The translations under genes and the position numbers were made by a program. From contig NZ_JAUETR010000001.1 of NCBI RefSeq assembly GCF_032484785.1, positions 5,087,501 through 5,151,500 of the forward strand: 64,000 nucleotides of DNA, written 5' to 3'. Position 1 is the stretch's first letter; every line of letters begins with the position of its first letter. Below the pieces are notes generated by a model. It was not told where the DNA came from, did no database searches, and was given only the letters and a program-made list of their open reading frames with translations. Positions 1 to 64,000 of this stretch are shown in pieces. The stretch comes from Bradyrhizobium sp. SZCCHNS1050 (GTDB taxonomy: Bacteria > Pseudomonadota > Alphaproteobacteria > Rhizobiales > Xanthobacteraceae).

Positions 1-722
1 CCGGCAAGCCGCGCGGCAACGCGATGACCGAGAACGACATCGCCGACACCGTTGCCGCATTCGCGCAAGCCGCGGCCGACGCCAAGCGCACGGGCTTCGA
101 CGCCGTCGAGATCCATGGTGCGCACGGCTATCTGGTCGACGAGTTCTTCTGGTCCGGCACCAACCAGCGCGAGGACCGCTATGGCGGCGCCACCATCAAG
201 GAGCGCTCCCGCTTTGCCGGCGAGGTCGTCGCCGCGATCCGCAAGGCGGTGGGTCCCGATTTCCCGATCATCCTGCGCGTCAGCCAGTGGAAGCAGCAGG
301 ACTATGCGGCGCGCCTCGCCGAGACGCCGGCGCTGATGGCCGACTGGCTGCAGCCGCTGGTCGCGGCCGGCGTCGACATCCTGCACTGCTCGCAGCGCCG
401 TTTCTGGGAGCCGGAATTCCCGGACGTGGACGGCGAGAAGGGCCTGAACTTCGCCGGCTGGGCCAAGAAGATCACGGGCGCTGCGACCATCAGCGTCGGC
501 TCGGTCGGCTTGTCCGATGAATTCTTCTCGGCCTTCGCCGGCAAGCCGTCGACGACGGCCGATCTCGATGCGCTGCTGGAGCGCATGGCCAAGGAGGAGT
601 TCGACCTCATTGCGGTCGGCCGCGCGCTGATCAGCGATGCCGAATGGGTCGCCAAGATCAAGGCCGGCGACAAGGCGGGCCTGAAGGGCTTCAGCGCAGC
701 GGATCTCGGCGCGCTGGTTTGA
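1..722 (+). CDS. NADH:flavin oxidoreductase / old yellow enzyme family protein, C-terminal part (5' partial)
   Basis: The reading frame is already open at base 3, so the start lies upstream of the window and about 239 codons of the C-terminal part are present. The stretch IHGAHGYLVDEFF followed by an N-x-R-x-D-x-Y-G-G block is typical of FMN-binding TIM-barrel ene-reductases of the old yellow enzyme / 2,4-dienoyl-CoA reductase family. The later ISVGSVGLSD and LIAVGRALISDAEW segments match the FMN phosphate-binding strands near the barrel end. Family members reduce activated C=C bonds with NAD(P)H. The substrate cannot be told from this fragment. An ATG at 24 is internal and is not the start. 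Convergent with the P450 gene that follows. Confidence 0.85.
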   Translation, partial: GKPRGNAMTENDIADTVAAFAQAAADAKRTGFDAVEIHGAHGYLVDEFFWSGTNQREDRYGGATIKERSRFAGEVVAAIRKAVGPDFPIILRVSQWKQQDYAARLAETPALMADWLQPLVAAGVDILHCSQRRFWEPEFPDVDGEKGLNFAGWAKKITGAATISVGSVGLSDEFFSAFAGKPSTTADLDALLERMAKEEFDLIAVGRALISDAEWVAKIKAGDKAGLKGFSAADLGALV

Positions 723-825
723 GCTCTTGTAGACCCGTTGGTGCCCCTCGTCCGGCGTAAGCGGGGCGAGGGGGCGTACCGTCAGCGAGGCGCGAGCTCG
801 AGCCTGCCATTAGTCCTCGCGATGA

Positions 826-1989
826 CTAATGCACCGTCAGCTCGAGATACATCGGGCTGCGGAAGGTCGAAGACGGCATCCAGGGCAGTTGCTCCTGGGT
901 GCGGCGATAGTCCGGCACGACCTTGTGCAGCTCGTCGAACGCGATCTTGATCGCCATGCGCGCGATCGCCGATCCCAGACAGGCGTGCACGCCGCCGCCG
1001 AAGCCGAGATGGCCGCGTGGCTTGCGCCTGATGTCATAGACATCCGGATTGGGAAACTGCCGCTCGTCGCGGTTGGCGGAGCCGTAGGCGAGGCAGACGA
1101 AATCGCCCTCGCGCATGGTCTGGCCGTGCAGGGTGACGTCCTTCTGCAGGCAGCGGCGGAAGCGCTGCGCCGAGGTGTTGAAGCGCAGCGACTCTTCCAC
1201 GGCGTCCGCCATCAGGTCGGGATTGGCGACGACGGCCCGGCGCGCCTCCGCGTGATCGGCGAGATTGTAAGCCAACATCGTCATGAAACCGCCGAGCGAC
1301 TCGATGCCGGCCATGATCAGCGTGGTCGTCGTCAGCAGCACCTCGCGCTCGTCGAGCTTGTCGCCGTCGATCTCGGCCATGCTGAAATGCGAGATCAGGT
1401 CGTTCTGCGGCCGCGCGCGGCGCTCCGCGATGATGCCGGCCGCATAGTCCTGCATCCAGTTGTAGGCTGCGATGTGCTGCGGTCCCTTGGCGCGGCTCAC
1501 CGGATCGCTCTGCACCATCAGCACCGCCTTGTCGCGCACCGTCTGCTCGTCGCCGAGCGGCAGGCCGAGGGCGGCGAACAGCACGCGCACGGTGAATTTC
1601 GAGGAGAACGCCTCGATGAAGTCGAACCGGTCCTGGCCGCGCAGCGCCTCGGCGCAGTCGCGCGCGATGTCGCGGATCGGGCCTGACAGGCTCTCCAGAT
1701 TGCGCTTCATGAAGGCATGCTGGACGAGGCCGCGCAGCCGGTCGTGGCGCGGCGGGTCGGTGGTGCCGAGCGTCGCGCCGGCACGGTTCGGCAGCTCGGT
1801 CATCAGGTTGCCCTTGGCCGACGAATAGGTCTGCCAGTTCGTTCCGGCCGCCGCCACATCGGCATAGCGCGACAGGATCCACACCTGGGCCTGCGGGCTC
1901 CAGAAGCAGGGGTGCTCGTCGCGCAGCGTCTTGTAGAATGGGAACGGGTCGGCATCGACCGCAGGCGAATATGGGTCGAACGCGAACAT
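826..1989 (-). CDS. Cytochrome P450
   Basis: Soluble bacterial P450 of 387 residues. The heme loop FGGGVHACLG carries the thiolate Cys, the K-helix EESLR is present, and the I-helix reads IMAGIESLGG. The usual acid-threonine oxygen-activating pair is Glu-Ser here, so the Thr is replaced by Ser. I start at the ATG at 1989 rather than the one 18 bases upstream, because GGAGAGGAGG lies between them as a ribosome site. No ferredoxin or ferredoxin reductase gene is adjacent, so electron donors must come from elsewhere. It is divergent from an AraC regulator that sits beside pobA. An aromatic-acid substrate feeding 4-hydroxybenzoate is possible but is inference from position only. Confidence 0.9.
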   Translation of the reverse strand: MFAFDPYSPAVDADPFPFYKTLRDEHPCFWSPQAQVWILSRYADVAAAGTNWQTYSSAKGNLMTELPNRAGATLGTTDPPRHDRLRGLVQHAFMKRNLESLSGPIRDIARDCAEALRGQDRFDFIEAFSSKFTVRVLFAALGLPLGDEQTVRDKAVLMVQSDPVSRAKGPQHIAAYNWMQDYAAGIIAERRARPQNDLISHFSMAEIDGDKLDEREVLLTTTTLIMAGIESLGGFMTMLAYNLADHAEARRAVVANPDLMADAVEESLRFNTSAQRFRRCLQKDVTLHGQTMREGDFVCLAYGSANRDERQFPNPDVYDIRRKPRGHLGFGGGVHACLGSAIARMAIKIAFDELHKVVPDYRRTQEQLPWMPSSTFRSPMYLELTVH

Positions 1990-2122
1990 GTTGGGCCTCC
2001 TCTCCATTGAGTGTGGTCGTTGTTGTTCTTTTCACTGATCTAGCCGAGCCGTGGCCGCGGCGTGAGACACGATAGCCGGCCAAGACTTGTACTTTTCCGA
2101 CATTCGGGGTTAGCTCTCGCTC

Positions 2123-3043
2123 ATGCCCCGCTTTCGCACCAAGCCGTCGATCCCCGCGTTCGCGCTGTACGGCGAAGCGTCGGCCGCGCAGCCGGACATG
2201 CTGCATGTCGAGCCGATCCAGGTGCGCAGCAAGCTGTATCGCTGGGAGATCGAGGCGCACACCCATCAGGGCCTGCACCAGATCCTCTGGGTCGCTGCCG
2301 GTCCGGCCGAGATCGCCCTGGACGAAAGCCGCGAGCGCTGTACCGGCCCGGTCGCCGTGATCATTCCCCCCGGCGTCGTCCATGCCTTCCGCTTCTCGCG
2401 CGACACTGACGGCTATGTGCTGACGTTCAATCCGCGGGCGGTGGTGGAGGGCGACGTGCCGGCGACCGGCGAGGCGTTGCGCGACTTGTTCGCAACCGCG
2501 CAGATCCTGCATCTCGACGCACAGGCGGTCGCGACGCGGCGCATCGCCGCGCTGTTCGTCGACCTCGCCGACGAGTTCGCCGCCGCCGATTCCGCGGCCT
2601 CGCCGGTTCCGCACTGGCTCGGTCGCTCGATCGTGTGGCGGCTGGCGCAGCAGAGCGCGCGGCAGTCGCAAGGCGCGCGGCGCGGCAGCGGGCATGCCGC
2701 GCTGTTCACCCGCTTCATCGTGCTGGTCGAGGCGCATCACCGCGATCACTGGTCGGTGGCGCGCTACGCCGACGAACTCGGCATGACGCCGGAGCGGCTC
2801 AATCGGTTGACGCGGGCCGAGACCGGTCAGTCCGCGCTCGACATCGTGCATGCGCGGCTCGCGCGCGAGGCGTGCCGGCGGCTCACCTATATTGCGGCGC
2901 CGGTGTCGAAGCTGGCGTTCGAGCTCGGTTTCAAGGACCCGGCCTATTTCTGCCGCTTCTTCAAGCGGCACACCGGGGCGAGCCCGCGCGACTATCGCCG
3001 TGCGATGGGCGTCGGAGACGACGCGGCGCCGCCGGCAGGCTGA
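2123..3043 (+). CDS. pobR: AraC family transcriptional regulator, probable PobR-type activator of pobA
   Basis: 306 residues. The N-terminal half is a cupin-like sensor region (HTHQGLHQILWV, then VIIPPGVVHAFRF). The C-terminal 100 residues form a double helix-turn-helix of AraC/XylS type, ending in LAFELGFKDPAYFCRFFKRHTG and a P-R-D-Y-R motif. It lies 170 bases upstream of pobA on the same strand. AraC-type PobR proteins that activate pobA in response to 4-hydroxybenzoate are known in rhizobia and other Proteobacteria, so that role is inferred from family plus neighbour. It might also control the divergent P450 gene. Confidence 0.8.
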   Translation: MPRFRTKPSIPAFALYGEASAAQPDMLHVEPIQVRSKLYRWEIEAHTHQGLHQILWVAAGPAEIALDESRERCTGPVAVIIPPGVVHAFRFSRDTDGYVLTFNPRAVVEGDVPATGEALRDLFATAQILHLDAQAVATRRIAALFVDLADEFAAADSAASPVPHWLGRSIVWRLAQQSARQSQGARRGSGHAALFTRFIVLVEAHHRDHWSVARYADELGMTPERLNRLTRAETGQSALDIVHARLAREACRRLTYIAAPVSKLAFELGFKDPAYFCRFFKRHTGASPRDYRRAMGVGDDAAPPAG

Positions 3044-3165
3044 TCGGCGCCGCCGATACCATGCGGCGGTCGTTGTGCATCGCGGCATGGTGTCGGAAAA
3101 GTGCAAGAGAATGCCGCGTCCATCCAAGTGATCCCTGCGCATTCCTTGCTAAAATCCGCGACTGA

Positions 3166-4386
<1,221 letters not shown>

Positions 4387-4708
4387 GCGGGGTTATCGCG
4401 ACGCGTTTCGCCTGCGCTGCCTGATCTCATCACGCATCAGCAGCCTCGCTGTCGTCCCAGCGAACGCCGGGACCCATACCCAGGGAGCGGTTTGAGGCAG
4501 GCTGGCGATTGGCTTTGTGCCCATCCGCCTGCGGCTGCTTCGGCTGGTGCAACTTCGCTCAGCTCGAGATGGAGGGGGCAAACGATCCGGGACGCGCTGT
4601 CGGGATTGGCGCCGGCTGCCTCAGTCTGTCGGCTTCCCCGCCCGCCCTCAAAAATGAGTTGCGTACCTCAAAAACCGCGCTATGGTCCTCAACCCAAAGG
4701 GGAGGAGC
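4387..4708. other. Intergenic region between pobA and the pentose operon regulator
   Basis: About 320 bases with no credible gene. It holds a REP-like palindromic element around 4448-4482 and the promoter region of the LacI-type gene. Just before that gene lies a weak inverted repeat TGAG-N8-CTCA (around 4652-4667). No clear pobA terminator with a T run was found. Confidence 0.6.
4448..4482. repeat. REP-like palindromic element, copy 1
   Basis: The core GTCGTCCCAGCGAACGCCGG is followed by GACCCATACC. It matches the elements at 23415 and 43362, which share the inverted GTCGTCCCGGC...GCCGGGAC type core. Such palindromes are common in Bradyrhizobium intergenic DNA. This copy is partly degraded. 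Confidence 0.6.
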
Positions 4709-5737
4709 ATGAACGCGCCGCTGACATTGCGGGATATTGCGCGGCAGGCGGGCGTGAGCCTCGCCACTGTGGATCGCGTGCTGCACAACCGGCCGGGCGT
4801 GCGCCCGGATACGGTGCGACGCGTCAAGGACGCGATGGAGCGCAGCGCGTTCCAGCCGCATGCGGCGGCCTCCGAACTCGCCCGTGCCCGCGCGCGGCGC
4901 TTTGCCTTCGTGATGCCGTCCGGCGCCAATCCCTTCATGCAGCAGATTCAGGCGCATCTCGGCGATCTGACGAGCTGGATGGCCGCGCGCCGGCTCACGG
5001 TCGATGTGGTCACGACGGACGTGTTCGATGCGGCCGTGCTGGCCGCGAAGCTCGAGCAGCTCGTCGGTCAGGTCGACGGCGTCGCGGTGGTGGCGCTCGA
5101 TCATCCGAGCGTGCGCGCGGCGATCAACGATCTCGTCGAGTCCGGCGCCAAGGTGGTGACGCTGGTGTCGGACGTGCCGTCGTCGCGACGGCATCATTAT
5201 GTCGGCATCGACAACATCGCCGCCGGCCGCACCGCGGGCGCGCTGGTCGGACGCTTCGCCGGTGGCAGGGCGGGGCGGGTCGCGATCATGGCCGGCTCGC
5301 AAAGCCTGCGCGATCATGCCGAGCGCATCTTCGGCTTCGGCCAGGTCCTGGCGGCGGAGTTTCGGCAACTTGAGGTTTTGCCGGTCGCTGAGGGGCATGA
5401 CGTGGACGATCGCTCAGAGCACCTCATGCGCAAGCTGCTGACCGAGCATCGCGACATCGTCGGGCTCTACAATGTCGGCGCTGGCACGGCCGGCGTCGCC
5501 AAGGCGCTGACCGAGTCGGGGCGCGCCGACAACATCGTGTTCGTCGGCCACGACGTGACGGCACTGACGCGCAAGCTGCTGTTGAACGGCGTGATGGACG
5601 CGGCGATTTCGCAGAACCCGGGACACGAGGCGCGCTCCGCGGTGCGCGTGCTCCTGGCGCTGGCGCGCGGCGAGCCGATCCTGAGCGAACAGGAGACGAT
5701 CCGCATCGACATCGTGATGCGGGACAATCTGCCGTGA
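4709..5737 (+). CDS. LacI family transcriptional regulator of the xylose-type operon
   Basis: 342 residues. The N-terminal LacI helix-turn-helix reads LTLRDIARQAGVSLATVDRV followed by a hinge helix. The rest is a periplasmic-binding-protein-like sugar sensor domain. An in-frame ATG exists at 4682, but AAAGGGGAGGAGC directly precedes the ATG at 4709, so I use the latter. It is 118 bases upstream of xylB on the same strand and in front of a pentose kinase, isomerase and sugar transporter, so it probably represses that operon until sugar binds. The effector (xylose or another pentose) is inferred from the neighbours. Confidence 0.88.
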   Translation: MNAPLTLRDIARQAGVSLATVDRVLHNRPGVRPDTVRRVKDAMERSAFQPHAAASELARARARRFAFVMPSGANPFMQQIQAHLGDLTSWMAARRLTVDVVTTDVFDAAVLAAKLEQLVGQVDGVAVVALDHPSVRAAINDLVESGAKVVTLVSDVPSSRRHHYVGIDNIAAGRTAGALVGRFAGGRAGRVAIMAGSQSLRDHAERIFGFGQVLAAEFRQLEVLPVAEGHDVDDRSEHLMRKLLTEHRDIVGLYNVGAGTAGVAKALTESGRADNIVFVGHDVTALTRKLLLNGVMDAAISQNPGHEARSAVRVLLALARGEPILSEQETIRIDIVMRDNLP

Positions 5738-5855
5738 GCGGATGGCCGCGATGACGCGGTCGGCCTGAGCACGGAATGAGAAGAGACCGAGGTGCTGGTT
5801 TCGAGGCGACGGCAGATCGCCGAAGCGCCTTGCGGTCGGTGGGAGGAGTGGAGAC

Positions 5856-7304
5856 GTGTTTCTCGGACTGGATGTCGGCACATCCGGCGTGAAGGCCGTG
5901 CTGGAGGACGAGACGGGCGCGCTGATCGCGAGCGCCGCGCGGCCGCTGGCGCTGTCGCATCCGCAGCCGCTGTGGTCCGAGCAGAATCCGGATCACTGGG
6001 TCGAGGCCGTCATCGGCGCGGTCGATGATCTCGCGCGGGAGCGTCCGCGCGAGACCGCTGCCGTCAGCGGCATCGGCCTGTCCGGCCAGATGCACGGCGC
6101 GACCTTGCTGAACCGCACCGGTCGGCCGCTGCGGCCGGCGATCCTTTGGAATGACGGCCGCTCGCAGGCCGAATGCGCCGAGCTCGAACGCCGCTGTCCC
6201 GAACTGCACGCCATCGCCGGCAACCTCGCGATGCCCGGCTTCACCGCGCCGAAGCTCGTCTGGGTGGCGAAGCACGAGCCGAAGATATTTGCCGAGGTCG
6301 CGAAGGTGCTGCTGCCGAAGGCCTATGTGCGCTATCGGCTGTCCGGCGAGATGGTCGAGGACATGTCGGATGCGGCGGGCACCCTGTGGCTCGATGTCGG
6401 CGCGCGGCGCTGGTCGGAGAAACTGCTGGCGGCGACCGGGCTCGGTCTCGATCACATGCCGCGCCTCGTCGAGGGCAATGAGCGCAGTGCCGTGTTGTCG
6501 CCCGAGCTGGCGCGGCGCTGGGGCATGGGGGCTGACGTCGTGATCGCGGGCGGCGCCGGCGACAACGCGGCGAGCGCAATCGGACTCGGCGCCATCACGC
6601 CCGGCGATGCCTTCCTGTCGCTCGGCACATCAGGCGTGCTGTTCCGGGTGACCGACCGCTTCGCGCCAGCGCCGGAAGCGGCCGTGCATGCGTTCTGCCA
6701 TGCGCTCGGCGGTCTCTGGCATCAGATGGGCGTGATGCTGTCGGCCGCGGCCTCGCTGGCGTGGCTGGCGCGCCTTCTCGAGACGCCGGAAGCCGCACTG
6801 CTGGCGCCGCTCGGTATCAGCGTCGAACGTCCGAGCCCGGTGCAGTTCCTGCCTTATCTCGACGGCGAGCGCACGCCGCACAACGATGCCCATGCCGCCG
6901 GCGCCTTGGTCGGCCTGCGCAGCGCCGCCGGCCGCGGTGATCTCGTGCAGGCGGTGCTGGAGGGCGTGGCGTTTGCCTCACGCGACATGTTCGCCGCGCT
7001 CGCGCGCAGCGCGCAGCCGATCACAGAGCTCGATCTCGTCGGCGGCGGCTCGCGCTCTTTGTTGTGGGCGCAGATCATGGCCGACGTGCTTGGCGTCACC
7101 GTGCACCGGGTCGAGGAGGGCGAGGTCGGCGCCGCCATCGGCGCCGCGCGGCTCGGCCGTCTTGCCGCGACCGGCGCAGCACCGGCCGATGTCTGCCGCA
7201 AGCCGCAGCGGCTGCAGAGTTTCGAACCCCGCGCGCCGCAGCGCGCGGCATATGACGCCGCCTACGCGCAATGGCGCAAGCTCTATCCTGCTCTCAAGGA
7301 GTAA
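5856..7304 (+). CDS. xylB: Xylulokinase
   Basis: FGGY-family carbohydrate kinase of 482 residues. It phosphorylates D-xylulose to D-xylulose 5-phosphate with ATP. The N-terminus [13 protein letters not shown] is the phosphate-1 loop. [24 protein letters not shown] and the C-terminal [19 protein letters not shown] adenosine region follow the family order. The start is GTG at 5856 behind GGGAGGAGTGGAGAC. The stop is four bases before the xylA start, so the two genes are translationally close. The order kinase then isomerase, both ahead of the transporter, fits a single pentose-catabolic operon. Confidence 0.92.
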
Positions 7305-7308
7305 CGTC

Positions 7309-8631
7309 GTGAACGTCCAGGCCCCCTTCTTCCAGACCGGCGCGACCGTCAGCTATGGCGGGCCCGAGTCACGCAGCCCGCTGTCGTTCCGCTGGTACGA
7401 CAAGGATCGCGTCATCCGCGGCAAGCGGATGGAGGATCATCTGCGCTTCGCGGTCTGCTACTGGCATTCGTTCTGCTGGCCGGGCAGCGATCCGTTCGGC
7501 GGCGAGACCTTCCTGCGGCCGTGGCAGCATGGCGACGACGCGATGGCGATGGCGCGGGCCAAGGCCGACGTGGCGTTCGAGTTGTTCCGGCTGCTCGACG
7601 TGCCGTTCTTCACCTTCCACGACGTCGATGCGGCGCCGGAAGGCGCGACGCTGAAGGAGTCGGTTGCCAACCTCAATGCGATCGGCGATCTGTTCGAGCA
7701 GAAGATGGCGTCTGCCAAGGTGCGGCTGCTGTGGGGCACCGCCAATCTGTTCTCGCATCGCCGCTACATGGCGGGCGCCGCGACCAATCCGGATCCGGAT
7801 GTGTTCACCTACGCGGCGGGACAGGTGCGTGCCGCACTCGAGGTGACGCATCGTCTCGGCGGCGCCAACTACGTGCTGTGGGGCGGCCGCGAGGGCTACG
7901 AGACCCTGCTCAACACCGACATGAAGCGCGAGCTCGACCAGCTCGGCCGCTTCGTCGCGCTGGTCGTCGAGCACAAGCACAAGATCGGCTTCAAGGGCCC
8001 GCTGCTGATCGAGCCGAAGCCGAAGGAGCCGACCAAGCATCAGTATGATTTCGACGTCGCCACCTGCTACGGCTTCCTGCGGCGCTATGACCTTTTGAAC
8101 GACGTCAAGCTCAATATCGAGCAGAACCACGCCATCCTCGCCGGCCATTCGTTCCAGCACGAGATCGCGCTGGCGCAGGCGCTCGGCGTGTTCGGCTCCC
8201 TCGACATCAACCGCGGCGACGATCTGCTCGGCTGGGACACCGACCAGTTCGCGATGAACGTGCCGGAGCTGGCGCTGGTGTTCCACGACATGCTCAAGGG
8301 CGGCGGCTTCACCACGGGCGGGCTGAATTTCGACGCCAAGATCCGCCGGCAGTCGATCGATCCGGATGACCTGCTGCACGCCCATGTCGGCTCGATGGAT
8401 GCCTGCGCGCGGGCGCTGATCGCCGCCGACGAGATGCTGACCGACAGTGCGCTGACCGCGCCGCTGGCGCGGCGCTACGCCGGCTGGGACGGCGACGAGG
8501 GGCAGGCGATCCTCGCCGGCCGCCGCTCGCTCGCCGAGCTCGCCGACCGCGCCGTCAACACCGGCCTCGATCCGCAGCCGCGGTCCGGCCGGCAGGAATA
8601 TCTCGAAAGCGTGGTGAACCGCTATGTCTGA
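7309..8631 (+). CDS. xylA: Xylose isomerase
   Basis: 440 residues, the length of the class II enzymes. It interconverts D-xylose and D-xylulose in a metal-dependent TIM barrel. Conserved blocks are [31 protein letters not shown] with the catalytic His, [33 protein letters not shown] with the metal-binding Glu, and [18 protein letters not shown]. The start is GTG at 7309 with AAGGAG seven bases upstream. The frame stays open further upstream inside xylB, but that is not coding. Its last eight bases overlap the start of the ABC ATPase gene. Confidence 0.95.
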
Positions 8632-9433
8632 CGACAGCAGCCTGCGCACGATGACGAATGACGCTGAGCGCGCCGTGATGAGCACCGCCGCGCAGCCGGT
8701 CCTTGAGCTGAAGGGCATCGGCAAGCAGTTCGGCGCGATCCGCGCGCTGCAGGGCGTGGATCTTTCGATCGGCTCCGGCGAGGTCGTCGGCCTGATGGGC
8801 GATAACGGCGCCGGCAAGTCCACGCTGGTGCGGATCATCGCCGGCAATTTTCCGCCGAGCCAGGGCACGATCCATTTCGGCGGCCGCGAGGTGCATTTCC
8901 ATCGCCCGATGGATTCGCGCAGCGTCGGCATCGAGGTCGTGTACCAGGACCTTGCGCTCGCCAACAACCTCACGGCAGCGGCCAACGTGTTTCTCGGCCG
9001 CGAGCTGAAGCGCAATTTCGGCCCGCTGGTGCTGCTCGACCACAAGGGCATGGAGGCGCGTGCGCTGGAGCTGTTTCGCGAGCTGCGCTCGGAGACGCGG
9101 CCACATGATCTCGTCAAGGACATGTCGGGCGGCCAGCGCCAGGCGGTGGCGATCGCGCGGACGCGGCTGTCCAACGCCAGACTGGTGATGATGGACGAGC
9201 CGACCGCGGCGATCTCGGTGCGCCAGGTCGAGCAGGTGCTGAGCCTGATCCATCGCCTGAAGGAACAGGGTATCGCCGTCATCCTGATCTCGCACCGCAT
9301 GCCTGACATCTTCGCGGTGTGCGATCGCGTCGTGGTGATGCGCCGCGGCGAGAAGAAGGCCGACAAGCCGGTCGGCGAGACCAGCCCCGAGGAAGTGACC
9401 GCGCTGATCACTGGCGCCAAGGAGGCGGCGTGA
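8624..9433 (+). CDS. Sugar ABC transporter ATP-binding protein (CUT2, single-domain type)
   Basis: 269 residues with one ATPase domain: Walker [10 protein letters not shown] (59-67), signature SGGQRQ (168-173), Walker B LVMMDEP (187-193) and a switch His in LISHRM. E. coli XylG and RbsA have two fused domains of about 500 residues. This short form matches the FrcA-like arrangement of rhizobial fructose/ribose/xylose transporters, where two copies would assemble. The ATG at 8624 overlaps the end of xylA, and the stop overlaps the permease start by one base (TGATG), so the genes are translationally coupled. Confidence 0.9.
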
Positions 9434-10530
9434 TGTCCGTTCCATCCGAGACCAGCTCCGCCGGCACCGACGTCACCTTCACCAATGTCGGCGTCATCAG
9501 ATGGTGGCACCGCGGCGTGTTCGCCTCGCAGACGGCCTACGTCACGCTGGCGCTCATCGCCCTCATCATCGTGATGAGCTTCGCCAGTCCCTATTTTCTG
9601 ACCGAAGGCAATCTGCAGAACGTCGCCAAGAACTTCTCCTTCATCGCCATCGCGACGCTCGGCATCACCTTCGTCATCATCACCGGCGGCATCGACCTGT
9701 CGGTCGGCTCGATGATGTGTTTCGCGGCGATGATCACCTCGATGGTGATGACGACGCTATCGACGCCGGGGATGCCGCTGTCGTCGCTGTTCGTGCATCT
9801 CGCCGCGGACGGCAAGACCGTGGTCGCGAACGTGCCCGGCCTGATCCTGATCGTCTCGGTGCTGGCAGGCCTGGCGGTTTCGCTGGTGGTCGGCCTGATC
9901 AACGGCGTCTGCATCGCCGTGCTCGGGCTGTCGCCGTTCGTGACCACGCTCGGCATGCTGTCGATCGTGCGCGGCCTCAGCTACGTGATCTCGAACGGCA
10001 AGGGCAGCTTTCCCGGCGGCCCGGACGCCGATTATTTCTATGCGCTGACGCAGGGCGATGTGTACGGCGTGCCGGCGCCCTTCATCTATCTCATCGTGCT
10101 GGCGCTGGTGATGGCGCTGGTGCTGCACCACACCGCGTTCGGCCGCCACGTGTTTGCGATCGGCGGCAACGAGAAGGCCGCGGAGCTCACCGGCGTCTCC
10201 GTGCCCCGGGTGAAGATCGAGGTCTATGTGATCGGCGCGCTTGCCGCCGGCCTGCAGGGCATCATCATCTCGGGCTGGCTCGGATCGGCGCCCGCCAACA
10301 TGGCGACGTCCTACGAGCTCAACGTGATCGCCGCCGCCGTGATCGGCGGCGCCAACCTCGCCGGCGGTCTCGGCGGCCCGCTCGGCGCCATCGTCGGCTG
10401 CGTGCTGCTCGAGGTGATCAGGAACGGGCTGGTGCTGGCGCAGGTCAACTCCTACTGGCAGCAGACCCTGGTCGGCGTGATCATCATCGCCGCCGTGCTT
10501 GTGGATCGTATCCGCGCGCGCCTGCTGTGA
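9433..10530 (+). CDS. Sugar ABC transporter permease (CUT2 family)
   Basis: 365 residues, very hydrophobic, of RbsC/XylH/FrcC type. It forms the membrane channel for the ATPase encoded upstream. The typical ITFVIITGGIDLSVGSMMCF motif (residues about 77-96) and the C-terminal AAAVIGGANLAGGLGGPLGA motif are both present. A long N-terminal cytoplasmic lead of about 30 residues precedes the first membrane helix. A stem-loop separates it from the binding-protein gene, a usual way of raising binding-protein mRNA above transporter mRNA. Confidence 0.92.
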   Translation: MSVPSETSSAGTDVTFTNVGVIRWWHRGVFASQTAYVTLALIALIIVMSFASPYFLTEGNLQNVAKNFSFIAIATLGITFVIITGGIDLSVGSMMCFAAMITSMVMTTLSTPGMPLSSLFVHLAADGKTVVANVPGLILIVSVLAGLAVSLVVGLINGVCIAVLGLSPFVTTLGMLSIVRGLSYVISNGKGSFPGGPDADYFYALTQGDVYGVPAPFIYLIVLALVMALVLHHTAFGRHVFAIGGNEKAAELTGVSVPRVKIEVYVIGALAAGLQGIIISGWLGSAPANMATSYELNVIAAAVIGGANLAGGLGGPLGAIVGCVLLEVIRNGLVLAQVNSYWQQTLVGVIIIAAVLVDRIRARLL

Positions 10531-10540
10531 CGAATACTGG

Positions 10541-10572
10541 CCGGGGTGACAATCGCGTCTATCCTCACCCGG
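10541..10572 (+). promoter_or_regulatory. Intercistronic stem-loop between sugar permease and binding-protein genes
   Basis: CCGGGGTGA (10541-10549) pairs with TCACCCGG (10565-10572) with one bulged G and a 15-base loop. No T run follows, so it is more likely an mRNA-stabilising or attenuating hairpin than a full terminator. Confidence 0.5.
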
Positions 10573-10613
10573 AACAGACAATGATCAGGGATAGACATGG
10601 AGGAGGGAAACCC

Positions 10614-11549
10614 ATGAAGAAGCTGCTCTATGCGGTCGCATCGCTCGCGATTTTGATGGCCCCGGCGCAGGCCGAGACCAAATACCGCTTCGCCATCGTG
10701 CCGAAGGCGATGAACAATCCGTTCTTCGACGTCGCGCGCGACGGCTGTCTGAAGCGCGCCAAGGAGCTCGGCAATGTCGAGTGCATCTACAAGGGCCCGG
10801 TCGAGCACGAGCCGGCCACGCAGGCGCAGATCATCCAGGACTTCATCACCCAGAAGGTCGACGGCCTCGCCATCTCGGTCGCCGACGTTCCATCGATGAC
10901 GAAATCGATCGAGGCGGCGACGGCGGCCGGCATTCCCGTCATCACCTTCGACGCCGATGCGCCGGGCTCCAAGCGCATCGCCTATATCGGCACCAACAAC
11001 AAGGACTTCGGCCTCGCGCTCGGCAAGCAGCTCCGCGAGCTGCGGCCTGAGGGCGGCAAGTACGCCGTCGTCTCCGGCGGTCCCGGCGCCAAGAACCTTG
11101 CCGAGCGCGTCGACGGCGTGCGCGAGGCGCTGAAGGGCTCGAAGTGGACGGAAGTGGCGGGCTCGCCGACCTTCTGCAACGACGATCCCGCGCTCGCCGT
11201 GCAGCAGATGGCCGATCTGCGCACTGCGACGCCGGATCTCGGCGCCATCGTGCCGATCGGCGGCTGGCCGATGTTCGCGCCCGAGGGCTACAAGGCCTTC
11301 GTCAACAAGAACCGCAAGGACATCGACGCTGGCAAGCTGACGCTGGTCGTTGCCGATACGCTGAAGATGCAGCTCGAGCTGCTGCGCGACGGCTATTCCA
11401 ACGCGCTGACCGGCCAGCGCCCGTTCGAGATGGGCGAGAAGGCGATGGACACGCTGCTCGCGATCAAGAAGGGCGAGAAGGTGCCGGAGGTGATCTACAC
11501 CGGCCTCGACCTCGTCACCAAGGACAACGTCGCCAAGCTTTTGAACTGA
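10614..11549 (+). CDS. Sugar ABC transporter substrate-binding protein (periplasmic)
   Basis: 311 residues with a Sec signal peptide MKKLLYAVASLAILMAPAQA (cleavage AQA-E). The mature protein begins TKYRFAIVPKAMNNPFFDVA, the first strand of a RbsB/XylF-type periplasmic binding protein (Peripla_BP_4). It delivers the sugar to the permease and ATPase encoded upstream. The ATG at 10614 follows GGAGGAGGGAAACCC. The operon's xylA and xylB point to xylose as ligand. Fructose, ribose or arabinose remain possible, since FrcB-like proteins have varied specificity. Confidence 0.9.
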   Translation: MKKLLYAVASLAILMAPAQAETKYRFAIVPKAMNNPFFDVARDGCLKRAKELGNVECIYKGPVEHEPATQAQIIQDFITQKVDGLAISVADVPSMTKSIEAATAAGIPVITFDADAPGSKRIAYIGTNNKDFGLALGKQLRELRPEGGKYAVVSGGPGAKNLAERVDGVREALKGSKWTEVAGSPTFCNDDPALAVQQMADLRTATPDLGAIVPIGGWPMFAPEGYKAFVNKNRKDIDAGKLTLVVADTLKMQLELLRDGYSNALTGQRPFEMGEKAMDTLLAIKKGEKVPEVIYTGLDLVTKDNVAKLLN

Positions 11550-11569
11550 GTTCCTCCCGGGGAAAACCT

Positions 11570-11617
11570 GGCGGTCCGGCAACCGGCTTCGGCCGGCGGC
11601 TGGGCCGCCCTTTTTTT
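11570..11617 (+). terminator. Rho-independent terminator of the pentose operon
   Basis: The outer stem GGCGGTCC (11570-11577) pairs with GGGCCGCC (11602-11609, one G-T pair). The inner stem CCGGC-TTCG-GCCGG (11583-11596) carries a stable UUCG tetraloop. A run of seven T follows at 11611-11617. Confidence 0.9.
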
Positions 11618-11770
11618 GCTTGGGGATGCTTTTGGTACCCGCGGACCGGACATGACGGCTGTGATCAATCGAAACGCTGCGGCGTACTGGATGCCCTGCT
11701 TGCGCAGGCAATGACGACAGACGCTGGAGCGGCCACCTGCACTCGACTACGGGCACAATTGACAGACGGA

Positions 11771-11794
11771 AATGTCTGACTTAAGTCAGACATT
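11771..11794. promoter_or_regulatory. Perfect 24-bp palindrome, probable operator of the MarR-GNAT gene
   Basis: The half site AATGTCTGACTT is followed by its exact reverse complement AAGTCAGACATT, with no spacer. It ends on the base before the ATG at 11795. A fully symmetric site of this size next to a MarR gene is the expected form of an autoregulatory operator. There is no room for a ribosome site between it and the start codon. Confidence 0.8.
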
Positions 11795-12667
11795 ATGCTC
11801 GACCCCATCTCCCGCGTCCGCCGCTTCAACCGCGCCGTCACCTCGGAGGTCGGCGCGCTCGACACCTCGTTTCTCGGGCGCGGTCGGCCGCTCGGGGCGG
11901 CCCGCGTGCTCAATGCAATCGGCCATGGCCGCAGCGACGTGGCCGAGCTGCGCGACTATCTCGCACTCGATTCCGGGCTGATGAGCCGGCTGCTGCGCAG
12001 CCTGGAGGAGGAGGGGCTGGTGATGACCAGGCCGCATCCCGACGACGCGCGCCGCCGCATCGCCAGGCTCACAGCCGCCGGGCGGCGCGAATTCGAGGCC
12101 TATGAGACGCTCTCCAACTCCCAGGCCGAATCGATGCTGGCGCGTCACGGGCAGCCCGAGGCGCTCTTGGCGGCGATGGACCTGGTCGCGGCCGCGCTGG
12201 GACGCAGCCGCATCGCCATCGATGAGGTTGATCCGCGCGGCGAGCAGTCGCGCTACTGCCTCGGCGAGTACTACGCCGAGCTGTCGCGCCGCTTCGAACG
12301 CGGCTTCGACGTGTCGCTGTCGCGCGATCCCGATGCCTTGGACATGATGGCGCCGCGCGGGGCTTTCTTCGTGGCATTGTCCGACGGCCTGCCGCTCGGC
12401 TGTGTCGGGCTGAAGGGCAGCGGCGGCGATGTCGCCGAGATCAAGCGGCTCTGGGTCGCGCCCGCCGCCCGCGGCCTCGGCCTTGGCCGCCGCCTGATGG
12501 ATGCGGCCGAAGAGGCTGCCCGCACGCTCTCGATCAGCATTCTTCGCCTCGACACCAACAGCGCGCTCGCCGAGGCCGTCCAGCTCTATCGCCGCGCCGG
12601 CTGGACGGAGATCGACCGCTTCAACGACGATCCCTATCCAGACCTGTTCTTCGAGAAGCAGCTCTAA
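11795..12667 (+). CDS. MarR-family winged helix / GNAT acetyltransferase fusion protein
   Basis: 290 residues in two domains. Residues about 1-145 are a MarR winged helix with recognition region DSGLMSRLLRSLEEEGLV and wing RPHPDDARRRIARLT. Residues about 150-290 are a GNAT acetyltransferase with the acetyl-CoA motif VAPAARGLGLGRRLMDAAEE and a late LYRRAGW motif. The acetyl acceptor is unknown. The ATG at 11795 is the only possible ATG/GTG/TTG start in this frame: upstream codons reach a stop at 11777. No Shine-Dalgarno sequence is visible, so translation may be leaderless. The gene stands alone. Confidence 0.88.
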   Translation: MLDPISRVRRFNRAVTSEVGALDTSFLGRGRPLGAARVLNAIGHGRSDVAELRDYLALDSGLMSRLLRSLEEEGLVMTRPHPDDARRRIARLTAAGRREFEAYETLSNSQAESMLARHGQPEALLAAMDLVAAALGRSRIAIDEVDPRGEQSRYCLGEYYAELSRRFERGFDVSLSRDPDALDMMAPRGAFFVALSDGLPLGCVGLKGSGGDVAEIKRLWVAPAARGLGLGRRLMDAAEEAARTLSISILRLDTNSALAEAVQLYRRAGWTEIDRFNDDPYPDLFFEKQL

Positions 12668-12972
12668 GATTGATCTCGCGCGGCGCCTGCGCCCCGCCGT
12701 TCTCCAGTCCAGCCACGGACCAGATCGCCCTGTTCGGCGTTAAGCGATGAGCAACTGGTAGGGTGGTCGAATGCGGGCCTTCGGGGGAGCTTGCGACGGA
12801 AGGGCGCGCTTTGAGTCCGATTCGGTGCCCGATCCTGCCCCAATTGCGGCGAGGGGGGGCGATGACATGAGGACGCGCCTTCGCCTCACTTCACCCCAAG
12901 ACATGATCGAGCGTATAGATCGTCCTGCGCCGATCGCGCCGGCGGAACAGCAATAACGAATTGGGATAGGGC
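12668..12972. other. Intergenic region upstream of the L,D-transpeptidase gene
   Basis: About 305 bases. Short open frames on both strands (for example 12771-12956) have no recognisable domain and no good ribosome site, so I do not call a gene. The region presumably carries the promoter of the L,D-transpeptidase gene. No clear repeat was seen. Confidence 0.5.
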
Positions 12973-14520
12973 ATGGTGACACGATCCACGGCGGCTCAGA
13001 ACCTTGCAGCGATGCGGCGTCGGGGAGCGGTCCTGATGACTGTCGCGGCCGCCACCGTGCTGGCTCTGCAAGGTTCCGAGGCCCGCGCGCGACAGGCGCG
13101 TTCGGCGCCGGTGATCGAGGCGACGGCGCCGCGTGCGCATGGCGATCCGATCATGGCGATCGTGTCGATCAAGACCCAGAAAGTAACGTTCTACGACGCC
13201 GATGGCTGGATCTGGCGCGCACCGGTGTCGACCGGCGTCTCCGGCCGCGAGACGCCGGCCGGCGTGTTCGCCATCATCGAGAAGGACAAGGACCACCACT
13301 CGACTCTTTACGACGATGCCTGGATGCCGAACATGCAGCGCATCACCTGGAACGGGGTGGCGCTGCATGGCGGGCCGCTGCCCGGCTACGCCGCCTCGCA
13401 TGGCTGCGTCCGCATGCCCTATGGCTTTGCCGAGAAGCTGTTCGACCGGACCTGGATCGGCATGCGGGTGATCATCGCGCCGGGTGACCCGACGCCCGTC
13501 GAGTTCTCCCATCCCGCCCTGTTCGCGCCGAATGCGCAGGCGCTCGCCGCGGTGCCCTCGCGGGCCGCGACGCTCGGCCGCGAGGCCGAGGACGCCGCCA
13601 GGAGCGCCGACGAGGCCAAGACGGCGGCTGCCGCGGCTGAGCGCGAGGCCAAGGCTCTGAAGGCGTCCTTGCGCAAGCTGGAGCAGGCCAAGGCGCGCGC
13701 CGAGGCCGAGCTCAAATTCGCCGACAGGAAGCTGGCCGCCGCCAAGACCGATCAGGCCAGGACGCTGGCCGAGGATGCGAAGCAGAAGGCCGCCGCCAAG
13801 GCGACCGACGCGGCAGCGCAGCTCGAGGCCGCCAAGTCGGACGCGACCGCGAAGCTCGCTGCGGCGACCTCGACCAAGGATGCCGCCAAGGCGGCGGCGG
13901 CCAGGAAGGCCGATGCGAGCAAGGCTGCGACGGACGCCAGGCTCGCGACCGAGCCGGTCTCGGTCTATATCAGCCGTTCGACGCAGATGCTCTATGTCAG
14001 GCGCAACACGCACAAGCCGGCCCCCGATGGCGGCGGCGAGGTGTTCGACGCCTCGATCGAGGCGCCGGTGACCATCCGCGATCCCGACCGGCCGATCGGA
14101 ACGCATGTGTTCACCGCGGTGGCGCAGAACGGCGCGGAGCTGCGCTGGACGGCGGTGACCATCGACGACGGCGACACCGCCAAGGACGCGCTCGACCGCA
14201 TCACCATTCCCAAGGACGTGCTCGACCGGATCGCGCCGACGGCCGTGCCGCGCTCCTCGATCATCGTCTCGGACGAGCCGCTGTCGAGCGAGACCAATTA
14301 TCGGACCGAGTTCGTCGCGGTGCTGAGCAACCAGCCGCAGGGCGGCTTCATCACGCGCCGGCCGACGACCAATGTCGACGTCGTCGCCAGCGGGGACGAA
14401 TATGACGACGGCTTCGGCAGCTTCTTCCAGCGCAGCTGGGATGGCCAGCCCGTCGCGGCGCCGCGCCGTCGCGGTCCGCCTCCGACCTACTACCGGCCGG
14501 TGCAGCCGGGCTGGTGGTGA
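12973..14520 (+). CDS. L,D-transpeptidase (YkuD domain) with Ala-rich coiled coil
   Basis: 515 residues. A hydrophobic N-terminal stretch (about 18-38) serves as signal or anchor. The YkuD catalytic domain spans about 60-165, with HGG (132-134) and SHGCVRM (142-148, nucleophile Cys145). The enzyme forms 3-3 peptidoglycan cross-links or attaches proteins to the wall in the periplasm. Residues about 190-320 are a long Ala/Lys/Glu-rich coiled coil, and the C-terminal about 190 residues form a second globular part of unknown role. The family's usual length is about 170-350, so this is a long version. A convergent gene downstream also encodes a membrane-anchored coiled-coil protein. Confidence 0.88.
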   Translation: MVTRSTAAQNLAAMRRRGAVLMTVAAATVLALQGSEARARQARSAPVIEATAPRAHGDPIMAIVSIKTQKVTFYDADGWIWRAPVSTGVSGRETPAGVFAIIEKDKDHHSTLYDDAWMPNMQRITWNGVALHGGPLPGYAASHGCVRMPYGFAEKLFDRTWIGMRVIIAPGDPTPVEFSHPALFAPNAQALAAVPSRAATLGREAEDAARSADEAKTAAAAAEREAKALKASLRKLEQAKARAEAELKFADRKLAAAKTDQARTLAEDAKQKAAAKATDAAAQLEAAKSDATAKLAAATSTKDAAKAAAARKADASKAATDARLATEPVSVYISRSTQMLYVRRNTHKPAPDGGGEVFDASIEAPVTIRDPDRPIGTHVFTAVAQNGAELRWTAVTIDDGDTAKDALDRITIPKDVLDRIAPTAVPRSSIIVSDEPLSSETNYRTEFVAVLSNQPQGGFITRRPTTNVDVVASGDEYDDGFGSFFQRSWDGQPVAAPRRRGPPPTYYRPVQPGWW

Positions 14521-14534
14521 CCAGCCGGCCTGAT

Positions 14535-14560
14535 GCCTGACCGCGGTTCGCGGGTCAGGC
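14535..14560. terminator. Bidirectional hairpin between convergent genes
   Basis: GCCTGACC (14535-14542) pairs perfectly with GGTCAGGC (14553-14560) around a 10-base loop. It lies between the L,D-transpeptidase stop and the end of the opposite-strand gene. No T run, so termination strength is uncertain. Confidence 0.55.
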
Positions 14561-14576
14561 CGGATGGCGCTTCAAA

Positions 14577-15245
14577 TCAGTTGCGACCTGCGGGGATGAC
14601 GCCGGGCCACTGCATCAAGAAGGGCTGCGGCTCGTGCTGCGCCTCGGTCGCGCGCGCCACGCGCCTGACACGGTGAGGCCTGCGGGAGATCGAGCTGGTC
14701 GCCTCGCGAGCGGTCTCGATGCGCGTCAACTGCTGACGCATCTCGCCGGTGGAGGTCCGGAGCTGCTCGATGGTCATGTCGCTGTTCGCGGCCGCGGTGC
14801 GCAGCCCGCTCAGCTCGGTCGCCGCATCTTCCTGGGCGCCGCGGAGGCGGATCGTCTGGCGCTTCAGCAGCGCGAGATCGGATTCGATCTTGTCGGCCGT
14901 ATCGCGGCGGCGCGCCTCGGTCTCGTCGGCGGCGGTGCGCAAGACGGCCAGGCCCGTTTCGGCGGTGGTGAGGCTGGCGCGCAATTGCAGAAGCTCGCCG
15001 GAGGTGTCGCTTTGGCGGTCGCGCAGCTGGGCGGTCTCGGCCTTGAGCTGCGCCAGCTCCGAGGTCAGCGTGGCGACGCGGCTCTCGAGCGAAGGCGCTC
15101 CGGTGCCGAAGGAGAAGCTGTTGGCGCCGCCGCTGCTCCACCACATCGCACCGGCGCTGGCGACGAGCGCCAGGCTCAGGACAATTCGTAGAGAGGCCGT
15201 GCCGCTGCTCGGCGGGGCGTCCGGCGTCTTGGTGGATCTGCGCAT
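14577..15245 (-). CDS. Membrane-anchored coiled-coil protein of unknown function
   Basis: 222 residues. One membrane helix lies near the N-terminus (LRIVLSLALVASAGAMWW). A long heptad-rich coiled coil follows from about residue 55 to 175, and the tail is basic and Pro-rich, ending QPFLMQWPGVIPAGRN. I use the ATG at 15245 with GGAG nine bases upstream, not the in-frame TTG at 15275. No catalytic motif is seen. Similar small proteins in rhizobia are annotated only as hypothetical. The convergent L,D-transpeptidase also has a coiled coil, so a cell-envelope role is a guess. Confidence 0.75.
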   Translation of the reverse strand: MRRSTKTPDAPPSSGTASLRIVLSLALVASAGAMWWSSGGANSFSFGTGAPSLESRVATLTSELAQLKAETAQLRDRQSDTSGELLQLRASLTTAETGLAVLRTAADETEARRRDTADKIESDLALLKRQTIRLRGAQEDAATELSGLRTAAANSDMTIEQLRTSTGEMRQQLTRIETAREATSSISRRPHRVRRVARATEAQHEPQPFLMQWPGVIPAGRN

Positions 15246-15505
15246 CGACGGGTCTCCGGGATTTGATGGAGACAATTATGATCATATTAAGGTTGCCAAT
15301 GTTCTAAGCGCGCCGCTCCCGCGGAACATTTCATCCACGTAGTTTTGCGGAATGAGCTCTCGCAGCCTCGAGTTGTGAGCATGACCGGCGGCGCTCAGGA
15401 GTGCCGATGCAGGGACGGCGATGATCCGGCCCGGATCGCTGGCATGCAAATCGGATCCGTCGGAAAAGGCTTCGTGCGTCCTCGGGATCGTGATCTAAAT
15501 CGCGC

Positions 15506-16423
15506 ATGTCCGACATTCCGCCCACCGCCGCACCGCCGGCATTCGACGTGCTCGCCGAGGCCATCGGGCAGCGCCGCTCGGTCTATGGCCATATCAGCGG
15601 GCTCAGGATGGATCGCTTCGCGCCCGGCGAAGCCTGGTCGACCCTGCCTTATCGTCCCGTGTTCGTCGGCGACAGCGAGACCGGGGTGATCCATGGCGGC
15701 GTCGTCACCGCGATGCTCGACGAGAGCTGCGGCATGGCGGTGCAGCTTGCGCTCGACGGCAGCCGCGCGATCGCCACGCTCGATCTGCGCATCGACTATC
15801 AGAAGCCGGCGACCCCCGGTCTCGACATCAAGGCCCATGCGGTCTGCTTCCGCGTCACCCGCTCGATCGCCTTCGTGCGCGCCACCGCCTATCAGGAGGA
15901 GGAGACCGCACCGGTCGCCACCGCGACCGCCTGCTTCATGATTGGCGCCAACCGCACCAACATGCTGACCGACCGGGCGGCCTTCGACGGCGCGCCACCG
16001 CCGCTCGACGCCCCGGACGATCCGGCGGGGTCGTTTCCCACCAGTCCGTTCGCGCGCTGCCTCGGCATCCGCTTCGCCGAGAACGACACGCTGGTGATGC
16101 CGTTCTCGCGCCGGATCATCGGCAATCCCGTGCTGCCTGCGATCCATGGCGGCATGACCGGTGCGTTTCTCGAGACCGCAGCGATCGTCACCGTGATGCG
16201 CGAGCTCGGCGCCACGGCGCCGCCGAAGCCGGTCGGCCTCACCATCAACTATCTGAGGTCGGGGCGCGCGCTCGACACCGTCGCATCGGCGTCGATCGTC
16301 AAGCAGGGACGCCGCGTCGTCGCCTTCGAGGCCCGCGCCTGGCAGGACGATGCGACGAAGCCGATCGCCACGGCCTTCGGCCATTTCATGCTACGACCGG
16401 CGCCAGGGCAGGAGCAGGATTGA
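15506..16423 (+). CDS. PaaI-like double-hotdog acyl-CoA thioesterase
   Basis: 305 residues made of two hotdog domains in tandem. The first has ETGVIHGGVVTAMLDESCGM (about 53-72) and the second NPVLPAIHGGMTGAFLETAA (about 207-226). Each carries the H-G-G with a following acidic residue used for thioester hydrolysis in PaaI-type enzymes. Duplicated forms occur in Proteobacteria, and the substrates are probably medium-chain or aromatic acyl-CoAs. It stands alone, convergent with the DUF2200 gene 24 bases downstream. Confidence 0.85.
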   Translation: MSDIPPTAAPPAFDVLAEAIGQRRSVYGHISGLRMDRFAPGEAWSTLPYRPVFVGDSETGVIHGGVVTAMLDESCGMAVQLALDGSRAIATLDLRIDYQKPATPGLDIKAHAVCFRVTRSIAFVRATAYQEEETAPVATATACFMIGANRTNMLTDRAAFDGAPPPLDAPDDPAGSFPTSPFARCLGIRFAENDTLVMPFSRRIIGNPVLPAIHGGMTGAFLETAAIVTVMRELGATAPPKPVGLTINYLRSGRALDTVASASIVKQGRRVVAFEARAWQDDATKPIATAFGHFMLRPAPGQEQD

Positions 16424-16447
16424 GGGAGACCTGGTCGCGAGTCACGA

Positions 16448-16801
16448 TCAGGCCTTGCGCAGGATCTTGTCCATTGCCTTTCCCCGCGCCAGCTCATCGA
16501 CCAGCTTGTCCAGGTAGCGGATCTCCCGCATCGTCGGTTCCTCGACATCCTCCACGCGGACGCCGCAGATCATGCCCTTGATCAGGGTCCGCGCCGGATT
16601 CATCGCTGGCGCCTGTGCGAAGAAGGTCTCGAAGTCCGTCTGACGCTCCAACCGGATCTCAAGCTCGCTTTGGCCATAGCCCGTCAGCCAGCAGATCACC
16701 TGATCGACCTCTGCCTTGGTGCGTCCCTTCTTCTCGGCCTTCGCGACGTACAATCGGTACACGCTCGCGAAGCTCGTCGTGTAGATGCGGTGTTTTGCCA
16801 T
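16448..16801 (-). CDS. DUF2200 domain-containing protein
   Basis: 117 residues, matching the small DUF2200 family throughout ([20 protein letters not shown], then [17 protein letters not shown] and [20 protein letters not shown]). The ATG at 16801 has GGAG six bases upstream, and the longer in-frame start at 16831 lacks support. The family's function is unknown. It is cytosolic, with no signal or membrane segment. Short gene with strong full-length similarity to a known family, so I am confident it is real. Confidence 0.88.
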
Positions 16802-16933
16802 GCTGACTCCATCGGATCGGCGGCGAGGCATGTCGGGTCTGCGAGGGGCGACGGCGCGGTACGAGCGCGTGCTTCATGTCCGCGTTTCGGATCGTCGGAC
16901 AGCACGTTCGTTCGCACATGTCGGAAACGGACG

Positions 16934-18460
16934 CTAGCCCGGCAGGAACATCGGAAACGACACCCCGAGCGACCACGCCAGGATCAGGCCGAGACCGAGG
17001 CCTTCGGCCATCGGCGAGCAGGTCCTGCGGCCGACACAGCCGCCGATCAGTCCGAACACGATGAAGAACAGCACGATCACGGGGATGATGATGAGCAGGA
17101 AGAACAGCCGCTTGAGGTCGAGCGCGACTGCCCCGCCCAACGAGGCCAGGAAGGCGGTGCGGATCCACACGGTGCGCCACAGCGCGGCGTGGCCGCCCCT
17201 GTTGGCGATGCAATCCGCCAGCATGTAGGGCACCGCGCCCATTGCGATCGCTGCGATGATCGGCAGGCGCGCCGCGATCGGCATGAACGAGGCGACGTAG
17301 CGGTCGAGCGCGCCACCGAAGCCGCAGATGCCGTAGGCGGCCAGCGCCAACGCCGCGAGCCAGGCCACGCGGCCGAAGTGAACGCCCTGCGCGCGTAGCA
17401 GTATGAGCGACAGCGTGCCGTACACGAAGAGATGTACGGCGAGGTAGTCGGCGATCAGAACGGGCAGGAAGCGGGTCTCGACGAACCTCAGGACGATCGG
17501 TGTCGTCACCGCCGGCACCAGCGTGGCGATCGCAAGACTGTGCAGCGGAATTGTCGGCGGCGGCGCATCACCCTTCGGCAGCAGCTCGGCCAAGGGCCAC
17601 GCCAGCAGCACGATGCCGGCGGCCAGCAGCGCGATCGCACCGCCAGTCGAAGCGACTGGGCCGCTGCTGGCGCGGCCGAACGCCCGATCGAGCCAGTCGC
17701 GCGCCTCGCGCAGTGCGGTCGTCGAATACAGCACGCTGACGTGTTCGACTCCGGGCGCGACGACGGCGCGGCGTCCGCCATTTGCGGCGGGATCGCCCAC
17801 GGTGTCGCCCTCGCGCGCGGCGGGATCGGCGAGCCGGAGGTTGCGCAGCGCATCCCGGCGCAGGGCCGCCTCCCATTCGCCTGTGATGATCAGCAGATTG
17901 CGCGGCGCGCTCGCCGTGACGGCCTCGGAAAACATCGAGATCGCCACCGTCGCCCTGACACGCGGATCGGCCCGCGCCTGGCGGACGATGATGTCGGAAG
18001 CCATCGAGTGTCCGAGCAGGGCCACCCGGCCGTCATTCCCCGGCAGGGACAGCGCGGCGTCGGCGACGCGACCGATCTCGCTCATCAGCTCCTTCGTCGT
18101 GCCGTCGATGCGCGTGACGTTGCCCGACATCGGCGTCGGATTGCGGCCATGCCCCTCGAAGTCGAACGAGACCGCGACATAGCCCGCGCGCGCCAATGTC
18201 AGCGCATAGGCCTCCATGAACTGGCGTGAGCCCGCAAAGCCGTGGGCAATGACGACCACGGGCGACGCAGCCGCGTCGTCGCGCCGATAGACGGTGATGG
18301 GGGTGGTGCCTGCCTGCAGCGGGGCGATCGTGATGCCCGCGCGCTCGGCTTCGAGGCGCCAGATCCCGGCGACGCAGAGCGCGAGGCCGGAGAGCGCTGC
18401 GGCCAGCAGGGCTGCCCCGCGCAAACCGATGGCGTCTCGTCTGCGCGGCGCAGCGTCCAT
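16934..18460 (-). CDS. Alpha/beta hydrolase fused to a C-terminal multi-pass membrane domain
   Basis: 508 residues. An N-terminal membrane anchor (about 12-30) is followed by an alpha/beta hydrolase domain (about 50-280) with oxyanion HGFAGSRQFM, nucleophile elbow GHSMAS and a likely catalytic His in GVEHVSVLY. From about 290 to the end there are seven or eight hydrophobic helices. Serine hydrolase domains joined to such a membrane region are unusual. The substrate is unknown, perhaps lipid or peptide. Divergent from the RibD-C gene. Confidence 0.8.
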   Translation of the reverse strand: MDAAPRRRDAIGLRGAALLAAALSGLALCVAGIWRLEAERAGITIAPLQAGTTPITVYRRDDAAASPVVVIAHGFAGSRQFMEAYALTLARAGYVAVSFDFEGHGRNPTPMSGNVTRIDGTTKELMSEIGRVADAALSLPGNDGRVALLGHSMASDIIVRQARADPRVRATVAISMFSEAVTASAPRNLLIITGEWEAALRRDALRNLRLADPAAREGDTVGDPAANGGRRAVVAPGVEHVSVLYSTTALREARDWLDRAFGRASSGPVASTGGAIALLAAGIVLLAWPLAELLPKGDAPPPTIPLHSLAIATLVPAVTTPIVLRFVETRFLPVLIADYLAVHLFVYGTLSLILLRAQGVHFGRVAWLAALALAAYGICGFGGALDRYVASFMPIAARLPIIAAIAMGAVPYMLADCIANRGGHAALWRTVWIRTAFLASLGGAVALDLKRLFFLLIIIPVIVLFFIVFGLIGGCVGRRTCSPMAEGLGLGLILAWSLGVSFPMFLPG

Positions 18461-18625
18461 GATCGGCTCCGTTTGCAGCCGAAACTAGCGCAGGAATTGG
18501 TGCGGTAACAACGACGGCGCAGGCGAGCCGCACCGGCGCAATCGAACGAAACGCACGCCGCTTCGTTGACAACGCCGCCGGAGCGATATTCGGTGACCCC
18601 CGTTCAGCGGCGACAAGGAGGATGC

Positions 18626-19345
18626 ATGAAACCGGAAGTCATCTGCCTGATGGCGTCGAGCGTCGACGGCCGGACCCTGCCGAGCCGCTGGCGTCCGAAG
18701 GGATCGGGCGATTTGTTCGAGCAGGTGCATGACCGGCTCGGCGGCGACGCCTGGCTGATCGGCCGCGTCACCGGCCAGGAATTCGCCAAGGGCTCGGCCT
18801 ATCCGGCCGAGACGACGGAGCAATTCCCGCGCACCCATTGGATCGCGCGCCGCGATGCCAAGGCCTACGGCATCGTGCTCGATCCCCATGGCAAGATCTG
18901 CTGGGGTCGCTCCGACATCGGCGGCGATCCGATCGTCGTCGTGCTGACCGAGGCCGTGTCGGATGCGCATCTTTCGGGACTGCGCGGCGAGGGCGTCTCC
19001 TACGTCTTCGCCGGCCAAGCGAAGCTCGATCTTTCGCGCGTGCTCGAGATCGTCGCGCAGGAGCTCGGCGTGAAGCGCCTGCTGCTCGAGGGCGGCGGCG
19101 GCGCCAACGGCGCGTTCCTTCGCGCGGGCCTGGTCGACGAGTTCAACCTCGTTCTGTGTCCGGCAGTGGATGGCGCCAAGGGGGCGCCGAGCGTGTTCGA
19201 TTCGACGGAAGCCGAGTCCGGCGAGCGTGCCCCGATCACGGCAATGACGCTCGAAAGCAGCACGGCGCTGGAGGGCGGCGCGCTGTGGCTGCGCTACAAG
19301 ATCACCAACGGCTCGGCCTTGCCGGCCCAGGCAAGTCATGGCTGA
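18626..19345 (+). CDS. RibD C-terminal / dihydrofolate-reductase-like family protein
   Basis: 239 residues of the RibD_C fold, starting with KPEVICLMASSVDGRT and carrying LLLEGGGGANGAFLRAGLVDEFNL, the typical NADPH-reductase end motif. Stand-alone RibD_C proteins are NADPH reductases of mostly unknown substrate. It lacks a deaminase domain, so it is not the full riboflavin enzyme. The start at 18626 follows AAGGAGGATGC. The last eight bases overlap the amine-oxidase gene, suggesting an operon. Confidence 0.85.
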   Translation: MKPEVICLMASSVDGRTLPSRWRPKGSGDLFEQVHDRLGGDAWLIGRVTGQEFAKGSAYPAETTEQFPRTHWIARRDAKAYGIVLDPHGKICWGRSDIGGDPIVVVLTEAVSDAHLSGLRGEGVSYVFAGQAKLDLSRVLEIVAQELGVKRLLLEGGGGANGAFLRAGLVDEFNLVLCPAVDGAKGAPSVFDSTEAESGERAPITAMTLESSTALEGGALWLRYKITNGSALPAQASHG

Positions 19346-20615
19346 GCGGCGAATGCACATCATCATCGTCGGGGCCGGTGCCGCGGGCCTGATGGCGGCG
19401 CGCGAACTGGCCCGCGCAGGCCAGCAGGTGACACTGCTGGAGGCGCGCGACCGCTGCGGCGGGCGCATCCATCCGCTGCCTGCGAGCAGGTTCGGATATC
19501 GCGCGGATGCCGGTGCGGAATTCATCCATGGCGAGGCGCCCGTCACCCACGCGCTGATGGCCGAGGCGGGGCTCACCTCGACGCCGGTCGATGGCGCGCG
19601 CTGGTACGTGACGGATGGCGCGTTCTCGCGCGAGGATCCCGCTGAACGGCAGATGCGCCAGTTGCACCGCGTGGCGCGGCAGCTCGACGAGGATATGACC
19701 GTGACGGCGCTGCTCGATCGGCATTTCGCCGGCGCGGAGTTTGCCGCCCTGCGCAAGTCGGTCTTGGGGATGGTGCAGGGCTATGACGCGGCCGATCCCG
19801 GTCGTGCCAGCGTGTTCGCGCTGCGCGACGAATGGATGGGCGGCGACCGCGGCGCTCAGGCGCGCATTGTCGGCGGCTACGCGGCGCTGCTCGATCATCT
19901 CCTGGCGGAGTGCCGGGCGCATGGCGTGAAGATGCTGCTCGAGGCGGTGGTCCGCGCGGTGGAGAGCTCCGATGATGGTGTCGTCGTGCGCTTGGCTGAC
20001 GGCCGTGCGCAGCGCGGCGATCTCGTCATCCTGACCGTGCCGCTGCCGCTGCTGCGAACCATCGCGCTGCCGCCGGCCATGCACCCGCAATTGGCCGCAG
20101 CCGAAACCATCGGCTTCGGCAACGTCATCAAGCTGCTGCTTCGCTTCGAGCGTCGCTGGTGGCGAGAGGCCCGGACCGAGGACCTTTCCGACATGCTGTT
20201 CGTGCTGTCCGATGCCGACGTGCCGGTGTGGTGGACGCAGCATCCGAACGATGACGCGGTGTTGACCGGCTGGCTCGCCGGGCCGCCGGCCGGCGCCTTC
20301 GCCGCGTGCGACGAGGCCGCGCTGATCGAAAACGGGCTTTCGGCGCTCGCGGATATCTTCGCACAGCCGGCGGGCTTGCTGAAGCAGCAGCTCGTCGCGT
20401 CGCATGTCACGGATTGGGCGAAGGATCCGTTCGCGCGCGGGGCCTATTCCTATGCGACGCTGACATCCCACGAGGCGCAGGATACGCTTTCGCGCTGCGA
20501 CGGCGGACGGGTGCTGATCTCCGGCGAAGCGCTGTATCGCGGACGCGACATGGGAACGGTCGAGGCGGCGCTGGCGAGTGGGCAACAAACAGCGCGGCGC
20601 ATCCTCGCGATGTGA
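19338..20615 (+). CDS. FAD-dependent amine oxidase (monoamine oxidase family)
   Basis: 425 residues. The N-terminal FAD site IIIVGAGAAGLMAARELARAG is followed by LLEARDRCGGRI. A C-terminal ISGEALYRGRDMGTVEAALASG motif completes the flavin site. There is no signal peptide, so the protein is cytosolic. These enzymes oxidise amines or amine-containing metabolites to imines with release of H2O2. The substrate cannot be told. It overlaps the upstream RibD-C gene by eight bases and is likely co-transcribed with it. Confidence 0.9.
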   Translation: MAERRMHIIIVGAGAAGLMAARELARAGQQVTLLEARDRCGGRIHPLPASRFGYRADAGAEFIHGEAPVTHALMAEAGLTSTPVDGARWYVTDGAFSREDPAERQMRQLHRVARQLDEDMTVTALLDRHFAGAEFAALRKSVLGMVQGYDAADPGRASVFALRDEWMGGDRGAQARIVGGYAALLDHLLAECRAHGVKMLLEAVVRAVESSDDGVVVRLADGRAQRGDLVILTVPLPLLRTIALPPAMHPQLAAAETIGFGNVIKLLLRFERRWWREARTEDLSDMLFVLSDADVPVWWTQHPNDDAVLTGWLAGPPAGAFAACDEAALIENGLSALADIFAQPAGLLKQQLVASHVTDWAKDPFARGAYSYATLTSHEAQDTLSRCDGGRVLISGEALYRGRDMGTVEAALASGQQTARRILAM

Positions 20616-20690
20616 TCGGGCCGTGTTCGACACGTTGCGCCGGTGCGCCCACGGCGCTAGCATTCGCCGGTCACCATGGAGAGGATCACC

Positions 20691-21077
20691 ATGCTCGACC
20701 ACGTCGGCTTCCCTGTCTCCGACTTCGCCCGCGCCAAGGCGTTCTATGCGGCCGCCCTGGCGCCGCTCGGCTATGTCCTGATGATGGAGATCACCGACGC
20801 GCAGACCGGCGGCCACGGTGATCACGCCGGCTTCGGCGACGGCCGTCCGGATTTCTGGATCGGCACCGGCGGGACGGCCGCGACCTCGACGCATGTCGCG
20901 TTCCACGCCAAGGATCGCGCCACGGTCGATGCGTTCTATCAAGCGGCGATCGCCGCAGGCGGAATGGACAACGGCGCGCCTGGACTGCGGCCGCATTATC
21001 ACGAGAACTATTACGGCGCGTTCGTGCGCGACGCCGACGGCAACAACATCGAGGCGGTGTGCCACGCGCCGGCGTGA
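20691..21077 (+). CDS. VOC (glyoxalase/bleomycin resistance) family protein
   Basis: 128 residues. MLDHVGFPVSDFARAKAFYA opens a single vicinal-oxygen-chelate domain, and FVRDADGNNIEAVCHAP closes it with the metal-binding Glu. The second ATG, at 20691, is preferred because GGAGAGG lies just before it. Its function is unspecified: lyase, isomerase, dioxygenase or antibiotic-binding roles all occur in the family. It lies 75 bases after the amine-oxidase gene on the same strand. Confidence 0.88.
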   Translation: MLDHVGFPVSDFARAKAFYAAALAPLGYVLMMEITDAQTGGHGDHAGFGDGRPDFWIGTGGTAATSTHVAFHAKDRATVDAFYQAAIAAGGMDNGAPGLRPHYHENYYGAFVRDADGNNIEAVCHAPA

Positions 21078-21101
21078 GGGCCGCTCACCCCTCGGGATGA
21101 G

Positions 21102-22034
21102 TCAGGCCATCACCGGCATGTGCTCGGCGGCCGCGGCCAAGCTCGGCGCGACCACGATCTCGAGCTGCTGGCGCAGCCAGCGGTGCATCGGATCTTCGTG
21201 GTGTCGCAGGTGCCAGACCATGTACATCGGCATCGCCGGACAGGGGACGGGCACCGGCGCCACCGCCAGGCCGCGCAGCATGTAGGCGCGCAGCAGGCTC
21301 GGCAGGGTCGCGATCATGCGGCTACCGCGCAGGAACGGGCCGATGCCGCCGAAGCCCGGCACCTGCGCCGCGAACCGCCTGACGAGGCCGCGCTCGGCGA
21401 GGACCTCGTCGATGTCGAGGCGGCGCCGCGGCTCGTACAGTACCGTGACGTGGTCGCTGGCGAGATAGTCCTCCAGGCTCTGCGGCGGCTCGCGCTGGCT
21501 CGCATCGTAGAACACGCGATAGCTGTCCTCGAACAGTCGCTTCTGCAGGATGTCGCTGCCCTCGGGTGGGCGCGGCGTGATGATGAGCTGACAGTGCTCT
21601 TCGCGCAGCATCTCCGGCGTCGGTGCGCCGGAAGGGATCACGCGCAGGCTGAGGCCCGGCGCCTGCGCGTGGGCGTAACGGAGCAGGGACGGCAGCAGCA
21701 GGTCGCGCTGCAGATCATTGGCCGCGATCGTCACCTGCGCGGAGATTTTCGCCGGCTCGAACGCAGCGGTGTGCGAGAAGCTCCGGAGATCGTCGAGCAG
21801 CGCGCGGGCGCGCAGCGCCAGGAGCTGCGCATGCGCGGTCGGCACGATGCCGCGGCCGGACTTCACGAACAGCGGATCTCCGGTGATCGCGCGCAGCTTG
21901 TCGAGCAGATGGCTGACGGCCGACTGCGTGACTCCGAGCCGCTGCGCCGCGCGGGTGACCGAGCCTTCCTCGATGACGGCGAGCAGGAGCTGCAGCAGGT
22001 GGCCGTCGAGGTCCAAATGATCGAATTGGCTCAT
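21102..22034 (-). CDS. LysR family transcriptional regulator divergent from ligAB
   Basis: 310 residues. The N-terminal winged helix (LLQLLLAVIEEGSVTRAAQR, then GVTQSAVSHLLDKLR) is followed by a substrate-binding co-inducer domain. The ATG at 22034 starts SQFDHLDLDGH. An upstream in-frame ATG at 22121 would run through the intergenic region and is rejected. Its divergent position 123 bases from ligA suggests it controls protocatechuate 4,5-cleavage, as LysR-type LigR/PmdR does in other bacteria. The ligand would be protocatechuate or a ring-cleavage product (inference). Confidence 0.88.
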   Translation of the reverse strand: MSQFDHLDLDGHLLQLLLAVIEEGSVTRAAQRLGVTQSAVSHLLDKLRAITGDPLFVKSGRGIVPTAHAQLLALRARALLDDLRSFSHTAAFEPAKISAQVTIAANDLQRDLLLPSLLRYAHAQAPGLSLRVIPSGAPTPEMLREEHCQLIITPRPPEGSDILQKRLFEDSYRVFYDASQREPPQSLEDYLASDHVTVLYEPRRRLDIDEVLAERGLVRRFAAQVPGFGGIGPFLRGSRMIATLPSLLRAYMLRGLAVAPVPVPCPAMPMYMVWHLRHHEDPMHRWLRQQLEIVVAPSLAAAAEHMPVMA

Positions 22035-22107
22035 GGATCGGATCGGTCGCGCGGCCTTTATTGACGGTGTCTGTCGGCGATACTGGCGGGCACGAACGGC
22101 GCCGCGT

Positions 22108-22121
22108 TTGATCCAGATCAA
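22108..22121. promoter_or_regulatory. FNR/FixK-type box between lysR and ligA
   Basis: TTGATCCAGATCAA is a perfect match to TTGAT-N4-ATCAA, the FNR/FixK consensus. It lies 36 bases before ligA and 74 bases before the lysR start. The position fits activation of lysR (site near -41.5 with a roughly 40-base leader) better than of ligA. It could instead be an inverted repeat bound by the LysR protein. Confidence 0.55.
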
Positions 22122-22157
22122 GCGCGGCCGTCCGAAACACGCCCAGGGGAGGCTCAG

Positions 22158-22511
22158 ATGTCCACCACGTCAGCCCGGCAGCCCGTGCCCGGCACCACCA
22201 TCTTCGACGGCGAGCAGGCCCGCAAAGGCTACGCCCTCAACAAGATGTGCTACTCGTTCAACGATGCCGCCAACCGCAAGGCGTTCGTCGCCGACGAGGA
22301 CGGCTATTGCGCCAAATACGGCCTCAATGCACAGCAGCGCGCGGCGATCAGGAACCGCAACGTGCTGGAGCTGATCGAGGCCGGCGGCAACGCCTACTAC
22401 CTCGCCAAGTTCGCCGGCATCTTCGGGCTCGACATGCAGGACATCGGCGCGCAGCAGACCGGGCTGACGAAAGAGCAGTTCAAGGCCAAGCTTCTGGCGG
22501 CGAGGGGGTAA
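22158..22511 (+). CDS. ligA: Protocatechuate 4,5-dioxygenase alpha subunit
   Basis: 117 residues, the small subunit of the extradiol ring-cleavage dioxygenase. The LigA-type core GYALNKMCYSFNDAANRKAF and the following DEDGYCAKYGL are present. The subunit caps the iron site of LigB, and the pair converts protocatechuate to 4-carboxy-2-hydroxymuconate 6-semialdehyde. The ATG follows GGGGAGGCTCAG. The stop is five bases from ligB. The rest of the pathway (ligC, I, J, K) is not adjacent. Confidence 0.95.
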   Translation: MSTTSARQPVPGTTIFDGEQARKGYALNKMCYSFNDAANRKAFVADEDGYCAKYGLNAQQRAAIRNRNVLELIEAGGNAYYLAKFAGIFGLDMQDIGAQQTGLTKEQFKAKLLAARG

Positions 22512-22516
22512 TCGTC

Positions 22517-23353
22517 ATGGCAAAGATCGTCGGTTGCATCACCACCTCGCACGTTCCGGCCATTGGCGGCGCGATCGCCAAGGGCCTGCAGCAGGATCCG
22601 TATTGGAAACCGTTCTTCGACGGCTTCCCGCATGTCCGCGAGTGGCTCGCCAAGGTCAAACCGGATGTGGTCGTGCTCGTCTATAACGACCATGGCCTCA
22701 ACTTCTTCCTCGACAAGATGCCGACCTTCGCGGTCGGCGCGGCCGACAGCTACAGCAATGCCGACGAGGGCTGGGGCATTCCGCAGACCGCGCCGTTCAA
22801 GGGTGACAGCGAATTGTCCTGGCATTTGATCGAGCATCTGGTGAAGGAGGATTTCGACCTCACCACCTGCCAGGAGATGGTGGTCGATCACGCCTTCACA
22901 CTGCCGATGGCGCTGTGCTGGCCCGATCAGAAATGGCCGGTGCGGGTGGTGCCCGTGGTCGTCAACACGGTGCAGGCGCCGCTGCCGTCGGCCGCGCGCT
23001 GCTACAAGCTCGGCCAGGCGCTGGCGCGGGCGGTTCAATCCTGGCCGAAGGACGAGCGCGTCGTCGTGATGGGGACCGGCGGCCTGTCGCATCAGCTCGA
23101 CGGCGAGCGTGCCGGCTTCATCAACAAGGATTTCGACGAGAAGTTCATGGCCAGCATGGTCGACGATCCCGCCTGGGCGACGAAGTATTCGACCACCGAG
23201 CTGGTCGAGCTGTCGGGCACCCAGGGCGTCGAATTGCTGAACTGGATGGTCGCGCGCGGCACCCTGCCGGAGAAGGTCCGCAAGGAGCACGCCAACTATC
23301 ACATCCCGATCTCGAATACGGCGACCGGGCTGATTGTGCTGGAGCCGGTGTAG
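22517..23353 (+). CDS. ligB: Protocatechuate 4,5-dioxygenase beta subunit
   Basis: 278 residues, catalytic class III extradiol dioxygenase. The N-terminus CITTSHVPAIGGA carries the first iron ligand His12, and VVLVYNDHGLNFF carries the second (His59). A late Glu in the TQGVELLNWM segment fits the third ligand. MGTGGLSHQLDGERAGFINK is the usual LigB acid-base region. It follows ligA by five bases in one operon. It uses the protocatechuate made by PobA and needs molecular oxygen. Confidence 0.95.
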   Translation: MAKIVGCITTSHVPAIGGAIAKGLQQDPYWKPFFDGFPHVREWLAKVKPDVVVLVYNDHGLNFFLDKMPTFAVGAADSYSNADEGWGIPQTAPFKGDSELSWHLIEHLVKEDFDLTTCQEMVVDHAFTLPMALCWPDQKWPVRVVPVVVNTVQAPLPSAARCYKLGQALARAVQSWPKDERVVVMGTGGLSHQLDGERAGFINKDFDEKFMASMVDDPAWATKYSTTELVELSGTQGVELLNWMVARGTLPEKVRKEHANYHIPISNTATGLIVLEPV

Positions 23354-23382
23354 GGCCCCTGCGAGAGTCTTTATCGGAAGGC

Positions 23383-23399
23383 GACGACTGAGAGTCGTC
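23383..23399 (+). terminator. Possible terminator hairpin after ligB
   Basis: GACGACT (23383-23389) and AGTCGTC (23393-23399) form a perfect 7-bp stem with a GAG loop, 30 bases after the ligB stop. No T run follows, so this is a weak candidate. Confidence 0.35.
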
Positions 23400-23414
23400 T
23401 GCCAACGACGATCA

Positions 23415-23453
23415 CGCGGTATGGGTCCCGGCGAACGCCGGACCCGTACCGCG
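23415..23453. repeat. REP-like palindromic element, copy 2 (best preserved)
   Basis: The 14-base arms CGCGGTATGGGTCC (23415-23428) and GGACCCGTACCGCG (23440-23453) pair with a single T-G mismatch. The centre is CGGCGAACGCC. It shares the CCGGCGAACGCCGG-type core with the elements at 4448 and 43362. It sits between convergent ligB and padR-like genes. Confidence 0.7.
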
Positions 23454-23628
23454 GATGCTATCGAGGGATGCGGCTGTCAGTGGCCCGCTTCGGACCGACT
23501 TCCGTGCGGCTGCCCTTACCCGACCCTCTCGCCGTGAAGAACGGTTGAGAGGGAGCGCAGCGTCTGGGCGGCGCGAGCACGGATATCAATTCCGGTTGCC
23601 ACGGCTCCGCTCCTGGCTGATGTTGATG

Positions 23629-24318
23629 TCAGCTCGCGGTGCCCTCGTCGCCCTGGATATCGGCGATGGCGCGGGTGAGGATGTCGCTGACACGCTTCGC
23701 TTCCGCGTCGCTCCAGCCCTGCCGGTGCATCTTGAGCGCCATCTTTAGCGTCTGCACGCTCTGCAGCACCGGCTCCGGCGGGCGCATGCCGCCCATGGTG
23801 CGGGCCATGATGCGCAGCCGGCTCAGCAGGCCATCGATGGCGGCTTCATCCTCTTTCAGCGCCTGACGGCCGGCGTCGGTGATCGCGAACAGCTTCTTGC
23901 CGCCCTCGGCCGATGCCGCTTCGATCTGGCCCATGTCCTCGAGCAGATTGAGGATCGGATAGACCGAGCCCGGGCTCGGCGAGTACGCCCCGCCGACCAA
24001 CTGTTCGACCGCCTTGATCAGCTCATAGCCATGGCGCGGCTTCTCACCGATCAGCCACAGCAGCAGGCTGCGCAGATCGCCGGGACCGAAGAAGCGGCCG
24101 CCGCCGCCACGCCCGAACTCCTCGCGACCGCCGCGGCGGCCACGCTCGAACAGGCCGGCCGCCCGCGGGCCGAACCCGCCGCCGCGCCCGCCCATGCGCA
24201 TCTCCTCGCAGGCTTCGTCGAAGCCACGCCGTCCATGACGTCCGCGATGTCCCCAGCCGCGCTCTTGGTTGTCGTCGTCTTTGCGGGAGGGGCCAAACGT
24301 CCAATGATGATGTCTCAT
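23629..24318 (-). CDS. PadR family transcriptional regulator with Gly/Arg-rich N-terminal extension
   Basis: 229 residues. Residues about 80-160 are the PadR winged helix (LLLWLIGEKPRHGYELIKAV, then YSPSPGSVYPILNLLEDMGQ), followed by a C-terminal dimerisation helix region. The first about 75 residues, starting MRHHHWTFGPSRKDDD, are a low-complexity Gly/Arg/His-rich extension. I choose the ATG at 24318 with GGAG 10 bases upstream over the ATG at 24375. It is the last gene after the RND efflux genes on the same strand, and a perfect palindrome lies just upstream. It probably regulates itself or the efflux operon. Confidence 0.85.
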   Translation of the reverse strand: MRHHHWTFGPSRKDDDNQERGWGHRGRHGRRGFDEACEEMRMGGRGGGFGPRAAGLFERGRRGGREEFGRGGGGRFFGPGDLRSLLLWLIGEKPRHGYELIKAVEQLVGGAYSPSPGSVYPILNLLEDMGQIEAASAEGGKKLFAITDAGRQALKEDEAAIDGLLSRLRIMARTMGGMRPPEPVLQSVQTLKMALKMHRQGWSDAEAKRVSDILTRAIADIQGDEGTAS

Positions 24319-24342
24319 ACGATATGATCTCCGTTTCGTACG

Positions 24343-24356
24343 AACGATATATCGTT
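24343..24356. promoter_or_regulatory. 14-bp perfect palindrome upstream of the PadR gene
   Basis: AACGATATATCGTT is fully self-complementary and lies 24 bases before the PadR start. A related half, ATACGATAT (24318-24326), overlaps the start region. The A/T-rich symmetric form and place fit a PadR operator. Confidence 0.6.
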
Positions 24357-24429
24357 TATAGGTTTCGTTTGTCAACCGTGACCGATGCAGGTTTCCGAAT
24401 CTGCAAATAACGCGTTGATTTCACGCGAT

Positions 24430-27400
24430 TTATGGGATTGCCTCGGTCACGCGACCCGCGACCTCGTGCGCCGTGCCGCGATGCGCAATCAGCGCATAGG
24501 CGACGGGGACCACGAACAGCGTGAACAGGGTGCCGATCGCGAGTCCGGTCGCGATCACGAGCCCCATGTTGAAGCGGGACACCGCGCCGGCGCCGCTCGC
24601 GGTGATCAGCGGGATCACGCCGAGCACCATCGCCGCCGTGGTCATCAGGATCGGCCGCAGCCGGACGGTCGCCGCTTCGATGATCGCCTCGGTGCGGTCC
24701 TTGCCCTGTTCGCGCAGCTCGTTGGCGACCTCGACCATCAGGATGCCGTGCTTGCTGACGAGGCCCATCAGGGTGACCAAGCCGACCTGGGTGTAGATGT
24801 TGATGCTGGCGCCGCCGATGCCGAGGCTGATGAAGATCAGCGCGCCCGCCAGCGACATCGGCACCGACACCAGGATGATGATCGGATCGACGAAGCTGTT
24901 GAACAAGGCGGCGAGCGCCAGGAAGATGATGATCAGCGCGAACACGAAGGTGGTGACGAAGCCGCCGGATTCCTGCATCAGCTGCCGCGACGCGCCGCCA
25001 TAGTCGACCGAGTAACCCGATGGCAGCGACTTCGCGATCTCCTTCAAGGTGGCGAGCGCGTCGCCCATCGCGATACCCGGCATCGCCACGCCGGAGATGG
25101 TCGCCGCGTTGATCTGCTGGAAGTGATTGAGCGACTCAGGGATCGTCTTGTGCTCGAGCCGGGCCACGGTCGACAGCGGCACCATGGCATTGCCGCCGGC
25201 GCGGATCGAATAGTCGAGCAACTGCGAGTCGGTCAGACGATCGTTCTGCCGCACCTGCGGGATCACCTTGTAGGAGCGGCCCTCCAGACTGAAATAGTCG
25301 AGGTAGTTGCCGCCCAGCATGGTCGCGAGCGCGCCGCCGAGATCGCTCATCTTGAGGCCGAGATCGGCAGCCTTGTCGCGATCGAACACCACGGTGGTCT
25401 GCGGCTTGTCGATCTTCAGGTCGCTGTCGAGGAAGATGAAGCGGCCGCTCGCCAGCGCCTTGGCCATGAAATCGCGCGACACGTCGTTGAGCTCGCCGAA
25501 CGCGCCGGTGGTGCCGATCACGAACTGGACCGGCAGGCCGTTGCTGCCCGGCAGGGGCGAGGGCTGGAACGCGACGGAACGCGCGCCGGCGATGCCGTTC
25601 AGGAGCTGCTGGAATTCCGGCTGCAAGGTGCTGGTCGTCGCCTTGCGCTGATCCCAGGGCTTGAGCACCCAGCCGCCGATCACCTGCGTCGAGGTGTCGA
25701 TCTGGAACACGGTGCGCGTCTCCGGACGCTGGGCAATCAGGCCGTACAGTTGCTGGCCGTAGAACTGGCGCTGCTCGAGCGTGGCCGAGGGCGCGGAATT
25801 CGTCAGCGACAGCACGATGCCCTGGTCCTCGTCCGGCGCGAGCTCGCTGGTGGAGCTGACATAGAGCCAGGGGATCATCGCCAGCAGCAGCAGCGCGAAC
25901 ACCACGACCACCGGCTTGGTCGCGAACACGCTTTCGAGCCCGCGGCGATAGCTCTGTGCGAGCCGTTCGAGCACGTGGTCGATCGCACGCACCAGCCGCG
26001 CCTCGAGCGTGGTGGCGTCGCGCTCGGTCCGGCGCAGCAGCCAGGCGCAGTTCATCGGCGAAAGCGTCAGCGCGATCACCGCCGAGACGGTGACGGCGCC
26101 GGCGAGCGTGAAGGCGAATTCGGTGAACAGCGCGCCGGTGAGGCCGCCCTGGAAGCCGACGGGCACGTAGACCGCGATCAGCACCACGGTCATCGCGATG
26201 ATCGGGCTCGCCAGCGCGCGCGCCGACTGGATGGCAGCCTCGACCGGCGGCACACCCTCGTCGATCAGGCGGTGGACGCTCTCGACCACGATGATGGCGT
26301 CGTCGACGACCAGGCCGATCGCGAGCACCAGCGCCAGCAAGGTCAGCAGGTTGATGGAGAAGCCCATCAGCAGCATCAGGCCGAAGGTGCCGATCAGCGA
26401 TAGCGGAATGGCGATCACCGGGATCAGCACCGAGCGCCACGAGCCCAGGAACATGAAAACCACGACGATCACGATCCCGATCGCCTCCACCAGCGTATGG
26501 ACCACCTCGTCGATCGACGAGTTCACGAAGTCGGTGGAGTCGTAGAGGATCTCGCTGGTGATGCCGTTCGGCAGTTGTCGTTGCAGCTCCGGATAAACCG
26601 CCTTCACGCCGTTGACGACGTCGAGCAGGTTCGCCGTTGGCGCCACCTGGATGCCGATGTAGACCGCGGTCTTGCCGTTGAAGCGCGTCGCGCTGTCGTA
26701 GTCGTCATTGCCGAGCGTGACATTGGCGACATCGCGCAGGCGGATGATGGCGCCATTGACCTGCTTGACGACGAGATTGCGGTATTGCTCCAGCGAATGC
26801 AGGTTGGTCGCGGCGGCGAGATCGACCTGCACGAGGCGGCCCTTGGTGGTGCCGAGCCCGGAGATGTAGTCGTTGCCCGACAGTGCCGTCGACACGTCGG
26901 TTGCCGTCAGGCCATAGGCCGCAAGCTTGTCGGGGTCGAGCCAGGCGCGCAGCGCGAATTTCTTGGCGCCGAGCAGTTCGGCGGTCTGCACCCCGGAGAC
27001 CGCCTGCAGCTTCGGCTGTACCACGCGGGTGAGGTAGTCGGTGATCTGGTTCGGCGCCAGCACGTCGCTGGCGAAGCCGATGTACATCGAGTCGATGGTC
27101 TGCCCGACCTTCAAGGTCAGGGTCGGCTGCTGCGTGCCGGTCGGCAGCTGGTTCAGCACCGAGTTCACCTTGGCGTTGATCTCGGTCATCGCCTTGCCGG
27201 AATCGTAGTTTAGCCGCAGGTTCACGGTGATGGTGCTGCTGCCGGTGACGCTGGTCGACGTCATGTAGTCGATGCCGTTGGCCTGGGCGATCGCATTCTC
27301 CAGCGGCGTGGTGATGAAGCCGGCGATGATGTCGCTATCGGCGCCGGCATAGGCCGTGCTCACCGTGACGATCGCGTTCTGCGTGCGCGGATATTGCAGG

Positions 27401-27501
27401 ATCGCGAGCGTCGACATCGAGCGCAGGCCGAGCACGAGGATGAGGGCGCTGACGACGAGCGCCAGCACCGGCCGGCGGATGAAGATGTCTGTGAAACGCA
27501 T
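24430..27501 (-). CDS. RND multidrug efflux transporter, inner-membrane pump
   Basis: 1023 residues, the usual HAE-1 length. It begins MRFTDIFIRRPVLALVVSAL. Twelve predicted membrane helices enclose two large periplasmic loops. The proton-relay segment LVLAIGLVVDDAIIVVESVH in helix 4 keeps the Asp-Asp pair. With the adaptor and outer-membrane genes upstream, it should form a tripartite, proton-driven exporter. Substrates are not predictable. It starts 36 bases after the adaptor stop, and a PadR regulator follows 112 bases downstream. Confidence 0.95.
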   Translation of the reverse strand: MRFTDIFIRRPVLALVVSALILVLGLRSMSTLAILQYPRTQNAIVTVSTAYAGADSDIIAGFITTPLENAIAQANGIDYMTSTSVTGSSTITVNLRLNYDSGKAMTEINAKVNSVLNQLPTGTQQPTLTLKVGQTIDSMYIGFASDVLAPNQITDYLTRVVQPKLQAVSGVQTAELLGAKKFALRAWLDPDKLAAYGLTATDVSTALSGNDYISGLGTTKGRLVQVDLAAATNLHSLEQYRNLVVKQVNGAIIRLRDVANVTLGNDDYDSATRFNGKTAVYIGIQVAPTANLLDVVNGVKAVYPELQRQLPNGITSEILYDSTDFVNSSIDEVVHTLVEAIGIVIVVVFMFLGSWRSVLIPVIAIPLSLIGTFGLMLLMGFSINLLTLLALVLAIGLVVDDAIIVVESVHRLIDEGVPPVEAAIQSARALASPIIAMTVVLIAVYVPVGFQGGLTGALFTEFAFTLAGAVTVSAVIALTLSPMNCAWLLRRTERDATTLEARLVRAIDHVLERLAQSYRRGLESVFATKPVVVVFALLLLAMIPWLYVSSTSELAPDEDQGIVLSLTNSAPSATLEQRQFYGQQLYGLIAQRPETRTVFQIDTSTQVIGGWVLKPWDQRKATTSTLQPEFQQLLNGIAGARSVAFQPSPLPGSNGLPVQFVIGTTGAFGELNDVSRDFMAKALASGRFIFLDSDLKIDKPQTTVVFDRDKAADLGLKMSDLGGALATMLGGNYLDYFSLEGRSYKVIPQVRQNDRLTDSQLLDYSIRAGGNAMVPLSTVARLEHKTIPESLNHFQQINAATISGVAMPGIAMGDALATLKEIAKSLPSGYSVDYGGASRQLMQESGGFVTTFVFALIIIFLALAALFNSFVDPIIILVSVPMSLAGALIFISLGIGGASINIYTQVGLVTLMGLVSKHGILMVEVANELREQGKDRTEAIIEAATVRLRPILMTTAAMVLGVIPLITASGAGAVSRFNMGLVIATGLAIGTLFTLFVVPVAYALIAHRGTAHEVAGRVTEAIP

Positions 27502-27536
27502 GGGGGATGGCTCTGACGGTCGGAGGCTTGCGCGAA

Positions 27537-28652
27537 TTACTGATCGACGACGTTCGGCGCCGCCTCGGCGACGGGCACGTGCGAGTTGTCGATCTTGACC
27601 GGGCTGCCGTTGCGCAGCTTGATCTGTCCCGCGATCACCACCGTCTCGCCCGGCTTGATGCCGTCGGTGATCGCGATCCGGTCGCCCTTGGCCGGCTTGC
27701 TCTTCACGAACGTCTGCCGCGCCTTGCCCTCGCCGTCCTTGAGATCGTCGACCACGTAGACGAGATCGCCATAGGGATTGCTGACGATCGCCGTCAGCGG
27801 CAGCGTGACGAGCTGTTCGGGCTTGCCGGTCGCGATCTCGACCTTGGCGAACATGCCCGGCAGCAACCGCGTCGCATCGTTGTGCAGCGTGGCGCGAATC
27901 TGGACGTTGCGGCTCGTCGAATCGACCTTGGCGTTGATCGCCGAGATCTGACCGGTGAAGCGTTCGCCGGGATAGGCGTCGACGGCGATTCCGACGTCCT
28001 GGCCGATCCGGATGTCGGCGAGCGACTGCTGCGGCAGGTAGAAATCGACGAAGATCGGATCGAGGCTCTGCAGGGTGACAATGGTGGTGCCGGCGCCGAG
28101 ATACTGCCCGAGATCGACGGCGCGGATGCCGAGCCGGCCGGCGAACGGCGCCTTCAGGGTCTTCTGCTCGACGATCGCCTTCTGCTGCGTCACCAGGGCC
28201 TGCGCGTTCTTCAGGTTGGCGCGATCGCTGTCGAGCGTGGCCTGGCTCACCGCGTTGAATTTGATCTGCTCCTCGTCGCGCTTGACGACGATGGCATAGT
28301 TCTCGGCAGTCGCCTGCAGCGACTGCAGCTTGGCGACGTCATCGGTTGCGACCAACTGCAGCAATTGCTGGCCGGCTTCGACGGTGTCGCCCGAATTGAA
28401 CTGGATGCCCTGCACGATGCCCGCGGTCTGCAGCGCCAGATCGGCGCCGTTGACGGCGCGCAGCGAGCCGACCGCGGTGATGTTGGAGCGCCATGCTGCG
28501 GTCGCTGCAACGACCGTCGAGATCGTCTGCGGCGGGTTGGCCATGGCGCCGATCGCCTTAGCGATCATGATGCCCTTGAAGGTCTGAAAGCCGTACAGGC
28601 CGCCGAACAGCACCGCCATGGCGGCCAGCATGATCGTCATGCGTTTCTTCAT
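27537..28652 (-). CDS. RND efflux membrane fusion protein (periplasmic adaptor)
   Basis: 371 residues. An N-terminal anchor or signal (KKRMTIMLAAMAVLFGGLYG) leads into lipoyl halves around a coiled-coil hairpin (LQTAGIVQGIQFNSGDTVEA and LKAPFAGRLGIRAVDLGQYL), then beta-barrel and membrane-proximal domains. The frame stays open further upstream inside the outer-membrane gene, but the true start is the ATG at 28652, overlapping its TAA stop (TAATG). It links the RND pump to the outer-membrane channel. Confidence 0.93.
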   Translation of the reverse strand: MKKRMTIMLAAMAVLFGGLYGFQTFKGIMIAKAIGAMANPPQTISTVVAATAAWRSNITAVGSLRAVNGADLALQTAGIVQGIQFNSGDTVEAGQQLLQLVATDDVAKLQSLQATAENYAIVVKRDEEQIKFNAVSQATLDSDRANLKNAQALVTQQKAIVEQKTLKAPFAGRLGIRAVDLGQYLGAGTTIVTLQSLDPIFVDFYLPQQSLADIRIGQDVGIAVDAYPGERFTGQISAINAKVDSTSRNVQIRATLHNDATRLLPGMFAKVEIATGKPEQLVTLPLTAIVSNPYGDLVYVVDDLKDGEGKARQTFVKSKPAKGDRIAITDGIKPGETVVIAGQIKLRNGSPVKIDNSHVPVAEAAPNVVDQ

Positions 28653-30232
28653 TACATTGCTTCCTGAGTCGTGCGATTGGGACCGGCGAAATAGCCGGGA
28701 TTGGCGCGCGGCAGCGCCGCCGGGGTCTCGTCCTGGCGATTCCACCAGCCGCCGCCGAGCGCCTGGAACAGCGCCGCGGTGTCGGTGAAGCGCGTGGCTT
28801 GCGACTTGATGCGGGAGACGCGTGCGTTGAGATAGGATTGCTGCGCGTTGATGACGTTGGCGTAGGGCACCGCGCCGCTCCTGAACTGCTCGACCGCCAT
28901 GGCGAGACTGTCGGCGGTGGCCTTCTCGGCGGCGGCCTGGGCCTTCAGCGCCTCGGCGTCGTACTGGATGGCGCGCAGCGAATCCGCGACATTCTGGAAC
29001 GCGGTGATGACCGTGCTCTTGTAGAGCGACAGATCCTGCTCGAAGGTGGCGACGTCCGCCTCCTTGGTGTGATACAGCGTGCCACCGTCGAGCAGCTTCT
29101 GGCTGACGCTCGAGGCCGCATCCCACACGATGGTCGTCGGCGAGAACAGCCGGCCCGGTCCGCTTGCGCCGTAGCTGCCCGACAGCGTCACCTGCGGCAG
29201 CAGATTGGCGACGCCGACGCCGACCGTCGCTGTGGCCTGGTGCAGCGTGGCCTCGGCCTGCCGGATGTCGGGACGCTGCCGGACGAGCGAGGAGGGCAGT
29301 GACATCGGCAGCTTGCGCGGCAGCCGCAGCTCCGCGAGGGTCACATGCTCGCCGCGGTCCTGGCTCGGCAGCCGGCCGAGATAGGCCATCAACTGGTTGC
29401 GCTGCTGTGCGAGTTGCTTCTGCAGCGGCGCCAAGGTCGCCTTGGCCTGCGCCAGCGTTGCTTCCTGCGCCAGCACGTCGGATTTGGAGATGGCGCCGAC
29501 GTCAAATTGGTGTTGGATCCGGCCAAGCTGGTCGGTCTCCGCCTTGATGATCTCCTCCGTCGCGGCAATCTGATCGCGCAGCGAGGCGTCGCTGATCGCG
29601 GCGGTGACGACATTGGCGGTCAGCGACAGATACGTCGCTTCCATCTTGAAGGCCTGGTAGTCGGCCTGCGCCTGCAGCGCCTCCACCTGGCGACGCGTGC
29701 CGCCCCATAGGTCGAGCGCGTAGCTGACGCTCACCGACGTGCCATAGAGCGTGTACAGCGAGGTCTGACCAGGCCATTGTCCCTGCTGCGTGCTGGAGGC
29801 CTGCGTACGCTCGGCCGAGCCGCTTGCGCTCAGCTGCGGAAACAGCGCGCCCTGCTGCGATAGCGCGTTCTCGCGCGCAGCACGCAGCGCCAATTGTGCG
29901 GCTTCGATGTCCGGGTGGTTGCGAATCGCCTCCTCGACGAAGGCGTTGATCTGCCGGGAATGAAACAGCGCCCACCAAGTGCCGGGCAGATCGCCTCCGG
30001 GCGCGAAGCTCTGCACGTTGCCGCCCGGTGTCGAGGCGCTGGCGGTCGCGGCGAGCCGACGTTCGGCCACATAACCGGTTGCGGCCGGCGCGTCGGGAGA
30101 CATGAAGTCCGGGCCGACGGCGCAGGACGCGAGCAGCATGCTGCAGCCGAGGAGGCCGAGCCGCAAGGGCAGCGCGCTGCATCTCGGGACCAGCCCCAAA
30201 CAGACATGAAACATTTGGACATCATCGGACAT
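28652..30232 (-). CDS. RND efflux outer-membrane lipoprotein (OprM/NodT type)
   Basis: 526 residues. A lipoprotein signal ends LLASC, so the mature lipidated Cys is near residue 36. The mature start AVGPDFMSPDAPAATGY is typical of the NodT/OprM family. Two OEP repeats form the barrel and alpha-helical tunnel (DIEAAQLALRAARENALSQQ, then RPDIRQAEATLHQATATVGV). Starts at 30232 and 30214 are both possible, and neither has a clear ribosome site. It is first in the efflux operon, with a palindrome directly upstream. Confidence 0.92.
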   Translation of the reverse strand: MSDDVQMFHVCLGLVPRCSALPLRLGLLGCSMLLASCAVGPDFMSPDAPAATGYVAERRLAATASASTPGGNVQSFAPGGDLPGTWWALFHSRQINAFVEEAIRNHPDIEAAQLALRAARENALSQQGALFPQLSASGSAERTQASSTQQGQWPGQTSLYTLYGTSVSVSYALDLWGGTRRQVEALQAQADYQAFKMEATYLSLTANVVTAAISDASLRDQIAATEEIIKAETDQLGRIQHQFDVGAISKSDVLAQEATLAQAKATLAPLQKQLAQQRNQLMAYLGRLPSQDRGEHVTLAELRLPRKLPMSLPSSLVRQRPDIRQAEATLHQATATVGVGVANLLPQVTLSGSYGASGPGRLFSPTTIVWDAASSVSQKLLDGGTLYHTKEADVATFEQDLSLYKSTVITAFQNVADSLRAIQYDAEALKAQAAAEKATADSLAMAVEQFRSGAVPYANVINAQQSYLNARVSRIKSQATRFTDTAALFQALGGGWWNRQDETPAALPRANPGYFAGPNRTTQEAM

Positions 30233-30253
30233 AAAACTAAACCGTTTCGTTTT
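30233..30253. promoter_or_regulatory. 21-bp near-perfect palindrome at the start of the RND operon
   Basis: AAAACTAAAC-C-GTTTCGTTTT has two 10-base arms with one mismatch around a central C. It directly abuts the first possible start codon at 30232. This is the size and form of a TetR-type operator, common before efflux operons, but no TetR gene is in the window. Confidence 0.55.
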
Positions 30254-30578
30254 CTGTGGCGGACGATGCGTGGCGGTTCCGGCCTAGTCAAGTCACGTTG
30301 ATGACAAAGCGAGCTTGCTCACAGCTTCACGTCTCGCGCACCGCTGCGCGGCGCCTGTGCTCGTCTGCATCGGGACGCGGGCATGACGGCTCCGAGACGA
30401 ACGCCGAGAACGCGCCGCTGCCCTTCCCGCGGTGGCAGGCAGCTACGTCGTTTCTCACAATGATCGAAAAGCGCCGTCGAGCCCGCATTGTCCAGGGCAG
30501 GCCCGAGCGAAGCAGCGCGTGCAGATCGCGCTGGAAGCCGGCCCGCGGTGCCAGCCGGCGTCTGCAACGAAGCGCGGG
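30254..30578. other. Intergenic region upstream of the RND operon
   Basis: About 325 bases between the PepSY gene stop and the efflux operon. Open frames here have no recognisable domain and weak starts, so no gene is called. It should contain the efflux promoter. Confidence 0.5.
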
Positions 30579-31499
30579 TCAGGATGGCATCGAGGATGCG
30601 ACTATCGGCTTCGCCGGCACGTCGCGCACGCGGCTCGGGCGCCGCAGCCGGCGTTGCGTCCAGATCAGCAGGCCGGTGACCAGCAGCGCGAACAGCGCGA
30701 CCGAGATCAGAACGTTGGCCGCGCTGCCGATCAGAGACCAGTTGCCTTCATGCAGCAGGCGCGGCCAGTTGCGCGGCAACGCGGAGAGCCCGTCGGCCGT
30801 GACGGCATAGGCCCTGAGCTCATCGCCCTCGATGATGCGCGCCATCATCCGTCCGCCGCGATTGCCGATCGAGTTCACCGACGACAGGTCGTGGTCCTTG
30901 GCGACGATGCTGACGGCCTCGGGAAGCGAGATGCGCTTGGCTGCGGCCAGCGGCGCGCTGCCTGCGAAGGTCAGGCCGAGCTCGAGGCAGAGTCCGGTGA
31001 GCGGGCTGAGCAAAATCAGCGGCAGCGTGAACCAGGCCGTGCCCTTGTGCCAGCCGGACAGCGTGTTGCGCAGCCGCGGCAGTCCCATCAGGATGCCGAT
31101 GATCATGATGCTGATCATGGCGATGGTCGAGATCAGGGTGAGGCCGGGGATTCCGATCAGATGCTCGTGGGTCCTGCGCGCCCACGAGAAGACGCTGGGC
31201 ATCGCCGGCTTTTCGACCGCGGCACCGGTTGTCATGTCGACCTCGGCGCCCGGCGCCCCCTGCAAGGTCAGATGCTGCGTGGAGGCGTCGATCGACAGAC
31301 CGCGTGCCTTGCCGTCGGGATCGTATTGCTTGATCAGCGCGACCACGCGCGCCGGATCGACGCTTTGCGGCTTCACGGCGGCGACCTGCGCCATCGGTTC
31401 GAAGGAGAGGATCAGCCCGGTCACGATGATGACAAGCAATGGCAGCGCGAAGACGAGGCTGATCCAACGGTGAAGTTTGAGCAGAAGCTGCTTGTTCAT
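30579..31499 (-). CDS. PepSY-associated transmembrane protein
   Basis: 306 residues. It begins MNKQLLLKLHRWISLVFALP, the typical first helix with L-H-R-W of PepSY_TM proteins. Three or four membrane helices flank two periplasmic PepSY-like parts (VVALIKQYDPDGKARGLSID, then LPEAVSIVAKDHDLSSVNSI). The ATG at 31499 has CGGAG eight bases upstream. Members often sit near siderophore receptors and are linked to iron uptake or ferric reduction. Here no receptor gene adjoins, so the role is open. Confidence 0.85.
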   Translation of the reverse strand: MNKQLLLKLHRWISLVFALPLLVIIVTGLILSFEPMAQVAAVKPQSVDPARVVALIKQYDPDGKARGLSIDASTQHLTLQGAPGAEVDMTTGAAVEKPAMPSVFSWARRTHEHLIGIPGLTLISTIAMISIMIIGILMGLPRLRNTLSGWHKGTAWFTLPLILLSPLTGLCLELGLTFAGSAPLAAAKRISLPEAVSIVAKDHDLSSVNSIGNRGGRMMARIIEGDELRAYAVTADGLSALPRNWPRLLHEGNWSLIGSAANVLISVALFALLVTGLLIWTQRRLRRPSRVRDVPAKPIVASSMPS

Positions 31500-31741
31500 G
31501 ATCGTCTCCGATTGATCGTCTCGCACGCGGTATCATGCGGGACCGTTGTCCGCAGGCGTCTGCTCCGTGAACGTTTCTGATCGTTCTCGCTGGACGACGC
31601 CGGGATATCAACCTGTCGTCCGCCGCGCTTCATTAGCTGAGCGCAGCAGCGAGACGAAGGAGATAACTATTAATTTTAGGTCATGCGCCGTTTGATCGGC
31701 ATCAATGCGGCAGAGGTCGTTTCAGGACTGCTGGGATGATG

Positions 31742-33055
31742 TCAATTTGTATCAGATGCCGTCTTGCGGCCATCGAGCACCTCGCGCAGGCATGTCGCGT
31801 CCAAGCCGTTCTCCCACTTCGCGATGACGATGGTGGCGACTGCATTGCCTATCAGGTTGGTCGGCGTCAGCCCCTGCGACATCAGGCGATGGATGCCGAG
31901 CACCAGCGCGACGCTGGCGACCGGAATCGTACCGGTCGCGGCGAGCGTGGCGGCCAGCACGACGAAGGCGGCGCCCGCGATGCCGGCCGCGCCCTTCGAC
32001 GTCACCAGCAGGATCAGCAGCAGCCCGATCTGGTGGCTGATGTCGAGATGCGTGTTGGTCGCCTGCGCCAGAAACACCGCGGCGGTCGCGAGGTAGAGGC
32101 AGGTGCCGTCGAGATTGAACGAATAGCCGGTGGGGATGACGAGACCGACGATGCTGCGTTCGCAGCCAGCGGCTTCGAGTTTCGCCAGCATGCGCGGCAG
32201 CACGGTCTCCGATGACGTGGTGGCGATGCAGACCAGCACCTCGTCCCTGATGTAGCGGATCAGCTTCCACAGGCTGAAGCCGGTGAAGGCGGCAATCGGG
32301 CCGAGCACGGCGGCGATGAAGATCAGGCACGTGAGATAGAAGCTGCCGAGCAGCAGGCCGAGCTTCGCCAGCGAGCCCAGGCCGAACTTGCCGACGGTGA
32401 AGGCGATGGCGCCGAATGCGCCCAGCGGCGCTGCCCACATCACGATCCGAACGACACCGAAGATCATCCGGCCGGCGACATCGATCACGTCCGTCACCGG
32501 CTTGGCGCGGTCGCCGAGCCAGATCAGTGCAAAGCCGCACATGACCGAGATGAACAGCACCTGCAGGATATTGCCCTCGGCAAAGGCGCCAACGAAGGTC
32601 TGCGGAATGATGTTGAGCAGGAACGGCACGAAGCCGACCGCAGCGGTCTGCTTGACATAGGGCTCGATCGTCGCGGAGTTGATCGTCGCCGGGTCGACGT
32701 TCATGCCGACGCCGGGCTGAAACAGGTTCACCGCGGTCAAGCCGATGATCAGCGCCAGCGTCGTGATCGCCTCGAAATAGATCAGCGCCTTGATCGCGAC
32801 GCGGCCGACCTTGGCCATGTCGGCCATGTGGGCGATGCCGTTGACCACGGTGCAGAAGATGATCGGCGCGATCAGCATCCGGATCGCCTTGATGAAGGCA
32901 TCGCCGAGCGGCTGCATCTGGGCGCCCAGATCCGGCTTGACGGCGCCGAGCAGGATGCCCGCTGCCATCGCGATCATGACCTGGACCCAAAGCTCCTTCC
33001 ACCAGCCGCGGCGGGCGCCTGCCTTGCTGTCGGCGGTGAGGGTCGTGGCGGTCAT
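31742..33055 (-). CDS. dctA: Dicarboxylate/amino acid:cation symporter (DctA-like)
   Basis: 437 residues of the SLC1/DAACS fold with eight membrane helices and two re-entrant hairpins. Key segments are ATTSSETVLPRMLAKLEAAG (the serine-rich hairpin), VGLVIPTGYSFNLDGTCLYL and the following helix. DctA proteins import succinate, fumarate and malate with H+ or Na+, and power nodule bacteroids in rhizobia. This copy is 46 bases upstream of the exported LigI-like hydrolase, running away from it on the same strand, so the two may be co-expressed. It may be a paralogue with a pyrone or aromatic dicarboxylate substrate (inference). Confidence 0.9.
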   Translation of the reverse strand: MTATTLTADSKAGARRGWWKELWVQVMIAMAAGILLGAVKPDLGAQMQPLGDAFIKAIRMLIAPIIFCTVVNGIAHMADMAKVGRVAIKALIYFEAITTLALIIGLTAVNLFQPGVGMNVDPATINSATIEPYVKQTAAVGFVPFLLNIIPQTFVGAFAEGNILQVLFISVMCGFALIWLGDRAKPVTDVIDVAGRMIFGVVRIVMWAAPLGAFGAIAFTVGKFGLGSLAKLGLLLGSFYLTCLIFIAAVLGPIAAFTGFSLWKLIRYIRDEVLVCIATTSSETVLPRMLAKLEAAGCERSIVGLVIPTGYSFNLDGTCLYLATAAVFLAQATNTHLDISHQIGLLLILLVTSKGAAGIAGAAFVVLAATLAATGTIPVASVALVLGIHRLMSQGLTPTNLIGNAVATIVIAKWENGLDATCLREVLDGRKTASDTN

Positions 33056-33100
33056 GATCGGTCCTGTCGCTGAACGGGCGAATTCGCAGCTGGCGGTGAC

Positions 33101-34066
33101 TCAGCTCTTGGGCTCGAACTTGAACAGCCGTTCGGGATTGCTGACAAGCAGCTTTCGCTGCATGGCCGGATCCGGGGCGTAGAGTGGGATCAGATCGACC
33201 AGATCGCCGTCATTGGGCATGATCTTGACGTTCGGATGCGGCCAGTCGGTGCCCCAGATGACGCGATCCGGCGCGTTGTCGATCAGCTTGCGGGCGAACG
33301 GGACCGCGTCGTGGAACGGGGGGCCGGAGGCCGAAGCGCGCTCGGGACCGGTGATCTTGATCCAGCACTTGTCGTCGCTCGCCTGCAGGTCGAGCAGCGC
33401 CTTGAACCCGGCATCGTCGATCCCCTTGGCAGCGCTGATCGTGCCCATGTGGTCGATCACATAGGTGACCGGCAGCGCCTTCAGGATCGGCACGAATTCC
33501 TGGATCGTCCCGGCCTCGAGATAAACGTCGACGTGCCAGCCGATCGCCGCGACGCGGTCCACCAGGGTGCGGAAGACGTTCATGTCGCCGACGCCGCCGA
33601 GGCGGCGGAGGAAGGCGAACCGGCAGGCGCAGATGCCGGCCTTGCCGAGCGCCGCGAGGTCGGCATCGGACATCGCCGCGTTGATGTTGGCGACGCCCTT
33701 GTAGTTGCCGTTGCTCTGCGCGATCGCATCGGTCACGACCCGATTGTCGGTGCCGTGGACGGTGGCGTTGACGATGACGGCGCGCTCGACGCCGATCTTG
33801 GCGTGCAGCGCCCGGAACATCTCCAGCGATGCGTCGGGCGGCGTGTAGGGGCGGCTGGGCGAGAATGGATAGGTCGCCGCCGGCCCGAAGATGTGGGTGT
33901 GGGTATCGACGCTGCCCGGTGGCGCCCTGAAGCTCGGGGTCTTCGGTGCCGGATCCGGGCCGGCGATGCTGGGGATCTTGGCCTCGTCGGCGGAGAGGGC
34001 AGGGCCTCCGAGCACGCTCGCCGCTCCCAGTCCGGCCATGGTGGCCAGCAGGTCTCGTCTCAACAT
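33101..34066 (-). CDS. Exported amidohydrolase related to 2-pyrone-4,6-dicarboxylate hydrolase (LigI)
   Basis: 321 residues. MLRRDLLATMAGLGAASVLG ending in GGPALSA is a Tat-type signal peptide with an R-R pair. The mature part is an amidohydrolase-2 TIM barrel: metal site VDTHTHIFGP, central DVYLEAGTIQEFVPIL and VIDHMGTIS, and WGTDWPHPNVK with the late metal Asp. These are the landmarks of the LigI family. LigI proper is cytosolic, so export is unusual. The ATG at 34066 has GAGGAG nine bases upstream. It is followed by a dicarboxylate symporter gene, which suggests periplasmic lactone hydrolysis and then uptake. Confidence 0.82.
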   Translation of the reverse strand: MLRRDLLATMAGLGAASVLGGPALSADEAKIPSIAGPDPAPKTPSFRAPPGSVDTHTHIFGPAATYPFSPSRPYTPPDASLEMFRALHAKIGVERAVIVNATVHGTDNRVVTDAIAQSNGNYKGVANINAAMSDADLAALGKAGICACRFAFLRRLGGVGDMNVFRTLVDRVAAIGWHVDVYLEAGTIQEFVPILKALPVTYVIDHMGTISAAKGIDDAGFKALLDLQASDDKCWIKITGPERASASGPPFHDAVPFARKLIDNAPDRVIWGTDWPHPNVKIMPNDGDLVDLIPLYAPDPAMQRKLLVSNPERLFKFEPKS

Positions 34067-34635
34067 CAGAGCGTACTCCTCGGGATGGCCGCGGTCACAG
34101 GCAGGCGCTGCCCGCCAGGCTCCGGCATCGTTCGTGTTTGCTATCGTCACGCCACGATGGAGAGGTCGGGCGACCTCTCAACGTGGCGTCGTGATCATGG
34201 GTGCTCCGGATCCGGAGCCGGCGGATCGCTGTGATCCCAGTTGTTCCTGATCGAGGATCTTGCAGCCTCTGCAGCATGACAAGAAGCATTGGGTGAACGG
34301 TCAGTTCGCTTGGTTGGACAATGCTCTGCAGTCCAACTGCCAACGTTGCCGAGACCCTCCGTTCGAGCTGCGTTGCAGCGCGCCTGGGCGAGATGGGTTG
34401 CTCTTCAACCAGTCTGCGAGAAGGCAGCCCGAGCGCGCCGATCCGCGGAATTGTTCGTGCGACGGAAAGGTGAGTTGTGTCAAAGCCATGGCGTGCGTTC
34501 TGGTCATGCGCCGGCAGCTTCAAGCGCCGTTGTGAAGACCGCACGCGCAATGCTATGCGACAGCAAAGAGAGGCGTGCGGCCGCCGAGACGCCGCGCGCT
34601 GTCAGCGCAAAACAACATCGGGCAAAGGAAACACC
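34067..34635. other. Long intergenic region between divergent hydrolase and thiolase genes
   Basis: About 570 bases between two divergent genes. Overlapping open frames on both strands encode nothing recognisable. It should hold two promoters, and contains a large hairpin at 34149-34189. Base composition is lower in GC over 34260-34360. Confidence 0.5.
34149..34189. repeat. Large two-stem hairpin upstream of the LigI-like gene
   Basis: The outer stem ACGCCACG (34149-34156) pairs with CGTGGCGT (34182-34189). The inner stem GAGAGGTC (34160-34167) pairs with GACCTCTC (34172-34179) around a GGGC loop. All 16 pairs are perfect, with a small internal loop. No T run follows on either strand. Confidence 0.7.
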
Positions 34636-35868
34636 ATGGTCGACGCGCTCATCATCGATGCCTGCAGAACGCCGCGCGGTATTGGCAAAGCCGGCAAGGG
34701 CGCGCTCGCCGGGCTGCACCCGCAGCATCTCGGCGCCACCGTGCTGCGTGCGCTGGCCGACCGCACCGGCATCAATACCGGCGATGTCGACGACATCATC
34801 TGGGGCTGCTCGTCGCAGCGCGGACCGCAGAGCGGCGATCTCGGCCGCATGTCGGCGCTCGATGCCGGCTACGACATCCGTGCCTCCGGCGTCACGCTCG
34901 ATCGCTTCTGCGGTTCCGGCATCACCAGCGTCAACATCGCAGCAAGCTCGATCATGGCCGGGCAGGAGGACCTCGTCATCGCCGGCGGCTGCGAGATGAT
35001 GTCGATGGACGGCCGGCGCGGCGAGGGGCCGCTGATGATGGATGCCGGCAACCTGCATCTGCGCGCGCTGCATCCGCAGTCGCACCAGGGCGTCTGCGCC
35101 GACGCCATCGCCACCATGGAAGGCATCACCCGCGCCGACGTCGACGCGCTCGGGCTGGAGAGCCAGAAGCGCGCGGCGGCTGCGATCGCTGCCGGCCATT
35201 TCAAGAAGAGTCTGGTGCCGGTGCATCGCGAGGACGGCAGCGTCGCGCTCGACCACGAGGAATACCCCCGGCCGCAGACAACGGCCGAGGCGCTGGCCGC
35301 GCTGAAGCCGGCGTTTCCGGCGATCGCCGACTACGCGCTGGACGAGAAGGGCACGACGTATCGCAACCTGATCCTGCAGCGCTATCCCGGCCTCGAGATC
35401 GAATTCGTGCATCACGCCGGCAACTCCTCGGGCGTGGTCGACGGTGCGGCGGCGATCCTGCTGGCGTCGCCGTCCTATGCCAAGGCCCATGGCCTGAAGC
35501 CGCGGGCACGCGTCGTGGCGATGGCCAATATGGGCGACGACCCGACCCTGATGCTGAACGCCCCGGTGCCGGCGACGCGCAAGGTGCTGGCCAAGGCCGG
35601 GCTCAAGCTTGATGACATCGACCTGTTCGAGATCAACGAGGCGTTCGCCGTCGTCGCCGAGAAGTATATCCGCGACCTCGAGCTCGACCGCGCCAAGGTC
35701 AATGTGAACGGCGGCTCGATCGCGCTGGGACATCCGATCGGCGCCACCGGTTCCATCCTGATCGGGACGCTGCTCGACGAGCTCGAGCGGCGCGATCTCA
35801 AGCGCGGCCTGGTCACGATGTGCGCGGCCGGTGGCATGGCACCCGCGATCATCATCGAGCGGATCTGA
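34636..35868 (+). CDS. Thiolase / acetyl-CoA C-acyltransferase
   Basis: 410 residues of the thiolase family. The nucleophilic Cys is in LDRFCGSGITSVN, the active-site His in EINEAFAVV and GGSIALGHPIGATG, and the second Cys in TMCAAGGMA. It either condenses two acyl-CoAs or cleaves 3-ketoacyl-CoA. The substrate length and direction are not clear. It lies alone, with no fatty-acid oxidation partner next to it. The ATG at 34636 follows AAAGGAAACACC. An upstream in-frame ATG at 34477 has no support. Confidence 0.92.
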   Translation: MVDALIIDACRTPRGIGKAGKGALAGLHPQHLGATVLRALADRTGINTGDVDDIIWGCSSQRGPQSGDLGRMSALDAGYDIRASGVTLDRFCGSGITSVNIAASSIMAGQEDLVIAGGCEMMSMDGRRGEGPLMMDAGNLHLRALHPQSHQGVCADAIATMEGITRADVDALGLESQKRAAAAIAAGHFKKSLVPVHREDGSVALDHEEYPRPQTTAEALAALKPAFPAIADYALDEKGTTYRNLILQRYPGLEIEFVHHAGNSSGVVDGAAAILLASPSYAKAHGLKPRARVVAMANMGDDPTLMLNAPVPATRKVLAKAGLKLDDIDLFEINEAFAVVAEKYIRDLELDRAKVNVNGGSIALGHPIGATGSILIGTLLDELERRDLKRGLVTMCAAGGMAPAIIIERI

Positions 35869-35897
35869 ACGGGACATCTCCTCGATTTGAGTTGCGC

Positions 35898-35937
35898 GCG
35901 CCCGTTGCGGAGTCTCCCGTGGCGGGCGCCGCCGTTT
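35898..35937 (+). terminator. Possible terminator after the thiolase gene
   Basis: GCGCCCG (35898-35904) pairs with CGGGCGC (35923-35929), followed closely by TTTT at 35934-35937. The loop is 18 bases and the stem short, so support is moderate. Confidence 0.45.
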
Positions 35938-36123
35938 TGCACCTGGGCCGCTTGTGACCTCGGCGGTGCCGCACAGTTGAGGCGCGGGATCGCGCGAGCC
36001 GTGGCGGTTCCAGTTTCCGGACCAGTCAACCACGTTTCGACCGAACAGGAATTCGCGCTTGTTCCGCTAGTTGCGACAGGTTATTGCCACGGCGAGGCCT
36101 CATCGTAGAAGAAATGGCTCTCC

Positions 36124-37911
36124 GTGCTGTCGACGCTGTCGCATATCATCGATCGCAAGGCTTCGAACCGGGTGGTCACGCGGCTGCGGGCCCTGCTGCG
36201 CAGCAACGAGTTCTACCTGATACCGCTGGCGCTGGTGATCGGCGTTGCGACGGGTGCGATCGTGACGGTGATGAGCCTGATCGCGCAGGTCGCGCATGTG
36301 GTCATCTACGGCATTCCGATCGATGTCCGGCTCAGCGCTCATACCTGGGTCAACCCGGCGGTCGCCCTGATCGCGCCCGCCTGCGGCGGCCTTGCGCTCG
36401 GCATCATGGAATGGCTGCGGCGGCGCTGGAAGATCGCGGCCGCGGTCGACCCCGTCGAGGCCAATGCGCTGCGCGGCGGACGGCTGTCGATGCGCGACAG
36501 CATCGTGGTGAGCGGCCAGACCCTGGTCTCCAACGGCTCCGGCGCGTCGGTCGGGCTCGAGGCCGGCTACACCCAGATCGGCGCCGGCGTCGCCTCGCTG
36601 CTTGGGCAGTATCTCACGCTCCGCCGCAACGATATGCGCCTCATCCTCGGCTGCGGTGCGGCCGCCGCCATTGCGGCCGCTTTCGGCGCGCCGATCACGG
36701 GGGCGTTCTATGCCTATGAGCTGATCGTCGGCGTCTACTCCGTCGGCAGCGCGGCGCCGATCCTGGCGGCCTCGCTGGCGGGTGCGCTGACCTCGCAATA
36801 TCTCGCCGGCGCGCCGTATTCGCTGGAGGTCGCCAAGGTCGGTGCGGTCGGCTTCGAGCAATACATCGCGCTGTTCGTGCTGGCGCTCCTCGTCGCAGGC
36901 ATCGGCATCGTGGTGATGCGTGCCTCGCCGGCGGTCGAGCGGCTGTTCGTCCGCATTCCGGTGTGGCTGCGCCCGGTGATCGGCGGGGTCTGTGTCGGCG
37001 CCATGGCGATCGTGACGCCGCAGGTGCTGGCGGCAGGCCACGGCGCAATGCTGCTCGACCTGCATCGCGAGATGGCGGTCGGCATGATCGCCACCATCAT
37101 CGTGCTCAAGCTCGCCGCCTGCCTGATCTCGCTGGCCTCGGGCTTCCGCGGCGGTCTGTTCTTCGCCTCGCTGTTCGTCGGCAGCCTGCTCGGCAAGCTG
37201 TTTGCGGGACTGCTCGCGCTGGCCGGCCTCGGGCTCGCGATCGACCCGCTGGTGGCGATGCTCACCGGCATGGCGACGCTCGGTGTCGCCATCGTCGGCG
37301 GGCCGCTGACGATGTCGTTCCTGGTGCTGGAGATGACCCGCAGCGTCGACGTCACGGCCGTCGTGCTGGGCGCCTGCATCGTGACGTCGGTGTGCGTCCG
37401 CGTCCTGTTCGGCCACTCGTTCTCGACCTGGCGGCTGCATCTGCGCGGCGAGACCATCCGCAGCGCCAATGACGTCGGCTGGCTGCGCAACCTCACGGTC
37501 GAGCGTCTGATGCGCTCCGACGTCGCCAAGGTGCCGACCACGACCAGCATCGCGGCCTGCCGGCGCGAGTTCGCGCTGGGCACGCGCCAGGCCGTGGTGG
37601 TGGTGAACAACAGCGACGATTATTGCGGGCTGGTCTCCTTGCCCGATCTGTTCTCGGGCGAATTGGACTCCATCGCCGATGAGATCCAGGTGGTCGAGCT
37701 TGCCAAGTATTTCGACGTCGCGCTGTTGCCCGAAATGAACGTCAAGACGGCGATGAAGATCTTCGACGATTCCGGCGCGGAAGAGCTGGCGGTGCTGGAA
37801 TCGGAGAACAGCCGCAAGGTGATCGGCTTCCTGACCGAGTCCTTCGCACGCCGCCGCTATGTCGAGGAGATCGACCAGGCGACGCGCGGCGTGCTCGGGG
37901 CGCTGTCGTGA
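36124..37911 (+). CDS. ClC-type chloride channel / H+-Cl- antiporter with CBS domains
   Basis: 595 residues. The ClC membrane core covers about 1-435: NGSGASVGLEAGYTQIGAG holds the first two selectivity motifs with the gating Glu, and GAPITGAFYA and FRGGLFFASLFVG supply the others. Two CBS domains follow (about 455-580), for example RLMRSDVAKVPTTTSIA. The start is GTG at 36124. An upstream stop at 36103 leaves no longer start, although a short internal start is possible. CBS domains suggest nucleotide control. The gene stands alone. Confidence 0.9.
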   Translation: MLSTLSHIIDRKASNRVVTRLRALLRSNEFYLIPLALVIGVATGAIVTVMSLIAQVAHVVIYGIPIDVRLSAHTWVNPAVALIAPACGGLALGIMEWLRRRWKIAAAVDPVEANALRGGRLSMRDSIVVSGQTLVSNGSGASVGLEAGYTQIGAGVASLLGQYLTLRRNDMRLILGCGAAAAIAAAFGAPITGAFYAYELIVGVYSVGSAAPILAASLAGALTSQYLAGAPYSLEVAKVGAVGFEQYIALFVLALLVAGIGIVVMRASPAVERLFVRIPVWLRPVIGGVCVGAMAIVTPQVLAAGHGAMLLDLHREMAVGMIATIIVLKLAACLISLASGFRGGLFFASLFVGSLLGKLFAGLLALAGLGLAIDPLVAMLTGMATLGVAIVGGPLTMSFLVLEMTRSVDVTAVVLGACIVTSVCVRVLFGHSFSTWRLHLRGETIRSANDVGWLRNLTVERLMRSDVAKVPTTTSIAACRREFALGTRQAVVVVNNSDDYCGLVSLPDLFSGELDSIADEIQVVELAKYFDVALLPEMNVKTAMKIFDDSGAEELAVLESENSRKVIGFLTESFARRRYVEEIDQATRGVLGALS

Positions 37912-37992
37912 TCGCGTCCCGCCGCCGCGACACGTGATCGCCGGTCCTCGACCGGGGTAGACTGCCGGCCGTTCGAGACGCGCGAGGACTGC

Positions 37993-39324
37993 ATGACGAG
38001 ACTGATCAGCACGGTTGTCGTGGCGACCTTGAGCGCGCTGGCGGCGGCTGCCACCGCAGCCGAACCTGTTGTGCTGAAAGGCAAGGACGCGTTCGGCAGT
38101 TGGCAGGGTGATGCACCTGGCACAATCAGGCTGATCCGTCCCGAAGACCTGCCCAAACCGGGTGCGACGGCGTCCGCAGCCAACGTCTCCCGCGTGATGC
38201 ACCGACCGGCCTCCGCCGTGCCGAGGGTCATCGACGGTTTCAAGATCGCGCTGTTCGCCGAGGGGCTGAGCGGGCCGCGCATCCTCCGCACCGCGCCGAA
38301 TGGCGACATCTTCGTTGCCGAGACCCGGGCAGGGCGCGTCCGCGTGCTGCGTCCGAGCGAGGACGGCAGCAAGGTCGCGTCGAGCGAGATCTTCGCCGAC
38401 CGTCTCGGCCATCCCTTCGGCATCGCCTTCTACCCGAGCAGCGATCCGCAATGGATCTATGTCGCGAGCACCGAGCGCGTCATGCGCTTTCCCTATCGAG
38501 CCGGCGACATGAAGGCGCAGGGGCCGCTGCAGGTCGTCGTGCCCGATCTGCCGGCCGGCTACGGCCATTCGACGCGCGATATCGTCTTCACCAGGGACGA
38601 CAAGCGCATGCTGGTGTCGGTCGGCTCCACCGGCAATGTCGGCGAAGCGCTGGGAGAGCCAGCCGGCGGAGTCAGTGCCTGGATCAAGGCGCACCCGCTC
38701 GGCGCGGCCTGGGGCGGGGAGGCCGACCGTGCCAGCGTGCTGGCGTTCGATCCCGACGGCAAGAACCGCAGCCTGTTCGCCACCGGCATCCGCAACTGCG
38801 TCGGCCTCGCCATCCAGTCCGCGACCGGAACGCCGTGGTGCTCGACCAACGAACGCGACGGGCTCGGCGACGATCTGGTGCCGGATTATGTCACGCGGGT
38901 GAAGGAGGGCGGCTTCTATGGCTGGCCCTGGTACTACATCGGCGACAACCCCGACCCGCGCCATGCCGGCGAGCGCCCCGACCTGAAGGGCAGGATCACC
39001 GTGCCCGACGTGCTGCTGCAGCCGCATTCGGCCTCGCTCGGTCTGACATTCTACGACGGCAATCTGTTTCCGCCGGAGTATCGCGGCGATGCCTTCGCGG
39101 CCGAGCACGGCTCGTGGAACCGGTCCAAGCGCACCGGCTACAAGGTGATCCGGGTCAGGCTCAAGGACGGCGTGCCCACCGGCGAATACGAGGATTTCGT
39201 CACCGGATTCGTCGTCAACGATCGCGAGGTCTGGGGCCGGCCGGTCGGCGTCACCGTGGCGCGCGACGGCAGCCTGCTCATCTCCGAAGACGGCAACAGC
39301 ACGATCTGGCGCGTGAGCCGCTGA
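37993..39324 (+). CDS. PQQ-type sugar dehydrogenase, L-sorbosone dehydrogenase-like
   Basis: 443 residues with a signal peptide TRLISTVVVATLSALAAAAT (cleavage near AAA). The beta-propeller of the GSDH/sorbosone family is shown by FKIALFAEGLSGPRILRTAP, GDIFVAETRAGRVRVL, GYGHSTRDIVFTRDD, EGGFYGWPWYYIGDNPDPRH and FAAEHGSWNRSKRTGYKV. It is a periplasmic quinoprotein likely to oxidise an aldose or aldehyde and pass electrons to ubiquinone or cytochrome c. No heme motif is present. It directly precedes cyo-type genes, so a link to a quinol oxidase is possible. Confidence 0.85.
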   Translation: MTRLISTVVVATLSALAAAATAAEPVVLKGKDAFGSWQGDAPGTIRLIRPEDLPKPGATASAANVSRVMHRPASAVPRVIDGFKIALFAEGLSGPRILRTAPNGDIFVAETRAGRVRVLRPSEDGSKVASSEIFADRLGHPFGIAFYPSSDPQWIYVASTERVMRFPYRAGDMKAQGPLQVVVPDLPAGYGHSTRDIVFTRDDKRMLVSVGSTGNVGEALGEPAGGVSAWIKAHPLGAAWGGEADRASVLAFDPDGKNRSLFATGIRNCVGLAIQSATGTPWCSTNERDGLGDDLVPDYVTRVKEGGFYGWPWYYIGDNPDPRHAGERPDLKGRITVPDVLLQPHSASLGLTFYDGNLFPPEYRGDAFAAEHGSWNRSKRTGYKVIRVRLKDGVPTGEYEDFVTGFVVNDREVWGRPVGVTVARDGSLLISEDGNSTIWRVSR

Positions 39325-39381
39325 GCGGATCTTTGCGGCGCAGGAACCTCTCGATCCGGTGTGGGTTGGGAGCGCGGATGA

Positions 39382-40230
39382 ATGCCGGATGAGCGTATGA
39401 ACATCTTCGATCCGCAAGGGCCGATCGCCGCCGCCGAGCAGACGATCCTGATCGATTCCGTCATCATCATGCTGGCGATCATCGTGCCGACATCGATCGC
39501 GGTGCTCGCTTTCGCGTTCTGGTTCCGCAGCTCCAACACCAGGGCGCGCTACCGGCCGGACTTCGCCTATTCGGGCGCGGTCGAGCTCGTGGTGTGGTCG
39601 ATCCCCGCGCTCACCGTCATCCTGCTCGGCGGCGTCGCCTGGATCGGCTCGCACCAGCTCGACCCGGGCAAGCCCGTCGACGGCACTGGGCTTCCGATCC
39701 GCGTCCAGGCGGTGTCGCTCGACTGGAAGTGGCTGTTCATCTATCCCGACCAGCGCATCGCCACCGTCAACAGCCTGACCGTCCCGATCGGCGCGCCACT
39801 GCGCTTCGAGCTGACATCCGGCAGCGTCATGACGGCCTTCTTCATCCCGCAGCTCGGCGGCATGATCTACACCATGAACGGCATGGTCACGCGGCTGAAC
39901 CTGCGCGGAGATCATGTCGGGACCTACAAGGGCTTGGCCTCGCATTTCAGCGGCGACGGTTTTCCCGACATGATGTTCGACACCAACGTCGTCTCGCAGC
40001 CCGACTTCGCCAACTGGGTGACGAATGCTGCCAGGAGCGGCCAGGTGCTCGACGAGGCGGGCTACAAGGAGCTCGCGGCGCAGTCCGTCGAGACCCGCCC
40101 GAAGACCTACCGGCTCGCGGATCCCGAGTTGTTCGGCAACATCGCCAGCCAGAAGATCCCTCCGGCGCCGGGACCGCAGCTCAGCGAGAACCAGTCGCGG
40201 CCGGAAGGCGGAACGGCGCATGCCCACTGA
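39382..40230 (+). CDS. cyoA: Cytochrome o ubiquinol oxidase subunit II, without lipoprotein signal
   Basis: 282 residues. Two membrane helices (IIMLAIIVPTSIAVLAFAFW and ALTVILLGGVAWIGSH) are followed by a cupredoxin domain with SLDWKWLFIYPDQRIATVNS and AFFIPQLGGMIYTMNG. As in other quinol oxidases, copper-A ligands are absent. The usual N-terminal signal and lipidated Cys are missing: the protein starts at the point that follows the lipobox in E. coli CyoA, and an in-frame TGA directly precedes the ATG. A second start at 39397 is also possible. The catalytic cyoB, which should follow, is absent, and cyoC follows after 24 bases. Confidence 0.88.
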   Translation: MPDERMNIFDPQGPIAAAEQTILIDSVIIMLAIIVPTSIAVLAFAFWFRSSNTRARYRPDFAYSGAVELVVWSIPALTVILLGGVAWIGSHQLDPGKPVDGTGLPIRVQAVSLDWKWLFIYPDQRIATVNSLTVPIGAPLRFELTSGSVMTAFFIPQLGGMIYTMNGMVTRLNLRGDHVGTYKGLASHFSGDGFPDMMFDTNVVSQPDFANWVTNAARSGQVLDEAGYKELAAQSVETRPKTYRLADPELFGNIASQKIPPAPGPQLSENQSRPEGGTAHAH

Positions 40231-40254
40231 AGTCGTCGCAAAGGGAGTGGGCCG

Positions 40255-40896
40255 ATGTCGGTGACCACCGTCGCTCAGGCGCCTGCCTATGCCGATCCGC
40301 ATCAACTGCGTGCCGCCGAGCATCCCGGGCCGGCGCCGAAACGGATCGTGACCGGATTCGGCTTCTGGATATTCCTGCTCTCCGACATCGTGATGTTCTC
40401 GTGCTTCTTCGCGAGCTTCGCGGTGCTGTCGGGTGCGACCGCCGGCGGTCCGGGCGGCGCCGAACTGTTCGACGTCCGCAACGTCGCGGTCGAGACCGCT
40501 TTGCTGCTGCTGTCGAGCTTCACCTGCGGCATGGCGAGCATTGCCGCCGAGCGCCACAACCAGCTCTGGTTCCAGGTCGCGATGGCCGTCACCGGCCTGC
40601 TCGGCGCCGGCTTCCTGCTGCTCGAGGTCCGAGAGTTCGTCGACCTCGTCGGCCGCGGCGACGGGCCGAGCCGCAGCGCCTTCCTGTCGGCGTTCTTCAC
40701 TCTGGTCGGCTGCCATGGCCTGCACGTCGCGGCTGGCATCCTGTGGCTGCTGACCATGATGGCGCAGGTGGTCGCCAAGGGCTTCCGCGCCGACATCGAG
40801 CGTCGCATCCTGTGCTTCGCGCTGTTCTGGCACGCGCTCGACATCATCTGGGTCGCGGTGTTCTCCGTGGTCTATCTGCTCGGAAGTGCGACATGA
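40255..40896 (+). CDS. cyoC: Cytochrome o ubiquinol oxidase subunit III
   Basis: 213 residues with five membrane helices. KRIVTGFGFWIFLLSDIVMF, FTLVGCHGLHVAAGILWLL and FALFWHALDIIWVAVFSVVY are typical of the subunit III family and of CyoC. It helps stability and proton uptake of the oxidase. The ATG at 40255 has AAGGGAG nine bases upstream. The stop overlaps the cyoD start (ATGA). It follows cyoA directly, where cyoB would be expected. Confidence 0.92.
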   Translation: MSVTTVAQAPAYADPHQLRAAEHPGPAPKRIVTGFGFWIFLLSDIVMFSCFFASFAVLSGATAGGPGGAELFDVRNVAVETALLLLSSFTCGMASIAAERHNQLWFQVAMAVTGLLGAGFLLLEVREFVDLVGRGDGPSRSAFLSAFFTLVGCHGLHVAAGILWLLTMMAQVVAKGFRADIERRILCFALFWHALDIIWVAVFSVVYLLGSAT

Positions 40897-41276
40897 CCGA
40901 TCAAGCGCCCGCGGAATTCGATCTCGCGCCCGGCGAGCAGCAGCATGGCAGCCTGCGTTCACGCGTCCTGTTCTATGTCGCCGGTCTCGGTCTCGCGATC
41001 CTGCTGACGGCGACGTCGTTCTTCATCGCCGGCACCGACCTCGTCTGGCAGCCGTCGATCCCGGTCGCGATCATCGTCCTGGCGATCGCCCAGATGGGGG
41101 TGCACCTGGTGTTCTTCCTGCACATCACCACCGGGCCCGACAACACCAACAACGTGTTGGCGCTGGCCTTCGGGCTGCTGATCGTGTTTCTCGTCGTCGG
41201 CGGCTCGCTGTGGATCATGGCGAACCTCAACCACAACATGATGCCGATGGATCAGCTGCTGCAGATGCAGCACTGA
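40893..41276 (+). CDS. cyoD: Cytochrome o ubiquinol oxidase subunit IV
   Basis: 127 residues, three membrane helices. HGSLRSRVLFYVAGLGLAIL, IVLAIAQMGVHLVFFLHITT and ALAFGLLIVFLVVGGSLWIM match the CyoD family. The start overlaps cyoC by four bases. CyoD assists assembly of the copper site in subunit I, which is not encoded here. No cyoE heme O synthase gene follows; the next gene is on the other strand. Confidence 0.92.
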   Translation: MTDQAPAEFDLAPGEQQHGSLRSRVLFYVAGLGLAILLTATSFFIAGTDLVWQPSIPVAIIVLAIAQMGVHLVFFLHITTGPDNTNNVLALAFGLLIVFLVVGGSLWIMANLNHNMMPMDQLLQMQH

Positions 41277-41352
41277 GCATCGTTGCGGCAATCCAGGGGC
41301 CGCGCGACAGCTCTCGATTGCTTCGTCGTGCCGGCTCGTCGACCGTCCGATC

Positions 41353-42120
41353 TCACTTCTTCGGCGCGCGGCAGTTGAATGCACGCCGGAAGCCGGCGGC
41401 GCGTGCATCGTCCTCCGAGCAGAACCAGCGGTCGGGCTCAGTGGTCGCGGGATAGCTCGGGCAGCCCTGCAGATGGTAGATGCCGATGTTGCCGGTGACG
41501 CGGGCGCGCACCGCGAACTTCCCCTTGATGCTGCAGCCCGGCGGCGCGCTCGGCGCGTCCGGGAACAGCACCGCACGGATCTCGCGGTCGCGGTCGGCGC
41601 GGCAGGCCGCGCCGAGCAGGGCGCCGTCCTTCTTGTCGGCGCGGAACTCGGCTGGGGCGACGAGACATCCCTTCCATAGCCCGCGCACCGCCTCCTTGGC
41701 CGCGGCGACATCGTCCTTGGCGCGATACTTGATCGCCGGATCCGCGCTCATGGCGTAGCCCGCGCGCGCGACCTGTTGGTTCAGGCTGACCTTGTCGCCG
41801 TCGATGGTGCAGAGGCCGATCCTGCGCGTCTTGAGCGGCTTGTCGGGGCCGAGATCGTCGCAGCGCACCGAGCGGCTGCCGATCAGCTTGCCAAGCTGCT
41901 CGCGGGCCTCGACGCCGCAGCTCCAGGAATCGGCGTGATCGTCGATGCAGAGCTGGTCGACCTCCGGCGCATCGATGCCGTCGAGCCGGAACACCGTGTC
42001 GCCGAGCTGGATCGTGTCGCCGCTGCGCACCGTGGCGCTCGCCGCCAGCGATGCGCCGGTCATGTCGGCTCCCAGCACCATGGCCCCACACAACGACAAC
42101 AGCCGGTCTCTCAGCCGCAT
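41353..42120 (-). CDS. Secreted SNase-like protein with C-terminal sunset-type domain
   Basis: 255 residues. An N-terminal signal ([20 protein letters not shown]) precedes an SNase-like OB fold ([20 protein letters not shown], then DAPEVDQLC). The C-terminal part ([10 protein letters not shown], then [20 protein letters not shown]) resembles the small sunset/Ada-like domain found in thermonuclease-like proteins. It is likely a periplasmic or exported nuclease-fold protein; whether it is active is not clear. The ATG at 42120 follows GCGGGAGGAAGC and is preferred to the one at 42147. Convergent with cyoD. Confidence 0.85.
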
Positions 42121-42276
42121 GCTTCCTCCCGCAATCAGATTCATCAAATACCCGACCGTAGTCCTATCACAGCGCGCGTGAGTCTCGCCAAGGACGGCGC
42201 GGAACGGCGCCGCCGGATCGCCACCTTGCGCGGGGGGCGGCTGCTACCCATCTGACCGGGCGAAGGAAATCTTGCC

Positions 42277-43323
42277 ATGTTGGACTTTACCTCCGATCTC
42301 GCCGGCGATGCGCTGTCGCCGGCGCGCGCGTCTGATGCTGCGCCGGCCGACGACCGCGCGCTGCTGGACGCCTATTCCAATGCCGTCATCGACGTCACCG
42401 AGCGGGTCGGCCCTGCGGTCGTGCGCGTCGAAACCGGCCCCAGGGCTGGGTCGACCGCCGGCTCCCGCGCCGAGCGCGGCGGGCTCGGCTCGGGCATCGT
42501 GATCTCGCCCGACGGTCTCGTGCTGACCAACAGCCATGTCGTCGGCTCCTCCAAGAGCATCCGGCTGCGCGACGTCGAGGGCGTCGTCACCGACGCTCAG
42601 GTGCTCGGCGTCGATCCCGACACCGATCTCGCCTTGCTGCGCGCCAATCACGCGCGCGACCTGCGCTACGCCGCGCTCGGCAACTCCAAGAGCCTGCGCC
42701 GCGGCCAGCTCGTGGTCGCGATCGGCAATCCGCTCGGCTTCGAATCCACGGTGACGGCTGGCGTGGTCTCGGCGCTCGGCCGCTCGATCCGCTCGGTCTC
42801 GGGCCGCATGATCGAGGACGTCATCCAGACCGATGCGGCGCTCAACCCGGGCAATTCCGGCGGGGCGCTGGTGTCGTCGGCCGCCGAGGTGATCGGCATC
42901 AACACTGCCATCATCCAGGGCGCGCAGGGCATCTGCTTTGCGGTCGCCAGCAACACCGCGCAGTTCGTGCTGTCGGAGATCATCCGCCACGGCTACGTCC
43001 GCCGCGCCTATGTCGGCGTGTCCGGGCAGACCGCGCCGGTGCCGCGGCGACATGCGTTGCTCGCCGGCGTCGAGAACAAGATGGGCGCGCTGTTGATGCA
43101 GATCGAGCCGGACGGGCCCGCGGCCCGCGCCGGCCTGCTGCCCGGCGACGTCGTGATCAAGCTCGACGGCGTCGACATCAACGGCGTCGACGACCTGATC
43201 CGCGTGCTCGACCGCGACCGCATCGGCCGTACCGTCGCGATGGACGTGCTGCGGCTGGGACGGCTGCGCGGCATCGACATCCACCCGGTCGAGCGCAGGC
43301 CGGCGGCGCGGCAGGCGTCGTGA
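42277..43323 (+). CDS. DegP/HtrA-like trypsin-like serine protease with one PDZ domain
   Basis: 348 residues. The catalytic triad is in LTNSHVVGSS (His), DTDLALLRA (Asp) and NPGNSGGALVSS (Ser). One PDZ domain follows (about 250-335), with GPAARAGLLPGDVVIKLDGV. No clear signal peptide is present at the N-terminus MLDFTSDLAGDALSPARASD, which differs from periplasmic DegP, so it may be cytosolic or exported otherwise. It probably handles protein quality control. The ATG follows GAAGGAAATCTTGCC. Confidence 0.9.
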   Translation: MLDFTSDLAGDALSPARASDAAPADDRALLDAYSNAVIDVTERVGPAVVRVETGPRAGSTAGSRAERGGLGSGIVISPDGLVLTNSHVVGSSKSIRLRDVEGVVTDAQVLGVDPDTDLALLRANHARDLRYAALGNSKSLRRGQLVVAIGNPLGFESTVTAGVVSALGRSIRSVSGRMIEDVIQTDAALNPGNSGGALVSSAAEVIGINTAIIQGAQGICFAVASNTAQFVLSEIIRHGYVRRAYVGVSGQTAPVPRRHALLAGVENKMGALLMQIEPDGPAARAGLLPGDVVIKLDGVDINGVDDLIRVLDRDRIGRTVAMDVLRLGRLRGIDIHPVERRPAARQAS

Positions 43324-43361
43324 TCGTCGTGGGACGCTGAGCTCACGCCACAACCACCGCC

Positions 43362-43402
43362 GTCGTCCCGGCGAACGCCCATGGGGTCAAGCCCGGGACG
43401 AC
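43362..43402. repeat. REP-like palindromic element, copy 3
   Basis: GTCGTCCCGG (43362-43371) pairs perfectly with CCGGGACGAC (43393-43402). The GCGAACGCC core is shared with the elements at 4448 and 23415. It lies just after the protease gene and may also help end transcription. Confidence 0.65.
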
Positions 43403-43636
43403 ACCGTGCGGTTTGGCGCGATCGGTGGGCAAGCTCGCGCAGTTGAGACTCTCCTCAATTCACTGGCTTCCCTTGGCGCACGGGGATGCAGCAGGGTGAT
43501 CGTTGCATGCAATGGCCGCTCATGAAATGAGCTGCGATCGCTGCAAACAAACCTGCTCAGCGACCGGGCATTGCCCGCGCGCTTCTCAACCCCTTGAATT
43601 AGTTCGTCCTTCGCCAGGGCCGTCGCGCTCCGCTGG

Positions 43637-43648
43637 ATTGTACACAAT
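43637..43648. promoter_or_regulatory. GntR-type dyad upstream of the amidase-permease pair
   Basis: ATTGT-AC-ACAAT has perfect 5-base arms and a 2-base spacer, 58 bases before the likely start. This form resembles operators of FadR/VanR-type GntR regulators. No such regulator is adjacent. Confidence 0.5.
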
Positions 43649-43706
43649 GGCATAGCGCTTGCTTCGTCTGTTGCGAGGCATTCTCGTGGAGAGGCAAGCG
43701 GCTGGT

Positions 43707-44393
43707 ATGGCGAACTCATCTGCATCGGCAACCGCTACGATCACGGCCGAGCCGGAGCCGATCACGCTCGATCTCTTCAAGACCGCGCTGGTCATCATCG
43801 ACATGCAGCGCGACTTCATGGAGCCGGGCGGGTTCGGCGAGACGCTGGGCAACGACGTCTCGCAGCTTGCACGCGCCGTCGCGCCGATCGCCAACGTGCT
43901 GGCGGCGGCGCGCAAGAGCGGCATGCTGGTGATCCATACGCGCGAGGGGCACGCGCCTGATCTCTCCGACGCGCCGCCGGCCAAGGTCGAGCGCGGCGCG
44001 CCGTCGCTTCGCATCGGCGATCCCGGTCCGATGGGGCGCATCCTCATCCGCGGCGAGGCCGGCCACGACATCATTCCCGCGCTCTATCCTGTCGACGGCG
44101 AGGTCGTGATCGACAAGCCGGGGAAGGGCGCCTTCTACGCCACCGAACTCGGTGACGTGCTGAAGCATCACGGCGTCGAAAACCTGCTGGTGTGCGGCGT
44201 CACCACCGAGGTCTGCGTCAACACCACCGTGCGCGAGGCCAATGACCGGGGCTATCGCTGCGTCGTCATCTCCGACGGCTGCGCGTCCTACTTCCCGGAA
44301 TTCCACGAGATGGGCCTGAAGATGATCAAGGCCCAGGGCGGCATCTTCGGCTGGGTCGCTGACTCCGCCGCGGTTCTGAAGGCCATGAACTGA
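43707..44393 (+). CDS. Isochorismatase-fold cysteine hydrolase (amidase)
   Basis: 228 residues of the cysteine hydrolase family. The catalytic triad is visible as Asp in VIIDMQRDF, Lys in DKPGKGAF and Cys in [20 protein letters not shown]. Relatives hydrolyse biuret, ureidoacrylate, N-carbamoyl compounds or nicotinamide. It precedes an NCS2-like permease by 75 bases on the same strand, which suggests a nitrogen-rich heterocycle or ureide as substrate (inference). The ATG at 43707 is used; a GTG at 43686 is the alternative. Confidence 0.85.
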
Positions 44394-44468
44394 GAGATGA
44401 ACCGAGAGACGAGTCGAGACGAATGAGTTCGGTCATGTAGTCGCTGCAAGCAACAGGGGAGCAAGGCG

Positions 44469-46124
44469 ATGAGCGGAAGCGGGACGGCAAGCTCGGTAAG
44501 AGCGGATTTCAAGCCGGTGCTCTGGACACCCGGAGACTGGAACGCGTTCTTCGGTTTCGGCACCAACATCCTCGTCAACATGCTCGTCCTCACCGGACTG
44601 TTGCGCTTCGTGCTGAAGATGCCGGACAGCCTGGTGTTCGGCCGCATCCTGCCGGCGCTCGGCCTCATGATGTGCCTGTCGACCCTGTACTACGCCTTCC
44701 TTGCCTATCGCCTGGCGCAGAAGACCGGACGCAGCGACGTCTGCGCGCTGCCCTCGGGCGTCAGTGTCCCGCACATGTTCATCGTGACCTTCGTGATCAT
44801 GCTGCCGATCACGCTCAAGACCGGCGATCCGCTGAAGGGCTGGTCGGCCGGCCTCGTCTGGGTGTTCTTCCAGAGCTTCATCCTGATGATCGGCGGCTTC
44901 GTCGCGCCCTATATCCGCAAGATCACGCCGCGCGCGGCGCTGCTCGGCACGCTGGCCGGCGTCTCGGTCACCTTCATCTCGATGCGGCCGGCGCTCGAGA
45001 TGTACATGACGCCGCAGATCGGCCTGGTGTGCTTCGCGATCATTCTGGTGAGCTGGTTCGGCGGGGTGAAATATCCGAAGGGGCTGCCGGCCGGCCTCGT
45101 GGCGATCGCGGTCGGCATGATCATCGCCTGGGGCTCGAACCTGTTGGGCCTCGGTCTCGGCGGGCTCAGCGTCAAGGGCGTCGGGGACGCCTTTGCGAGC
45201 TTCGGCTTCTCGGTGCCGCTGCCGGCGTTCGGCACGGTGTTCTCCGGCTTCGAATATCTCGGCGTGATCCTGGTAACCGCGATCCCGTTCGGCATCTACG
45301 ACCTCGTCGAGGCGATGGACAATGTCGAGAGCGCGGAAGCCGCGGGCGACGAATATCCGACCACGCGGGTGCTGACAGCCGACGGCGTCGTCAGCCTGAT
45401 CGGCTGCATGATGGGCAACCCCTTCATCAACGCCGTCTATATCGGCCATCCCGGCTGGAAGGCGATGGGCGGCCGCATCGGCTACTCCGCGGCGACCGGG
45501 CTAATGGTGATCGTGCTGTCCTGGCTCGGCATCATCTCGGTGCTGCTGGCGCTGGTGCCGGTGGTCGCGATCTCGCCGATCCTGCTGTACATCGGCATGC
45601 TGATCGGCGCGCAGGCGTTCCAGACCACGCCGGTCAAGCACGCGCCGGCGATCGTGCTCGCCTTCACGCCGCATCTCGCCGCCTGGGCCAAGCTGCAGAT
45701 CGACACCATGCTGGCCTCGACGGTGGCCGCGGCGCAGAGCGTCGGCGGCCTCGCAGCCGACAAGGTCGATGCGGTCAAGACCGCTGCGATCGCGGCGCTG
45801 CCGCAGCAAGGCGTGCTGTATCACGGGCTCGAAGTGATGGGCGGGGGCTCGATCCTCGCCGGCCTCGTGCTCGGCGCGATCGGCGTGTTCGTGATCGAGC
45901 GCGACTTCACCAAGGCGGCGGCCTTCGCGCTTGCCGGTGCCGTCATGACCTATTTCGGCTTCATGCATGGCGAGGCCGTCGGCATCGGTGGCGGCTTCGG
46001 CGTCACGCCGGCGGTGGCGCTGGCCTATTTCGTGGTCGCAGGCGGATTGTTTGCACTGGGGCGGCTCGGCATGTCCGAGAGCTACCTGGCGCATGCCGAC
46101 ATGCATGCGGCGCCGGCAGAATAG
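44469..46124 (+). CDS. NCS2/AzgA-like permease
   Basis: 551 residues with about 12-14 membrane helices. It resembles the xanthine/uracil/guanine permease superfamily: FGFGTNILVNMLVLTGLLRF, DVCALPSGVSVPHMFIVTFV and the mid-protein AIPFGIYDLVEAMDNVESAE block where NCS2 proteins bind the base. An extra stretch of about 40 residues (LQIDTMLASTVAAAQSVGGL and onward) breaks the late helices. It is probably co-transcribed with the upstream amidase. Substrate is unknown; a purine, pyrimidine or ureide-type nitrogen source is likely. Confidence 0.82.
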   Translation: MSGSGTASSVRADFKPVLWTPGDWNAFFGFGTNILVNMLVLTGLLRFVLKMPDSLVFGRILPALGLMMCLSTLYYAFLAYRLAQKTGRSDVCALPSGVSVPHMFIVTFVIMLPITLKTGDPLKGWSAGLVWVFFQSFILMIGGFVAPYIRKITPRAALLGTLAGVSVTFISMRPALEMYMTPQIGLVCFAIILVSWFGGVKYPKGLPAGLVAIAVGMIIAWGSNLLGLGLGGLSVKGVGDAFASFGFSVPLPAFGTVFSGFEYLGVILVTAIPFGIYDLVEAMDNVESAEAAGDEYPTTRVLTADGVVSLIGCMMGNPFINAVYIGHPGWKAMGGRIGYSAATGLMVIVLSWLGIISVLLALVPVVAISPILLYIGMLIGAQAFQTTPVKHAPAIVLAFTPHLAAWAKLQIDTMLASTVAAAQSVGGLAADKVDAVKTAAIAALPQQGVLYHGLEVMGGGSILAGLVLGAIGVFVIERDFTKAAAFALAGAVMTYFGFMHGEAVGIGGGFGVTPAVALAYFVVAGGLFALGRLGMSESYLAHADMHAAPAE

Positions 46125-46147
46125 GTATCTTTTCAACGAGAACGACA

Positions 46148-46168
46148 ACCGGCGGCATGGCCGCCGGT
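46148..46168. terminator. Bidirectional terminator hairpin
   Basis: ACCGGCGGC (46148-46156) and GCCGCCGGT (46160-46168) form a perfect 9-bp stem with an ATG loop, between the convergent permease and thioredoxin-like genes. TTTT follows at 46174-46177 on the plus strand. Confidence 0.7.
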
Positions 46169-46176
46169 GATGATTT

Positions 46177-46782
46177 TCACGCGCCCGGCTGATCGAGATA
46201 ATAGCGCAGCAGCGCCTGGCCCGGCTCGGACAGCCATTCGGCCGCCCCGGTGACATAGCCTTCGATCAATCCCGTCGTGCCGATCAGATAGGTGATCGGC
46301 ATCGCCGGCGTCGCGAAGATCGAGGCATCGGCATTGGCCGGATTGGTCGCTTGCGCATGCGGATCGGCGTAGGAGGCGCGGGGCATCGCGATCGCCTCGG
46401 CATAGCGGCGGATGCTTTTGATGTCGCGCCGGTCGGTGCAGATGGTCCAGACGTCGAGCGCCGGAATCCGCATCCGCTCCAGCCCGGCCAAAGTCGGCAG
46501 GTCGACCTTGCACGCCGCGCACCAGCTCGCCCAGAGATTGACCAGCGTGACATGGCCGGGCTTGGGCGCGAGCGTCACGTCCTTGCCGCCCATGTCCTGC
46601 AGCTTCAACGGCGGCAGCGCCCGGCGCGGCCGCTCGACGATGAACTGGGTGCGGCCGCTGCGGAACACCGGCGGGCTCGGGTCCTGTGCGCCGGCGCAAG
46701 CAGGCCTGCTTGTCAGCAGCAGCAGGCTGGCCGCCGCCAGCAGCAGATCGCGCCGTGCGGGCGCGCTCAAAACCTCAGCCAT
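46177..46782 (-). CDS. TlpA-like periplasmic thioredoxin
   Basis: 201 residues. The signal peptide PARRDLLLAAASLLLLTSR has an R-R pair and a hydrophobic core (possible Tat signal). The mature thioredoxin fold has the redox motif WCAAC (87-91) in TLVNLWASWCAACKVDLPTL and a cis-Pro loop AMPITYLIG. It would reduce or transfer disulfides in the periplasm, similar in role to SoxW or SoxS. Its start overlaps the end of the DsrE-like gene by eight bases. The operon is doxX-dsrE-tlpA, next to sox genes. Confidence 0.88.
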   Translation of the reverse strand: MAEVLSAPARRDLLLAAASLLLLTSRPACAGAQDPSPPVFRSGRTQFIVERPRRALPPLKLQDMGGKDVTLAPKPGHVTLVNLWASWCAACKVDLPTLAGLERMRIPALDVWTICTDRRDIKSIRRYAEAIAMPRASYADPHAQATNPANADASIFATPAMPITYLIGTTGLIEGYVTGAAEWLSEPGQALLRYYLDQPGA

Positions 46783-47242
46783 GGACGTAGGCCCAGCCTT
46801 TGCGCTGCAGCTCGACGACGCGGCCGATGCCGAACGGCACCAGCCTGGCGCCGTCGATCAGCTGGATCGTGAGGTTCTCCTTGCTCTCCGCGATCGACTT
46901 CGACGAGGCGCACATGCTGAAGCCGATATGCGGATACATCTGCCGCAGCGCCGCGAGCGGCTCCTTGAGCGGTGATTTGTCGGCGCGAAATACGTCGATG
47001 CCGGTGCCGTTGGCGACGACCTCGATCGCGGGGGTCTGTCCGAGACTGCCGAAATGCCGCGTCAGATTGCCGGAATAGCTGATGGCGTGACCCATCACAT
47101 GGGGGTCGTTGCGGTCGATCAGCACGACAATGCCGGCGCGATGCTGGGCGACGGCCGGGACGGCGGGGGCTGGGGCGCCGAGGGCTGTCGCGCCAGCGAG
47201 AAAGCCGCGGCGCGACACGTCAGGGATCGGTTCGCTCATCAT
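46775..47242 (-). CDS. Exported DsrE/DsrF-like sulfur-carrier family protein
   Basis: 155 residues. The Tat signal VSRRGFLAGATALGAPAPAV precedes a DsrE-fold domain: AGIVVLIDRNDPHVMGHAIS and GFSMCASSK, where the Cys could be the sulfur-binding residue. DsrE proteins are usually cytosolic, but exported forms exist. I start at the first of two adjacent ATGs (47242), with AAGGAAG upstream. It sits between doxX and tlpA genes, so it probably handles sulfane sulfur or redox partners in the periplasm (inference). Confidence 0.82.
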   Translation of the reverse strand: MMSEPIPDVSRRGFLAGATALGAPAPAVPAVAQHRAGIVVLIDRNDPHVMGHAISYSGNLTRHFGSLGQTPAIEVVANGTGIDVFRADKSPLKEPLAALRQMYPHIGFSMCASSKSIAESKENLTIQLIDGARLVPFGIGRVVELQRKGWAYVHG

Positions 47243-47302
47243 GGCTTCCTTCAAAGCACGCGATGCGCCGGCGCTGGATGGCCAGCGCCGGCGATGCTCG
47301 GA

Positions 47303-47740
47303 TCAGCCGCGCGGCGCGATCGGCGCCTTGCCGTTGCGGCCCCACAGCACGAACAGCGACAGCGCCAGCAGCAGGATGTTCAGGGGCGTGACCGCCGCTT
47401 CGCCGCGGGAGATGTGGAAGGCGAACGCGAACACCTGCAGCGTGGCACAGCCGATTGCGGCCAGCACGGTCAGGCGCGGCATGATGCGGGTCAGCGACGG
47501 CAACAGGATGCCGAGCCCGCCAGCCAGATCGATCAGGCCGATGGTGCGGACGAAGGCCACCGAATATTCGCCGGTCCACGGCATCATCTGGGCGAGTTCC
47601 TTGATCGGGGTGAAGACCTTGGTGACGCCGGCGAAGCAGAACAGGGCGAAGAGCAGGGTCTGGGCGACCCACAGGCCGATGCGCAGCGCCAGCGGGGGCT
47701 GGAGTGGGCTGAGATCGGTGGTCGATGCGGTGCTGGACAT
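47303..47740 (-). CDS. DoxX family membrane protein
   Basis: 145 residues with four membrane helices. TLLFALFCFAGVTKVFTPIK and GLIDLAGGLGILLPSLTR match the DoxX family. DoxX-like proteins include thiosulfate:quinone oxidoreductase subunits and redox-related partners. The ATG at 47740 follows GGAG with a 9-base spacer. It is first in the doxX-dsrE-tlpA operon, divergent from the LysR gene. A sulfur or redox role is likely but not shown. Confidence 0.85.
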   Translation of the reverse strand: MSSTASTTDLSPLQPPLALRIGLWVAQTLLFALFCFAGVTKVFTPIKELAQMMPWTGEYSVAFVRTIGLIDLAGGLGILLPSLTRIMPRLTVLAAIGCATLQVFAFAFHISRGEAAVTPLNILLLALSLFVLWGRNGKAPIAPRG

Positions 47741-47814
47741 GGTCGGAGCTCCAAATGAAAACGTGCCCGACATTGATAATTTCTTCTGGTTTGATCATTA
47801 TGCTTTTCGTTAAG

Positions 47815-47838
47815 TCATCATTTTCTATTGGTTGATGA
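47815..47838. promoter_or_regulatory. Inverted repeat in the doxX-lysR intergenic region
   Basis: TCATCA (47815-47820) and TGATGA (47833-47838) are perfect inverted arms with a 12-base AT-rich spacer, three bases before the LysR GTG start. It is placed where a LysR protein would bind to control itself and the divergent doxX operon. Confidence 0.5.
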
Positions 47839-47841
47839 TAA

Positions 47842-48801
47842 GTGGATACGTTGGTCAGTATTCGGGTGTTCTGCCAGGTCGCGGAGCTCAAGAGCTTCGC
47901 GGCCGCCGCCGATCGCCTGGGGCTTTCGCCGGCGATGGCCTCCAAGCATGTCATGCAGCTGGAGCAGCGGCTCTCGACCCGGCTGCTCAACCGCACCAGC
48001 CGGCGTGTCGGCCTGACCGAGGCCGGCCAAGTCTATTTCGACCAGGTGCGGCCGATGCTGGAGTCTCTCGACGAGGTCGAGGCCGTCGTCAGCAAGGCGA
48101 CCGTGATCCCGCGCGGCACCCTAAAGGTCAGCGCGCCGGTATGGTTCGCCAATCCGCTGTTTGCCGGCACGCTCGCAGCGTACCGCGCGCGCTATCCGGA
48201 CGTGGTGATCGATCTCGATCTCAGCGGACGCCTGGTCAATCTCGTCGACGAGGGGTTTGATCTGGCGCTGCGCGTCTCGGCCACGCCCGGCGATGGGCTG
48301 ATCGCGCGGCCGCTGTCGCCGGTGCTGATGCAGCTCGTCGCCGCGCCGAGCTATCTCGCCGCCGCCGGGCGGCCGAAGGCGGTGGCCGATCTCAATGGCC
48401 ATGCAATGCTGAAATACGCGTTGTACCCGCTGCGGGCCATGATCCTGCCGACCGGAGAGGGCGAGGTGACGGTCAACTTCAACGAGGTGCTGATCAGCGG
48501 CAACGAGACGCTCCTGCATCACGCCGCTGTCGCCGGCATGGGCATGGCGGTGCTGCCGCGCTGGCTGATGGCCGACGACCTCGCCAGCGGCCGGCTCGAG
48601 ACGGTGCTGCCGGAGATGCTGACGATCAAAGCGCCGCTGATGGCGGTCTATCCCAGCCGAAAATATCTCTCCGCCAAGGTCCGTACCTTCATCGACTTCA
48701 TCGCCGCCGATCCCCTGATGAAGCAGGCCTCGGACGGACCTCTCGCCGCGATCGATCCGACGGCGGCAGGGGTGAGAAAGGGACGGAAGGCAGGATCTTG
48801 A
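47842..48801 (+). CDS. LysR family transcriptional regulator between the two sulfur-related operons
   Basis: 319 residues. The N-terminal winged helix (TLVSIRVFCQVAELKSFAAA, ADRLGLSPAMASKHVMQLEQ) and a co-inducer domain are typical of CrgA-like LysR proteins. The start is GTG at 47842. It is divergent from doxX-dsrE-tlpA and convergent with soxA. It probably controls the doxX operon, and could also affect the sox operon. Ligand unknown. Confidence 0.88.
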   Translation: MDTLVSIRVFCQVAELKSFAAAADRLGLSPAMASKHVMQLEQRLSTRLLNRTSRRVGLTEAGQVYFDQVRPMLESLDEVEAVVSKATVIPRGTLKVSAPVWFANPLFAGTLAAYRARYPDVVIDLDLSGRLVNLVDEGFDLALRVSATPGDGLIARPLSPVLMQLVAAPSYLAAAGRPKAVADLNGHAMLKYALYPLRAMILPTGEGEVTVNFNEVLISGNETLLHHAAVAGMGMAVLPRWLMADDLASGRLETVLPEMLTIKAPLMAVYPSRKYLSAKVRTFIDFIAADPLMKQASDGPLAAIDPTAAGVRKGRKAGS

Positions 48802-48933
48802 GCATATTGGGTCGCCGGGGGTCTCCATGCCGTCATGGCCGGCCACGACGCGTAACCCATGGCACGGCTCGTTCGTAAGCGGCGTTCTGCAAGCTCGAAC
48901 GACTTGCCTGATAGCTCGCGAGACCTTGCCCGC

Positions 48934-49713
48934 TCACGGCCGCACCGCCGGCGCCTCCACCGGCATCCCTTGCGCCCGGGACATCAGATACAGCTCCAGC
49001 GCGATCATGTCGGGGGCGTCGAAATCGTAGGCCTGGGCGCGCACCCCGGTCATGCAGCCGCGCAGGCGGCGCTGCAGCGAGCCCATGCCTTGCCATTCCA
49101 GCCGGTAGATCGGATAGCCCGTCGGCTGTCCCTGCGTGATCGCGGAGCCGGCGAGATGCTTGCTCCAATTGTCATCGTGACAATTGGTGCAGGCGAGATT
49201 GAGCTGGCCCTGCCGCTGAAAAAACAGCTCGCGACCGCGCGCGATGAAGGGCTTGAGCCGCGGATCGTCGCCAGCGGTGATCGGCATCCCGCGCGATTGC
49301 TTCGCGATCAGCGCCGTCAGTGCCAGCAGCTCGCGGCTCTCTGCTGCGAACGGCGCTGCCTCCTGATGCTGTTTGCGGCAGAGATTGACGCGCTGGCCGA
49401 GATCGACCGGCGCACCGCTGGTGGCATTGAAGGCGGGATAGCGCGCGGCGACGCCCTTCATGCTGACATCGACCGGGCCATGACAATCGCCGCACGCCTT
49501 GTTGGCCGTGCCTGCCTTCGTCGTCCACAGCGCCTCACCGTCGAGCACCGACAGCATCGCCGGATTGGCGGTGTCGTCGTCCTGCATCGCCCTGGTGTCC
49601 GACGACATGAAGTCATAGCCGGAGCGGCGCTCGGACTCTGCGATCTCGCCGGCAAGCACGGGCAAGGTCACGACGATTGCCGTGACGACAGTGAGAAACG
49701 CAGACCGCATCAT
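48934..49713 (-). CDS. soxA: SoxA, diheme cytochrome c subunit of SoxAX
   Basis: 259 residues with a Sec signal (RSAFLTVVTAIVVTLPVLAG). The SoxA landmarks are all present: MQDDDTANPAMLSVLDGEAL, heme sites CGDCH (74-78) and CTNCH (175-179), and the catalytic Cys220 in RLRGCMTGVRAQAYD. SoxAX joins a thiosulfate sulfane sulfur to the SoxY carrier Cys, releasing two electrons. The start overlaps the soxZ stop (ATGA). It is last in the minus-strand operon, and no soxB or soxCD follows. Confidence 0.95.
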   Translation of the reverse strand: MMRSAFLTVVTAIVVTLPVLAGEIAESERRSGYDFMSSDTRAMQDDDTANPAMLSVLDGEALWTTKAGTANKACGDCHGPVDVSMKGVAARYPAFNATSGAPVDLGQRVNLCRKQHQEAAPFAAESRELLALTALIAKQSRGMPITAGDDPRLKPFIARGRELFFQRQGQLNLACTNCHDDNWSKHLAGSAITQGQPTGYPIYRLEWQGMGSLQRRLRGCMTGVRAQAYDFDAPDMIALELYLMSRAQGMPVEAPAVRP

Positions 49714-50030
49714 TCGATCGTGATCGCGGCGGCGGTGGTGGCGACGAACCCGTTGTCGCCGATCCATTCGAACTCGAAGCGGCCGCTCTCGGTAGCCGTG
49801 GTGAAGAACGACAGGAACGGATTGGCGGCGATGGCCGGATAGAGGTCGGCGCGAAAGATCTCGGTGCCGTTGAAGCGGCAGGTGAAGCTGGTGATGATGT
49901 CGCGCGGGATGGCTTCGCCTGCGGCCGTATGGCGATAGCCCGGCTCCATGACGTGGCTCATCAGTGTCTTGATCTCGATGACGGCGCCGCGCTTGGCCTT
50001 GGCGGGAACGTTGACGAGGGCGGCAGGCAT
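49710..50030 (-). CDS. soxZ: SoxZ, sulfur carrier partner
   Basis: 106 residues. An Ig-like fold with KRGAVIEIKTLMSHVMEPGY, FTCRFNGTEIFRADLYPAIA and NPFLSFFTTATESGRFEFEW identifies SoxZ. It pairs with SoxY to carry sulfur intermediates in the periplasm. The ATG at 50030 overlaps the SoxY TGA stop by one base; a GTG just before it is the alternative. No signal peptide, as is usual: it is exported with SoxY. Confidence 0.95.
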   Translation of the reverse strand: MPAALVNVPAKAKRGAVIEIKTLMSHVMEPGYRHTAAGEAIPRDIITSFTCRFNGTEIFRADLYPAIAANPFLSFFTTATESGRFEFEWIGDNGFVATTAAAITIE

Positions 50031-50518
50031 CACGGCATCTCCTCGGTGCAGGCGGCCAAGGTCACGATGACGTCGACGCTCGCCGACCAGAACGAGCCGT
50101 CGGAGAGCTTTGCGATCGCCACGACCTTCTGGGTGTCGGCGAGCCGGATGCGCGTCGTGACCTGGGCGCGGCCGGCGCTGGCTGTCAGGTGAAAGCTGGC
50201 GACGTTGGGCTGCGGGTTCTTCTCGTTGAAGACGTGGATGCTCTTGACGAAATCGTCAGGCGTCATCGGGTGATCGACGCTGACGGTCATCGGCACGGTG
50301 TTGCCGTTCTCGACCAGCGGCGGGATGTCGAGTCGGATCTTGCCGGCGTTCACCTTTGCCTCGCCGACGAGGTTGCGGATCGCGGACGCCAGCATCGCCG
50401 GGGTCGCCTGCGCAGGCCGGACCGTGATCAGCGGCAGTGCGCCCGCGGCGGTCAGCGTTCCCGCCAGTTGCAGCAGGTGGCGGCGGGACATGTGGGACGG
50501 TTCGAACATGCCGGTCAT
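50030..50518 (-). CDS. soxY: SoxY, sulfur carrier with unusual C-terminus
   Basis: 162 residues. A Tat signal starts HMSRRHLLQLAGTLTAAGA and ends near AQATPAM. The SoxY domain follows (NLVGEAKVNAGKIRLDIPPL, VDHPMTPDDFVKSIHVFNEK). In SoxY the last residues should read Gly-Gly-Cys-Gly-Gly, the swinging arm that carries sulfur. Here the end is VTLAACTEEMP: a Cys is kept, but the glycine arm is replaced and five residues follow it. It remains close to SoxX (six-base gap) and SoxZ (overlap). Starts at 50518, 50509 and 50491 are possible. Confidence 0.9.
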   Translation of the reverse strand: MTGMFEPSHMSRRHLLQLAGTLTAAGALPLITVRPAQATPAMLASAIRNLVGEAKVNAGKIRLDIPPLVENGNTVPMTVSVDHPMTPDDFVKSIHVFNEKNPQPNVASFHLTASAGRAQVTTRIRLADTQKVVAIAKLSDGSFWSASVDVIVTLAACTEEMP

Positions 50519-50524
50519 ATGGGC

Positions 50525-50968
50525 TCACTCGCGCAAGGTCGCGAGATAGGCGACGATGTCTTCGATCTGCTCTGCCGACAGGATCGGCTTGCCGCGCCAG
50601 GCGGAACCGACGCGCGTCAGCCCGTCAATGCGATAATAGGACGGCATGATCGTTTCCGGATTGAGCCTGGAGGCATCGACCAGCCGCAAGCGGAGCTGCG
50701 GGATCGTCGAACGGCTGCCGGCCCCGGCAAGGCTGGGTGCGAGATCGCCCTGGAAGTGCGCTTCCGGAAACGGGCCGGAGTGACAGAGGATGCAGGTCGA
50801 GCTGCGCGCGACGACGAGTGCGCGGCCGCGGGTGGCGTCGCCGGGCCGTCCGGTGAGGGACGAGGCGATGCCGTCGCCGGTGATCGTAGCGGGCGCGAGT
50901 GTCTGCGCCGCGACAGCGGCGGGCAGGGCGGCCACGAGCGCGGCGATGACAAGGCTAGCCGAAGGCAT
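50525..50968 (-). CDS. soxX: SoxX, monoheme cytochrome c subunit of SoxAX
   Basis: 147 residues with a Sec signal (SLVIAALVAALPAAVA). One heme site CILCH (59-63) lies in RSSTCILCHSGPF. The family blocks GDLAPSLAGAGSR, SRLNPETIMPSYYR with the distal Met, and LSAEQIEDIVAYLATL are present. It forms the SoxAX complex with SoxA, encoded three genes downstream. Its start overlaps the end of the flavoprotein gene by 14 bases, which supports one transcript. Confidence 0.94.
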   Translation of the reverse strand: MPSASLVIAALVAALPAAVAAQTLAPATITGDGIASSLTGRPGDATRGRALVVARSSTCILCHSGPFPEAHFQGDLAPSLAGAGSRSTIPQLRLRLVDASRLNPETIMPSYYRIDGLTRVGSAWRGKPILSAEQIEDIVAYLATLRE

Positions 50969-52238
50969 CGTGGGTCAGCGCCTTGAACCAGGCCGTCGCC
51001 GCGGCGGCCTCACGCGCGCGCGTCTCGCGCGATGCGTCGACCGGGCTGGCCCGTCCGCCCTCGATCTCGGCGAAGATGTCTCCCTTGGGCTGGTAGATGC
51101 CGGCGAGCGAGAACGCGTCGTCCGGCGCGACGATGCTGTAACAGATGCCGGTCAGCGTCGGCGGCTCCGACCGCCGTCCCGTCAGATCGCGCACGATCAC
51201 GGCCGCGCACGCCTTGCCCTGCGCCTGGGCGGCGCCGGCCGATTTCGGGATGCCGCCGCCGAGACAGGCGTCGCCGATGACATGGACGTCGGGGACGAGC
51301 TTCGAGGCGAAGGTCGCGGCATCGATCGGGCACCAGCCGGTGCGGTCGGCCGCGCCGGCGAGGGCGGCAATGCGGCCGGCCTTCTGCGGCGGGATGATGT
51401 TGGTCACATCGGGATTGTAATTGCCGAACTCGGTGACGACGGTACGCGTGGCGATCTCGACGCCGGTGACGCGGCCGCCCTGCGACAGCGGAATGCGCTC
51501 GATCATGCCGGGGTAGAGCTGCTGCCACGCCTGCTCGAACAGCTTCTGCTGCGAGAAGCTGTCCTTGGCATCGAGGATCAGCACCTTCGACTTCGGCTTG
51601 TGCGCCTTGAGATAATGCGCGATCAGGCTGGCGCGTTCGTAAGGCGCGGGCGGACAGCGCGACGGATTGGCCGGGACGGCGATCGCGACGGTGCCGCCAT
51701 CCGGCATCGCCTCGATCTGCGTCCGCAGCAGCAGCGTCTGCTCGCCGGCCTTGTAGGCGTGCGGCATGACCGCGGAGGCGGCCTCGTCGTAGCCTTGCAG
51801 GGCCGTGAAATCGAGGTCGATGCCGGGCGCCAGCACGAGGCGGTCATAGGCCAGCGCGCTGCCGTCGGCGAACGTGACCTTGTGGGCGGGCGCATCGACC
51901 GCCGTGGCCGCCCGCAGCACAATGCTCACGCCTTCGGCTGCGATCTTGTCATAGCCGAACTGCTGGGCACTGATATCGCGCAGGCTAGCGATGACCTCGT
52001 TGCTGAGCGGACACGCCGTGAAGGTCGTGTTGGCCTCGACCAGGGTGACGTCGAGCTTGCCATCGGCTTGGCGCAGCGCGCGGGCGCAACTGGCGCCGCC
52101 GAAGCCGCCGCCGATCACGACGACGCGCGCCATCGCTTGTGCGCGCAGCACGGCAGGGGCGGCGATCATGGCAACTGACGCCGCGATCAGGCCGCCGACC
52201 TCTCTGCGCGTGCGCTGCCGGGACATCGTCATCATCAT
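50955..52238 (-). CDS. soxF: SoxF-like flavocytochrome c sulfide dehydrogenase, flavoprotein subunit
   Basis: 427 residues. A Tat signal starts RQRTRREVGGLIAASVAMIA. The FAD site is ARVVVIGGGFGGASCARALR. Key cysteines match flavocytochrome c: the FAD-linking Cys in FTACPLSNEVIAS, and two redox cysteines in SRCPPAPYERAS and LTGICYSIVAPDD. It should oxidise sulfide or polysulfide and pass electrons to a cytochrome c. No dedicated cytochrome subunit is adjacent, except SoxX and SoxA. An ATG at 52226 is also possible. The frame is open further upstream inside the Mo-hydroxylase gene, but it is not coding there. Confidence 0.9.
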   Translation of the reverse strand: MMMTMSRQRTRREVGGLIAASVAMIAAPAVLRAQAMARVVVIGGGFGGASCARALRQADGKLDVTLVEANTTFTACPLSNEVIASLRDISAQQFGYDKIAAEGVSIVLRAATAVDAPAHKVTFADGSALAYDRLVLAPGIDLDFTALQGYDEAASAVMPHAYKAGEQTLLLRTQIEAMPDGGTVAIAVPANPSRCPPAPYERASLIAHYLKAHKPKSKVLILDAKDSFSQQKLFEQAWQQLYPGMIERIPLSQGGRVTGVEIATRTVVTEFGNYNPDVTNIIPPQKAGRIAALAGAADRTGWCPIDAATFASKLVPDVHVIGDACLGGGIPKSAGAAQAQGKACAAVIVRDLTGRRSEPPTLTGICYSIVAPDDAFSLAGIYQPKGDIFAEIEGGRASPVDASRETRAREAAAATAWFKALTHDAFG

Positions 52239-52288
52239 TGCAATAGCACGGCGGCGGCCATTGGTCCCAACGGCCGCCGCCACGCGGG

Positions 52289-54472
52289 TCATGCGAAGGT
52301 GATGTTCTGGTCGCGCAGTGGCAACGAGCGGATGCGCTTCCCGGTGGCGGCAAAATACGCATTCAGCACGGCGGGTGCGGCGACGCCGATGGTCGGCTCG
52401 CCGACGCCGCCCCAGAAGCCGCCGCTCGGGATCATGATCGCTTCCACCTTCGGCATCTCGGCGATGCGCATCGAGTTGTAGCTGTCGAAGTTGGTCTCGA
52501 CGATCCGTCCGTCCTTCACGGTGCAGCCGCCGTAGAACAGCGCCGAGAGGCCGTAGACGAACGAGCCGGCGATCTGCCGCTCCACCTGCGCCGGGTTGAC
52601 GACGTAGCCGGGATCGGTCGAGGCGACGATGCGGTGGATCTTGATCTTTCTGCCGTCGATCACCGAGATCTCGGCAGCACCCGCGACGTAGCTGCCATAG
52701 CCGTGCAGTTGAGCGAGGCCACGGGACACGCCGTCCGGCGCCGGCGTGCCCCAGCCGATCTTCTCCGCGACAGCGTTGAGCACCGCGAGATGCTTGGGAT
52801 GATCGGCCATCAGCTTGCGGCGGAAGTCCAGCGGATCCTGGCCGGCCGCATCGGCGAGCTCGTCCATGAAGCATTCGAGATAGATCGCGTTCTGGTTCAC
52901 GTTGACGCCGCGCCAGAAGCCCGGATTGATGTGCGGGTTGCGCATCGCGTGTTCGATCAGCAAATTCGGCACGGAGTAGCCGATCGTGGCTTCGCCCGAT
53001 GGTGCGAGCCCCTGGAAGGTCGCGGGGTCCTTGCCGTTGACCAGCGCGTCGGGCCGCAGGCTGAACAGGATCGACTGGCCGGAGATGCGCATGTGCAGTG
53101 CCGTCAGATTGTTGTCGGCGTCGAAGCCGCCGGTCAGCTTGCACTGCGTGATCGGGTGATAGCGGCCATGGGTCATGTCCTCCTCGCGCGACCACAACAG
53201 CTTGATCGGCGTGCCCGGCATCTCCTTGGCGATCTTCACCGCCTGGCGGACATAGTCGGTCTGGCCGCGCCGGCCGAAGCCGCCGCCGAGGATCAGCTTG
53301 TGCACCTCGCATTTGTCGGCGGGCAGCCCTGAGGCTTCCAGAACCGCGGCGAACGCCGCCTCGCCGTTCTGCGTGCCGCACCACACCTCGCATCGCTCGG
53401 GCGTGTAGAGCGCCGTGGCGTTCATCGGCTCCATCGTGGCGTGGTTCTGATAGGGATAGTTGTAGACGGCCTCGACCTTCCTGACGGCGCTCGCCAGCGC
53501 CGCCTTGGCGTCGCCGTTCTCGTTGCCGACAAAGGCGGGGCCGGACTCCAATCCTTCCGCGAGCCATTTGGCGATCGAGGCCGAGGAGACCTTGGCGTTC
53601 TCGCCTTCGTCCCACACGATCGGCAGCGCATCGAGCGCCGTCTTCGCGTGCCACCAGGTGTCGGCGACCACGGCCACGGCGGTGCCATCGATCGCGACCA
53701 CCTTCTTGACGCCCTTCATGCCGGCGATCTTGGCCTCGTCATAGCTCTTCAGCTTGCCGCCGGTGACCGGACAGTCCTTGATCGCGGCGTTGAGCATGTT
53801 CGGCAGCTTCATGTCGGCGCCGTAGATCATCGCGCCGGTGACCTTGTCGGCGGTGTCGAGCCGTCTCACGCCCTTGCCGATCAGGGTCCAGTCCTTCGGA
53901 TCCTTCAGCTTGACGTCGGCAGGCGGCGTCAGCTTCGCGGCGGCTTCCGCCACCTTGCCGTAGGTCGTCGTGCGGCCCGACGCCTTGTGGGTGATGACGC
54001 TGTTGGCGGCGGTGCATTCGGCCGCCGGAACCTTCCATTCGTCGGCGGCCGCCTGGATCAGCATCATGCGCGCGGCGGCACCGCCCTTGCGGACGTAGTC
54101 CTGCGACGAGCGGATGCCGCGGCTGCCGCCGGTGGAGAAATCGCCCCACACGCGCTTGCGGGCGACGTTCTGGCCGGGCGTCGGATATTCGGTCGTGACC
54201 TTGCTCCAGTCGCAGGCAAGCTCCTCCGCGACGAGCTGGGCGAGCCCGGTCAGCGAGCCCTGGCCCATTTCCGAGCGGGCGATGCGGATCACCACGGTGT
54301 CGTCGGGCCGGACGACGACCCATGCATTGACCTCGGGTGAGCCATCGGCTGCGCGCACCACCTGCGGGCCGCCGAAGGGGATATCGAGGCCGAGGGCGAG
54401 GCCGCCGCCGAGTGCGGCGGTGCCGATGACGAAGGACCGGCGGTCGAGGCGCGGCGTCACATGCTGGTTCAT
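52289..54472 (-). CDS. Exported molybdenum hydroxylase large subunit (IorB/CoxL-like)
   Basis: 727 residues. A Tat signal (LDRRSFVIGTAALGGGLALG) shows export. The molybdopterin-binding xanthine dehydrogenase family features are ARSEMGQGSLTGLAQLVAEE, YNYPYQNHATMEPMNATALY, GGGFGRRGQTDYVRQAVKIA and the late GFWGGVGEPTIGVAAPAVLN with the catalytic Glu. It pairs with the [2Fe-2S] gene 10 bases upstream; there is no FAD subunit, as in isoquinoline 1-oxidoreductase or aldehyde dehydrogenases using cytochrome c. Substrate unknown. The ATG at 54472 follows GAGGAGGACGGC. The flavoprotein gene follows after 50 bases. Confidence 0.92.
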   Translation of the reverse strand: MNQHVTPRLDRRSFVIGTAALGGGLALGLDIPFGGPQVVRAADGSPEVNAWVVVRPDDTVVIRIARSEMGQGSLTGLAQLVAEELACDWSKVTTEYPTPGQNVARKRVWGDFSTGGSRGIRSSQDYVRKGGAAARMMLIQAAADEWKVPAAECTAANSVITHKASGRTTTYGKVAEAAAKLTPPADVKLKDPKDWTLIGKGVRRLDTADKVTGAMIYGADMKLPNMLNAAIKDCPVTGGKLKSYDEAKIAGMKGVKKVVAIDGTAVAVVADTWWHAKTALDALPIVWDEGENAKVSSASIAKWLAEGLESGPAFVGNENGDAKAALASAVRKVEAVYNYPYQNHATMEPMNATALYTPERCEVWCGTQNGEAAFAAVLEASGLPADKCEVHKLILGGGFGRRGQTDYVRQAVKIAKEMPGTPIKLLWSREEDMTHGRYHPITQCKLTGGFDADNNLTALHMRISGQSILFSLRPDALVNGKDPATFQGLAPSGEATIGYSVPNLLIEHAMRNPHINPGFWRGVNVNQNAIYLECFMDELADAAGQDPLDFRRKLMADHPKHLAVLNAVAEKIGWGTPAPDGVSRGLAQLHGYGSYVAGAAEISVIDGRKIKIHRIVASTDPGYVVNPAQVERQIAGSFVYGLSALFYGGCTVKDGRIVETNFDSYNSMRIAEMPKVEAIMIPSGGFWGGVGEPTIGVAAPAVLNAYFAATGKRIRSLPLRDQNITFA

Positions 54473-54482
54473 GCCGTCCTCC

Positions 54483-54932
54483 TCAGGCGTTGGCCGCGGC
54501 GTGGATCGCCTCGCGCACCTGCGCGAAGGTTCCACAGCGGCAGATGTTGGTGATGGCGTCGTTGATGTCCTGATCGCTCGGCTTCGGATTGTCCTTGAGC
54601 AGTGCCGCGACGGCCATGATCATGCCGCTCTGGCAGTAGCCGCATTGCGGAACGTCGTTCTCCACCCAGGCCTGCTGCACCTTGTGCAGCCCGTTGTCGC
54701 TCGCGAGCCCCTCGATGGTGGTGATCTGCTTGCCCTGGGCCTCGGAGACGGTGACGCCACAGGAGCGCACGGCCGCGCCGTCGAGATGCACGGTGCAGGC
54801 GCCGCATTGTGCAATGCCGCAGCCATATTTGGTGCCGGTCAGTCCGGCATTCTCGCGGATCGCCCACAGCAGCGGCGTGTCGGGCTCGACGTCCAGAGTA
54901 TAGGATTGTCCGTTGATCGTGAGGTTTGCCAT
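54483..54932 (-). CDS. [2Fe-2S] small subunit of the molybdenum hydroxylase
   Basis: 149 residues. The plant-type [2Fe-2S] cluster uses [16 protein letters not shown] with a later Cys, and the second cluster uses QCGYCQSGM and ICRCGT. These are the standard CoxS/IorA patterns. It has no signal peptide and is probably carried through the Tat pathway by the large subunit. The ATG at 54932 has AAAGGGATC upstream. It is the first gene of the putative seven-gene operon down to soxA, with a perfect dyad just upstream. Confidence 0.93.
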
Positions 54933-54946
54933 CGCAGATCCCTTTC

Positions 54947-54966
54947 GTTCAACTCGCCAGTTGAAC
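54947..54966. promoter_or_regulatory. Perfect 8+8 palindrome upstream of the molybdenum hydroxylase-sox operon
   Basis: GTTCAACT (54947-54954) and AGTTGAAC (54959-54966) are exact inverted arms with a CGCC spacer, 14 bases before the first gene's start codon. The form suits a TetR-type operator or an mRNA hairpin near the ribosome site. No regulator of that type adjoins. Confidence 0.6.
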
Positions 54967-55069
54967 AGAGGGCGGCAATGTGGCGCGAACGTTTGCATCC
55001 TTCAAATCAAGAATATGCGTTTGCCGCGCGGGAAGATTTGTGATGAGCCGGGGTTGTAGTTGCTTCGGC

Positions 55070-56470
55070 TCATGGGCCGCGCGGCGGAGCTACGGCAAGC
55101 CGCAGAAAGCTCATCACGCTGCCCAGCGCGGCGAAACCTGCGCCGAGGGCCAAGGCAAGGGTGGCTCCGTCGTGCCCCGCAAGGCTGAAGCACAAGGCGG
55201 CCAGCGCCGCGCCGGTGGTCTGACCGGTCAACCGGGCCGTGGCGACGATGCCGCTGGCGCCGCCGCTGCGATGGGGCGGGGCGCTTGACATGATGGCCTT
55301 CATGTTCGGCGCCTGGAAGAAGCCGAACCCGATGCCGCAGATCAGCATGCGCCAGACGATGTTGGCGATGCTCGGGTTCTCGGGCAGCATGGCGAGCAGC
55401 GCCATGCCGGATCCGAGCATCACCAGGCCGATGCCGCCGAGCAGGCCGGCGGGAAAACGGTCCGACAGCCGCCCGGCGATCGGGGCCATGATCGTGACCG
55501 CGAGCGGCCAGGGTGTCATGAAGAACCCGGTCTCGACCTGCGAACGCTGGAGAATGTCCTCGAAATAGAACGGCAGCGACACGAAGCCGAGGCCCTGCAC
55601 CGAGAAGGAGCAAACCGCGGTCGCCGCCGACAGCGCGAAAACCCCGCGGCGGAACAGATCGATCGGCAGCATCGGCGCCGGGTGATCGGCCTGGCGGCGG
55701 GTCAGGATGACGCCGAGCACGAGCGCGCCGACAAGCTCTGCCACCACCATGGCCGGCGTCGCGCCATGCGCGGCGCTGCCGATGCCGGTGATGAACAGGC
55801 CGAGGCAGAGCGCAGCGAGCCCGGCGCCGAGAAAGTCGAAGCCATGCTCGGCGCGCGGCGTGCGCGGCAGCATCTTCATGCCGATCGCGATGGCGATCAG
55901 GCCGAAGGGGAGGTTGATCGCAAACAGCCAAGGCCAGGAGCCGAGCGAGAGAATGGCGGACGCAATGGTCGGGCCGAAGGTGAAGGAGATGCCGACCACG
56001 AGCGCATTGTGGCCGAGGCCGCGGCCGAGCATTTTTCCAGGATAGACGTAGCGCACCAGCGCGGTGTTGACGCTCATGATGCCGCTGGCGCCGAGGCCCT
56101 GCAACGCGCGGGCAACGACCAGGGTCGGCAGCGACCACGCCAGCGCGCAGCCGACCGAGGCCAGCGTGAACAGCAGGAGGCCGCCGAGATAGATGCGCTG
56201 ATGGCCGACGATCTCGCCGAGCGCGCCGAGCGGCAGCAAGGTCGCCACCAGCGCGATCTGGTAGATGTTGACCACCCAGACCACCTCGGCCGGGGAGACG
56301 TGGAGATCGGCCGAGATCGACGGCAGCGCGATGTTGGCGATGGCGACGTCGAGCGAGGCCATCGACAGCGCGGTGAAGATCGCCGCGATCGCCCAGGGAC
56401 GCTGGCCCGGCGGTAGGCCGTCGGCGGTGCCGTCGCCGGCGAGCCTCGAAGCGTGGTGGCGGTTGGACAT
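55070..56470 (-). CDS. MFS transporter, DHA2 (14-helix) type
   Basis: 466 residues with about 14 membrane helices. MASLDVAIANIALPSISADL with WVVNIYQIALVATLLPLGAL is the DHA2-type motif region, and GALGEIVGHQRIYLGGLLLF carries the motif A loop. ALQGLGASGIMSVNTALVRY is the motif B/C area. It probably exports drugs or metabolites by proton antiport. The ATG at 56470 is followed by a hydrophilic N-terminus. It is co-directional with bioR but 130 bases after it. Confidence 0.88.
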   Translation of the reverse strand: MSNRHHASRLAGDGTADGLPPGQRPWAIAAIFTALSMASLDVAIANIALPSISADLHVSPAEVVWVVNIYQIALVATLLPLGALGEIVGHQRIYLGGLLLFTLASVGCALAWSLPTLVVARALQGLGASGIMSVNTALVRYVYPGKMLGRGLGHNALVVGISFTFGPTIASAILSLGSWPWLFAINLPFGLIAIAIGMKMLPRTPRAEHGFDFLGAGLAALCLGLFITGIGSAAHGATPAMVVAELVGALVLGVILTRRQADHPAPMLPIDLFRRGVFALSAATAVCSFSVQGLGFVSLPFYFEDILQRSQVETGFFMTPWPLAVTIMAPIAGRLSDRFPAGLLGGIGLVMLGSGMALLAMLPENPSIANIVWRMLICGIGFGFFQAPNMKAIMSSAPPHRSGGASGIVATARLTGQTTGAALAALCFSLAGHDGATLALALGAGFAALGSVMSFLRLAVAPPRGP

Positions 56471-56600
56471 GGAGACCTTTGGAGACCTTCGGTTCGCGGG
56501 GCGCGTCCGGATCAGCATGTACACGGGAGCAGGCGAGCGCCCCAGCCGTCGCGGGCGCATGGCGGTATGCGCCCGGTCGCAAGGAACGGGTTGAAGCCGG

Positions 56601-57239
56601 CTACACGCCCGGCCTTGCCAGCCGCTCGATCGTCTGGTTGTGCCGCGTCAGGAGCTCGCAGGCGTGGCCGATCTGGCGGGCGCGCAGGGCCTGCAGGATC
56701 AGCCGGTGATCCTGGTTGGTGCGCGGACGCCAGCCGGCATTGCGGGCCATCGCCAGCACGAGGCGCGAATTCGCGAGGCGTAGTCCGTCGAGGCTCGCCA
56801 GCAGCCGCGGCATCGCGCAGGGCGCGACCAGCGCGCGATGAAAGGCGCGGTTTGCGGTCTCGAACTCCTGGATGGTCTCGGCATTATCGGCCTCGATCAG
56901 CGCCAGCTCGATCGCGGCGAGATGCGCCGGCGTATATCGCGGCGCGGCATTGCGCAGCGCGATCACCTCGAGCGCTGTGCGCATCTCGACGATCTCCCTG
57001 GTCGACTTCGCATCCAGCGGCGCCACCCGCACGCCGCGTCGCGGCGCCGCGACCACCAGATAGAGCGCCTCGAGCTGCCGAAATGCCTCGCGCACCGGCA
57101 CGTGGCTGGAGTTGAACTCGCGCGCGACGTGGTCCTGCCGCAACGGCGCGTCGGGCGGCAGCGCACCGCTGACGATGCGATCGGTGATCGCTTCGGCGAT
57201 CCGCTGAGCGGTGGTGAGATTCTCGTCCGGCATAGTCAT
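56601..57239 (-). CDS. bioR: BioR-type GntR family repressor of biotin genes
   Basis: 212 residues. The N-terminal GntR winged helix (AEAITDRIVSGALPPDAPLR, then EFNSSHVPVREAFRQLEALY) is followed by an FCD helical domain (about 75-205). It is divergent from bioBFDA, with sites close to the known alphaproteobacterial BioR box between them. BioR represses biotin genes and often itself. The effector is not certain from sequence. Starts at 57239 and 57233 are both possible. Confidence 0.88.
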   Translation of the reverse strand: MTMPDENLTTAQRIAEAITDRIVSGALPPDAPLRQDHVAREFNSSHVPVREAFRQLEALYLVVAAPRRGVRVAPLDAKSTREIVEMRTALEVIALRNAAPRYTPAHLAAIELALIEADNAETIQEFETANRAFHRALVAPCAMPRLLASLDGLRLANSRLVLAMARNAGWRPRTNQDHRLILQALRARQIGHACELLTRHNQTIERLARPGV

Positions 57240-57252
57240 AGATTATCTATCG
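57238..57252. promoter_or_regulatory. BioR-like box 1, at the bioR start
   Basis: TTATCTATCG (57243-57252) differs from the BioR consensus TTATMKATAA at the last two bases. The surrounding ATAGAT-T-ATCTAT (57238-57250) is a perfect palindrome that overlaps the bioR start codon, suitable for autorepression. Confidence 0.6.
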
Positions 57253-57307
57253 AAAAAACCGATGCAGCGGAAGCTCTCGTCCGATACGGTGCTCGAATAC
57301 AGAGAAA

Positions 57308-57326
57308 TCATAGATAATGTCTATGA
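57308..57326. promoter_or_regulatory. BioR-like box 2, upstream of bioB
   Basis: TCATAGA-N5-TCTATGA is a perfect inverted repeat (57308-57326). It contains TCATAGATAA, one mismatch from the BioR consensus. Confidence 0.7.
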
Positions 57327-57336
57327 TAATCTATAA
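57327..57336. promoter_or_regulatory. BioR-like box 3, upstream of bioB
   Basis: TAATCTATAA has one mismatch from the BioR consensus TTATMKATAA. It directly follows box 2, 17 bases before the bioB start, so the pair would block transcription of bioBFDA. Confidence 0.7.
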
Positions 57337-57353
57337 TTTGGCGTGGAGCGAGC

Positions 57354-58406
57354 ATGGCGGATCAAAGCGGCGCGGGCCCTGATCGAATGGCGGTTGGCAA
57401 TGCCATCCGTCATGACTGGACCAGAGACGAGGCCGAGGCGCTCTATCGCCTGTCATTTCCGGACCTGATGTTCCTGGCGCAGTCGGCGCATCGCCGGCAG
57501 TTCGATCCCACCCGCGTCGAGACGGCGAGCCTGCTCAGCATCAAGACCGGCGGCTGCCCGGAGGATTGCGGCTACTGCTCGCAGAGCGCGCATTACGACA
57601 CCGGGCTCAAGGCGACCAAGCTGATGGACCGCGACGAGGTGGTCGCCACCGCGCGGCGCGCGAAGGCCGCCGGGGCCGAGCGCTTCTGCATGGCCGCCGC
57701 CTGGCGCAGTCCGAAGGACCGCGACCTCGATCAGGTCTGCGACATGGTCAGCGCAGTGAAGGATCTGGGCATGGAGACCTGCGTCACGCTGGGCATGCTG
57801 ACCCCGCCGCAGGCACAGCGGCTGAGGGAGGCCGGGCTCGACTTCTACAACCACAATGTCGACACCTCGCCCGAATTCTACGACCGCATCATCACCACGC
57901 GCACGCTGCAGGACCGCATCGACACGCTCGCGCATGTGCGGCAGGCCGGCATCAAGGTGTGCTGCGGCGGCATCATCGGCATGGGCGAGGAGGTCGATGA
58001 TCGGCTCGGCATGCTGGTGCTGCTGGCCAATCTCGCTGAGCATCCCGACAGCGTGCCGATCAACATGTGGAACGAGGTCAAGGGCGTGCCGGTCAACGCT
58101 ACGGCCGCGCGGCCCGATCCGATTGCGCTCGTGCGATTGATCGCGGTGTCCAGGATCATGATGCCGGCCAGCGTGGTGCGGCTGTCCGCGGGCCGGCAAT
58201 ATATGAGCGACGAGCTGCAGACCCTGTGCCTGCTCGCTGGCGCCAATTCCATCTTCATCGGCGACGTGCTGCTGACCACGGCCAATCCGCAACGCGACCG
58301 CGACGCCGATCTGCTCGCGCGGCTCGGCATGACATCGTCGCTGTCGGCGCGCCCGGGCGCGCCGATCGCCGCCGGCGAGGGCGCGGAGGCTTCGTCCCCG
58401 GCCTGA
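57354..58406 (+). CDS. bioB: Biotin synthase
   Basis: 350 residues. The radical SAM Cys triad is CPEDCGYC (68-75). It inserts sulfur into dethiobiotin to form biotin. The [12 protein letters not shown] and [10 protein letters not shown] blocks are typical BioB, and the sacrificial [2Fe-2S] cluster ligands follow the family pattern. The ATG at 57354 has GGAG seven bases upstream. It is first of bioBFDA; a 94-base gap separates it from bioF. Confidence 0.96.
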
Positions 58407-58500
58407 TTCAACCCTCAGCGCGATCTCGGCGCGACGGCGCCCACGGAACTGCCTTGTCGTGCCGGTCCACGTCCGCGGCTGACCGAAAGAGAGCGGAGCC

Positions 58501-59652
58501 ATGCCCATGCCGCCCGACAGATTGGCGATCTATTCCGACGGTCTGCAGAGACTCGCGGCCGATGACCGGTTGCGGCGCCTCAGTCCACGGGCCGGTCTCG
58601 ATTTCTCCTCCAACGACTATCTCGGTCTCGCACAGGCTCCGCGGATGAAGCGCGCGGTCGCCGCGGCCATGGAGGCCGGCACGCCGGTCGGCGCCGGCGG
58701 CTCGCGCCTGCTGCGTGGCAATTGCGAGGAGCACGAACGGCTCGAGGCGGACGCGGCGCGCTTCTTCGGTGCCGAGAGCGCGCTGTTCTTCGGCTCCGGC
58801 TACATGGCGAACTTCGCCGTGCTCACCACGCTGCCGCAGCGCGACGACCTGCTGGTGCTCGATGCGCTGGTTCATGCCAGCACCCATGAAGGCGCGCGCG
58901 CCGGCCGTGCCGAGACGTGCCAGTTCATCCACAACAACGCCCAGTCGGCCGAGGACGCGATCCTGATCTGGCGCAGGGGCGGCGGGGTGGGCCGGCCCTG
59001 GATCGTCGTCGAAAGCCTCTACAGCATGGATGGCGATCTCGCGCCGCTGGCGGATTTGATCGCGATCGCCGAGCGCCACGATGCCTTTCTGCTGATCGAC
59101 GAGGCCCATGCGACCGGGGTCCACGGCGCGCAGGGCCGCGGTCTGGCCGCAGCCTACGAGGGACGCGAGAGCGTCGTGACCGTTCACACCTGCGGCAAGG
59201 CATTGGGCGCAGCCGGTGCGCTGGTCACCGCAAGCCGCGTGCTGCGCGACACGCTGATCAATCGCTGCCGACCCTTCGTCTTCAGCACGGCGCCGTCGCC
59301 GCTGATGGCGGTGGCGGTGATGGAGGCGCTTGCGATCCTGCGGGAAGAGCCGGAGCGGCAGCGGAGGCTGGAGCAGCTCGTTGCCTTCGCCCATGGCGCG
59401 ATCGCCGCGCGCTTCGGTGAAAGCTGGTCGCCGTCGCAGATCATTCCCTGCGTCGTCGGCGACAATGCGCGCGCGATGAACCTGGCTGCCGCGCTGCAGG
59501 CGCGGGGCTTCGACGTCCGCGGCATCCGCCCGCCGACGGTGCCGCCGGGCACGGCGCGGCTCAGGCTGTCGCTGACCTTGAACATCGACGAGCCGGCCAT
59601 CGCGGCGCTGCTCGACGCGCTCGCCGATGAGATCGGAAGGCCGCGGCCATGA
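58501..59652 (+). CDS. bioF: 8-amino-7-oxononanoate synthase
   Basis: 383 residues, PLP-dependent alpha-oxoamine synthase. It joins pimeloyl-thioester and alanine to 8-amino-7-oxononanoate. The N-terminal FSSNDYLGLAQAPRMKRAVA and GAGGSRLLRGNCEEHERLE, the LLIDEAHATGVHG Asp region, and THTCGKALGAAGA-type Lys motif (VHTCGKALGAAGALV) are present. It overlaps bioD by four bases. Two close ATGs (58501, 58507) are possible. Confidence 0.95.
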   Translation: MPMPPDRLAIYSDGLQRLAADDRLRRLSPRAGLDFSSNDYLGLAQAPRMKRAVAAAMEAGTPVGAGGSRLLRGNCEEHERLEADAARFFGAESALFFGSGYMANFAVLTTLPQRDDLLVLDALVHASTHEGARAGRAETCQFIHNNAQSAEDAILIWRRGGGVGRPWIVVESLYSMDGDLAPLADLIAIAERHDAFLLIDEAHATGVHGAQGRGLAAAYEGRESVVTVHTCGKALGAAGALVTASRVLRDTLINRCRPFVFSTAPSPLMAVAVMEALAILREEPERQRRLEQLVAFAHGAIAARFGESWSPSQIIPCVVGDNARAMNLAAALQARGFDVRGIRPPTVPPGTARLRLSLTLNIDEPAIAALLDALADEIGRPRP

Positions 59653-60281
59653 CGCTGCGCATCGTGGTCACCGGGACCGACACCGGGATCGGCAAGACGG
59701 TGTTCGCCGCCGGCCTCACGGCGCTGCTCGGGGCCTGCTATTGGAAGCCGGTCCAGGCCGGCCTTGCCGAGGAGACGGACTCCTGCTGCGTCCAGCGGCT
59801 CGCCGAGCTCGCCGACGACCGCGTGCTGCCCGAAGCCTATCGGCTGGCCGAGCCGGCCTCGCCGGATCGCGCGGCGCGCCTCGCAGGCATCAGCATCGAT
59901 CCGCTCCGCCTCCGTCCTCCGCAGGTCGTCGGCCGCCCTGTCGTGATCGAGGGAGCCGGCGGCGTCATGGTGCCGCTCGATTCCGGAACGCTCTATCTCG
60001 ATGTCTTCGCGCGATGGCAGCTCCCGGTCGTGCTCTGCGCGCGCACCAGTCTCGGCACGATCAATCACTCGCTGCTGTCGCTGGCGGCGCTGCGCAGTCG
60101 CGGCATCGACGTGTTCGGCATCGCCTTCATCGGCGACGGCCACGACGACAACGAAGATACGATCTGCCGGCTCGGCGAGGTGAGGCGCCTTGGCCGGTTG
60201 CCCTGGGTCACGCCGCTGACGGCGCGATCGCTGCAGCACGTGTTCGCCACCCAATTCCAGCGCACGGATTTCGAACCATGA
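59649..60281 (+). CDS. bioD: Dethiobiotin synthetase
   Basis: 210 residues. The P-loop GTDTGIGKT (9-17) and WKPVQAG, EGAGGVMVPLD, and GTINHSLLSL motifs identify BioD, which uses ATP and CO2 to close the ureido ring on diaminopelargonic acid. It overlaps bioF (ATGA) and bioA (ATGA) by four bases each, indicating tight coupling. Confidence 0.95.
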   Translation: MTLRIVVTGTDTGIGKTVFAAGLTALLGACYWKPVQAGLAEETDSCCVQRLAELADDRVLPEAYRLAEPASPDRAARLAGISIDPLRLRPPQVVGRPVVIEGAGGVMVPLDSGTLYLDVFARWQLPVVLCARTSLGTINHSLLSLAALRSRGIDVFGIAFIGDGHDDNEDTICRLGEVRRLGRLPWVTPLTARSLQHVFATQFQRTDFEP

Positions 60282-61543
60282 TGCGCAAGGCAACCTCGCC
60301 GATCTGGCATCCCTTCACGCAGCATGCGCTCCAGCCCGAGATGACGGCGGTCGCGCGCGGCGAGGGCGCCTATCTCTTCACCGCCGACGGCAGGCGGATC
60401 ATCGACGCGATCGCGTCGTGGTGGGTGGTCACGCACGGCCATTGCCATCCGCATATCGTGCGCGCGATCCAGGACCAGGCCGAGCGGCTGGATCAGGTCA
60501 TCTTCGCCGGACATAGCCACGAGCCGGCCGAGCAGGTGGCCGCCGGGCTGCTCGCGCTGGTGCCGCCGAGCCTCACGCACGTGTTCTTCTCTGACAGCGG
60601 CGCCACCAGCGTGGAGGTCGCGCTGAAGATGGCGCTCGGCTACTTCAAGAACATCGGCGAGCCGCGCTCGCGCATCGCGGTGATGCAGCATTCCTATCAC
60701 GGCGACACCATCGGCGCGATGTCGGTCGGCGCGCGCGGCGTGTTCAATGCGGCCTATGAGCCGCTGCTGTTCGACGTCGCCGTCGTCCCGTTTCCAGTGC
60801 AGGGCCGGGAACAGGCGACTCTGGATGCGCTCGCTACAATTTGCGAGAAGGACCGGCCGGCCGCCTTCATCGTCGAGCCCCTGGTGCTCGGCGCTGGCGG
60901 CATGCTGATGTATCCGGCCGAGGTGCTGCGCGAGATGCACCGGATCTGCAAGGCGTTCGGCGTGCTGTTCATCGCCGACGAGGTGATGACCGGCTGGGGC
61001 CGCACCGGCACGTTGTTCGCCTGCGAGCAGGCGGACATCGCCCCCGATATCGCCTGCTACGCCAAAGGACTGACTGGAGGCGCGATGCCGCTTGCGGTCA
61101 CGCTGTGCAGTCCCGCTATCTACGAGGCGCACTATTCGACCGACCGCGCCTGCACGTTCTTTCACTCCAGTTCCTACACCGCCAATCCCATCGCCTGCGC
61201 GGCAGCGAGCGCCAATCTCGAGCTGTGGCGGCAGCCGCAGACGCGGGCCCGGGTCGCCGCCGTCGCGGCCGCGCAGGAGCGCTGCCTCGACCGCCTGCGT
61301 TACGACGAGCGATTTTCCGACCTGCGGCGCTGCGGTACCATCACCGCGCTCGATCTCCATGCCGACGAGCCGGGCTACCTCGCCGAGGTCGGCCCGAAGC
61401 TGCAGGCCTTCTTCCGCGACAGCGACGTCCTGCTGCGTCCGCTTGGCCACACCATCTACGTCATGCCGCCTTACTGCGTCACCGCCGGGGATGTCGAGAC
61501 GGTCTATGCCGCCATCGACGAGGCCGTCGATCACGTGCTCTGA
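60278..61543 (+). CDS. bioA: Adenosylmethionine-8-amino-7-oxononanoate aminotransferase
   Basis: 421 residues, class III PLP aminotransferase. IWHPFTQHALQPEMTAVARG, IDAIASWWVVTHGHCHPHIV, SGATSVEVALKMALGYF, LFIADEVMTGWGRTGTLFAC and DIACYAKGLTGGAMPLAVTL (PLP Lys) are typical BioA. It amino-transfers from S-adenosylmethionine to make diaminopelargonate. The ATG at 60278 overlaps bioD by four bases. No bioZ or bioC/H gene follows, so the pimeloyl route is encoded elsewhere. Confidence 0.95.
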   Translation: MMRKATSPIWHPFTQHALQPEMTAVARGEGAYLFTADGRRIIDAIASWWVVTHGHCHPHIVRAIQDQAERLDQVIFAGHSHEPAEQVAAGLLALVPPSLTHVFFSDSGATSVEVALKMALGYFKNIGEPRSRIAVMQHSYHGDTIGAMSVGARGVFNAAYEPLLFDVAVVPFPVQGREQATLDALATICEKDRPAAFIVEPLVLGAGGMLMYPAEVLREMHRICKAFGVLFIADEVMTGWGRTGTLFACEQADIAPDIACYAKGLTGGAMPLAVTLCSPAIYEAHYSTDRACTFFHSSSYTANPIACAAASANLELWRQPQTRARVAAVAAAQERCLDRLRYDERFSDLRRCGTITALDLHADEPGYLAEVGPKLQAFFRDSDVLLRPLGHTIYVMPPYCVTAGDVETVYAAIDEAVDHVL

Positions 61544-61625
61544 GGGGCTGTTCTGCGGCCCGCGATTTGCGCTCCGCGATCCCGCGCACTAGCATCGTGC
61601 CAACGTCGTTGCGGAGGAAACAGTC

Positions 61626-63569
61626 ATGAGCGCGCCGGTCAGCGGAGATGGCACCAAGGATCCGAAGGAGGCCAGCGCGGCCGTGAGCGCAGCGCAGCAG
61701 GCCGTGCTGGAGGCGCTGCCGTTCGGCGACACCGCCGATTTCGATGATGCCGCCCGCGGCTTTCTCGGCACGATCGATCAGGCCAAGGTGACGACGGCGC
61801 AGGGGCGCACCGTCTGGAGCCTCGCGCCTTACCACTTCCTTGACGCGGAGCAGGCGCCGCCGACCGTCAATCCCAGCCTGTGGCGGCAGGCGAAGCTCAA
61901 CATGCATCACGGCCTGTTCGAGGTCGTGCCCGGCGTCTACCAGGTGCGTGGGCTCGACATCGCCAACATGACGCTGATCGAGGGGGACACCGGCGTGATC
62001 GTGGTCGACACGCTGACCTCGATCGAGGGCGCGCAGGCCGCATTGGAGCTGTACTACCAGCACCGCGGCGTCAGGCCGGTCACGGCGGTGATGTTCACGC
62101 ATACCCACACCGATCATTGGGGCGGCGCGCGCGGCGTGGTCGACGACGACGCGATGGCCAGCGGCCGCGTGCCGCTGATCGCGCCGAACCTGTTCATCGA
62201 GCATGCGGTCTCCGAGAACATCATCGCCGGCCCTGCGATGCTGCGCCGGGCGCAATATCAGTTCGGGCCGCTGCTCGCGAAGGGGCCGAAGGGCCATGTC
62301 GATTGTGGGCTCGGCAAGACCATGGCGGCGGGAGCCGTTGCGCTGCTGCGGCCGACCGACCTGATCATGGCGACCGGGGACACCCGGGTCATCGACGGTC
62401 TCACCTTCGAATTCCAGATGGCGCCGAACAGCGAGGCGCCGGCGGAGATGCATTTCTTCGTGCCGCGCTATCGCCTGTTGAACCTCGCCGAGAACTGCAC
62501 GCACAACTTCCACAACCTGCTGCCGTTTCGCGGCGCCGACGTGCGCGACGCGCTGGCGTGGTCGAAATATCTCAGCGAGGCGCTGCAACTGTGGGGCGGC
62601 AAGGCGGAGGTGATGTGCGGCCAGCATCATTGGCCGATATGGGGCGCGAGCCGTGTCGACGGCATGATCCGCGAACAGCGCGATCTCTACAAATTTGCCC
62701 ACGACCAGACCGTGCGGCTGATGAATCATGGCCTGACCGCAAGTGAGATCGCCGAGCAGATCAGGCTGCCCCGGAGCCTCGAAGGGGCATGGCATGCGCG
62801 CGGCTATTACGGCCACATCCGCCACAACGTGAAGGCGATCTACCAGAAATATCTCGGCTGGTATGATGCCAATCCCGTCAATCTCGATCCGCTGCCGCCG
62901 GTCGAGGCCGGCCGGAAATACGTCGCCTATATGGGCGGGACAGAGGCGCTGCTGGCGCGGGCGCGCGCGGACTTTGCCAACGGCGAATACCGCTTCGTCG
63001 CGCAGGTCGTGGGTCATCTCGTCTTCGCCGAGCCAGACAATGCCGAGGCGCGCGCGCTGCTGGCCGACACGCTGGAGCAGCTCGGCTATGCCGCCGAGAG
63101 CGCGACCTGGCGCAATGCCTATCTGTTCGGCGCGCAAGAGCTGCGCCAGGGTATGCCGGAGGTTCCGGCCCGGCCCGGCCTGCCGCGCGAGACGCTGGCG
63201 GCGCTGCGCACCGAGCAGCTATGGGACGTGCTCGGGGTCAGGCTGAACGGGCCCAAGGCGGAAGGCAAGCATATCGTGCTGAACTGGACGTTCACCGACA
63301 CCGGCGAGCGCTTCGTGCTCACCTTGCAGAATTGTGCGCTGACCTATGCGGTCGGCGTGCAGGCGTCGACCGCCGATGCGGGGTTCACGCTGGCGCGTTC
63401 GACGCTCGATGCGGTCATTGCCAAGGCCACGAGCTTTCCGGAAGCGGTCGCGGCCGGGAAGATCAGCTTCGCGGGCAATCCGATGCGGCTGGCCGAGCTG
63501 ATGTCGCTGATGGACGAGTTCCCGCGCATGTTCGAGATCGTCGAGCCGAAGCGGGCTGCCGTCACCTGA
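61626..63569 (+). CDS. Linear alkylsulfatase, metallo-beta-lactamase fold (SdsA1/BDS1 type)
   Basis: 647 residues. The metal motif THTHTDH (158-164) followed by WGGARG, LAENCTHNFHNLLPFRGADV, and EVMCGQHHWPIWG are typical of type III alkylsulfatases. A dimerisation region and a C-terminal SCP2-like domain (about 530-640) complete the family layout. It hydrolyses medium-chain alkyl sulfates to alcohol and sulfate. No signal peptide is seen, whereas SdsA1 is exported, so this may be cytosolic. The ATG has CGGAGGAAACAGTC upstream. Confidence 0.9.
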   Translation: MSAPVSGDGTKDPKEASAAVSAAQQAVLEALPFGDTADFDDAARGFLGTIDQAKVTTAQGRTVWSLAPYHFLDAEQAPPTVNPSLWRQAKLNMHHGLFEVVPGVYQVRGLDIANMTLIEGDTGVIVVDTLTSIEGAQAALELYYQHRGVRPVTAVMFTHTHTDHWGGARGVVDDDAMASGRVPLIAPNLFIEHAVSENIIAGPAMLRRAQYQFGPLLAKGPKGHVDCGLGKTMAAGAVALLRPTDLIMATGDTRVIDGLTFEFQMAPNSEAPAEMHFFVPRYRLLNLAENCTHNFHNLLPFRGADVRDALAWSKYLSEALQLWGGKAEVMCGQHHWPIWGASRVDGMIREQRDLYKFAHDQTVRLMNHGLTASEIAEQIRLPRSLEGAWHARGYYGHIRHNVKAIYQKYLGWYDANPVNLDPLPPVEAGRKYVAYMGGTEALLARARADFANGEYRFVAQVVGHLVFAEPDNAEARALLADTLEQLGYAAESATWRNAYLFGAQELRQGMPEVPARPGLPRETLAALRTEQLWDVLGVRLNGPKAEGKHIVLNWTFTDTGERFVLTLQNCALTYAVGVQASTADAGFTLARSTLDAVIAKATSFPEAVAAGKISFAGNPMRLAELMSLMDEFPRMFEIVEPKRAAVT

Positions 63570-63577
63570 GATGAGGC

Positions 63578-63610
63578 GGAGGCCGGGCTCGCCGAACTTG
63601 CCCGGCCTCC
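63578..63610. terminator. Bidirectional terminator hairpin
   Basis: GGAGGCCGGG (63578-63587) pairs perfectly with CCCGGCCTCC (63601-63610) across a 13-base loop, between the alkylsulfatase stop and the convergent glycosyltransferase stop. No T run. Confidence 0.65.
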
Positions 63611-63615
63611 TCATG

Positions 63616-64000
63616 CTACTCGGCGCTGCTGACCAGCCGGATGCGCGGCGCAGCGATGTCGATCAGGCGGCGATAGGCCGCGAGATAGTCGAGCGCCATC
63701 CGGCGCGCGGTGAAGCGTCGCTCGAACTGCGCGCGCACGCGGGCGCGGCTCAGCTCGGGCAGGCGACTGACGGCCGCTACCGCGCTGAGCTCGTCCTCGA
63801 CGATGAAGCCGGTCACACCGTCGTCGATCACTTCGGGAACCGAGCCGCGGTTGTAGGCGATCACGGGCGTGCCGCAGGCCATCGATTCGATCATCACCAG
63901 GCCGAACGGCTCCGGCCAATCGATCGGCAACAGCAGGCCGAGCGCGCCGGACAGGAACTCCGGCTTCTCGTGATCGCTGATCTCGCCGATGAACTCGACG
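63616..64000 (-). CDS. Glycosyltransferase family 4-type protein, C-terminal part (5' partial)
   Basis: The frame continues past the window edge; about 127 C-terminal codons are present. LLLPIDWPEPFGLVMIESMA and CGTPVIAYNRGSVPEVIDDG form the GT4/GT-B nucleotide-sugar site with the EPFG-x7-E pattern. FEFIGEISDHEKPEFL-like sequence precedes it. It probably adds a sugar to a surface glycan or lipid. The donor is unknown. An ATG at 63930 is internal. Confidence 0.85.
   Translation of the reverse strand, partial: VEFIGEISDHEKPEFLSGALGLLLPIDWPEPFGLVMIESMACGTPVIAYNRGSVPEVIDDGVTGFIVEDELSAVAAVSRLPELSRARVRAQFERRFTARRMALDYLAAYRRLIDIAAPRIRLVSSAE

Follow-up and report, generated by a model that had tools for sequence, protein, structure and literature searches.

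Seven adjacent genes of Bradyrhizobium sp. SZCCHNS1050 appear, from sequence comparisons, to form a widespread SoxB-independent variant of the Sox system, with a molybdenum (Mo) hydroxylase as its regular partner. This is suggested by a conserved gene order, by flanks and whole genomes free of soxB, and by single clades of the Mo subunit and of SoxY. It may further be, with a probability of roughly 40%, that the genes make up one functional unit, combining a paralogous SoxB-independent Sox system with a periplasmic Mo hydroxylase, in which an organic thiol or sulfide would be held on SoxY and the Mo enzyme would oxidize carbon.

Structure of the operon

The window, that is, the whole stretch of 64,000 nucleotides analyzed here, carries the genes on the minus strand at 48934–54932 in the order FeS–Mo–FCSD–SoxX–SoxY–SoxZ–SoxA. 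This order, the gaps of at most 50 nt, and the overlaps agree with the original prediction; the successive junctions are a 10-nt gap, a 50-nt gap, a 14-nt overlap, a 6-nt gap, a 1-nt overlap, and a 4-nt overlap. The usual Sox pathway needs SoxB. As had been noted before, neither SoxB nor SoxCD is encoded among the genes of the operon.

The 50-nt gap between the Mo and FCSD genes contains a predicted hairpin (52246–52285, minus strand; 18-bp stem, 4-nt loop), which begins 3 nt past the Mo stop codon and is not followed by a T-run. The 76-nt fold of the region has an energy of -37.6 kcal/mol (z -4.0, with 0 of 200 shuffles equally stable). A stem of 9 bp or more lying no further than 75 nt from the Mo stop codon is found in 47 of 72 loci, compared to 6 of 102 loci for the region following SoxA and 8 of 106 for that following SoxX. 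Despite the hairpin, a terminator scan of the window listed no terminator at this gap. Still, T-rich tails follow the Mo hairpin in some relatives, and hence partial termination or processing may occur at this site. A promoter scan yielded two sites versus 0.8 expected, both on the opposite strand.

Molybdenum hydroxylase

The [2Fe-2S] subunit (149 aa; 54483–54932, minus strand) matches Fer2_2 with 100 bits (cut-off 30.3) and Fer2 with 41 bits. The Mo subunit (727 aa; 52289–54472, minus strand) has two MoCoBD domains (MoCoBD_1, 109 bits; MoCoBD_2, 98 bits, cut-off 27) and is of the IorB/aldehyde dehydrogenase type within the xanthine dehydrogenase family, its closest solved sequence being the aldehyde dehydrogenase large subunit (8gy3 chain C, 246 bits). 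Thus, both the domain scores and the closest solved sequence support the earlier assignment to the xanthine dehydrogenase/IorAB type, and not to the sulfite-oxidase type of SoxC. The GVGEP motif is retained with its glutamate, which presumably has a role in this enzyme family. The MoCoBD domains, the separate [2Fe-2S] subunit, and the GVGE glutamate are those of the IorB/aldehyde dehydrogenase type; hydroxylase activity is predicted. A CO dehydrogenase-like identity was rejected, as the family scores of 43.7 and 57 bits are far under the respective cut-offs of 991 and 950. The Tat signal proposed for the Mo subunit was recognized by eye as a twin-arginine-like N-terminus, RRSFVIG, and the [2Fe-2S] subunit may be exported together with it. 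The enzyme resembles the IorAB type and the aldehyde dehydrogenase 8gy3, which we take to be the Gluconobacter type possessing a cytochrome subunit, in the two-MoCoBD Mo subunit, the [2Fe-2S] subunit, the Tat-like signal, and an operon without an FAD subunit. It differs from them by the adjoining Sox proteins.

In the genus, the Mo subunit is 39–43% identical to the next IorB-type paralogues, the exception being a second copy in one genome (G031, 72%). Sox-linked Mo subunits differ from the paralogues at 55 conserved positions; however, 38 of these also occur in each of the three sister copies that lie outside the clade, and the 55 positions are therefore uninformative as to whether the enzyme has adapted to a carrier.

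At first look, 37 candidate members of this Mo family are encoded in the host genome against four SoxY in total, and hence most Mo copies cannot have an adjoining SoxY. This bears on a maintenance role, in which sulfane sulfur delivered by the Sox proteins would restore the terminal sulfido ligand on the Mo cofactor of the exported enzyme. Such a role would, on paper, account for a sulfur carrier being paired with a Mo hydroxylase and for the absence of SoxB and SoxCD. We consider it highly improbable, given the imbalance in copy number and the persistence of FeS–Mo alone in some genomes; moreover, sulfuration of the Mo cofactor is normally cytoplasmic and performed by XdhC-type proteins, and an XdhC gene is found downstream in a Hyphomonas-type genome.

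Sox proteins and the flavoprotein

The SoxXA cytochromes retain the hemes and the SoxA catalytic cysteine. The monoheme SoxX (147 aa; 50525–50968, minus strand) has one CxxCH motif and scores 73.7 bits on TIGR04485 (cut-off 61) and 84 bits against 1h31 chain B. In the diheme SoxA (259 aa; 48934–49713, minus strand; TIGR04484, 229 bits, cut-off 110), two CxxCH motifs and the RGC cysteine align with 1h31 chain A (178 bits). SoxZ (106 aa; 49710–50030, minus strand) scores 81.2 bits on TIGR04490 (cut-off 76) and 91 bits on PF08770.

The SoxY paralogue (162 aa; 50030–50518, minus strand) scores 244 bits on NCBIfam TIGR04487, "SoxY-related AACIE arm protein" (cut-off 172), and so is a member of that family, a point missed in the original prediction. 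This model covers SoxY alone, and its name is already in public records; we found no paper under the AACIE name. On TIGR04488, the model of true GGCGG SoxY, the protein scores 115.8 bits, under the cut-off of 125, and on TIGR04557, describing fused SoxYZ, 63 bits (cut-off 140), SoxY and SoxZ being separate genes here. Alignment with GGCGG SoxY shows the C-terminal arm TLAACTEEMP (50033–50062, minus strand), with AACTE, where GGCGG is usual. Ala-Cys followed by 3–6 residues forms the C-terminal end in all 106 operon-type SoxY. Members of the Hyphomonadaceae type, G440, and Roseomonas score 155–171 bits on TIGR04487, under its cut-off. The SoxY N-terminus is Tat-like by eye, with 20.6 bits on the Pfam TAT model, under the cut-off of 22.7.

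Similar to the Sox thiosulfate system, e.g. that of Paracoccus pantotrophus (SoxXA, SoxYZ, SoxB, SoxCD), the operon encodes SoxXA and SoxYZ homologues with the hemes and the SoxA and SoxY cysteines. Unlike it, the cluster has no SoxB or SoxCD, an Ala-Cys arm replaces GGCGG, a xanthine-oxidase-family Mo enzyme is added, and the operon occurs in genomes where no SoxB exceeds the cut-off.

The flavoprotein (427 aa; 50955–52238, minus strand) contains both flavoprotein domains of flavocytochrome c sulfide dehydrogenase (FCSD), FCSD_central PF21706 (158 bits, cut-off 27) and FCSD-flav_bind PF09242 (72 bits), and it matches 5n1t chain A with 427 bits. The FCSD cysteines are kept in SRCPPAPYERA and TGWCPID; we assume them to be the catalytic pair. 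In contrast to FCSD proper, a gene for its own cytochrome subunit is absent, as SoxX and SoxA are the only CxxCH genes of the operon. A CxxCH frame or an annotated cytochrome adjoins FCSD at three loci of relatives (L056, L224, L225).

Conservation of the operon

We fetched 80 named relatives by SoxY similarity. All 80 loci have the Ala-Cys SoxY arm, and all have both SoxY and SoxZ, as could be affected by the selection by SoxY. The Mo hydroxylase is next upstream, in the order Mo–(FCSD)–X–Y–Z, at 73 loci; the remaining seven are six contig ends and one deletion. FCSD was not found at 23 loci, of which 21 are betaproteobacterial, one is a cut contig, and one belongs to a Rhodospirillaceae MAG. 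Both Alpha- and Betaproteobacteria show this gene order, which suggests more than chance, and it is also present on a Methylobacterium plasmid.

In the SoxY tree, thinned to 66 rows of which no more than five are GGCGG SoxY, all 60 Ala-Cys SoxY fall on one side of a branch with support 100/100. In the Mo tree, built from 80 of 123 Mo rows with at most four per large group, the Sox-linked Mo subunits come together in a single 64-row group (SH-aLRT 97). Excluding stand-alone copies, paralogues, and canonical clusters, Mo distances track those of SoxX, SoxY, SoxZ, and SoxA (r 0.70–0.75, 528–595 pairs of taxon labels), while the correlation for FCSD is weaker (r 0.50 with Mo, 0.31 with FeS). Of 60 genomes from the genus, 47 carry the Ala-Cys SoxY; all 47 have the Mo orthologue (in one case in two pieces), as do two of the 13 genomes lacking this SoxY. 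The Ala-Cys SoxY is also found in four Polynucleobacter-type genomes of a 398-genome sample. With Mo hydroxylase-like candidates so abundant in Bradyrhizobium, a sox paralogue set could have come to lie next to one of them by chance; this, however, is effectively ruled out by the conservation of the locus and by the Mo and SoxY trees. The order and the single clades bear out the proposal of a variant set in the periplasm, to which the Mo enzyme regularly belongs.

No steady further partner is apparent in the flanks among clusters present under at least four of 40 taxon labels, a threshold that rarer partners could escape. Out of 37 such gene or frame clusters, 28 lie mostly on core genes, many of them being shadow frames. 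The nine non-core clusters are an ABC ATPase for branched-chain amino acids (present under 9 labels), a short-chain dehydrogenase (under 4), and seven others coming mainly from the Polynucleobacter group, among them penicillin amidase, formyltransferase, and aminotransferase. Upstream of the operon in the window lies a gene for an EmrB/DHA2-like MFS transporter (55070–56560, minus strand; PF07690; TIGR00711, 203 bits, below the cut-off of 230). MFS transporters neighbor the operon in several Bradyrhizobium (matches at five loci: L062, L063, L067, L068, L069), and are outside the conserved core, not being among the nine non-core clusters.

Several genomes deviate from the full set. FeS–Mo is kept without Sox genes in G037 and G042 and, on long branches, in G245 and G357, the latter with an adjoining cytochrome c reading frame; this argues against strict dependence. 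One Polynucleobacter retains SoxXYZA with Mo deleted. G197 has FeS–Mo–SoxX–SoxA without FCSD or SoxYZ, and SoxY was not found in its genome. The arrangements with FeS–Mo but without SoxYZ, as well as an aldehyde dehydrogenase being the closest solved relative of the Mo subunit, would fit a loose partnership, in which the Mo enzyme oxidizes a free aldehyde or heterocycle, perhaps a sulfur-containing one, with SoxXA as the electron acceptor, and SoxYZ and FCSD only clear released sulfide. We regard this as unlikely, since the exceptions are few, and in the family of G197 itself FCSD follows Mo in 29 of the 30 best-matching loci, those that were inspected, and the full set is seen in 9 of 10 longer stretches; the constant presence of SoxY and SoxZ at the named loci is also against it, even though these were selected by SoxY.

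SoxB and SoxCD in the host genome and in relatives

Elsewhere in the host genome, there are two soxB clusters, each equipped with a GGCGG SoxY and SoxXZA, which makes the window set a further paralogue, and a SoxC gene (655 bits). Hence, the alternative raised in the original prediction, that SoxB and SoxCD may be encoded elsewhere, holds for this genome. Yet the soxB clusters come with a SoxXYZA set themselves, and the alternative does not extend to many relatives: SoxB above the cut-off is absent in 25 of 46 operon-bearing genomes, a set drawn from the 80 loci without the named loci of Bradyrhizobium and Polynucleobacter and without some of the betaproteobacterial MAGs. Taken together, these observations lower the need for the host's SoxB and SoxCD. 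In a partially overlapping set of 18 genomes, four, all rated 100% complete, have no SoxB match at E 1e-3; each of them has one SoxY, of the Ala-Cys type. Hyphomonadaceae also carry operon-type SoxY in genomes where SoxB was not found, and the fetched flanks contain no soxB at any of the 80 named loci. On the other hand, SoxB is encoded at some place in 59 of the 60 genomes from the genus, so that it may act in trans there. In B. diazoefficiens, the essential SoxY is soxY1 of locus I (PMC5748708).

These data are relevant to an inorganic route, by which FCSD and SoxXA would load sulfide or sulfane on SoxY, the Mo enzyme would replace SoxCD as a sulfane dehydrogenase, and release would be spontaneous or catalyzed by a hydrolase encoded elsewhere (SoxB or SoxH-like). 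The flavoprotein is strongly FCSD-like, SoxXA is normal, a molybdenum enzyme stands at the place where SoxCD would act, and SoxB is available in nearly all genomes of the genus; in addition, SoxH is said to replace SoxB in a Sulfurimonas (PMC11237559). We nevertheless find this route rather improbable, as the Mo enzyme comes from a family hydroxylating C–H bonds and is not of the sulfite-oxidase type, FCSD was not found at more than a quarter of the loci, and SoxB above the cut-off is missing from more than half of the 46 genomes.

Possible function

The operon probably performs an oxidation different from that of the usual Sox pathway, since it occurs even in genomes without SoxB. Thiosulfate is an unlikely substrate, because its sulfonate could not be hydrolyzed off in the absence of SoxB. 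The similarity of the Mo subunit to aldehyde dehydrogenase leads one to expect a carbon-centered oxidation, and the retained cysteine pair of FCSD, sulfur chemistry. If the genes indeed form one functional unit, SoxXA would oxidatively couple a thiol, be it sulfide or an organic R-SH, to the cysteine of SoxY, and the Mo hydroxylase would oxidize the thiol's carbon moiety, either in the tethered state or immediately before it is loaded. The electrons would pass from Mo via the FeS subunit to cytochromes of the c type, which may be SoxXA, and FCSD, where present, would oxidize leftover sulfane or sulfide. We recognized no product-releasing enzyme for the proposed pathway.

More speculatively, the Ala-Cys SoxYZ could be a periplasmic carrier of carbon compounds, with SoxXA loading an organic thiol and the Mo enzyme hydroxylating the tethered carbon. 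Such a Sox pathway would involve neither SoxB nor thiosulfate and would release no sulfate, and its molybdenum hydroxylase would act on a substrate bound to a protein; we know of no xanthine-oxidase-family enzymes working on such substrates.

SoxYZ-like carriers have been described beside carbon oxidation enzymes, and roles in carbon metabolism have been argued for (PMC11237559). The quinoprotein-dehydrogenase-associated SoxYZ (TIGR04557) and the divergent symbiont SoxY from that work are similar to the operon's proteins as SoxYZ-like carriers next to carbon oxidation; in the TIGR04557 type, SoxY and SoxZ are fused, whereas the operon's genes are separate. The sections covered mention no SoxXA beside the fused type and do not describe the AACIE-type SoxY. 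The host genome itself has one fused TIGR04557 copy (280 bits). In Polynucleobacter QLW-P1DMWA-1, three sox clusters have been reported, with some sox genes common to Alphaproteobacteria; one cluster, the four genes Pnuc_1154–Pnuc_1157, is drawn beside Bradyrhizobium japonicum (PMC3308952) and likely represents the same SoxXYZA. The main text of that paper has no molybd- or soxB word, so that the link to Mo and the independence of SoxB are not seen there. A literature search, judged mostly on less than full texts, yielded no paper describing the FeS–Mo–FCSD–SoxXYZA operon.

The operon is borne by many bacteria from soil, freshwater, and the sea. SoxB-free Henriciella- and Hyphomonas-type bacteria, with one SoxY apiece in four genomes, would offer a clean system to study the SoxXA/SoxYZ chemistry apart from the thiosulfate pathway, and it would become testable whether SoxYZ-like carriers are linked to carbon oxidation, as has been proposed. 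If our interpretation is right, counting soxXYZA would be misleading as a marker of thiosulfate oxidation for a large group of bacteria.

The AACIE-arm Sox operon and other sox loci

All seven genes originally predicted on the minus strand at 48934-54932, encoding a [2Fe-2S] subunit (FeS), Mo hydroxylase (Mo), FCSD-like flavoprotein (FCSD), SoxX, SoxY, SoxZ and SoxA, were confirmed at their positions in the window sequence, and each name is backed by family scans. A detail absent from that prediction is the SoxY C-terminus, TLAACTEEMP. NCBIfam models AACIE-arm proteins apart from GGCGG SoxY, and in an NCBIfam scan the window protein scored 244 bits against TIGR04487 ("SoxY-related AACIE arm protein", cut-off 172) and 115.8 bits against the true GGCGG SoxY model, below its cut-off of 125. 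In all operon-type SoxY of the relatives examined (106/106), x-Ala-Cys followed by 3-6 further residues takes the place of GGCGG.

The suggestion that soxB and soxCD may be encoded elsewhere was borne out for this genome: a whole-genome search (7.62 Mb) yielded two SoxB over the cut-off, four SoxY, and a soxC, but the clusters concerned carry their own SoxXYZA. One (L008) has the complete soxXYZABCD-type gene set, its SoxY carrying GGCGG and its SoxC scoring 655 bits; SoxD was assigned by position and a single CxxCH, with no family match at the limit used. Another (L009) comprises soxXYZA, one small gene and soxB, again with a GGCGG SoxY, and a further locus (L010) encodes a quinoprotein-type carrier in which SoxY- and SoxZ-like parts are fused. 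Since both soxB clusters have their own SoxXYZA, the window set is a separate paralogue. A 2010 paper on B. japonicum sox genes reportedly counted four loci. In B. diazoefficiens, thiosulfate oxidation needs soxY1 of locus I, one of two soxY named there (PMC5748708).

The AACIE-type SoxY is an already named family, and is annotated as such in public records. A Polynucleobacter sox cluster, drawn beside Bradyrhizobium in 2012, likely represents the sox genes of the same operon (PMC3308952), and divergent SoxY have been linked to carbon metabolism (PMC11237559). In the open-licence literature, surveyed mostly at listing level, we found no report of the Mo hydroxylase link or of SoxB-free genomes; within that scope the SoxY family is known, and the Mo hydroxylase link and the SoxB-free occurrence appear to be new.

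Distribution and gene order

TIGR04487 was over the cut-off in 47/60 genomes of Bradyrhizobium, and SoxB was present in 59/60. Across the phylum, 15 of 398 sampled genomes passed, and five more, at 158-171 bits, belong with them, judging by their arms and neighbouring genes. A Mo hydroxylase (at least 61% identity) lies on the same contig less than 5 kb from SoxY in 20/20 of the phylum-sample genomes.

We also compared 80 named loci, the best 80 of 554 confirmed matches, from Henriciella, Hyphomonas, Methylobacterium, Microvirga, Enterovirga, Afipia, Bradyrhizobium, Polynucleobacter, Zwartia, Rokubacteria MAGs and others. The set was selected on SoxY similarity, a criterion that favours SoxY and the Ala-Cys arm (80/80) and not the Mo gene. 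Among the families searched, Mo stands directly before FCSD or SoxX in 73 loci. Six of the other seven are contig ends, and the last, Polynucleobacter sp. AP-Melu-500A-A1 (L090, 9375-11552), has a 33-residue FeS remnant directly before SoxXYZA, with Mo gone. FCSD is present in 57 loci, and 21 of the 23 lacking it are betaproteobacterial. SoxA is present in 78; one miss is a contig end, and the other is a Hyphomicrobiales MAG (L136) with the full operon order and no SoxA match within the 20-kb stretch. No SoxB was found in the fetched flanks of any locus (0/80). The stretch from Afipia sp. 64-13 (L091) has a 31% SoxC match, the sole one among the 80.

The operon also occurs on plasmids of Methylobacterium and Neorhizobium galegae; on plasmid pNgVX of the latter (L223, 4719-6873) the Mo match is split in two, and the record lists no gene at this place. 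In Roseomonas, FCSD has been relocated behind SoxA. A plasmid match from Indioceanicola with a GGCGG arm adjoins SoxB, SoxC and SoxD instead.

Co-inheritance and retention of parts

In a quick tree, the Sox-linked Mo proteins and some nested stand-alone copies form one group (64 rows, SH-aLRT 97), and in a 66-row tree all Ala-Cys SoxY (60/60) are set apart from the other rows by a single branch (support 100/100). Pairwise distances of Mo correlate with those of SoxX, SoxY, SoxZ and SoxA (r 0.70-0.75 over 528-595 pairs of taxon labels), some correlation being expected from common descent alone. The FeS-Mo value is close to these (0.77), while those with FCSD are lower (Mo-FCSD 0.50, FeS-FCSD 0.31). 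In Bradyrhizobium, a Mo orthologue (at least 79%) occurs in 47/47 genomes with the operon SoxY, one copy (G016) being in two pieces, and in 2/13 genomes without it.

G037 (81%) and G042 (79%) retain FeS-Mo without Sox genes; in G037 (L150, 4990-9170) a gene resembling by eye the window's MFS transporter still adjoins the pair. FeS-Mo without an operon-type SoxY was also seen in G245 and G357, whose branches are long (0.63 and 0.70; median 0.1). Second FeS-Mo copies occur in G031 (72%) and in the Polynucleobacter-type G350 and G439, and two loci (L095, L096) have a second, more distant pair in the stretch of the operon pair. The one-contig genome G197 (L164, 7349-11416) carries FeS-Mo-SoxX-SoxA with no FCSD or SoxYZ, and no SoxY was found in it. 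In its family, Mo of this type is present in 67/75 genomes and FCSD lies behind Mo in 29 of the best 30 loci; nine of ten longer stretches have the full order and Ala-Cys arms, and the other one holds a second FeS-Mo-FCSD copy. The exceptional loci look like later losses, and show that parts of the operon can be retained alone. Another divergent SoxY, ending TNGCK, was noticed in G275 of the same genus (L153, 6340-8735), accompanied by genes resembling SoxZ, FCSD and, weakly, SoxX, next to a gene whose letters read as groEL-like.

A hairpin between Mo and FCSD

The operon genes are tightly spaced, and the gap between Mo and FCSD contains a strong 18-bp hairpin (52246-52285) behind the Mo stop, which bears on the terminator named in the original prediction as a possible separator of Mo transcription. 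A stem of at least 9 bp in the 75 nt that follow the Mo stop was found in 47/72 loci with FCSD downstream, including 23/24 Bradyrhizobium, the window counted. Control stretches had such stems in 6/102 cases behind SoxA and 8/106 behind SoxX. These controls differ in kind, many of the SoxX stretches being coding, and some of the stems counted in other taxa than Bradyrhizobium may likewise fall within coding sequence. In many relatives the stem letters differ and the position is about the same. The hairpin could be a partial terminator or an mRNA stabiliser, and the enrichment suggests that FeS-Mo and FCSD-SoxXYZA may be expressed unevenly.

Genomes without SoxB

A SoxB and SoxY search of 18 genomes gave no SoxB match at E 1e-3 in four, all rated 100% complete, each with a single SoxY of the Ala-Cys type. 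These four are Hyphomonadaceae-type and group with Hyphomonadaceae in the Mo tree; the remaining 14, Polynucleobacter-type among them, have SoxB. In a test of 46 named genomes, overlapping the 18 in part, SoxB was over the cut-off in 21 and not in 25 (12 isolates, 13 MAGs). In the accepted scheme SoxB removes the sulfonate (PMC5336275), so SoxB-free genomes would not be predicted to turn thiosulfate into sulfate along the known route, unless another hydrolase substitutes; in a Sulfurimonas, SoxH has been reported to stand in for SoxB (PMC11237559). PMC5336275 also warns that direct demonstration is lacking for every proposed Sox reaction.

Catalytic features and possible function

Both CxxCH motifs and the RGC cysteine of SoxA align with those of a solved diheme SoxA, SoxX aligns with the SoxX partner of that protein, and the window SoxY cysteine aligns with that of a solved SoxY. 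Judging from these alignments, the set seems still able to couple a thiol to SoxY. The closest solved sequence to the Mo subunit is an aldehyde dehydrogenase, and the GVGE glutamate is kept. The flavoprotein keeps the two cysteines that are catalytic in FCSD. Behind the operon of a Hyphomonas-type locus (L056, 9473-16086) are genes for a regulator with a LysR-type helix-turn-helix domain, an XdhC/MobA fusion, TauE and the Mo cofactor proteins MoaC and MoeA, a set that fits a central role of the Mo enzyme. Taken together, the SoxXA and SoxY features, the altered arm, and the features of Mo and FCSD lead us to propose that the operon may be a unit oxidising an organic thiol or sulfide held on SoxY, in which the Mo enzyme would handle the carbon part of the bound compound.
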